The notes under the pieces are model-generated. The model did no database searches. It was given only the letters and a program-made list of their open reading frames with translations, and was not told the DNA's origin. From a virus, in the IMG/VR virus record IMGVR_UViG_3300009593_002635, positions 1 through 26,705 of that record: a DNA stretch of 26,705 nucleotides. One strand, written 5' to 3'. Positions 1 to 26,705 of the stretch are shown here, one piece after another. Position numbers and translations under genes: made by a program. The first letter of the stretch is position 1, and each line of letters begins with the position of its first letter.

Positions 1-19
1 ACCGCAGGCGGTTGGTGGG

Positions 20-43
20 CTTGGCAGGTTATCCCTGCCGAAG
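20..43 (-). other. Hairpin downstream of the 63-311 gene
   Basis: GGCAGG (23-28) and CCTGCC (34-39) form a perfect six-pair stem with a five-base loop. CTT/AAG pairs extend it outward past a bulged G at 40. It lies about 20 bases past the stop codon of the 63-311 gene in that gene's direction of transcription. No U-tract follows it on the minus strand, so it is not a classical intrinsic terminator. It could protect a 3' end or be a piece of another structured junction cut by the window edge. Confidence 0.4.
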
Positions 44-62
44 CAACACAACAAATTTTGTA

Positions 63-311
63 TTACTCATTAGAAAACTTTTCAATGACTCTATCTTTAA
101 CCCCATCACCAGAACAGACTATCACCGTACTTGGTGCTAACGCTCGTTCTAGTTCGAGATGTAGATCATGGGCAAAATCGGAAACTATCCTTCTGACCGT
201 TTCTGTGTCTTCGTCCTGCTTGACTCTGATAGTTAATATCAGATCATCATGGACAGGAGTTGACACGAACCTGTCAAGTTTTTTCCAAGTGCCAAATATT
301 GCTTTATTCAT
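63..311 (-). CDS. Small hypothetical phage protein (82 aa)
   Basis: I do not recognise a family. The protein starts MNKAIFGTWKK with an ATG preceded by AGGAGG at good spacing. A predicted strand (ILTIRVKQ, about residues 25-32) is followed by an acidic helix and a second helix rich in His, Leu and Glu (about 45-58). A hydrophobic strand STVIVCSG comes near residue 62. This alternation of strands and helices suggests a small globular cytoplasmic protein. It is the last gene of the minus-strand block inside the window. It is separated from the 450-716 gene by the long tRNA-like element at 333-445, whose 3' end lies only about a dozen bases before the ribosome-binding site. Coding is supported by the start context and the uniform operon direction; function is unknown. 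Confidence 0.75.
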   Translation of the reverse strand: MNKAIFGTWKKLDRFVSTPVHDDLILTIRVKQDEDTETVRRIVSDFAHDLHLELERALAPSTVIVCSGDGVKDRVIEKFSNE

Positions 312-332
312 ATATCCTCCTATTTATTGGTT

Positions 333-475
333 AGTGGGGAAGCAGGAATCGAACCTGCACGAAGGGGAAACCTAATCGTTCCTCTGTGATTGTTGTGTAG
401 TTCTCTATATAGAAAGAGGTAAATCTTTCTTATCACAGTTCCCCGATCCTCAGCTCAAGGGTATTGGGCTAGGAT
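333..475 (-). ncRNA. Long tRNA-like intercistronic element (copy G)
   Basis: Read on the minus strand, GGGGAA (444-439) pairs with TTCCCC (341-336) as an acceptor-like stem. Immediately before the 3' strand is a perfect T-arm, GCAGG-TTCGATT-CCTGC (358-342). The 3' strand is followed by ACTA, resembling tRNA ACCA. Between the 5' strand and the T-arm is an insert with a seven-pair helix CTGTGAT/ATCACAG (438-432 with 390-384) that encloses a second hairpin AGAAAGA/TCTTTCT (430-424 with 417-411). An AGGTTT sequence before the T-arm may play the D-loop GG role. A single C (base 445) separates the element from a bulged hairpin at 446-475 that contains the stop codon of the 450-716 gene, just as in the six short copies. 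It lacks a normal D-arm and anticodon arm, so it is not a standard tRNA. No downstream hairpin like those of the short copies is seen. Confidence 0.7.
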
Positions 476-716
476 GATCTTGCCATGTATTGACATAAGC
501 TTGACCGAATTTTTCGATAGCGTCATGCTCAATCATGGTAAATATTTCTCTTGCATAGTTTGCAGGAATTCCTGGCATGCCCATAAAGGCGTTATCTACC
601 AGATCTTTCGCATACTTGAATGCAAGAGGATTAAATCGAATAGCTACTTCTAACTCTCGATAGTCTTCTTCCTTGCTAGGAAGAGGGTCTTTTACTTTCT
701 CTGTTGGTGATGTCAT
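450..716 (-). CDS. Small hypothetical phage protein (88 aa)
   Basis: No family is recognised. The N-terminus (about 20 residues) is charged and probably disordered. The rest looks helical with several Met, Ala and aromatic residues, including NAFMGMPGIPANYA at about residues 42-55 and a helix EIFTMIEHDAIEKFGQAY. The ATG at 714-716 is preceded by GGAGGT, which lies exactly in the six-base loop of a TTGACA/TGTCAA hairpin (718-735), so translation may be gated by that hairpin. It has its own promoter (extended -10 at 747-755), and so may start a separate transcript that reads through the tRNA-like element G into the 63-311 gene. The TGA stop falls inside the hairpin that precedes element G. Confidence 0.75.
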   Translation of the reverse strand: MTSPTEKVKDPLPSKEEDYRELEVAIRFNPLAFKYAKDLVDNAFMGMPGIPANYAREIFTMIEHDAIEKFGQAYVNTWQDHPSPIPLS

Positions 717-717
717 T

Positions 718-735
718 TTGACAACCTCCTGTCAA
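718..735 (-). promoter_or_regulatory. Shine-Dalgarno presented in a hairpin loop
   Basis: On the minus strand TTGACA, the loop GGAGGT and TGTCAA form a six-pair hairpin. The loop is the ribosome-binding site of the 450-716 gene and the ATG follows one base after the stem. The same TTGACA/TGTCAA palindrome recurs at 2107, 2394, 3012, 3836 and 4799, always at gene borders, so it may be a recognition site for a protein as well as an RNA fold. Confidence 0.55.
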
Positions 736-746
736 CCGTCACTGAC

Positions 747-776
747 ATTATATCATTGTCCATGATCTTTTGCCAT
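747..776 (-). promoter_or_regulatory. Extended -10 promoter for the 450-716 gene
   Basis: On the minus strand TATAAT (752-747) is a perfect -10 preceded by TGA, giving the extended form TGnTATAAT (755-747). At 17-18 bases upstream only a poor -35 match (TGGCAA/ATGGCA, around 770-776) is found, which is normal for extended -10 promoters. The start would fall near 740, leaving a leader of about 25 bases made mostly of the TTGACA/TGTCAA hairpin. This is the only place in the minus-strand block where a wide gap is used for a promoter instead of a tRNA-like element. Confidence 0.6.
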
Positions 777-827
777 GTCATCGATCCAAGTTAATAACTT
801 GTCACATGGTTGTTTAGCGTGGACACT

Positions 828-862
828 GAGTGGGGACACCATACAATCGATGCACCCCACTC
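828..862. repeat. 8-bp inverted repeat between methyltransferase gene and next promoter
   Basis: GAGTGGGG (828-835) and CCCCACTC (855-862) form a perfect eight-pair stem around a 19-base loop that contains the palindrome ATCGAT. It lies between the stop of the methyltransferase gene (911) and the promoter at 747-755. There is no U-tract on either strand, so a factor-independent terminator is unlikely. An operator, a processing hairpin or a pause site are alternatives. Confidence 0.4.
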
Positions 863-910
863 TGTCAGCTTCCACAGCTATCCACCTGTGACCAAATTGG
901 TCTTCAGTCA

Positions 911-1477
911 TCAGACTCTCCGTTTATCAAATAGTTCTGTCTGCTGGCTTTGCCTTTTTCTCTCAACAGTAACAATCGTGTCATTATGCCAACCGCCATG
1001 AGCTACAAGAAGAATTTCCTGTATCTCAAAACCAAGCGTTTTGCCAATACCACCACTGTTCCATCCAAGAGAAATAACATAACCATCATCCATCACTATT
1101 CGTGCAATCTGTTTTTTAAGCTTGCTGTAAAAAGCAGACTGGGTGTCTTCCATTGTCGTCACACGACCCACACCCTGATAACACTCGGTTATCTGTCTGG
1201 GACTGTATGGCGGATCAAATAGAACACCATTGACTGAATCTGTTCTCATATTGTCCAAAAACAATAAAGCATCTACATTCGTATCTGCTTCAAACTCAGG
1301 ATTCAAATCATTAGTCATCCACATGCGACTTTTGAATGGACTGTTCCTAACAAAAGGATCAACCCACCTAAAATCTTTTGACCATGTGCTGTCAATATAA
1401 TCTTGAATCAACTCATTGATTGGTTTAATACTGAAAGTGTCAGCATTGGGCATAGCCCATTTTCTGTAGATCTGCAT
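911..1477 (-). CDS. Putative DNA adenine methyltransferase (188 aa)
   Basis: The protein carries DPPYS at residues 88-92, the catalytic motif IV of amino (N6-adenine or N4-cytosine) DNA methyltransferases. WVDPFVRNSPF near residue 38 looks like the SAM-binding DPF motif in a degenerate form without the usual GxG. ISLGWNSGG around residue 135 resembles the S-x-GW stretch seen in small phage methyltransferases of this type. It would modify phage or host DNA in the cytoplasm, most likely to evade restriction. Upstream in-frame codons exist (to 1528), but I choose the ATG at 1477. It overlaps the preceding gene's stop as TGATG and has AGGTGG upstream. At 188 aa it is short for a stand-alone methyltransferase, so a target-recognition domain may be minimal or absent. 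Its specificity cannot be read from the sequence. Confidence 0.75.
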   Translation of the reverse strand: MQIYRKWAMPNADTFSIKPINELIQDYIDSTWSKDFRWVDPFVRNSPFKSRMWMTNDLNPEFEADTNVDALLFLDNMRTDSVNGVLFDPPYSPRQITECYQGVGRVTTMEDTQSAFYSKLKKQIARIVMDDGYVISLGWNSGGIGKTLGFEIQEILLVAHGGWHNDTIVTVERKRQSQQTELFDKRRV

Positions 1478-1845
1478 CAGTCCACCTTTTCTTTGTTGAG
1501 TTCTTGAGTGAGACGTTGAATCTCCCACTCTAAGTCAACTCGCTTTTTCCATTTAATGATTTCTTCCAACTGCTCTATCTCTAAAGTGCTAGCGATACTC
1601 TCTTTGTTCAAGCGAACATGACTAATCATGTGGTCGCCACCGAACTCATCCGAGAGTTGATAGTTGTCGTAATCATCTTTTGAATCAAACGAATTCATGT
1701 GAACGGTAATCTCTACGTGGTTGCCTTCCTCGTAGTCGATGTTCTGGGAAATTAGGTTGTGAAACCCATTTCCAATTACCAAATGAGAGTAATACTCGTT
1801 GTCCTCTGTCTGATCTTGAGGGATCGGGTTTAGATTTACTTTCAT
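1477..1845 (-). CDS. Hypothetical phage protein with C-terminal coiled coil (122 aa)
   Basis: No family is recognised. The first two thirds are acidic and look beta-rich (YYSHLVIGNGFHNL, VEITVHMNSFDSKDDYDNY). The last 35 residues (EIEQLEEIIKWKKRVDLEW and onward) have a heptad-like pattern of Leu and Ile with charged positions, suggesting a coiled coil and oligomerisation. The ATG at 1845 overlaps the stop of the gene before it as ATGA, and its own stop overlaps the methyltransferase start by one base. The three genes 1842-2084, this one and the methyltransferase are thus translationally coupled and have no tRNA-like element between them. A role linked to the methyltransferase is possible but is inferred only from this coupling. 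Confidence 0.75.
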   Translation of the reverse strand: MKVNLNPIPQDQTEDNEYYSHLVIGNGFHNLISQNIDYEEGNHVEITVHMNSFDSKDDYDNYQLSDEFGGDHMISHVRLNKESIASTLEIEQLEEIIKWKKRVDLEWEIQRLTQELNKEKVD

Positions 1846-2084
1846 CCGTCCACCACATTAAAATGATGGTCGATCCATGCTCTAGCTTTTTCTTTGTCTT
1901 CTATACGCACTGCCATAGGGCTCATGTTACGAAGATTCTGAGCGAGAATCTCAGCATCAGATTGAAGCTTTCGAGCACTGCCAGCAAGACAAATAGCTTG
2001 TTGCATGTGCTTGATAATTTCAAACTCTGTTGGTGAGAATACTTGCTCTGCTTTACTTTCAGGTAACTCAGGTAATTTACTCAA
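1842..2084 (-). CDS. Small helical hypothetical protein (80 aa), TTG start
   Basis: Unrecognised. It begins at TTG (2084-2082, reading M-S-K-L-P-E-L), seven bases after GGAGG; no in-frame ATG sits nearer to that ribosome-binding site. The sequence is almost entirely helical, with FEIIKHMQQAICLAGSARKL at about residues 22-41 and a final amphipathic helix containing KARAWIDHHF. A C-terminal VVDG ends it. It is the first gene after tRNA-like element A and leads a tightly overlapping trio ending in the methyltransferase. TTG may lower its expression relative to neighbours with the same Shine-Dalgarno sequence. Confidence 0.7.
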   Translation of the reverse strand: MSKLPELPESKAEQVFSPTEFEIIKHMQQAICLAGSARKLQSDAEILAQNLRNMSPMAVRIEDKEKARAWIDHHFNVVDG

Positions 2085-2106
2085 AGTTTTTCCTCCTCTA
2101 TTATTG

Positions 2107-2186
2107 TTGACACTTGTGTGTCAAGCGTCCCAGTCTAAGAATCGAACTTAGATTAAACCATTCTGGGGGACGACTTCTCAGTCGTC
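2107..2186 (-). ncRNA. tRNA-like intercistronic element, copy A
   Basis: Minus-strand order: a hairpin GACGAC/GTCGTC (2186-2169) holds the stop codon of the 2178-2384 gene in its loop; then a single C; stem P1 CCCAG (2167-2163); linker AATGGTTTAAT; T-arm CTAAG-TTCGATT-CTTAG (2151-2135); one A; P1' CTGGG (2133-2129); ACGC; and a hairpin TTGACAC/GTGTCAA (2124-2107). GAGGAGG of the next gene follows about eight bases later. The T-loop fits the tRNA consensus TTCRANY at every position, and the linker GG could dock with it as D-loop G18/G19 do. P1 and the T-stem differ from the other copies yet stay paired. Confidence 0.8.
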
Positions 2187-2384
2187 TAAACACTGTGAAG
2201 CAGTGATCTCTCTTCTGACTTCATTTAACTCATCAGTAGTGGGATCGTAGCCACTCCAGTTCATGTGTTCGGTTGCTTTTTCAAAAGCTTCCTCTTCATT
2301 TTTGGCTTGAACTTCTATGATGTCATCCATTTCAAAAATGACGTTCACATCAAATTGATATGTTTTAATTGCTTTCCTCCTCAT
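2178..2384 (-). CDS. Small hypothetical protein (about 63-68 aa), start codon uncertain
   Basis: The protein has a strand-turn-strand-helix look: TYQFDVNVIFEMDDIIEVQA, then NEEEAFEKATEHM. This weakly resembles small phage or plasmid domains in which a strand reading V-x-A is followed by an E-E-A helix (DpnD/PcfM-like); I treat that as a hint only. The only upstream ATG (2384) reads ATG AGG AGG, so it overlaps the Shine-Dalgarno sequence itself. Neighbouring genes start 5-9 bases after GAGGAGG, and here that place holds ATT (2369-2367). Initiation may use ATT, or the ATG without a separate ribosome-binding site. The stop codon lies in the hairpin loop of element A. Element B lies just upstream. 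Confidence 0.65.
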   Translation of the reverse strand: MRRKAIKTYQFDVNVIFEMDDIIEVQAKNEEEAFEKATEHMNWSGYDPTTDELNEVRREITASQCLDD

Positions 2385-2393
2385 TTATTTATG

Positions 2394-2476
2394 TTGACAC
2401 TGTTGTGTCAAGCGTCCCTTTACTGGAATCGAACCAGCACTAAAACCGTTAAGGGGACAGGCAGTTAGTAGCCTGT
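2394..2476 (-). ncRNA. tRNA-like intercistronic element, copy B
   Basis: Minus-strand order: hairpin ACAGGC/GCCTGT (2476-2457) with the stop codon of the 2465-2686 gene in its loop; C; P1 CCCTT (2455-2451); linker AACGGTTTTAGT (12 bases, one longer than other copies); T-arm GCTGG-TTCGATT-CCAGT (2438-2422, closed by a G-U pair); A; P1' AAGGG (2420-2416); ACGC; hairpin TTGACAC/GTGTCAA (2411-2394). The change of P1 from CCCTG/CAGGG to CCCTT/AAGGG is a compensated double change. The next gene's GAGGAGG follows after an AT-rich spacer. Confidence 0.8.
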
Positions 2477-2686
2477 GCTTGGTTGTTGGGTATTTACATT
2501 AGTGCCATGAAAGAAGAGCATAACTTCAGCTACTCTTCTAAGTTCCACTAATGGGCTCATATCTCCACCACTCAAGTCTCCACGTTTGATTAAAGAAACA
2601 TTCCATTCAACCAACTCGTGTAACTCTTTGATATTTGAATCCATTAGCGTCTTTAGCCTTTTTTCATCAAAAGATAATTCACTCAT
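2465..2686 (-). CDS. Small helical hypothetical protein (73 aa)
   Basis: Unrecognised. Starts MSELSFDEKRLKTLMDSN with an ATG that overlaps the stop of the 2683-2928 gene as ATGA, so it is coupled to that gene and needs no tRNA-like element before it. The body is two amphipathic helices (residues about 6-35 and 46-60) joined by a loop KRGDLSGGDMSP. The last 15 residues (NVNTQQPSTGY) look disordered. No membrane segment, Cys pair or catalytic motif is visible. Its stop codon lies in the hairpin loop of element B. Confidence 0.7.
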   Translation of the reverse strand: MSELSFDEKRLKTLMDSNIKELHELVEWNVSLIKRGDLSGGDMSPLVELRRVAEVMLFFHGTNVNTQQPSTGY

Positions 2687-2928
2687 GATGGACTCACTAT
2701 TCTGTTGATTTGAAATTTTTCTTCTTCAGTGAAGAAATCCCACACCTCAGTGATGGAATTTACTTCTCTATAAAAGACAGGCTCTTCAGCTCCTTCAGCA
2801 TCCATTGGAAGCTGTTCTGTAGAAGCCCAAAGCCGTCTAGCTAACTCATCGCTAACTCCGTCATAGCATTCAGCTATTTCATCTGGAGTTATTAGGTTTA
2901 ACCTTTTTACAGGTTGTATATCTGTCAT
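2683..2928 (-). CDS. Small acidic hypothetical protein (81 aa)
   Basis: Unrecognised. The protein is acidic and mostly helical, with LITPDEIAECYDGVSDELAR near residues 12-31 followed by RRLWASTEQL. A second half reads ITEVWDFFTEEEKFQINRIV, a helix typical of small phage proteins that bind a partner. It starts at ATG after GAGGAGG with about six bases spacing and follows tRNA-like element C. Its stop overlaps the start of the 2465-2686 gene (ATGA), so the two are one translational unit. Confidence 0.7.
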   Translation of the reverse strand: MTDIQPVKRLNLITPDEIAECYDGVSDELARRLWASTEQLPMDAEGAEEPVFYREVNSITEVWDFFTEEEKFQINRIVSPS

Positions 2929-2948
2929 GATTTCCTCCTCATATTGAT

Positions 2949-3030
2949 TTCAGTTATTTACTGAAGTCGTCCCTGCTAGAGAATCGAACTCTAGTTAAAC
3001 CGTTCAGGGGATTGACACAGATGTGTCAAT
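2949..3030 (-). ncRNA. tRNA-like intercistronic element, copy C
   Basis: Minus-strand order: hairpin ATTGACAC/GTGTCAAT (3030-3011), whose stem contains the stop codon of the 3026-3247 gene; C; P1 CCCTG (3009-3005); linker AACGGTTTAAC; T-arm TAGAG-TTCGATT-CTCTA (2993-2977); G; P1' CAGGG (2975-2971); ACGAC; hairpin TTCAGT/ACTGAA (2965-2949). The downstream hairpin has a wholly different sequence from copies A, B and F but the same position, which argues for structure rather than sequence being kept. GAGGAGG of the 2683-2928 gene follows. Confidence 0.8.
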
Positions 3031-3247
3031 TAGTTATGGAAAACCCATGTTCTCCTGCTTCGAGTATCCTTGTGGCTTGCTCATCGGATTTTATATATCC
3101 CCGAAGAGTCCACAATTCAACATTGACTTGCTTAAGTCTTCTTTGAGTCCTTGTCAAGAGCCAGTAGAAATCTTCTTTAGTCATTTCTTCAAACGTTTTC
3201 GTTTCCCATGAATCACCTTCACCGATAACGAATTTTTCATCAGTCAT
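3026..3247 (-). CDS. Small hypothetical protein (73 aa)
   Basis: Unrecognised. It starts MTDEKFVIGEGDSWETKTFEE, with a central amphipathic helix KEDFYWLLTRTQRRLKQVNV (about residues 24-43) whose hydrophobic face and run of basic residues could form a short coiled coil. It ends with EQATRILEAGEHGFSITN. The ATG follows GAGGAGG by about five bases. Elements D and C bracket it, so if these elements are processing sites this gene would become a monocistronic message. Confidence 0.7.
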   Translation of the reverse strand: MTDEKFVIGEGDSWETKTFEEMTKEDFYWLLTRTQRRLKQVNVELWTLRGYIKSDEQATRILEAGEHGFSITN

Positions 3248-3267
3248 AATTTCCTCCTCTTATTGAT

Positions 3268-3356
3268 TCCAACTATCTGTTGGAGTCGTCCCTGCTTGGG
3301 AATCGAACCCAAGAAAAACCGTTCAGGGGAAAAGCATTGGTTAGACCATTGCTTTT
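3268..3356 (-). ncRNA. tRNA-like intercistronic element, copy D
   Basis: Minus-strand order: imperfect hairpin AAAAGCA-A-TGG/CCA-A-TGCTTTT (3356-3330, one A-A mismatch) with the stop codon of the 3341-3754 gene in its loop; C; P1 CCCTG (3328-3324); linker AACGGTTTTTC; T-arm TTGGG-TTCGATT-CCCAA (3312-3296); G; P1' CAGGG (3294-3290); ACGAC; hairpin TCCAAC/GTTGGA (3284-3268). The first hairpin ends in TTTT and might also act as a weak terminator, but the tRNA-like core follows at once. The T-stem sequence is unique to this copy and fully paired. Confidence 0.8.
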
Positions 3357-3754
3357 TTCACCATGCTGTCAAATTTAGCTTTGGTGTGAACAGAGGCATT
3401 AGTCGAAAGACCAATACGCCTCTGCACATCCTCCAGAGTGACTGGAGTGGGTGAGTAGTTGTCAAGTGTTACCTTCTCGTCAAGCGAGCCTGTGAACAGG
3501 CGTGGTGACGATTCAGGCTTCCAAGTCTGAAGAACATTAAGACGGCGAAAGAACTCACCAACATTTTTAGATGTGATGCCATTCATTCCGATATCCATCG
3601 AACGGAAAATGATCCAAGTAGTAATTCGATCTTGGTTCATCTGTTCAACAGAAAGTCCGTCAACATACTCTTCACCTCCCATCGGGTTAGATTTAGTCTC
3701 AGCGACTATCTCTTCCCAATCGGTGACGTTTGATACTGACCATGTTAAAGCCAT
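3341..3754 (-). CDS. Hypothetical phage protein (137 aa)
   Basis: I cannot assign a function. The start is MALTWSVSNVTDWEEIV at an ATG five bases after GAGGAGG. TTWIIFRSMDIGMNGITSKN (about residues 45-64) looks like a buried helix-turn. It is followed by VGEFFRRLNVLQ, then a Pro- and Ser-rich link. VTLEDVQRRIGLSTNAS (about 104-120) could be a winged-helix-like recognition unit, but that is speculative. Proteins of similar size with a W-x-x-x-N-VTDWEEI start seem common in actinophage early regions; I state this from memory only. It lies between elements E and D. Confidence 0.7.
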   Translation of the reverse strand: MALTWSVSNVTDWEEIVAETKSNPMGGEEYVDGLSVEQMNQDRITTWIIFRSMDIGMNGITSKNVGEFFRRLNVLQTWKPESSPRLFTGSLDEKVTLDNYSPTPVTLEDVQRRIGLSTNASVHTKAKFDSMVKKAMV

Positions 3755-3772
3755 GATTCCTCCTCATGTGAT

Positions 3773-3853
3773 TCTAACTACTTGTTAGAGTCGTCCCTGC
3801 CAGAGAATCGAACTCTGGAGTAACCATTCAGGGGATTGACAGTTAATTGTCAA
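3773..3853 (-). ncRNA. tRNA-like intercistronic element, copy E
   Basis: Minus-strand order: hairpin TTGACA/TGTCAA (3853-3836) with the TAA of the protease gene in its loop; TC; P1 CCCTG (3833-3829); linker AATGGTTACTC; T-arm CAGAG-TTCGATT-CTCTG (3817-3801); G; P1' CAGGG (3799-3795); ACGAC; hairpin TCTAAC/GTTAGA (3789-3773). Compared with copy D, the last hairpin has C-to-T and G-to-A changes that keep the pair. The GAGGAGG of the 3341-3754 gene follows within about eight bases. Confidence 0.8.
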
Positions 3854-4775
3854 AAATACCATTGTTGTTTTGTTCCCATTCTTGTGGGTAGAAGTAGCCG
3901 TTACCGCTTATGCAGTCTTCAGGGAAATCTAAGTGCTCCTGTAGATCACCGTACTGATCTCTGAACCACCAGAACCCAAAGCGTCTGCCTTCAAAGATCT
4001 CTTCAGCTTTCTGAAATCTGTCAAGACCTTGATAAACGAATTCAACTCCTTCTTCAACAACCTCTTCACCATCTCTTGGGATTCTGCGATACTGACCCAT
4101 GCAGGTGCCACAGATCAGAGGAGCTATTGTCCTCCATGTGACATGACCGAATGAAGTCTCATGACCGCACTCACAAGTGACTGGGACTCTGGCCACACCC
4201 TTGTGGATGTGAGTGCCTTTGACCCTGCCAGTTTCAAGTGGGAGAGCTTCAAGAGCTTTCAACTCTTCGCTGTACACCTCAAGAGTTTCAGGAGTGACTT
4301 GCACTGCCGAGTAACCCCTTCGGGTACATGGCTTGTGGTCTTTTCCTTCTTCATCTTTAGGCCAAGCGAGTGTCAGCTCTTCAGCTAATGCTTTGAACAC
4401 TTTGTTGTGGTATCTGTTCTGACGAGAAGTGTCTTTCAACTCTCTGACATGAGCCACACCATGTACGGCTTCATGAATGAGAGTCTCAAGGATTCCTTCA
4501 GCGCCGAGAGACATGCATTCTCCAGAGATCATGACCTCAGAGATGTTCTTCTTGCTTACGTTCCAACCTCCGTACATGTAATGTCCGAATGTGGTTGATC
4601 CTCTACCATTAGAACCGCTCTGCTGTAACACAATGAAAGTTTCAGGTACGTCAGGATTGTTCTTCCTGATTGCCTTCCACACATCGTTCAAGACCTTGAG
4701 GATCTTGTCAGAGACTTGATACTCATAAGTGGTGTTTGCACCAACTAAGCGTTGTGCTGTTGCTATTGCATTCAT
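3843..4775 (-). CDS. SprT-like zinc metallopeptidase with zinc ribbon (310 aa)
   Basis: HEAVH at residues 101-105 is the zincin HExxH motif. A third ligand is probably His123 in RYHNKVFKALAEEL, the spacing and context of SprT/Spartan-like proteases. CEC (201-203) and CGTC (222-225) form a C-terminal zinc ribbon, also typical of SprT-like proteins. Such proteins cleave protein substrates, in cellular homologues DNA-crosslinked ones; the phage role is unknown and the cytoplasm is the likely site. An open frame runs up to 4853, but the ATG at 4775 is eight bases after GGAGG and lies right after element F, so I use it. The final 70 residues are acidic and aromatic with no clear match. Its TAA sits in the hairpin loop before element E. 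Confidence 0.82.
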   Translation of the reverse strand: MNAIATAQRLVGANTTYEYQVSDKILKVLNDVWKAIRKNNPDVPETFIVLQQSGSNGRGSTTFGHYMYGGWNVSKKNISEVMISGECMSLGAEGILETLIHEAVHGVAHVRELKDTSRQNRYHNKVFKALAEELTLAWPKDEEGKDHKPCTRRGYSAVQVTPETLEVYSEELKALEALPLETGRVKGTHIHKGVARVPVTCECGHETSFGHVTWRTIAPLICGTCMGQYRRIPRDGEEVVEEGVEFVYQGLDRFQKAEEIFEGRRFGFWWFRDQYGDLQEHLDFPEDCISGNGYFYPQEWEQNNNGIFDN

Positions 4776-4798
4776 AATGAATTCCTCCTCATTATTTG

Positions 4799-4879
4799 TT
4801 GACACATTCGTGTCAATCGTGCATGCCCCAGAATCGAACTGGGGAGAAACCATTCATGCGAACACTCCTAGTTTTGTTC
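4799..4879 (-). ncRNA. tRNA-like intercistronic element, copy F
   Basis: Minus-strand order: hairpin GAACA/TGTTC (4879-4860) with the TAG of the 4868-5227 gene in its loop, its last C doubling as the spacer base; P1 GCATG (4859-4855); linker AATGGTTTCTC; T-arm CCCAG-TTCGATT-CTGGG (4843-4827); G; P1' CATGC (4825-4821); ACGA; hairpin TTGACAC/GTGTCAA (4816-4799). P1 differs from CCCTG/CAGGG at three positions and all three are compensated. This is the best single argument that P1 forms in RNA. Confidence 0.82.
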
Positions 4880-5227
4880 TTCTCTAGGATCGTGCCATTT
4901 GACAACTCTTTGCAGTTCATCGAACTGCTTAGGTGTCATGAAGATCTTGACATTGTTTGCCAAGTTCAAAACAACAAAATCTTCTCTGTCGTCTGCTCTG
5001 TTTACATGGTTTGTAATTTCAGGTTCAAACTCAAAGCCTTCATTGTGGTTCAAGTGGACGTACAGATTGTTGCGGAGCCAAGTCCCATCAGTTTTCATGT
5101 CCATTTCAGTAGCACTGAAACTAACACCAGAATCGTACTGGTTGCCCGAAGGAGCTCTAAAATTGAACCGCCTTGAACGAGCTTGACCATGCTTAGTCCA
5201 GTTGCTTATTTTCACGTTATTTCTCAT
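4868..5227 (-). CDS. Hypothetical phage protein (119 aa), first gene of the minus-strand block
   Basis: Unrecognised. Starts MRNNVKISNWTKHGQARSRR (basic N-terminus), then looks beta-rich: RFNFRAPSGNQYDSGVSFSA, LYVHLNHNEGFEFEPEI and EDFVVLNLANNVKIFMTP. It closes with a helix KQFDELQRVVKWHD. A small beta-sandwich with a basic arm that binds nucleic acid is conceivable but not shown. The ATG follows GAGGAGG by seven bases and overlaps, as ATGA, the end of a stop-interrupted frame upstream. Upstream hairpins AGTGCC/GGCACT (5295-5277) and GACC/GGTC hold the positions that the T-arm and the 5' hairpin have at other junctions, but no T-loop is present. Confidence 0.75.
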   Translation of the reverse strand: MRNNVKISNWTKHGQARSRRFNFRAPSGNQYDSGVSFSATEMDMKTDGTWLRNNLYVHLNHNEGFEFEPEITNHVNRADDREDFVVLNLANNVKIFMTPKQFDELQRVVKWHDPREEQN

Positions 5228-6066
5228 TGAATTTCCTCCTCAATGGATTGTTTCGACCTGTCATGGTCATCTTCAGAGTGCCGACATCAGGCACTGACGA
5301 GGAGGAGGATTTGCCAAGCTCTAAGAGCTCTAGACTCACCATCTCCTCTGGTGCTGATTGGGAGCCCACTCTCAATTCCCATCGCTGTGGGAGTTTGTCG
5401 CACTTTCAACCTTCCCTTCCCTCAGTCTTCCGACTCGGTCTGGTTGAACTCAAACTTGAGTTTGTTCTGATTACTCAGATCCTCCTCGCTAGTGCCACCT
5501 AGCTGAACCTCCAGCTCTTGTGAGAGGCTCAGTGCTTAGTCCGTGTCAAGCACGGTCTTGAAGCTAATGCCTGTCACTGGCAATTGCAACGATTTATTTG
5601 AATTAGGCACATAACCGCAGGTCAGAGGGTATAAATTTCTTTTTGTAAAGCACCAAAAAAACACCCAAACTGGGAAACCGAGACACCCATTCTCCGCTGT
5701 GCGACACCACCACAGGCACACACACTGGAGCACCAACAGCACTGGTCAAGGTGACATATGCATGGTGCATGAGCACGGAAGCAATCCTGTCCATTCTTGA
5801 CCCACCACTGTCAAAAAACAGCTACCAGCGACCTGCTGGTGGTGTGTGCTCGGCAGCTCTGGGATCAACGCACCAGCTCTGGGGAAAAAGACCCTGTACG
5901 CCCTGTTTCTGGGGTATTTGCGACCAACCAAAAGAGGGGGTTGATAAATCTGCGGTCACAGGTGCAGGGAGGGGGCATCCATCTGTTTGGGTGACAATCA
6001 GACTTCGGCGTGTCACTATAAATGATACGTTTTCTGTCGTGTTTAGTACCTGGTCAAACAAGAACC
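5228..6066. other. Divergent control region without a confident gene
   Basis: About 840 bases between the two divergent gene blocks. It holds inverted repeats: AGTGCC/GGCACT (5277-5295), AATTCCCA with TGGGAGTT around 5382-5395, CCGTG/CACGG (5541-5555) and ACCAGC/GCTGGT (5824-5840). Several open frames exist on both strands, but none has a good start, ribosome-binding site and plausible protein together. The minus-strand frame ending at 5224 is protein-like but broken by stops at 5536, 5422 and 5287. The right half (about 5740-6000) looks more G- and C-rich and contains AGCTCTGGG twice (about 5855 and 5872). As the segment just before the terminase it could hold the packaging start (cos or pac) or a replication origin; I see no direct mark of either. 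Confidence 0.5.
5628..5656 (-). promoter_or_regulatory. Weak candidate promoter for the minus-strand block
   Basis: On the minus strand TTGGTG (5656-5651) and TATACC (5633-5628) are separated by exactly 17 bases. The match to consensus is partial (three of six and four of six). If used, the leader to the first gene at 5227 would be about 390 bases long and would contain the hairpins and the stop-interrupted frame described for this region. No better leftward promoter was found by eye. Confidence 0.25.
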
Positions 6067-6090
6067 TGTTATAATCTCCTGGTACAGGAG
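6067..6090 (+). promoter_or_regulatory. Extended -10 promoter with overlapping palindrome, start of the late operon
   Basis: TGTTATAAT (6067-6075) is a perfect extended -10. No good -35 is seen 16-18 bases upstream. Directly after it CTCCTG-GTA-CAGGAG (6076-6090) is a six-base-arm palindrome covering the expected start site near 6082. It could be an operator or a 5' hairpin of the transcript. All rightward genes to the window end are packed without another visible promoter, so this probably drives the whole block. Confidence 0.55.
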
Positions 6091-6106
6091 CCCAGGTCCT
6101 AGAAAC

Positions 6107-6126
6107 AACAGCTCTGTCGAGCTGTT
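6107..6126 (+). promoter_or_regulatory. Leader hairpin just before the first late ribosome-binding site
   Basis: AACAGCTC (6107-6114), loop TGTC and GAGCTGTT (6119-6126) make a perfect eight-pair hairpin, ending four bases before the GGGGAG ribosome-binding site at 6131-6136. It may insulate or stabilise the 5' end of the long late message. There is no U-tract, so it is not an attenuator-type terminator by itself. Confidence 0.55.
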
Positions 6127-6138
6127 ACCAGGGGAGAC

Positions 6139-6282
6139 ATGAACAAAGCACAACACGGACGGACACTAGAAGAGCCAGACACTGGCGAAATGGTTGGCTC
6201 GTCTGAAATCGACCCTTTTGAAGACGATACTCCGCTAGTATGTGGTCTTGATGAAGTCGATACTTGTGATTCCTGTCAGTAA
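6139..6282 (+). CDS. 47-residue acidic leader protein before the terminase
   Basis: The ATG at 6139 follows GGGGAG and opens a 47-codon frame starting MNKAQHGRTLEEPDTGEMVG and ending DEVDTCDSCQ. Its TAA overlaps the terminase ATG as TAATG, the same coupling used between most late genes. The protein is strongly acidic, probably disordered, and has three Cys, two of them in a C-terminal CDSC. Its position is where a small terminase subunit often lies, but it is far too short and has no helix-turn-helix. It could be a translational leader for the terminase or a small regulator. It is below the length usually called by gene finders. Confidence 0.6.
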   Translation: MNKAQHGRTLEEPDTGEMVGSSEIDPFEDDTPLVCGLDEVDTCDSCQ

Positions 6283-8168
6283 TGTCTAAGCCACATAAGA
6301 GATGGTCTAAACAACGCCGCTTTGAGGCGGCGGTGTTGCGTGTTATTGATGACGGTTGGACTCAGGTTGAGGCAGCTAAGGAATATGATGTTTCTCGACA
6401 GCACCTAAACAAGAAGGTGAAAGAGGCTCGCCTTGAACGTGAGGTTCGGGTGGATGAGGCTAAGGCTAAAATCAAAATTTCGCCTTTGGGTCTTAATGAG
6501 GAACGCAGGGTCGGTACTTTTGAGGAGTTCGATCAAAGATACTTCGGTCATTGGATTTGCCCTGACTGTGACAAGCATCATGAGATGCCCGATTTTCATC
6601 GGGACATGGCTGAAGCCTGCCAAGGCGACTATAACCGTGTTGTTATTAATCTCCCTCCGTATCATTCCAAGTCAACGAACGTGACTGTTAAGGACACTAT
6701 CTATTCGCTGGTTAAGAACCCGAACTTGAGAACTCTTATTGTGTCTAAGTCTCTTCCGTTCGCTCGTACTTTCTTATATTCAATGAATGAACTGTTATGC
6801 AATCCTGATCTGTATGAAGGAGCGGCAGGAAACCTGATTGACGATTGGGGGCCGTTTAAACCTGAAGGATCTCAAGCTGTATGGAACCAAGAGCAGATCT
6901 ATGTTGCTGGCAGAATGACCGCTGAGAAAGACCCGACTGTTCAGGTGTTGGGTGTCGGCGCTCAGATTTACGGTAGGCGAGCTGACATTATTAAGTTTGA
7001 TGACGTTGCTACTTTAGATAACCAAAGAAACCCTGAAAGGGTACAAGACATGCTGGAGTGGATGGACAAGGAAGCTTTGTCTCGTATCGGTAAGAAAGGT
7101 AAAGCCATTTGGGTGGGTACTAGAGTTTCGCCAGGGGATGTGTATTCGACTTTAGCTAACCGACCTGGTTATAAAGTTTTAAGATACTCATGCATAACAG
7201 ACGATAACAATGAGGATGTTTTATGGGGGGATCATTTCCCTTATGAGCAGGCGATCATTCACCGTTCGGAGATGCGCCCTGCCGACTTCCAGTTGGTGTA
7301 CCAGAATGTGGACATCCCAGGGTTGGGTGCTTCCTTCACTCAAGAGATGCTCGATACTTGTAAGGATTCGTCTAGGACTACTGGGCATTATGAATCTGAT
7401 TGGCGTTTGATCGCTGGTCTTGATCCTGCTGGGGGTAATAAAGATTCTGGTTACACAGCATTTTCTTTAATCGGCGTGGATTTGCGTACTGGTAAACGCT
7501 ATTTGGTGGATCAGGTTGCGGTTAAATCTATGAAAGCTCCGCAGATGAAGGATCAGATTATTGCTTGGACTGAGAGGTACCCTTTGTTTGAGTGGCGTGT
7601 TGAGAATAATGGTTTGCAGTCTCAGTTGGTGCAGTACAACACGGAGATAATTCAGTATCTTGCTAAGAAGGGTGTGAGGGTTGTTCCTCATACTACTCAT
7701 AAGAATAAGTGGGACCCTCAGTTTGGTGTTGAGTCTATTGCTCCTTTGATGTCTGCTGAAATGTTTTCTATCCCTTGGGGTAATGCTCCTACTTGTAAAA
7801 CTTTCCAGCCTGCTATCGAAGAGTTTGTTGCTTTCCCTATGGGTATGGTTTCTGACAGAGTGATGTCAACTTGGTTCGCTGATCTTGGTTGTCGTGATCT
7901 TTTGAGTCGTGCTCATCTTCCGATGTTTAATGAAAGGATGAAGGTGCCTAATCGGATTAAACGCCGTAGGCATGTTGTTGATTTTCAGAGTCAGGAAGCT
8001 AGGAGGGTCAACTTGTCTGACCAAAGAAGCGGTCATATGGACAGAGGCCAGTGGGGGTATAGAAGACAAACTTTAGGTACTCCGCAGGCGCATGAGAATG
8101 TTGAGGAGTATGATGAAGAGAAGGGTCCTAAGTTTGTTAATGTAGAAGGATACGTGTCAGATAAGTGA
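6282..8168 (+). CDS. terL: Terminase large subunit with N-terminal helix-turn-helix (628 aa)
   Basis: This is the DNA-packaging motor, an ATPase plus nuclease that docks on the portal. Residues about 16-50 form a helix-turn-helix (WTQVEAAKEYDVSRQHLNKK), a DNA-binding unit normally carried by the separate small subunit. CPDC (93-96) and DFHRDM precede the ATPase. PPYHSKST (125-132) stands in the Walker A place but lacks the usual GK. ADIIKFDD (234-241) is Walker B, and GTRVSPGDVYS (279-289) is the likely coupling motif. The nuclease begins with GLDPAGG (Asp381), and VENNG (Glu441) is a second acidic site. The length is somewhat above the usual 450-600. The start overlaps the leader gene. No small terminase gene is visible, which fits the fused domain. 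Confidence 0.92.
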   Translation: MSKPHKRWSKQRRFEAAVLRVIDDGWTQVEAAKEYDVSRQHLNKKVKEARLEREVRVDEAKAKIKISPLGLNEERRVGTFEEFDQRYFGHWICPDCDKHHEMPDFHRDMAEACQGDYNRVVINLPPYHSKSTNVTVKDTIYSLVKNPNLRTLIVSKSLPFARTFLYSMNELLCNPDLYEGAAGNLIDDWGPFKPEGSQAVWNQEQIYVAGRMTAEKDPTVQVLGVGAQIYGRRADIIKFDDVATLDNQRNPERVQDMLEWMDKEALSRIGKKGKAIWVGTRVSPGDVYSTLANRPGYKVLRYSCITDDNNEDVLWGDHFPYEQAIIHRSEMRPADFQLVYQNVDIPGLGASFTQEMLDTCKDSSRTTGHYESDWRLIAGLDPAGGNKDSGYTAFSLIGVDLRTGKRYLVDQVAVKSMKAPQMKDQIIAWTERYPLFEWRVENNGLQSQLVQYNTEIIQYLAKKGVRVVPHTTHKNKWDPQFGVESIAPLMSAEMFSIPWGNAPTCKTFQPAIEEFVAFPMGMVSDRVMSTWFADLGCRDLLSRAHLPMFNERMKVPNRIKRRRHVVDFQSQEARRVNLSDQRSGHMDRGQWGYRRQTLGTPQAHENVEEYDEEKGPKFVNVEGYVSDK

Positions 8169-8196
8169 CACTTTATTTCTTCACGGTGGGAATGTA

Positions 8197-8430
8197 TTGT
8201 TTAAAGATAGAAAGAACGTAAAAGCGTTTAAGAAAGCGCAGGAAAAGGCTGGGGATGATGAGATCGTCTGCGGCACTTATGACGATAATGGAGAACCTTT
8301 GTATTTCACAGCACCGAGAGGAACGTCAGAAGAAGAGATCAGAAATCTCGCTTTTGCAGCTAAGAACGGTAGGCCATTATCTCTCTTAGAAAACGGATTA
8401 TTAGATATGGCAGAAGAACGGAAAAAGTAG
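8197..8430 (+). CDS. Small hypothetical protein between terminase and portal (77 aa)
   Basis: Unrecognised. The chosen start is TTG at 8197 (M-F-K-D-R-K-N), preceded by GGTGGGA; the ATG at 8192 is in another frame that closes quickly. The N-terminus is basic (KNVKAFKKAQEKAG). A short strand pair follows (EIVCGTYDDNGEPLYFTAP), then a helix SEEEIRNLAFAAKNGRPLSL and a short C-terminal helix. Its TAG is directly followed by the portal ATG. A place between terminase and portal suggests a packaging or head-assembly helper, but that is only positional. Confidence 0.7.
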   Translation: MFKDRKNVKAFKKAQEKAGDDEIVCGTYDDNGEPLYFTAPRGTSEEEIRNLAFAAKNGRPLSLLENGLLDMAEERKK

Positions 8431-10218
8431 ATGCTTGATTTAGACAAACTACCTGCTATGTATAGTGCTTGGAGGACACGGTACGAAGAGCGTGATCTCA
8501 GAATTGATATCATTGATCGTACTGTCAAGGGTGACTTTGATGAGTTTGACCCTGATGAGGAGAATGTAACCAGCCGATCACCTAACCTTATTCAGGTGGC
8601 GTTGGAAGACACTGCTGAGGCAGCGTCTGTCATTCCTACTATCAGAGTTCAACCTTCTAAAGCCACACAAGCTTCCAAGAAGGTAGCTTCTCGAATGGAA
8701 AGAGTAGCTACTTCGTACATGCAGGCAAACGGCATCGACCTTCTCATACCTAGAGCTGTTATGGATATGGCAGCTTATGGTTATAGTGTTTGGTCGATTA
8801 GCCCTGATTTTGAACAGAAGATGCCTCTTATAGAGAGGCGTGACCCTCGCACTTGTTACCCTGAACCAGGGTTCAGACCAGGTGACACTGTGAAGAAGGT
8901 GATGTTTGGAAGGGAGGTGTATTTCTCTCAACTACCAGACATGTACAAAGACAAGCTCGTAGAGTATGTCGGTGCTAATGGGTTGGGTGAAGTAGACGAC
9001 AACACAAAAGTAGTTTTAGTTGAATACTATGACGATCACGAATATGTGCTTTGCGGCATGTATCAAGGTAATCATGACACTTTTCACCGATTCAGCTCAG
9101 GGGATTACGCTCTTTATCCAGTGGAGTTAGAACGTATTGAGAATCCGCTAGGTGTTTGCCCTATTGTTATAGGTTCAAGAATTACTTTAGATGGGGAGTT
9201 CCGAGGACAGTTCGACCAAGTCGTAGGTCTTATGGAAGCTCACATCAGGTTGATGTCTATGGTGTTGGATTATGCAGATCAAGCAGTGTATTCCGACATT
9301 TTTGTTAAAGACTTGATTGGGGAAATGCCGTATGGTGGTGGTGCGTACATTGAATTAGGACCGCAAGGTGCTATTGGTCGTGTCCCTCCAGCGGTGTCCT
9401 CACTTAATGTTCAAGCTGACATGGCTCAACTTATAGAAGGTATTCACCTTGGGGGTAGGTGGCCTAAGTCACGACCAGGCGAAATCGATCAGAGTATAGC
9501 TTCGGCTAAGTTCTTAGAGTCGTCTGTCGGAATGATGAACACGGCTATCCGCACATACCATCAGTTACTGCAATCTAAATTAGAGAAAGCTCTTCGGATT
9601 GCTTGCATGGTGGATAAGAATTATTTCCCTGGTGAAAAAGTAGCTGGCGGTGTGTTACGAAACCAAGAGTTCTTGGAAGAGTACAGCGCTGGTAAAGATA
9701 TTGATATGACTAACAGGCTAAGAGTCGAATATGGTCTTGGCATGGGTAGAGATCCTGCTCAGTCTGCTGTATTGCACATCCAGTATTCTCAAAACGAATT
9801 TGTTTCTAAAGAGTTCGTTCAGGAGAATCTTGATGGTTTAACAGATGTAGCGAGAGAGCAGGCACGTATTGATTCAGAGAAGTTCCGTGCTATGGCGTTA
9901 GCTAAGTTGTTACAAGGTTTGGAACAGGGAACTATTCCTGATTCGGCTCTTGTTGAGATAGCAAGGTCACGTATGCAGGGTGACGAATTGTTTGATCTAT
10001 TCGACAAGTATGTTGTTAAACCTCAAGAAGAACAGCAGGCTCAAATGTTGCCTGCTATGGCTGGTGCAGGTTTACAAGCAGGCGCTCCTATGGGTGGGCC
10101 TCAAGCAGGTTTACCTCAACCACCTCAACAAGGAGCACCTGAAGGAGCTAATTTATTAGCTAGAATGGGTGTACCTGCTGGGCCTGGTGGAATGTTAGGA
10201 GCAGAGGTACGTGGCTGA
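8431..10218 (+). CDS. Portal protein (595 aa)
   Basis: The size, place directly after the terminase and sequence character fit a portal, the dodecameric ring through which DNA enters and leaves the head. The early part has a helix-rich clip and wing region (TQASKKVASRMERVATSYMQ about residues 89-108). DMAAYGYSVWSI follows, a stretch common in portals, then RRDPRTCYPEP. Later LMEAHIRLMSMVLDYADQAV and AIRTYHQLLQSKLEKAL look like the long stem and crown helices. The last 65 residues are rich in Pro, Gly, Ala and Gln and likely disordered. The next gene begins eight bases before its stop. No protease or scaffold domain is fused. The assignment rests on context plus these features, not on a catalytic motif. 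Confidence 0.85.
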   Translation: MLDLDKLPAMYSAWRTRYEERDLRIDIIDRTVKGDFDEFDPDEENVTSRSPNLIQVALEDTAEAASVIPTIRVQPSKATQASKKVASRMERVATSYMQANGIDLLIPRAVMDMAAYGYSVWSISPDFEQKMPLIERRDPRTCYPEPGFRPGDTVKKVMFGREVYFSQLPDMYKDKLVEYVGANGLGEVDDNTKVVLVEYYDDHEYVLCGMYQGNHDTFHRFSSGDYALYPVELERIENPLGVCPIVIGSRITLDGEFRGQFDQVVGLMEAHIRLMSMVLDYADQAVYSDIFVKDLIGEMPYGGGAYIELGPQGAIGRVPPAVSSLNVQADMAQLIEGIHLGGRWPKSRPGEIDQSIASAKFLESSVGMMNTAIRTYHQLLQSKLEKALRIACMVDKNYFPGEKVAGGVLRNQEFLEEYSAGKDIDMTNRLRVEYGLGMGRDPAQSAVLHIQYSQNEFVSKEFVQENLDGLTDVAREQARIDSEKFRAMALAKLLQGLEQGTIPDSALVEIARSRMQGDELFDLFDKYVVKPQEEQQAQMLPAMAGAGLQAGAPMGGPQAGLPQPPQQGAPEGANLLARMGVPAGPGGMLGAEVRG

Positions 10219-10645
10219 ACCAGATATAGTTGAAAAAACGCCGACACAAAACATGTCGGTTAATAAACCTGAGTCTGGTACCTATGGTGAACGAGCTGAG
10301 ACTGACCGTTTAAAGAAGGAACTTCCTTCTTCTGGTGGTCCTGTCGAAGGTCAACAACAAGCACCTCCAAGAGCTCAAGCTTCCCCTAATCGTCCTCCTA
10401 AAAATATGACTGTAATGGAAGAAGCAGGACCTGTAGGTGTCCCTAATGAATTAATGCATCAAGGGCGAGGCTTAAATCCTATGATCCCTTCAACAGGTAA
10501 TGTTATGGCTGGACCTGAGAATGCTGCTCAGGCTCGGATAGCTTTGTTGGATACTTTAGCCAACAGTAGAGAAGTTTCAGAGGAGACTAGAGAATGGGCT
10601 CAAATCGTTTTAGGGATGTTGTTAGATGGCTCTTCAACTTCCTAA
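10211..10645 (+). CDS. Pro/Gln-rich hypothetical protein (144 aa), GTG start
   Basis: It begins with GTG at 10211 (M-A-E-P-D-I-V) inside the end of the portal gene, with AGAGG just upstream. The first 100 residues are hydrophilic and rich in Pro, Gln and Ser, probably disordered. The C-terminus (AQARIALLDTLANSREVSEE and onward) forms two helices. It contains ESGTYG at residues 21-26, also found at residues 79-84 of the 2054-residue protein with different codons. A short, disordered protein next to the portal could be a scaffold, a plug or a linker; nothing in it decides. It overlaps the next gene by 20 bases. Confidence 0.7.
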   Translation: MAEPDIVEKTPTQNMSVNKPESGTYGERAETDRLKKELPSSGGPVEGQQQAPPRAQASPNRPPKNMTVMEEAGPVGVPNELMHQGRGLNPMIPSTGNVMAGPENAAQARIALLDTLANSREVSEETREWAQIVLGMLLDGSSTS

Positions 10646-13600
10646 TTCAGAACAACCCGACAGAGAAACACTTCTAGAAACTTATGGTAAGAACCCTTTA
10701 AAAGGTTTAGCTAAAACAGCGACCATGTTCATGCCTGATTGGTTGTCAGGTGTACCTAGAAATGAGTTGTCTTTACAGGACACTGTTAAAAGCATGATTG
10801 AATTCACCCCTGTTGTGGGTGATGTCATGGACCTTAAAGAAGGTGCTGATTTTCAAAATGATTTAGATCCTCTTGAAAGAGGGTTAGCTATTTTCGCTGG
10901 TTTAGGCGCTGTAGGTGCTGGTGTTCATATTGCTAATAATAGTTACACAACAATGCGTCAAAGATACATACAGGACATTAAAGGTATGGCTGTTACACCT
11001 GTTGCTACTGACCCTGCTCCTGCTGGTGAACGTCCAATAATCCAAATGAAAAAACAACAGGAAGATTTCGATTCGATTAGGAGAACATTAGTAGAGAAAT
11101 CTAGAAAAGGTTCTAGAAGGCAAATACAGTTAGGTGAAAAAGAAAAAAGATTTGTTTACACAGAGGGCGGTGGCGCTCCTAGACATGTGCAAATTTCTGT
11201 AGCGGAAACATTAACAGATCTTCACAACGCCATTTACAGTAAGACTAAATCTCCTCAAAAAATAGGGGATAATGTAAGTAGAAGAGATTCTGCTTTTGCT
11301 GGTTTCGTATGGCAGTTAGGGACATTAGTGCTGCATGACCGAGGGGTGGATGCATCACAGTTCGGTACTTTTGACGAAGCTTTAATGACCTCTAATACAG
11401 AGAGTGCTTTAGAAACAGAAGAAGGTGTTTTTGGATTGAGAATACCTCCAGAATTGTTAGAAGCAGCTACCGAAGCGCTTTCTATATTCTCTCAAATTTA
11501 TGATGCGGAACTAATCAACGATGTCACAACACGAAGGTCAGGTAACAGGTTATTCGGTCCACTTGGTAAGGATGGTGACTTGTTTTTACCAGAAAGCACA
11601 GAAGGTGAACCTGATGCATTTTGGTCATTTGAAGATGTAGGGGCAGTAAGTGCTTTTATTTCTGATTTAGCTGACATAACAGATGTTGTTAAAAGACACT
11701 CCTCTGGTGATATACGTATTACTCCTAACATGCAATGGAATTCTTTTTATAGAACTAGCAATGGGAGAATGCAAGGTAATTTAAATATTCACATCATGCC
11801 TGATAGTAGATATGTGGATGTTGAAAATGGTGCGATTTTAGATCCTGAAGGTTTACAGCAACAGCTTTGGCGTTTGGATTGGGAAACAGTTATACCTCAA
11901 ATGGTATTAAACCTTCTTTCAATAAATGAAGGCGGCACTTCGGTTGCTGTGAACGATGTTCATAGGGCTAAAGCTAAAGAATGGTATCCACAGTTCAACA
12001 AATTAATAAATGTTATTAGTGAAAGGTATGGAGTGACTCCTATTCAGGCTGGAGCTATCATTTCTGCTCTTTCTCCTAGAGCCGCATGGGACCCAGATAA
12101 TGTCAATTGGGGTATTCTTGGAGTTTTTGAAGCCACTACTGGCATAACCGATGAAATAGCTCAGTTGAATGAGTTGAATGAAGTACGTCAACTAGCAGGT
12201 TTCGCTCCTGTGACACGATTCAAATCTTTCGGGTCAGCTCTTTCAGTAGGTCAAGGTAAAGTTGCGGAACTTCTAGAAGGTAAAAATCCTGTAGAAGTTT
12301 TAAGGATGCTTAAAACAATGTCTTTCCTTCATAATGGTTTATTCCCAGAAGGAACTGCTGCTGATAGTCCTTTTGGTATTCAAGTTATAACTGCGGACAC
12401 TCACCATTTCAGAGCTATCAGTGGATTTTTTCATGCCGCTGAAGCTCCTTGGATGAGACAAGGAAGAGATGTCACTAAACAAGAACAGTTCTGGGAATCT
12501 GGGATAGGTCTTGATATGAAATCAAGAACAGCATCTTCTGTTGAGGGATTGAAGGAAGCCCACGGTATGTCAGAATTAGTTCCAGAAGGGTTAGCTGTTC
12601 CTCATAGTGTCGCTGAAAAAACTTATGATGCGATTACAAGAGCGACAGTTATAGCCGCTGAAATTTTAGGGATTAAACCCATCGAAGCTCAAGCAATGTT
12701 TTGGCAACCAGTTCAAGAAGCAGGTGTGTCAGGTGGGGGTACTTTAGGAGGAGCTAAAACAGCGGTTTGGAATGATGCAATAATAAAAGAAATAGAAGGA
12801 AGAAGTTCCACTTCACCTTCTTTAACTGATGCTTTAAGTCTAATAGATAGCAAATTGATAGATCCTATGACATCTGATTTAGACATATTCACTGTCGCAG
12901 ATGTTCATAATTATGAACCAGATGTAGGTATCCTTATTGCTTCTAGTAGTACTGGTATAAGAATTTATGCTGACCCTTCAAAGGCTGGTGTAGCAGATCA
13001 ATTAAGGACAGCTAGACCGATCAACGCTGAACCTGTTTTGTTAAAAGGTAAAAAAGAAGGTTTAGAGTGGAGTCGCAGTAAACCAACTGCAACTAAAGCT
13101 AACCCTATTCGTTGGGTTGCACGTAAATCTCGTAAAGCTAACCTAGGCGTTGTCACTAAAGGAATGTTTGAGTCTGCGCCTGCTAGTGAAGTCAGAACAA
13201 TAACTGATCCTTCCGTGATGGAAAACATCCCTGATGTGCATGCAGCAGGCAACTTTATTGTTGTGGAAGTTGAACAAGGAGGAGAAGGTGCTGTTAATAA
13301 GATTATTAACGAAATGCCTTTACCTTATGTGACTTCTGTTCAGGTGCCGATAACAATTCAATCAGCAGGACGTTCTTCTTACAAAATGTCTTCAACAGAA
13401 TTAGAAGCTGGTCTTGGTTCTAAACCTTCCAACAACCCTTTAATTAACAACAATTGGGTGATGGTACCTCAAGAGAATCAAAGGTTGATAGGTACTCTCA
13501 GGAGAAAAGGTTACAGCATAACTCCTGCTTATATGAGAGTCGGGGATCAGGTAGAACAAACATGGCTGATTATGGGTATAGATGAATCAACAAAAGGTTT

Positions 13601-16295
13601 GGATTCATTTTCCAGAATATGGACACAGGATGCGATGTTCGACAATATAGCTGGAACAATGACTCCTTCAGAGGGAGGGGTCAATATAGGTCGTGAAGGG
13701 GGAACAGAATTTAGTGTTCTAACAGAAAAAGGTGGGGAAGACTTTTCTATAGAATATGACGAAAGTATGTCAGTTCCTGCTGTTCAAGAGAATGTGTCTA
13801 CATCAGGCGCAGAAGCTAAATCTTCTAAAAGAACACAGATCATCATTTCTTTAGGTTCGACTGCTGACCCTGGGATGGTTAGTAACTTATGGAAGAGCTT
13901 TGATGCAGATGGTTCAGTCGTGAGCTTGTCAGGATATTTTCATGGCAAGCTTTGGACTGATGCATCTATGGAAAAAGTTGGTGAATATTCTTACACAAAT
14001 GGTCAAGAAAGAATAACTCAAAGAGCGCAACATAACCCTCTCGGTTTAACTGACGAGAATTATTATGATGTTTGGGTTCCGAAAACGGAAGCAAACAGTC
14101 TTTCTCATACTCATGGGGCTTTCGCTACTAAAGGTAATTACGGAGTGAAAGTGGAACGTATATCTGACCAGTCATCTGTAATAGATGGTGAAACACAAAT
14201 CTTTTCAGTTGATGGAGTTTTGGAAGTAAACCCTGAAAACATTTTTCGATCCACAGTTGATGGTCAACAGATTGAAGAAATAGCTATTATCACAACCCCA
14301 ACTGGTGAAAGAAGAATGGTTGTAGGTCAAGAAGGTAAAGTAGCGTATCAAGTCATGTCAGCATTTGGGAAAGGGATGATTCAACCTCCAGCGATCTTTT
14401 CTTTAACTGCTACAGGAAAAATCAAAGACATATCTAATGATGCTCTTCAAGTTCCAAAAGATTGGACGAGTTCAAAAAGTATAAAAGACATAGGTGCTCA
14501 TTTTGCTAAACAACCTTCTTGGGAATTTGGCACTGCTCATTCAGTAGGTGAAGCACAAGGTAAGGGTCGTGGATTGGATGCTGTTGAAAAAGGAAGAGAG
14601 CAATTACCTACTGCTTCCCCATATGACATGGGTGTGTATGACCCAGCGTATGTAACAGAAATAAATGACTTGTTGTCTTCAATCGAATTTTTGGTCAGGT
14701 ATGGTGCTAGTTCATCAAAGATAAGTGGTCTTTTAAAGAATCATCCTTTAGGTGCAGCTCTTTCAAGTAGATGGTCACCAATAGGAATGTTGACAGCTAG
14801 TAGCAGAACAGGTAGTAAAGCCACAAGAGCATATACTTTGCAGCAATTTGAAAGTTGGATTAATCAAGAGTTTAGTTCTTTCGCATTTGCTGATGACCCT
14901 GATTTGATTAGTTCTGGTCATGATGCTTTCATAGACGCTCATGGGGTGACAGATAGCGCTAATAACCCTGAAGCTCAAACAATGAGAGAAAGGAAACAAA
15001 GTCAGCTTTCTCCTGAGAAACAAGCAGAGTATAAGGCTTTAGCCGCAAAGCTAATAGGCGACTATTCTATTTTTCCTGATTATAAGATCCCTCTTTTAGC
15101 AGGCTATCTGTATCCACAAATAGAATCTGAGATTACAGGTAAAGGAGATAACAGACTTAATGAGGCTAGAGAAAAAATTGTTTTAGCAACGATACAAGCT
15201 ATAGGTGCTTTGACTGAAAGACCAGGGTTTACCCCTACTAATCCTTTAAGTAATTTACCTGGGATAAAAAAGTTTAGAGAGAAGCATGGTGGAATTGTTT
15301 TCCCTGGTGTAGCTCTTTTAGCAGGAAGTATAACTATAGGCGCTAAAAACTCTGCCTTTAATGTTCAAGGACAATCTGAATGGGGAGGGGTTATGATCGC
15401 TTCTTATTTGAGTGAAGGTCGTTCGGATACATCAGGAGATGGACCTATTTATGATTTGACTCATAGTGGAAATTTTGCTTTAGACGAAGATGGAAATCCT
15501 GTTTATGAACAAGGCATACATCTCAGCGTGGAACAGATAATGGCTTTAGGGGACATGGAATATTATTTAAGAGGAATCAAATATAATTATGTGGCTGGAG
15601 GAAATAAAATTCGATACGTTGAAAAGTTACAAAAAACTAACCCTGAAGCGATTCTTGCTAGAACAATGATTCACGAATTTGGTCATGCTGTTCATGGTGC
15701 TTTAAGTGAAATTGGAAGAGGACACACTCTAAGAGAAGGAATGGATCGTATAGTCCAAAGTTACGGTGGCGTTGGAGTTGTGTATAGGGAAATAGGAAGG
15801 TATGCGTCTTCAAGTTGGAGGGAACTTTTTGCTGAATCTTTCACAGATGTAATGCTTTTAGGTGATGATGCTCACCCTATGGCACATGATCTTGTTGAGT
15901 TAGCTCACCAGCTTTTATATTCAGAAGATGTTGGTCCTATACGAAAAGAAATAGAACAGTTATCTTCAAAACAAGGGTTGAGAAGTATAGCAGTTGCTCA
16001 GTTTAATAAAAAAGGTGAGATCAAATCTGATTACCTAAACCCTTATGATATAGGAGCACCTAATACAATCACTCCTTTCTGGCAGTACGGTATAACTGCA
16101 AGAGATTATGGAAGAGCAGGAATAAATTCTGTACCTCAAAAACATGGGCCGTGGAGAACAATATTCCACTATTTGGAAGATATAGGTCGTAACGGTGGGG
16201 AAACATCCACTAGCGTAAAAACACCTATAAGACGAATCAAAACTAAGAAAACTGATCCTAACTTTAGTAAAAAAGATTGGGAAAGTTTAAGATGA
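10626..16295 (+). CDS. Giant multidomain virion protein with C-terminal zincin (1889 aa), polyvalent-like
   Basis: Visible parts in order: residues 59-100 carry TPVVGDVMDLKEG...DPLERGLAIFAGLGAVGAG, which resembles the pre-toxin PT-TG motif and ends in a hydrophobic Gly/Ala segment. Residues about 445-700 hold WYPQF(453), ALSPRAAW(481-488), TADTHHFRA(589-597) and QAMFW(689-693), a pattern I recall from small actinophage proteins of unknown function. A long mixed middle with no clear motif follows. Residues 1683-1687 are HEFGH with FAES at 1735-1738 (Glu1737 as possible third zinc ligand), a metallopeptidase of gluzincin type. Such domain strings are known from phage polyvalent proteins packed in virions and injected with DNA. 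It starts 20 bases inside the previous gene. A shared virion function is inferred; the cleaved substrate is unknown. Confidence 0.75.
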   Translation: MALQLPNSEQPDRETLLETYGKNPLKGLAKTATMFMPDWLSGVPRNELSLQDTVKSMIEFTPVVGDVMDLKEGADFQNDLDPLERGLAIFAGLGAVGAGVHIANNSYTTMRQRYIQDIKGMAVTPVATDPAPAGERPIIQMKKQQEDFDSIRRTLVEKSRKGSRRQIQLGEKEKRFVYTEGGGAPRHVQISVAETLTDLHNAIYSKTKSPQKIGDNVSRRDSAFAGFVWQLGTLVLHDRGVDASQFGTFDEALMTSNTESALETEEGVFGLRIPPELLEAATEALSIFSQIYDAELINDVTTRRSGNRLFGPLGKDGDLFLPESTEGEPDAFWSFEDVGAVSAFISDLADITDVVKRHSSGDIRITPNMQWNSFYRTSNGRMQGNLNIHIMPDSRYVDVENGAILDPEGLQQQLWRLDWETVIPQMVLNLLSINEGGTSVAVNDVHRAKAKEWYPQFNKLINVISERYGVTPIQAGAIISALSPRAAWDPDNVNWGILGVFEATTGITDEIAQLNELNEVRQLAGFAPVTRFKSFGSALSVGQGKVAELLEGKNPVEVLRMLKTMSFLHNGLFPEGTAADSPFGIQVITADTHHFRAISGFFHAAEAPWMRQGRDVTKQEQFWESGIGLDMKSRTASSVEGLKEAHGMSELVPEGLAVPHSVAEKTYDAITRATVIAAEILGIKPIEAQAMFWQPVQEAGVSGGGTLGGAKTAVWNDAIIKEIEGRSSTSPSLTDALSLIDSKLIDPMTSDLDIFTVADVHNYEPDVGILIASSSTGIRIYADPSKAGVADQLRTARPINAEPVLLKGKKEGLEWSRSKPTATKANPIRWVARKSRKANLGVVTKGMFESAPASEVRTITDPSVMENIPDVHAAGNFIVVEVEQGGEGAVNKIINEMPLPYVTSVQVPITIQSAGRSSYKMSSTELEAGLGSKPSNNPLINNNWVMVPQENQRLIGTLRRKGYSITPAYMRVGDQVEQTWLIMGIDESTKGLDSFSRIWTQDAMFDNIAGTMTPSEGGVNIGREGGTEFSVLTEKGGEDFSIEYDESMSVPAVQENVSTSGAEAKSSKRTQIIISLGSTADPGMVSNLWKSFDADGSVVSLSGYFHGKLWTDASMEKVGEYSYTNGQERITQRAQHNPLGLTDENYYDVWVPKTEANSLSHTHGAFATKGNYGVKVERISDQSSVIDGETQIFSVDGVLEVNPENIFRSTVDGQQIEEIAIITTPTGERRMVVGQEGKVAYQVMSAFGKGMIQPPAIFSLTATGKIKDISNDALQVPKDWTSSKSIKDIGAHFAKQPSWEFGTAHSVGEAQGKGRGLDAVEKGREQLPTASPYDMGVYDPAYVTEINDLLSSIEFLVRYGASSSKISGLLKNHPLGAALSSRWSPIGMLTASSRTGSKATRAYTLQQFESWINQEFSSFAFADDPDLISSGHDAFIDAHGVTDSANNPEAQTMRERKQSQLSPEKQAEYKALAAKLIGDYSIFPDYKIPLLAGYLYPQIESEITGKGDNRLNEAREKIVLATIQAIGALTERPGFTPTNPLSNLPGIKKFREKHGGIVFPGVALLAGSITIGAKNSAFNVQGQSEWGGVMIASYLSEGRSDTSGDGPIYDLTHSGNFALDEDGNPVYEQGIHLSVEQIMALGDMEYYLRGIKYNYVAGGNKIRYVEKLQKTNPEAILARTMIHEFGHAVHGALSEIGRGHTLREGMDRIVQSYGGVGVVYREIGRYASSSWRELFAESFTDVMLLGDDAHPMAHDLVELAHQLLYSEDVGPIRKEIEQLSSKQGLRSIAVAQFNKKGEIKSDYLNPYDIGAPNTITPFWQYGITARDYGRAGINSVPQKHGPWRTIFHYLEDIGRNGGETSTSVKTPIRRIKTKKTDPNFSKKDWESLR

Positions 16296-16504
16296 AATCT
16301 ATTTGTCACATATGCCAATATTGGAAACCTGGGATACAACACCCTAATGGCAAACAGACTTGTGAAGCTTTCCCAGAAGAGATTCCAATAGATGTATGGA
16401 ACGGTGAGGTGCAACACACTACTCCTATGAGGGGTGACGGTGGTATTATTTTTACACCAGTAGAAGATTTAACACCTGAAGATATAGAAGAGTATTTAGC
16501 ATGA
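16292..16504 (+). CDS. Small Cys-rich protein (70 aa)
   Basis: The ATG at 16292 overlaps the stop of the giant gene as ATGA; a TTG five codons upstream (16277) is a less likely start. The protein begins MKSICHICQYW and has CEAFPEEIPIDVW about 20 residues later, then HTTPMRGDGGIIFTP. The layout C-x2-C, then C-x-AFP-x-x-IP, then H and DGG-x-x-F is that of a widespread family of tiny bacterial and phage proteins that probably bind zinc or another metal; no activity is known to me. It sits between two giant virion genes and overlaps the next start as ATGA, so it is made with them. It might be a chaperone or assembly factor for them. Confidence 0.75.
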   Translation: MKSICHICQYWKPGIQHPNGKQTCEAFPEEIPIDVWNGEVQHTTPMRGDGGIIFTPVEDLTPEDIEEYLA

Positions 16505-19500
16505 GTTTAGAGCAATTAGATAATAACTTGACAACATTACGTCATGTTGATTCTTCTTGGAGTCTTCCTCCTATACCTGAACAGGTCATGTTGGATCTTG
16601 CGATGCTCCCTGGTGCAACTCCAGAAATGTTGTCCACTACTTTGTATGGGATATCTGACGAGTTTGAAACAGCTCAGGCTCCTATACCTATGGAATTGGA
16701 TACCTCTCAAATAGATGAACCTCAATACGATATTGAAAGTGGAACGTATGGGGATGAATCTTTAGGGCGTAAAACCGCAAGATATTATGGCGCTCTTCAA
16801 GGCGGTCAAAGACCGTATGAATTGATCGATGAACCTTTGAAAGAGTGGAAACGTAGAGCCATTCAAGGGGGTTATATTGAGATGGACAATGAGGAATTTG
16901 AAAGTCCTCTTTGGCGACCTGAGTATAACTCTATTGATGCAAACATGAGGTCCGATCAGATGGAGTCGGATTTTAGGGGTGCTGCTGAGGGGTCGATGTC
17001 TGTTGGTCAGTTGACTAATTGGATGGATGATTGGCTTTCTCCTTCTGGTTTAACAAGAGCTGCTACGGAATTAGATCTTGCTTGGGATTACGGCAAGATA
17101 GTAGAAGAAAAGGAAGAATGGGGTGACAAGTGGAGAGATTACTCTAAACAACCTTGGAACCCTCTTAAACTTCTAGACGCTATAACTGGTCCTATTGACG
17201 AAGCGGTTGTGCCAGCAATTAACTGGTTCTTAATGCTCACTGGTGTAGGAGAAACTTATTTAGGTATAAAAGGTCTAATGCTGGGAGCTGAAGCAGCTCA
17301 AGCAACTAAGGGTATTAAGTATTATGACGCTTTAAGAAATAAAAAATTTATTGGACCTACAGCCAGAGCATTCATTCCTGCTCAAAGATTTGAAGGAGTG
17401 GGCGCAGCTACAAGGCTTGCAGGATTCAGTAAACCTTCTGGTGTGTCTGGTTGGGCTGCTAATGCTTTAGGTAAACAAAGTAAATGGGGTGCAGGTCAAA
17501 AGTTTGGTCAATGGTCTGGTGGAAAAATGCAGCTATGGAGGGACAGAAAATGGGTTCAAGCAGGAAAACTTGCTAATCAACAGATTTATAAAACAGGTTT
17601 AGCAGGTAAAGGACTTGCAAAAGCTACTGGAGAAGGAGAGTATGACGAAGATGGTGGCGGTTGGTCTTTAGAAGACGTAGGTATAATCGAAGAGTTCCGT
17701 GACAATTATCTTTTCCCGACAAGCGTCAAGAATATCGCTGGTGATTTCCTATGGGATATAGCATTCACTGCTTACAAAATTTTTGAACCAGGGACTATAA
17801 GAGCTATAGGTCGTGCTCCTAAAGTGTTCAAAAATCGTGCTTATGGTGCGGCTTCTCATCTAATTCCTCCTTTGAGGGAAAGATTAGCTAAAGCTCCTCA
17901 TAGACACAGTCGTGCTGTAGCAAGTTTTCATGAGGCTGTTGGTGGTTATCTAAGCCGCACTGACCCTGATGCTCATAAAAAGTTTGAGGCTACAACTGCT
18001 AAACAATCACCTGGTGCTGCTTTAGCAGAATGGTATAACGGTGATGAAGCTAGTTTCGGTGGAGCATTTGAACATGCTTTGTACTCAATTGGTATAGAAC
18101 ATGCCGCTAAACAGGCGGCTAGACGAATAGCAGGTATCTCAGATAATTTTGAAAGAAATAATGTTTACTTAGCTGTTAAACATCAATTGGAAGCACAAAG
18201 CAGATATTTAGATCCACATGATATTCATGGTAATTTAGCGGAAATAGCTGCTGCTGCTAATCCTAGAGTAGCTGGGACAGTAGCTAAAGGCGTTAAAAGG
18301 CGTGACCTTGTTAATAAAGAATTAGCGAAACTTGTTGAAGAGTTTTTAGAACCTGCGGCTGTGGCTAAAGCCAGAGGAGAAGAGGTAGGGGAAGGGTTTA
18401 TACGTCTTGTCAGAAGGCAAGATCCTCAGAGTATGGACTACAATACTTGGCGTAAAGTGGAGGCTGGTGAACAGCTACCTGATTCAGCTCAAGTAATAGA
18501 TCTTGACTTAGAAGAGTATGCCGCATTTTTGGAAAGACCTTTTGATGAAATCCCAGAAATAGCAAAAGCTTTTGAAGGTTTAACAGGGCAAACATTACAT
18601 CCTGCTTTTGAATCAAATGTTGGTCGTGTTCACCGTTGGAAAGATATTAAGGCTGGGACAGCACGGCGTTGGGATCGTGACAAAGCTAAATGGATGTGGG
18701 ACACAGAAATTATTGCAGAAGATGGTGTCACTAAAATGAAAGGCGTTGTTCAGAACCACAACGATAAACGTGTGGCAAACATAGCTGAAATTATAAATAA
18801 TTTAGAAACAGGCGCTCCTGATCTAACTCCAGGTTTACAAAGTCAAATACCTTTAATGGAGGGTGTAGGCACTGTGACCCCTAGAACAGTAGGTTATATG
18901 CCTACTCTTCCTTCTTTAACAGATGCTTTAACAGACAACTTTATTGAAAGATTCCATCATTGGGACGAATATCTGGCTATGAATGAGGAGTTGCAGGAAG
19001 CTATAACTAGAGGAGATTTACTGGAAGGTAAGTACCTATCTGCTAAGAGTCCTAACAATAGGCGACTCAACTTATTTCCTAGACTTTCTGATGAAGACAG
19101 AATGCGGCCTTATGCCACTGATTTCTTCATGGAGGGTGCAGGAAAAGTTAAGTACATAGAGTGGGTGAATCAAGGCATTTTTGCTCCTTTGTTGAGGAAA
19201 ATAGACCCTGGTATGGGACGTTTCCATTTAGCTAGGTTGGGTACTAGAACCAAACAGGAAGCTTTAGAGTTCGCTTCACAGGTCAGAGGTCGATACCAGT
19301 TGCTTAATTTAGTTCGTACTATTAAAGGTAAAGGGTTAGCTAAAGACGTAGAGCAAGCTGTTGACGCTCTTATGTCAACTCAAACAGGTGATCTTACTAA
19401 TAAGGTAATCAGAGATTATTTGAAACAAGTTTTAGCGACTGAAAAAGCCGCTGGTCAAAGGAATTTGGCGAAAGTTTTTGGTAATCAAAAAACTCAAGGA

Positions 19501-22500
19501 AAGTTCGCAAACATTGTTAGAGCTATTGAAGGTATGGAAGAACAAGGAGTGTCTTTTCAAAAGTTGGAAGATTCTCTTGTAAGTGAACTAACTGAGATGG
19601 CTAATGCCCCTCAATGGGTTGATCGTTTCGGTTTAAAACCTTTTGATGCTGGAACAGACATGGTTGAGGTTGCTAACAAGAAGGCTAAACACCTTATGAA
19701 GGAAGCTAATTGGATGGCTGCTGAGGTTGATCCTGCTGATATTCCAACGAGTCTTGTTGAGAGTTTGCATAGTCAGGGTTACAAGATAGTTCATGGTGTT
19801 GAGTTCACTGATCCACGTAAGTTAGGGAATCTTAATTCTGAATTGAATCTACATACTGCTCATATTAATAGTCGGTTGACTTTAGGTTTAAGTAGACAGA
19901 ATCCTTATTGGTTAAGTAATTTGAGGATGAGGACAACTAAAGCTAATTTGGCTGGAAGGTTGGCTTACAACAACAGTCAAATAGCTCCTTATGCTGCACG
20001 TTCAGCAGATGGTAAAATAGCTGCTTCTGGTATTCGCCCTGAAAGAACTTCTGGAGATCCTAACGCTCCTTCTATTGTTCATATTATTGATGATCTTTGG
20101 GAAATAGTAAGAGATATAAATAGTGAGAATCAAAGAGCGTTAGATGCAGTAGAGCTTGGAATGTCTGGTGGTGTGAGTAAGTTCTCAACAAGATTGAGAG
20201 CTTCCAGAACTCCTTATTCTGTTCCTGATTTGGCTTCTCTTCCTTATAAAGAGATGAAAGAAAAGATCATGGGGATGGGTGTCGGATACACAGAAGATGA
20301 ATTTCATGCTATTTGGGATGCGTTGAAAGCTTCTAGAAAATTAGAAGGTGGACAGTGGGTCAGAGGTTTAGCTCATTTAGAGGATCATTTAAGATCCAGA
20401 TCCAATCTTCGTGACATTCTCATGGTGTTGGGTAAGCATCGTGCTGGTGGGTTTATGAACCCAGAGGCTGCTAAAAGCCCTACGAAGGGTTTGCATCCTT
20501 TAAGAGATTTGAAACAGTTAGCTACTGATGCTGAATATGCATCTGGTTTTGCTAGAACTTATGGTGGTCGTGCAGGAACATGGGGAGGTACTTTTGCTGC
20601 TGGTGGTGGTGCTTTAGCGGTTGCTGCTCAAGATGATGAACCAGGTGAGGGTTTAGGTTGGGGTATGAACCCTAAGAATATGATGTATTCATTACCTGCT
20701 GCTTTGATGGGGAATGTTGGTTCTAAGTTGTTATTGAGAAGGGTTCTTGGTTTAACCCCAGAAGCTTCTAGATTTGCAAACATGGGCAAAATAAACCCTC
20801 AAGCTCTTCGGGAAACTGGAGGTATAGCAACTCCTGGGTCAGTTATTGGCGCAGGACTAGGTGCTGGTGTTGGTTTTTCTGAAGGAGGATGGGAAAGTGG
20901 TCTGGTAGGCGGTGTAGCAGGAGGTATAGCAGGAGCAGGATTATCAACTAGGGGTCCTTTAGCAGGGGGTATGGCAGGAGCAGGACTAGGAGCTGCTTAT
21001 GGGGGTTCTCAAGGAGGTTGGGAAGGTGCTTTAGCAGGTGGGGTAGCAGGAGGAGTCGGAGGAGCAGGACTAAATAAAGCTTTTGGTTCAAATCCAAATA
21101 GACTTTGGGAGTCTTTACCTTTTAGGAATCCTGAAGCTGTGTTTAGTCACACTGATTGGCAAAGATATTCGCACATGGGCGACTTTTATGTGAACATGAG
21201 AGACTATTTAAGGTTCTCTTTGTCTCCTATTTTTGATTTAAGCCGTTATGCAGAAGCCATGACACTCTCACAAGTAGTCGGAGCTGATGTGGCTGGTGGT
21301 ATGAAACTAAACCAGAGCCCTAAGAGTTTCAGAAAATTGATGGCTAGAGAATTTGAAGCTCAAGGTTTTGATAAAGCAAACGCTGTTGATAAAGCTAATG
21401 ATGAGTGGACTAAAGTCAGATCTGCTTTCATGGATCAAGCATCTGGTAGAGGAGACTTTGACTGGGAAAATATTGAAAACATGAGCCGTTGGTTCACTTC
21501 TGTGGGAATCATGGGATTCTCTCCTCAGTCGTGGATGGCTTCAACATTCGGTCAGATGCTCAGAGCAGGTGTAAACCCTGATGACGCATATGATGCTGCT
21601 AGAAGTATTTACACTTATGGAATGACAGGACGTTCAGCGGCTGAACAGTCAGTGAACATGGTGTTCTTTCCTTTCTCTTTCATGAAAAAAACAGTAGGAC
21701 ATTTCGCTAAGTACCTGACAGAAGATTACAGTCGTGCAGTTATTTTGCATGACATGCTCAAAGGCTACGAGATGTTAGATGAGAAATATGATTTAGATGA
21801 GAAATTTGAAAAGTATCTACCTATTGCTAACAAGATGAGAAGACTCAACTTGTTTGCTTACGGTTTGTCTTTAGGTGAGTTTGGTGGTCCGAACGCACCG
21901 TTTTTAAGAGGTGCTTGGCACACTATTGGTCAGCCTGCTGAAGCAGCGATAGCTGGTTTAGCAGGGCAGATAGGTGGAGAAGACATGCAGGAGAAAATGA
22001 TGATGAGTCCTTTGCTCTCTATAATGATGCCTCAAGCTATAAGTATTAAAGACAGTGAAGCTTTCGATGATTTACAGAAAACTATTCGGAGGATGTTCCC
22101 TGTTTGGAATGATATGAGGCACTTGTTGGGTGATCTCATGGAACAGGGTGAAGTGTTGTTTAATGGTCAAACTAAGAGAGGTCAGAATAATGATGCTTGG
22201 GATGAATGGGAAGAAGTTAGGAGTGGTGTTGCTGACCAGTTGGCTAGTGTTGGCCTTCCTTACAGTTCTATAAATCGTGACCATCCTCAGATAAGAGCTT
22301 TGAAAACTTGGAGAGATAAACGTAAAGCTGAGATTTTAGCCAAATATCCTTCTTGGGGAGCAGAGATGGCTGGTGGTGCTGAGGGTGCTGCTGCTAGGCA
22401 GATTGAATTGTCTGAAAGGATGAATAATCCTACAGAACCTGTTGATGCTGTGTTGATTAATTTCAATAATTGGCTGCAATCTGAGAGGCAAGCGATGAGT

Positions 22501-22665
22501 GATGCAGGGTATTATATTAGTGACGTTGATTTTCTTCCTCCAGAATTTCATCAGTTAGTTAGAGACAACGCTAGGAAGCTAGTGGAGTTCGACCCAGAGT
22601 TTTTAAGGTTGTACAATCGTTTCTACGCAAGAGATTACGGTCCTATAGCAAGAGAGATTAGATGA
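16501..22665 (+). CDS. Giant internal or ejection virion protein with glycine-zipper repeats (2054 aa)
   Basis: No enzymatic motif is evident. The N-terminal 240 residues are acidic and Trp-rich. A hydrophobic stretch INWFLMLTGVGETYLGIKGL lies near residue 240. The middle is helical and charged. Residues about 1350-1535 are Gly/Ala-rich with dense GxxxG patterns and contain two tandem 43-residue repeats. The last 500 residues are helical, with VNMVFFPFSFMKKTVGHFAK and many amphipathic helices, ending in IAREIR. Giant helical proteins with glycine zippers are typical of podovirus-like internal core proteins that leave the head and form a conduit through the cell envelope; I infer that role. 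ESGTYG at 79-84 is shared with the 144-residue protein. It overlaps its neighbours by ATGA at both ends. Confidence 0.7.
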   Translation: MSLEQLDNNLTTLRHVDSSWSLPPIPEQVMLDLAMLPGATPEMLSTTLYGISDEFETAQAPIPMELDTSQIDEPQYDIESGTYGDESLGRKTARYYGALQGGQRPYELIDEPLKEWKRRAIQGGYIEMDNEEFESPLWRPEYNSIDANMRSDQMESDFRGAAEGSMSVGQLTNWMDDWLSPSGLTRAATELDLAWDYGKIVEEKEEWGDKWRDYSKQPWNPLKLLDAITGPIDEAVVPAINWFLMLTGVGETYLGIKGLMLGAEAAQATKGIKYYDALRNKKFIGPTARAFIPAQRFEGVGAATRLAGFSKPSGVSGWAANALGKQSKWGAGQKFGQWSGGKMQLWRDRKWVQAGKLANQQIYKTGLAGKGLAKATGEGEYDEDGGGWSLEDVGIIEEFRDNYLFPTSVKNIAGDFLWDIAFTAYKIFEPGTIRAIGRAPKVFKNRAYGAASHLIPPLRERLAKAPHRHSRAVASFHEAVGGYLSRTDPDAHKKFEATTAKQSPGAALAEWYNGDEASFGGAFEHALYSIGIEHAAKQAARRIAGISDNFERNNVYLAVKHQLEAQSRYLDPHDIHGNLAEIAAAANPRVAGTVAKGVKRRDLVNKELAKLVEEFLEPAAVAKARGEEVGEGFIRLVRRQDPQSMDYNTWRKVEAGEQLPDSAQVIDLDLEEYAAFLERPFDEIPEIAKAFEGLTGQTLHPAFESNVGRVHRWKDIKAGTARRWDRDKAKWMWDTEIIAEDGVTKMKGVVQNHNDKRVANIAEIINNLETGAPDLTPGLQSQIPLMEGVGTVTPRTVGYMPTLPSLTDALTDNFIERFHHWDEYLAMNEELQEAITRGDLLEGKYLSAKSPNNRRLNLFPRLSDEDRMRPYATDFFMEGAGKVKYIEWVNQGIFAPLLRKIDPGMGRFHLARLGTRTKQEALEFASQVRGRYQLLNLVRTIKGKGLAKDVEQAVDALMSTQTGDLTNKVIRDYLKQVLATEKAAGQRNLAKVFGNQKTQGKFANIVRAIEGMEEQGVSFQKLEDSLVSELTEMANAPQWVDRFGLKPFDAGTDMVEVANKKAKHLMKEANWMAAEVDPADIPTSLVESLHSQGYKIVHGVEFTDPRKLGNLNSELNLHTAHINSRLTLGLSRQNPYWLSNLRMRTTKANLAGRLAYNNSQIAPYAARSADGKIAASGIRPERTSGDPNAPSIVHIIDDLWEIVRDINSENQRALDAVELGMSGGVSKFSTRLRASRTPYSVPDLASLPYKEMKEKIMGMGVGYTEDEFHAIWDALKASRKLEGGQWVRGLAHLEDHLRSRSNLRDILMVLGKHRAGGFMNPEAAKSPTKGLHPLRDLKQLATDAEYASGFARTYGGRAGTWGGTFAAGGGALAVAAQDDEPGEGLGWGMNPKNMMYSLPAALMGNVGSKLLLRRVLGLTPEASRFANMGKINPQALRETGGIATPGSVIGAGLGAGVGFSEGGWESGLVGGVAGGIAGAGLSTRGPLAGGMAGAGLGAAYGGSQGGWEGALAGGVAGGVGGAGLNKAFGSNPNRLWESLPFRNPEAVFSHTDWQRYSHMGDFYVNMRDYLRFSLSPIFDLSRYAEAMTLSQVVGADVAGGMKLNQSPKSFRKLMAREFEAQGFDKANAVDKANDEWTKVRSAFMDQASGRGDFDWENIENMSRWFTSVGIMGFSPQSWMASTFGQMLRAGVNPDDAYDAARSIYTYGMTGRSAAEQSVNMVFFPFSFMKKTVGHFAKYLTEDYSRAVILHDMLKGYEMLDEKYDLDEKFEKYLPIANKMRRLNLFAYGLSLGEFGGPNAPFLRGAWHTIGQPAEAAIAGLAGQIGGEDMQEKMMMSPLLSIMMPQAISIKDSEAFDDLQKTIRRMFPVWNDMRHLLGDLMEQGEVLFNGQTKRGQNNDAWDEWEEVRSGVADQLASVGLPYSSINRDHPQIRALKTWRDKRKAEILAKYPSWGAEMAGGAEGAAARQIELSERMNNPTEPVDAVLINFNNWLQSERQAMSDAGYYISDVDFLPPEFHQLVRDNARKLVEFDPEFLRLYNRFYARDYGPIAREIR
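20848..21105 (+). repeat. Tandem 43-codon glycine-zipper repeat inside the 2054-residue protein
   Basis: The motif GAGLGA recurs at residues 1450 and 1493, followed each time by GGW-E, then GGVAGG, then GAGL. GCAGGACTAG is identical in DNA at 20851 and 20980, giving a period of 129 bases. Internal duplication of a GxxxG membrane-inserting segment is the simplest reading. The repeats are in frame and not exact, so the duplication is not recent. Confidence 0.7.
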
Positions 22666-24245
22666 TTAACCAGTGGAAGAATAAGACTATTGCCAGAATA
22701 GGCATGCAGGGAAAACTTTCTCCTAAACAAAACGCTGGCCCTATGCCTAATTTAGGAAGTCTGGATATTGGTCGTGAAGAAAACGATGTAATATTTTCAC
22801 GTTTTCAGAAATTATGGTTAGACACTTTCGGTTTGTTTTCAACTAATGCTTTTCCTTTTATTCCTGTTAAAACAGATATGTTCCCTGCCTCTGAATACCC
22901 AGTACAAGAGGAAGGAGAATCTGACGATGCTTATGCACAAAGAGTAAAAACTCATGAAGAAGATATAGCTAAAGACGCTCAAGATGCTGCATCTATAGCA
23001 CCCAACCAGCAAAAACAGTTTCAAATGATGGAGGAAGCTGCTTTTCATTTGAAAGCTCAAATGGAAGCAGAAGGTATATGGAATAACGAATGGGACCAAG
23101 ACGCTTGGAAAGATGTTGATGGAAATTATGTAATAGGAACTGCTGAAACGTTTATGGGATGGTTCGGCACAGCAGCTCAACAAGATGCTTTGTCGGAAAT
23201 AGTATTTTCTGCTGCTGCTGATTATGCAGACGCTACTGGCACCCTTAAAGATTTTTATGAGACAGGACCTCCAGGTGCGAGAACAGGACGTTTCGAGGCG
23301 GCTACTGTGAATCAATTAGTGCAAGATTATGGTCTTTCTATGATGGATCTTAAAGGTGCTAATGGTTTAGGTGTGTTGGATTTTGCTGCTAAGAACCCAG
23401 ATATAGATTTGGAACAAGTTTTTGATGTCATGAGCACAGCCGCAGGTCGTTTCAATACAACGGAAGACCCTTTTGATACATTTCAACAACATGGAATGAG
23501 GGAAAGGAATGCTGCTCAAATAGGTATGAGAAGATATAAAGGTAAAGTTGCTACTGGTCATACCCATCTTCAAGCAAAGGTTTTTGCTTTTGGTGGTCAA
23601 GAGTTGTTTTCAAGGTTGATGGGGATTGATAGTGGAACTCCTGAGTCGAAGTTGACTGGTGATGAAATTAATATGATAACGGACATTATCGGTGAGGATT
23701 TTGTTAATAACCATATGGACGATTTAACAGGTGCTACTAGGCTCAATAATTATATGCAAGATTTGTTGTCTGGTCCTACCGTTGTTGACATCCCAGCAGA
23801 TTCTATTCGTCAGGCTGCTAGGACTTTAGCTGAGAGTTGGCGTATGACCCCTATGGGAGATGAGGAGATAGATGAGTTGATTGCTAATTTTGGTGCTCAG
23901 TTGCAAGCAAGTCAAGTATCTCCTTCTGTTTGGGGTTCGGATGATGACATGATTTTGAGAGAGACTCCTGATGCTAGATCTTCTACTGTTGATGCTCTTC
24001 GTGGTACTAAACAGTATGCGGAATTGTATGGTAATAAGCCTACAAATATGTCTGAAGAGGAGTGGTTGGGTAAGTTTTCTGGTATCTCTTCCAATTTGAC
24101 TGGTTTTGAGAGCCGTGATGCTACTGCTATTGGTATGTCTACTGGTGATACGAAGGCTGCTGCTAGAGCTGGTTTGATGGATAAGGAAGCTAGGGGCGGT
24201 ACTTGGCATCGTAGGATGACTGCTTTAAGGAGGGCGTTTAGATGA
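22662..24245 (+). CDS. Hypothetical virion protein (527 aa)
   Basis: Unrecognised. It starts MINQWKNKTIARIGMQGKLS at an ATG that overlaps the previous stop (ATGA). Residues 80-140 are very acidic and rich in Asp, Ala and Gln (ESDDAYAQRVKTHEEDIAKD), probably helical. A middle part with GTAAQQDALSEIVFSAAADY and LEQVFDVMSTAAG is helical and Ala-rich. TATGHTHLQAKVFAFGG-like sequence near residue 300 is the only hydrophobic patch. The C-terminal 100 residues are basic at the end (GTWHRRMTALRRAFR). Its place between the giant conduit-like protein and the lysozyme-like protein suggests a third internal virion protein, as podoviruses often eject three together. No motif confirms this. Confidence 0.65.
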   Translation: MINQWKNKTIARIGMQGKLSPKQNAGPMPNLGSLDIGREENDVIFSRFQKLWLDTFGLFSTNAFPFIPVKTDMFPASEYPVQEEGESDDAYAQRVKTHEEDIAKDAQDAASIAPNQQKQFQMMEEAAFHLKAQMEAEGIWNNEWDQDAWKDVDGNYVIGTAETFMGWFGTAAQQDALSEIVFSAAADYADATGTLKDFYETGPPGARTGRFEAATVNQLVQDYGLSMMDLKGANGLGVLDFAAKNPDIDLEQVFDVMSTAAGRFNTTEDPFDTFQQHGMRERNAAQIGMRRYKGKVATGHTHLQAKVFAFGGQELFSRLMGIDSGTPESKLTGDEINMITDIIGEDFVNNHMDDLTGATRLNNYMQDLLSGPTVVDIPADSIRQAARTLAESWRMTPMGDEEIDELIANFGAQLQASQVSPSVWGSDDDMILRETPDARSSTVDALRGTKQYAELYGNKPTNMSEEEWLGKFSGISSNLTGFESRDATAIGMSTGDTKAAARAGLMDKEARGGTWHRRMTALRRAFR

Positions 24246-26095
24246 GTATGACTTTACCTGAAAGGTATGAGTTCGCTGAAGGTGTTTTGACTAAACTTGG
24301 TGCTCCTGTAAGCCCAGAGAACATGCTGATTCTTATGACTTGGATGGCTCATGAGAGTAGTCCAGATCAGGAAGATCCTTCTCCTGAGTTTAATCCTCTT
24401 GCTACTACGAAACTTTGGAGTGAAGAGGGGAAGTTTAATGATGCTGCTTTTGGTGGTCGTGGTAATCGTGTAATTGAGAGCCAAGACAGAGGTATGTCGT
24501 TCTTTAATGATTTGGGCGGCGATCTTGGTGTTATGAATTATGCTGACATGCAACAGGGTATTGACATGACTGTGTCAACTATTAAGGATGCGGCTTTTAA
24601 ACCTATTCGTGATGCGTTGATGCAAGGGGATTTAAGTATAGAAGAATTTAATGGTGTAGCTGGGGAGGCTTTAAGCGCTTGGTCAAGTGATGGTTATTCT
24701 GCTTTGACCGCTAACGCTGATGATCATGGTATTACAGAGATATTAGAAACTCCTTTTGGAGCTTCTACTCCAGGTTCTTTCCCTGCTGATTGGCCTAACC
24801 CTCAAAACAAGTTGAGTGAATTTAGTCCTTATCATCAGATAGTTTCTATTGTTTCTCCGCAGGGAGAGACTTTTGCACAAGTTGAGCATGGGAACCAATT
24901 TACAGTAAACACAACAGAAAGAGCTGCTTTCTTAGTTATATCTATCCCAGGGTATGAAGATATGAAAACTGGTGGAGCGGTTGCTTTCCAGTTGAGCGGC
25001 ATGGCTACAGGAAGTCTTGGGGATGTAAATCTGAGTTATGACCAGTGGTCGGAGATGGCTAACAGCACAGGCTGGGTTATTGCTGATGGTGTGCATAATT
25101 ACAGTGACTTGGTAAATCCTCAAACAGGTGAACTTCAATTAAAAGATGAAGAAGATGAAACAGTTCCTCTTGTTGGTTTTATTGAAGAGCTTCTGTTTGA
25201 AATTAATGTAGCAGGCGATATGGATGCTCTGAATGATGCAGGTGTTCAGGGTGTTATAGCACAGATTATAGCTGACCCATTCATGTTAGAAGATGCTGAA
25301 GGCATCAAAGACAGGATAGATAACACTGAGTGGGGGAACGCAAGATCTTTAAGAGTGCAACAGTGGGGTGGTTGGACTCAGGGTGAAAGAGACGCTGAAG
25401 AAGCTCGTTGGGTTGAGAAACTTAAATCACAATATGAGACTTATGTGGGTATCCAATCGATGTCGTTTAATTGGGATACTGAGAAGTTAGGTGCAAACAC
25501 AATAGCTCAATGGGCTTTCCTTATCGCTTCTGGAGCGTCAGAGGTAGGTCCATTTATGTCTCAGGTAAAGCAAAAAGCTTTATCTAGTACAAGTGGTGAG
25601 TCTCCATATCAAACGATTGTCAGAGAACAAAGTATTGCTTCTAATCAATGGGATCAAGACAAGGCTGATAAGACAGCGTGGGTTGAAGAGCAGTACCGTA
25701 ACTGGGGGTTAGACCCTGGTGTTTATGGTGCGGATGTTAAAGCTATAGCTAATGATTTGATGATGAATAGTATGTCTGAATCAGATTTTATGGATGATAT
25801 TCGTCAAACTGCTATGCAGAAGTTTCCTAACAAACCAGAGTTTTTAGCTACGAAAGATTGGGCTAGTCCTTATATGACTTTGCATGATTCTGAAATGGAT
25901 GTTCCTGCTGGTGATTTTAATAATAGTCTTGTGATGAGTGCGTTACAGGCTGGAGAAGGTTTGGAACAGTTCAGGACAAGGATTCGTAAAAGTGATGATT
26001 GGAAAAGATCTAAGAGAGCTAAGGAAGTGGCGGCAGATAAGATGAGAACTTTGGGTAACACTTTTGGGTTTAATCGTGGTGGAGGTATTTTCTGA
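24242..26095 (+). CDS. Virion protein with N-terminal lysozyme-like domain (617 aa)
   Basis: The first 130 residues fit a peptidoglycan-cutting fold used by actinophage lysins and tail or core proteins. VLTKLGAPVSPENMLILMTW leads to a Glu in MAHES (Glu38, probable catalytic acid), then FNPLATT (50-56). A Tyr- and Gly-containing stretch follows, then GIDMTVSTIKDAAFKPIRDA. The typical order E, then NPL-TT, then a T-x-x-TL-like helix is kept. It would open the cell wall during DNA entry, at the virion tip or after ejection. The remaining 480 residues have a beta-rich section (VEHGNQFTVNTTERAAFLVI, about 220-245) and then helices with no known match. The start overlaps the 527-residue gene by ATGA; the stop overlaps the next start by one base. 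Confidence 0.72.
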   Translation: MSMTLPERYEFAEGVLTKLGAPVSPENMLILMTWMAHESSPDQEDPSPEFNPLATTKLWSEEGKFNDAAFGGRGNRVIESQDRGMSFFNDLGGDLGVMNYADMQQGIDMTVSTIKDAAFKPIRDALMQGDLSIEEFNGVAGEALSAWSSDGYSALTANADDHGITEILETPFGASTPGSFPADWPNPQNKLSEFSPYHQIVSIVSPQGETFAQVEHGNQFTVNTTERAAFLVISIPGYEDMKTGGAVAFQLSGMATGSLGDVNLSYDQWSEMANSTGWVIADGVHNYSDLVNPQTGELQLKDEEDETVPLVGFIEELLFEINVAGDMDALNDAGVQGVIAQIIADPFMLEDAEGIKDRIDNTEWGNARSLRVQQWGGWTQGERDAEEARWVEKLKSQYETYVGIQSMSFNWDTEKLGANTIAQWAFLIASGASEVGPFMSQVKQKALSSTSGESPYQTIVREQSIASNQWDQDKADKTAWVEEQYRNWGLDPGVYGADVKAIANDLMMNSMSESDFMDDIRQTAMQKFPNKPEFLATKDWASPYMTLHDSEMDVPAGDFNNSLVMSALQAGEGLEQFRTRIRKSDDWKRSKRAKEVAADKMRTLGNTFGFNRGGGIF

Positions 26096-26705
26096 TGGAT
26101 GCATTAGACAGAGAAGCTTGGACTCCTTACCAGTTGCAGATTGCTGCAAATATGGGGACTGTTGAGAGGGATGTTATTACTGGTGAGTTGTTTGTTCCTC
26201 AGTTTGAAGGTCAAAGAACTAATGTTTTTATTGATGTAGATCCTGCTGGTAAAAGTCCAGCAGAATTTGAAGCAGAAGTGCGAGAACAAGTCATGTCTAT
26301 TAAAGAAACACAATGGGCTAATAGTCCTTATATGAATGTGACTAGAGCCGACTTGCAAGCAGAGATAGATGCTATGCAAAGAAGAGGAGAGGCTCCAACA
26401 GATCAATTTGGTAACCGTATGGGTTGGGATGAAGCTGTTGATTATCATTACAACCAAAGGTTTGGCACTGGTGAAGACATAGTAAAAACAAGAGAAGTAG
26501 ATCAAATAATGGGTCGGCTTGTTGGTGGTGGTGAAAATGCTTTTATTAGAACTGCTGAAGGTTTAGATAATTGGAGAGCAATGCAGCATGGAGAACTTGC
26601 TAATTTTGCTGTTGTAGAAGGTCAAAGGGATTACAATGTAGCTGCTGTTAATCCAGCTCATGATGCTTTAAAAAACATGCTTGGAGGAGGTGGACCTGCG
26701 GCAGA
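26095..26705 (+). CDS. Hypothetical virion protein, 3' end beyond the window (203 aa seen)
   Basis: The frame opens at ATG 26095, overlapping the previous TGA by one base (TGATG), and stays open to the window edge, so the C-terminus is missing. It starts MDALDREAWTPYQLQIAANM. It has a short beta part (TGELFVPQFEGQRTNVFIDV) and then helices rich in Glu, Gln and Met (RADLQAEIDAMQRRGEAPTD). WDEAVDYHYNQRF follows, and a Gly-rich run near the end of what is visible. No family is recognised. Operon position and codon style match the preceding virion genes, so it is probably another structural or ejected protein. Confidence 0.7.
   Translation, partial: MDALDREAWTPYQLQIAANMGTVERDVITGELFVPQFEGQRTNVFIDVDPAGKSPAEFEAEVREQVMSIKETQWANSPYMNVTRADLQAEIDAMQRRGEAPTDQFGNRMGWDEAVDYHYNQRFGTGEDIVKTREVDQIMGRLVGGGENAFIRTAEGLDNWRAMQHGELANFAVVEGQRDYNVAAVNPAHDALKNMLGGGGPAA

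Follow-up and report, generated by a model that had tools for sequence, protein, structure and literature searches.

Phages of very different kinds carry a family of minimal tRNA-like elements, each 42-44 nt long and repeated up to a dozen times. The traits shown for these elements are (i) two stems, (ii) an elbow contact, evident as covariation, (iii) a fixed place between a stop codon and the next gene, and (iv) a hairpin. Their best-supported role is in splitting operon mRNA, through excision of the element by host RNase P together with RNase Z or a different nuclease. This mechanism is held to be only slightly more likely than not, as no cleavage data exist and the cleavage, the enzymes, and the purpose are all inferred. 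No earlier description of the class was found in the open-access literature searched (subscription papers were outside the scope).

Anatomy and position of the short copies

The window, i.e., the whole stretch of DNA analyzed (26,705 nt, IMGVR_UViG_3300009593_002635), harbors six short copies of 42-43 nt on the minus strand, which is the coding strand. Each consists of an unpaired C, a 5-bp P1, AAYGG plus 5-6 nt, a 6-bp T-stem, the loop TTCGATT, the returning strands of T-stem and P1, and ACG; the GG-containing linker is 10-11 nt long. A preliminary description had claimed six such minus-strand copies between genes, and both this claim and the stem, linker, T-loop, and ACG anatomy held; the closing stem that it gave as 5-6 pairs is, exactly, a 5-bp P1. 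The motif AATCGAA has 12 matches in the window vs 3.2 +/- 1.8 in shuffles; one of the 12 (634) lies inside a gene and is regarded as chance. A descriptor scan of the window and related loci, some of them overlapping, returned 100 copies in real sequence vs 1 in shuffled sequence. The repeated tRNA-like copies are real, and the set is larger than first described.

Coordinates of the tRNA-like copies and their neighboring features in the window
Feature	Position	Strand	Details
Mini-tRNA copy 1	4818..4859	-	P1 GCATG/CATGC, linker AATGGTTTCT, T-loop TTCGATT, ACG; descriptor scan, covariance model 64.3 bits
Mini-tRNA copy 2	3792..3833	-	P1 CCCTG/CAGGG; descriptor scan, covariance model 63.3 bits
Mini-tRNA copy 3	3287..3328	-	P1 CCCTG/CAGGG; descriptor scan, covariance model 65.1 bits
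Mini-tRNA copy 4	2968..3009	-	P1 CCCTG/CAGGG; descriptor scan, covariance model 64.0 bits
Mini-tRNA copy 5	2413..2455	-	P1 CCCTT/AAGGG, 11-nt linker; descriptor scan, covariance model 59.4 bits
Mini-tRNA copy 6	2126..2167	-	P1 CCCAG/CTGGG; descriptor scan, covariance model 64.2 bits
3' hairpin of copy 1	4799..4816	-	TTGACAC/GTGTCAA
3' hairpin of copy 2	3773..3789	-	TCTAAC/GTTAGA
3' hairpin of copy 3	3268..3284	-	TCCAAC/GTTGGA
3' hairpin of copy 4	2949..2965	-	TTCAGT/ACTGAA
3' hairpin of copy 5	2394..2411	-	TTGACAC/GTGTCAA
3' hairpin of copy 6	2107..2124	-	TTGACAC/GTGTCAA
Shine-Dalgarno site after copy 1	4784..4790	-	GAGGAGG
Shine-Dalgarno sites after copies 2-6	3759-3765, 3253-3259, 2934-2940, 2376-2382, 2092-2098	-	GAGGAGG
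Long tRNA-like copy	333..444	-	acceptor stem 439-444/336-341, inner stem 432-438/384-390, T-arm 342-358, ACT 333-335

All short copies have a stop codon upstream and a Shine-Dalgarno (SD) site downstream; they start 8-16 nt past the stop and are followed by a perfect hairpin and GAGGAGG. Across the family, the gap from stop codon to P1 peaks at 7-10 nt (102 of 206), some copies run into the stop codon of the preceding gene (gaps of -8 to -1), and the next start codon lies a median of 40 nt downstream (10-90% range, 15-85 nt). Comparison of the matches with the Cuke annotation likewise places the elements between a stop codon and the next gene. The elements thus qualify as tRNA-like folds between genes of a polycistronic RNA, although the shared transcript is itself inferred from gene arrangement.

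At its 3' end the element has ACG, ACA, or ACT. In the ACG class, 71% of copies have a 3' hairpin of >=5 bp vs 4.4% in shuffles; these hairpins mostly begin 0-2 nt past ACG, and they covary. The ACA/ACT class has few such hairpins (21% vs 11%) and a weaker stop spacing than the ACG class. A DNA operator was rejected as the main reading of the 3' palindrome, which has 48 distinct arms with compensated variation. Some window copies also have a hairpin before P1, but this is not a general feature (>=5 bp in 18% vs 4.5% in shuffles).

Occurrence in phages and the elbow contact

Sequence-only scans of IMG/VR together with the covariance model identified 268 unique copies at 156 loci, including the mycobacteriophages Predator, Cuke, Cosmo/Wildcat, and Papyrus. 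The element is therefore widespread in phages and not special to the window operon; the window terminase itself matches known phages only below 60% identity. Copies within one genome share genome-specific wording, such as AACGGTTTTCG in the Cuke group. Five loci (L006, L008, L019, L009, and L021) matched the pattern in the absence of the gene context and were excluded from all claims. Bacterial genomes were rejected as the main home of the element, since 84,980 of them yielded only 7 pattern matches, of which 3 were well paired, all in Glycomyces, with one covariance-model match per genome.

Both helices are supported by covariation, with two-sided changes in 10 of the 11 pairs and a score of 0.829 vs 0.205 for shuffled sequence; the same pattern is seen in the 268 copies. 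Pairing was not part of the selection in the sequence-only scans, and 230 of 254 matches nevertheless form 5-6 of the 6 T-stem pairs and all 5 P1 pairs.

The elbow contact was assessed at loci fetched by terminase or as named phages, with linker and loop left unconstrained. Linker and loop combine as GG/TTC (37 copies) or AG/TGC (19) and never as AG/TTC (0; Fisher 3e-14). Among copies whose detection relied on neither loop nor linker, position pair 18-55 covaries between G-U and A-G, and G19 and C56 are kept. G19, T54, C56, and A58 are also invariant, and the 18-55 pattern consistent, in all 268 copies, but that scan required both these bases and this consistency. The switch between GG/TTC and AG/TGC would be difficult to account for without a tRNA elbow and counts as evidence for one, with A18-G55 as a putative alternative elbow pair that is unusual in tRNAs; both inferences rest on covariation in the absence of a solved structure. 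With a T-arm bearing a TTCRANN loop and inferred contacts 18-55 and 19-56, the element has the elbow traits of tRNA (RF00005). The preliminary proposal of a miniature tRNA-like RNA whose linker GG docks on the T-loop is supported to the same extent, by covariation and not by a structure. A covariance search without further copies or significant covariation was to have refuted it; the outcome was the opposite, with hundreds of copies and strong covariation in the helices and between linker and loop.

The element may be the smallest natural one with evidence for a tRNA elbow. Its hundreds of copies, some in well-known mycobacteriophages, have apparently been overlooked because neither tRNA finders nor Rfam match them.

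A putative mRNA processing signal and its rivals

In the proposed mechanism, the repeat is a minimal tRNA mimic, in which an acceptor-like stem would stack on the T-arm and a single-stranded linker, in place of a D-loop, would dock on the T-loop to form the elbow. Situated between genes of a polycistronic phage mRNA, it would act as a processing signal: host RNase P would grip the elbow and cut on the 5' side of P1, and RNase Z or another nuclease would cut on the 3' side, either at the unpaired A73 or beyond it. Of the two products, the upstream message would keep a short tail beyond its stop codon. The downstream one would have a stable hairpin close to its new 5' end, and this hairpin would immediately precede the ribosome-binding site. 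The operon mRNA is predicted to be divided into individual messages whose 5' ends are protected. The 5'-protection step cannot be valid for all phages, given the few 3' hairpins and weaker stop spacing of the ACA/ACT class.

RNase P binds the stacked T-stem and acceptor stem and measures from the elbow (PMC4919913). It also cleaves model substrates reduced to an acceptor stem with T-stem and T-loop, and the RNase P protein touches leader positions -8 to -3 (PMC11143913), next to which the 7-10 nt peak of the stop-to-P1 gap can be set. At the ends of the element, 94% of copies in the ACG class have C or A at position -1, which keeps A73 unpaired, and C75 after C74 is nearly absent (ACC in 2/268), so that an encoded CCA is avoided. 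An encoded CCA blocks RNase Z.

Several observations speak against the RNase P reading. The stack has 11 bp (5 + 6) and not 12, so the RNase P ruler could fit only with tolerance or with an open pair like C1-A72, and the RCC is partial, with A73-C74 present and C75 not. Cleavage at P1 would remove the stop codon wherever copies overlap it, and the spacing would also suit an element that has some other reason to fold beside a terminating ribosome.

One such reason is translational control without cleavage, in which the elbow at the leading edge of the ribosome terminating on the upstream gene would affect termination, recycling, or re-initiation on the next gene by contacting the ribosome. One candidate contact is the L1 stalk, where interdigitated T-loops of the same type recognize tRNA elbows (PMC4919913). 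A ribosome covers 7-10 nt of mRNA downstream of a stop codon in its A-site, which is the gap observed, and an SD and start codon lie just downstream at the median distance given above. This reading is nonetheless unlikely: the start distance is variable, every window gene has its own strong SD, and neither the conserved unpaired A73-C74 nor the avoidance of CC at 74-75 is explained.

It also appears improbable that a phage or host protein, such as a repressor or RNA chaperone, binds the elbow to coordinate the operon. In favor of a protein-binding site, the copies resemble Microbacterium phage repeats (PMC7302621) in their number per genome, single orientation, and small gaps. Against it, the stems vary freely, and the phages are too different for a single shared phage protein to be likely, although this was not tested exhaustively; a host factor that reads tRNA elbows remains possible. 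Least credible, and already disfavored, is a selfish or recombinational repeat or a set of decayed tRNA genes (att-like remnants) without a function of their own. Multiple copies with genome-specific wording do suggest spread within genomes, but selection on a folded RNA is evident from compensatory stem changes, the switch at 18-55, and the fixed spacing, and tRNA models do not match the copies.

If RNase P does cut the element, it would constitute (i) an alternative to the RNase III sites with which T7-like phages process operon transcripts, (ii) a minimal substrate from nature on which to study RNase P and elbow recognition, with G18-U55 naturally swapped for A18-G55, and (iii) a ready-made part for splitting synthetic operons. 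A bolder reading, for and against which the balance is level, is that unrelated phages use widespread, undescribed minimal tRNA mimics to recruit host tRNA-maturation enzymes and cut operon mRNAs into separate, end-protected messages; this would be the counterpart, in viruses of bacteria, of mitochondrial tRNA punctuation, with A18-G55 as an alternative elbow pair.

Comparison with known RNAs and the long copy

An Rfam search, also suggested in the preliminary description, returned no match on the window at E 5, so no family matches the window copies; ARAGORN likewise found 0 tRNAs and no tmRNA there. On Cuke, the tRNA model RF00005 detects two true tRNAs and not the mini-tRNA copies, which lack both the cloverleaf with D and anticodon arms and the 12-bp acceptor plus T stack with 3' CCA. 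The tRNA-like domain of tmRNA (RF00023) is similar in its acceptor-like stem, T-arm, and D-loop without a D-stem. Unlike tmRNA, the mini-tRNA has no P2 helix, tag reading frame, or encoded CCA, and its 42-44 nt are too few to hold a tag; in Wildcat-group phages, tmRNA is annotated as a gene of its own.

In mitochondrial transcripts, RNase P (and RNase Z) action at tRNAs or tRNA-like folds between genes frees mRNAs (PMC9181182), and plant t-elements are tRNA-like processing signals of this kind. The phage element shares the location of such a fold between genes of a polycistronic RNA. The mitochondrial signals, however, are organellar and comprise entire tRNAs or tRNA-like folds of larger size, whereas the phage element has two helices, is repeated, and is cleaved only by inference. 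Host RNase P also processes the phage RNAs phi80-induced M3 and P1/P7 C4 antisense RNA (Rfam clan CL00128; PMC11143913, PMC12710915), a likeness that again presumes cleavage of the mini-tRNA. These are separate RNAs: no element matches the c4 or c4-2 model, and the sole c4-2 match (L087:4384-4462) overlaps no element.

Microbacterium phages carry intergenic repeats of unknown function in one orientation, located in small gaps just upstream of starts (PMC7302621). Start-associated sequences and actinophage intergenic repeats resemble the element in these respects but are short motifs or inverted repeats, whereas the mini-tRNA folds as RNA, has a tertiary contact, and lies upstream of the SD.

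The preliminary description had counted a seventh, long family member, which held only in part. Its AGGTTT, claimed to act as the docking linker, is not conserved in relatives, and that claim failed. The stem (GGGGAA/TTCCCC), T-arm, and ACT are present, but T-stem and acceptor split as 5+6 vs 6+5 in the short copies, ~60 nt of extra stems are inserted, and the covariance model scores it weakly (18 bits). The long copy is conserved and looks related to the short copies, yet it is a distinct RNA.

Anatomy and distribution of the mini-tRNAs

The six mini-tRNAs of the window (42–43-nt tRNA-like elements) share one architecture, which comprises, from 5′ to 3′, (i) an unpaired C, (ii) a 5-bp closing stem (P1) with the first strand CCCTG, CCCTT, CCCAG, or GCATG, (iii) a linker made of AAYGG plus 5–6 nt, (iv) a 6-bp T-stem with the loop TTCGATT, (v) the 3′ strands of the T-stem and P1, and (vi) ACG. 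Each starts 8–16 nt beyond the point where the preceding gene stops and is followed by a perfect 6–7-bp hairpin and then GAGGAGG. The arms of these hairpins vary by copy (TTGACAC/GTGTCAA, TCTAAC/GTTAGA, TCCAAC/GTTGGA, TTCAGT/ACTGAA).

Features of the window and relatives of its long copy (L-numbers denote other loci analyzed)
Feature	Location	Strand	Remarks
Mini-tRNA	4818-4859	minus	RNA-coding repeat
Mini-tRNA	3792-3833	minus	RNA-coding repeat
Mini-tRNA	3287-3328	minus	RNA-coding repeat
Mini-tRNA	2968-3009	minus	RNA-coding repeat
Mini-tRNA	2413-2455	minus	RNA-coding repeat
Mini-tRNA	2126-2167	minus	RNA-coding repeat
Long tRNA-like RNA, ~112 nt	333-444	minus	acceptor stem GGGGAA/TTCCCC, T-arm, ACT; just 5′ of SD site
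Long-copy relative	L014:2749
Long-copy relative	L011:7374
Long-copy relative	L066:16727
Very large protein, 1889 aa	10626-16295	plus	downstream of terminase and portal; function unknown; only DUF7178 match
Very large protein, 2054 aa	16501-22665	plus	downstream of terminase and portal; function unknown

Related phages were gathered through a DNA pattern and terminase relatives. A structural descriptor scan of these loci, some of which overlap, returns 100 copies in real and 1 in shuffled sequence. Because the descriptor itself demands pairing, the scan was repeated without that requirement, by running two sequence-only patterns over IMG/VR (AACGGTT or AATGGTT followed, after a gap, by GTTCGATTC, 10 further nt, and AC); 230 of the 254 matches in the loci examined form 5–6 of 6 T-stem pairs and all five P1 pairs. 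The family totals 268 unique copies from 156 loci; four or more unique copies are present in each of 15 loci. In a 37-row alignment, 98% of cells are paired, 10 of 11 pairs show two-sided changes, and the covariation score is 0.829, versus 0.205 after shuffling and no more than 0.21 when the register is slid. Of the checks proposed in the preliminary description, the covariance check had this outcome, and the Rfam search gave no meaningful match in the window even at a cut-off loosened to E 5. ARAGORN and Rfam at gathering thresholds likewise match nothing anywhere in the window, and the mini-tRNA corresponds to no RNA family among those testable here.

Named phages with mini-tRNAs include Predator, Cuke, Fowlmouth, the Wildcat group (MaryV, Cosmo), and Papyrus or Riparian, a contig matching either of the latter holding 12 copies (L121). 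Those of Predator and Cuke are unannotated and lie inside short gaps of one-direction gene arrays. One scan of 84,980 bacterial and archaeal genomes gives 7 matches, only 3 of them well paired and all in Glycomyces, so the element is probably phage-associated, with the caveat that the phage and cellular scans differ in size and not exactly equal patterns were used. The three Glycomyces genomes (L285, L289, L291) carry one well-paired model match each, in bacterial contigs, with similar flanks and GGGCG/CGTCC. In L076:80-2627 and L103:8763-10716, all pattern-matched copies have the P1 GGCGC/GCGCC and their T-stems differ, which suggests that copies may spread within single genomes.

The inferred elbow contact and the long copy

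In tRNA, the elbow pairs are G18-U55 and G19-C56. The preliminary description had the linker GG docking on the T-loop, and covariation supports this claim. In one set (phages fetched by terminase similarity or name only, linker and loop unconstrained, NNCRA-loop structures counted), linker and loop bases occur as GG/TTC in 37 copies, AG/TGC in 19, and AG/TTC in none (Fisher p 3e-14, relatedness uncorrected). One G18-like copy with TGC has the linker GT rather than GG and is probably a chance structure. Across all loci, the counts are 118 GG/TTC, a further 25 in which the linker is displaced by one, 35 AG/TGC, and 0 crossed, although the search patterns favored these classes. A loop change from U55 to G thus goes together with a linker change from G18 to A, as a real 18-55 contact predicts; the contact itself is a likely inference from covariation. 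Position 18-55 is the informative one. G19, T54, C56, and A58 are invariant across the 268 copies, but the scan that gave these required all four. The AG/TGC class has no possible pseudouridine at 55, so what is kept seems, by inference, to be the shape rather than the modification.

The long copy had been counted as a seventh family member; the six short copies held, while the long one is distinct and not a plain member. Three relatives preserve its acceptor stem, T-arm, and ACT, and one of them has the same sequence throughout the part compared. Compensation is seen in an inner stem, where CTGTGA/TCACAG becomes CCGTGA/TCACGG. The long copy very probably encodes a real tRNA-like structure that includes additional helices. 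The AGGTTT linker proposed for it lacks conservation, L011 and L066 having AAGTTC; a better docking candidate is the GG of AGGARC, which is conserved and directly follows the inner stem.

Putative punctuation of phage operons

A clear upstream reading frame is present for 206 copies, 102 of which start 7–10 nt after its stop codon; by annotated genes of Cuke, the gap is 8–10 nt for 8 of 10 copies. In the ACG class, 71% of copies carry a downstream hairpin with 5 or more Watson-Crick pairs that begins no more than 8 nt past ACG (shuffles, 4.4%), mostly within 2 nt, with 48 distinct arms. At position -1, 94% of this class have C or A, neither of which can pair with A73. A73-C74 is followed by G, A, or T, ACC occurring in only 2 of 268. 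The ACA/ACT class, in which the 3′ hairpin is rare and stop spacing looser, is a variant whose host identity is not established.

RNase P grips the T-stem/acceptor stack and uses the elbow as the origin of a fixed-length ruler (PMC4919913). It also cleaves model substrates reduced to the acceptor stem, T-stem, and T-loop, and the leader is touched by its protein at positions -8 to -3 (PMC11143913). The mini-tRNA has these parts (acceptor-like stem, T-stem, T-loop, and inferred elbow), and the distance from the stop codon to P1 is about that leader length. The 3′ RCC of tRNA pairs with the L15 loop of RNase P RNA, as unpaired A73-C74 could. Avoidance of CC on the 3′ side favors RNase Z action and would here keep that side accessible. 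A 3′ cut would leave the hairpin a few nt from the new 5′ end, directly before the SD site; a hairpin near the 5′ end is a known protection of bacterial mRNA. On balance, tRNA punctuation of phage operons is modestly favored, with cleavage, enzymes, and benefit all inferred. A real tension is the stack of 11 bp versus 12 in tRNA. Bacterial initiator tRNA has an open C-A end pair, and a similar pair would bring the stack to full length. The main rival, a translational role beside the terminating ribosome, fits the stop-to-element spacing too but is considered unlikely.

Known systems and neighboring RNAs

Mitochondria free mRNAs by means of tRNAs and tRNA-like sequences (PMC9181182), and the punctuation proposed here, its cleavage inferred, would act alike. 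Known RNase P substrates from phages include M3 RNA and C4 antisense RNA (PMC11143913, PMC12710915), and other kinds of intergenic repeat, their function unknown, occur in actinophages (PMC7302621). A mycobacteriophage genomics paper naming Predator (PMC3029335) does not mention the mini-tRNA, nor was a description found in the literature searched, outside of which one could exist. Mimicry of tRNA is known in principle; as an RNA family, the mini-tRNA has no match among those testable here.

Linkers of 17 nt or more with a small hairpin occur in L031 (minus 6879-6929), L034 (minus 1388-1438), and L010:4915-4965, and resemble a vestigial or nascent D-arm. An ARAGORN tRNA-Gln at L055:6734-6818 overlaps a mini-tRNA copy at 6732-6776 and is probably a false call. 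A c4-2 RNA (RF02944, E 3e-7) lies at L087:4384-4462, and mini-tRNA copies are present on that contig too.
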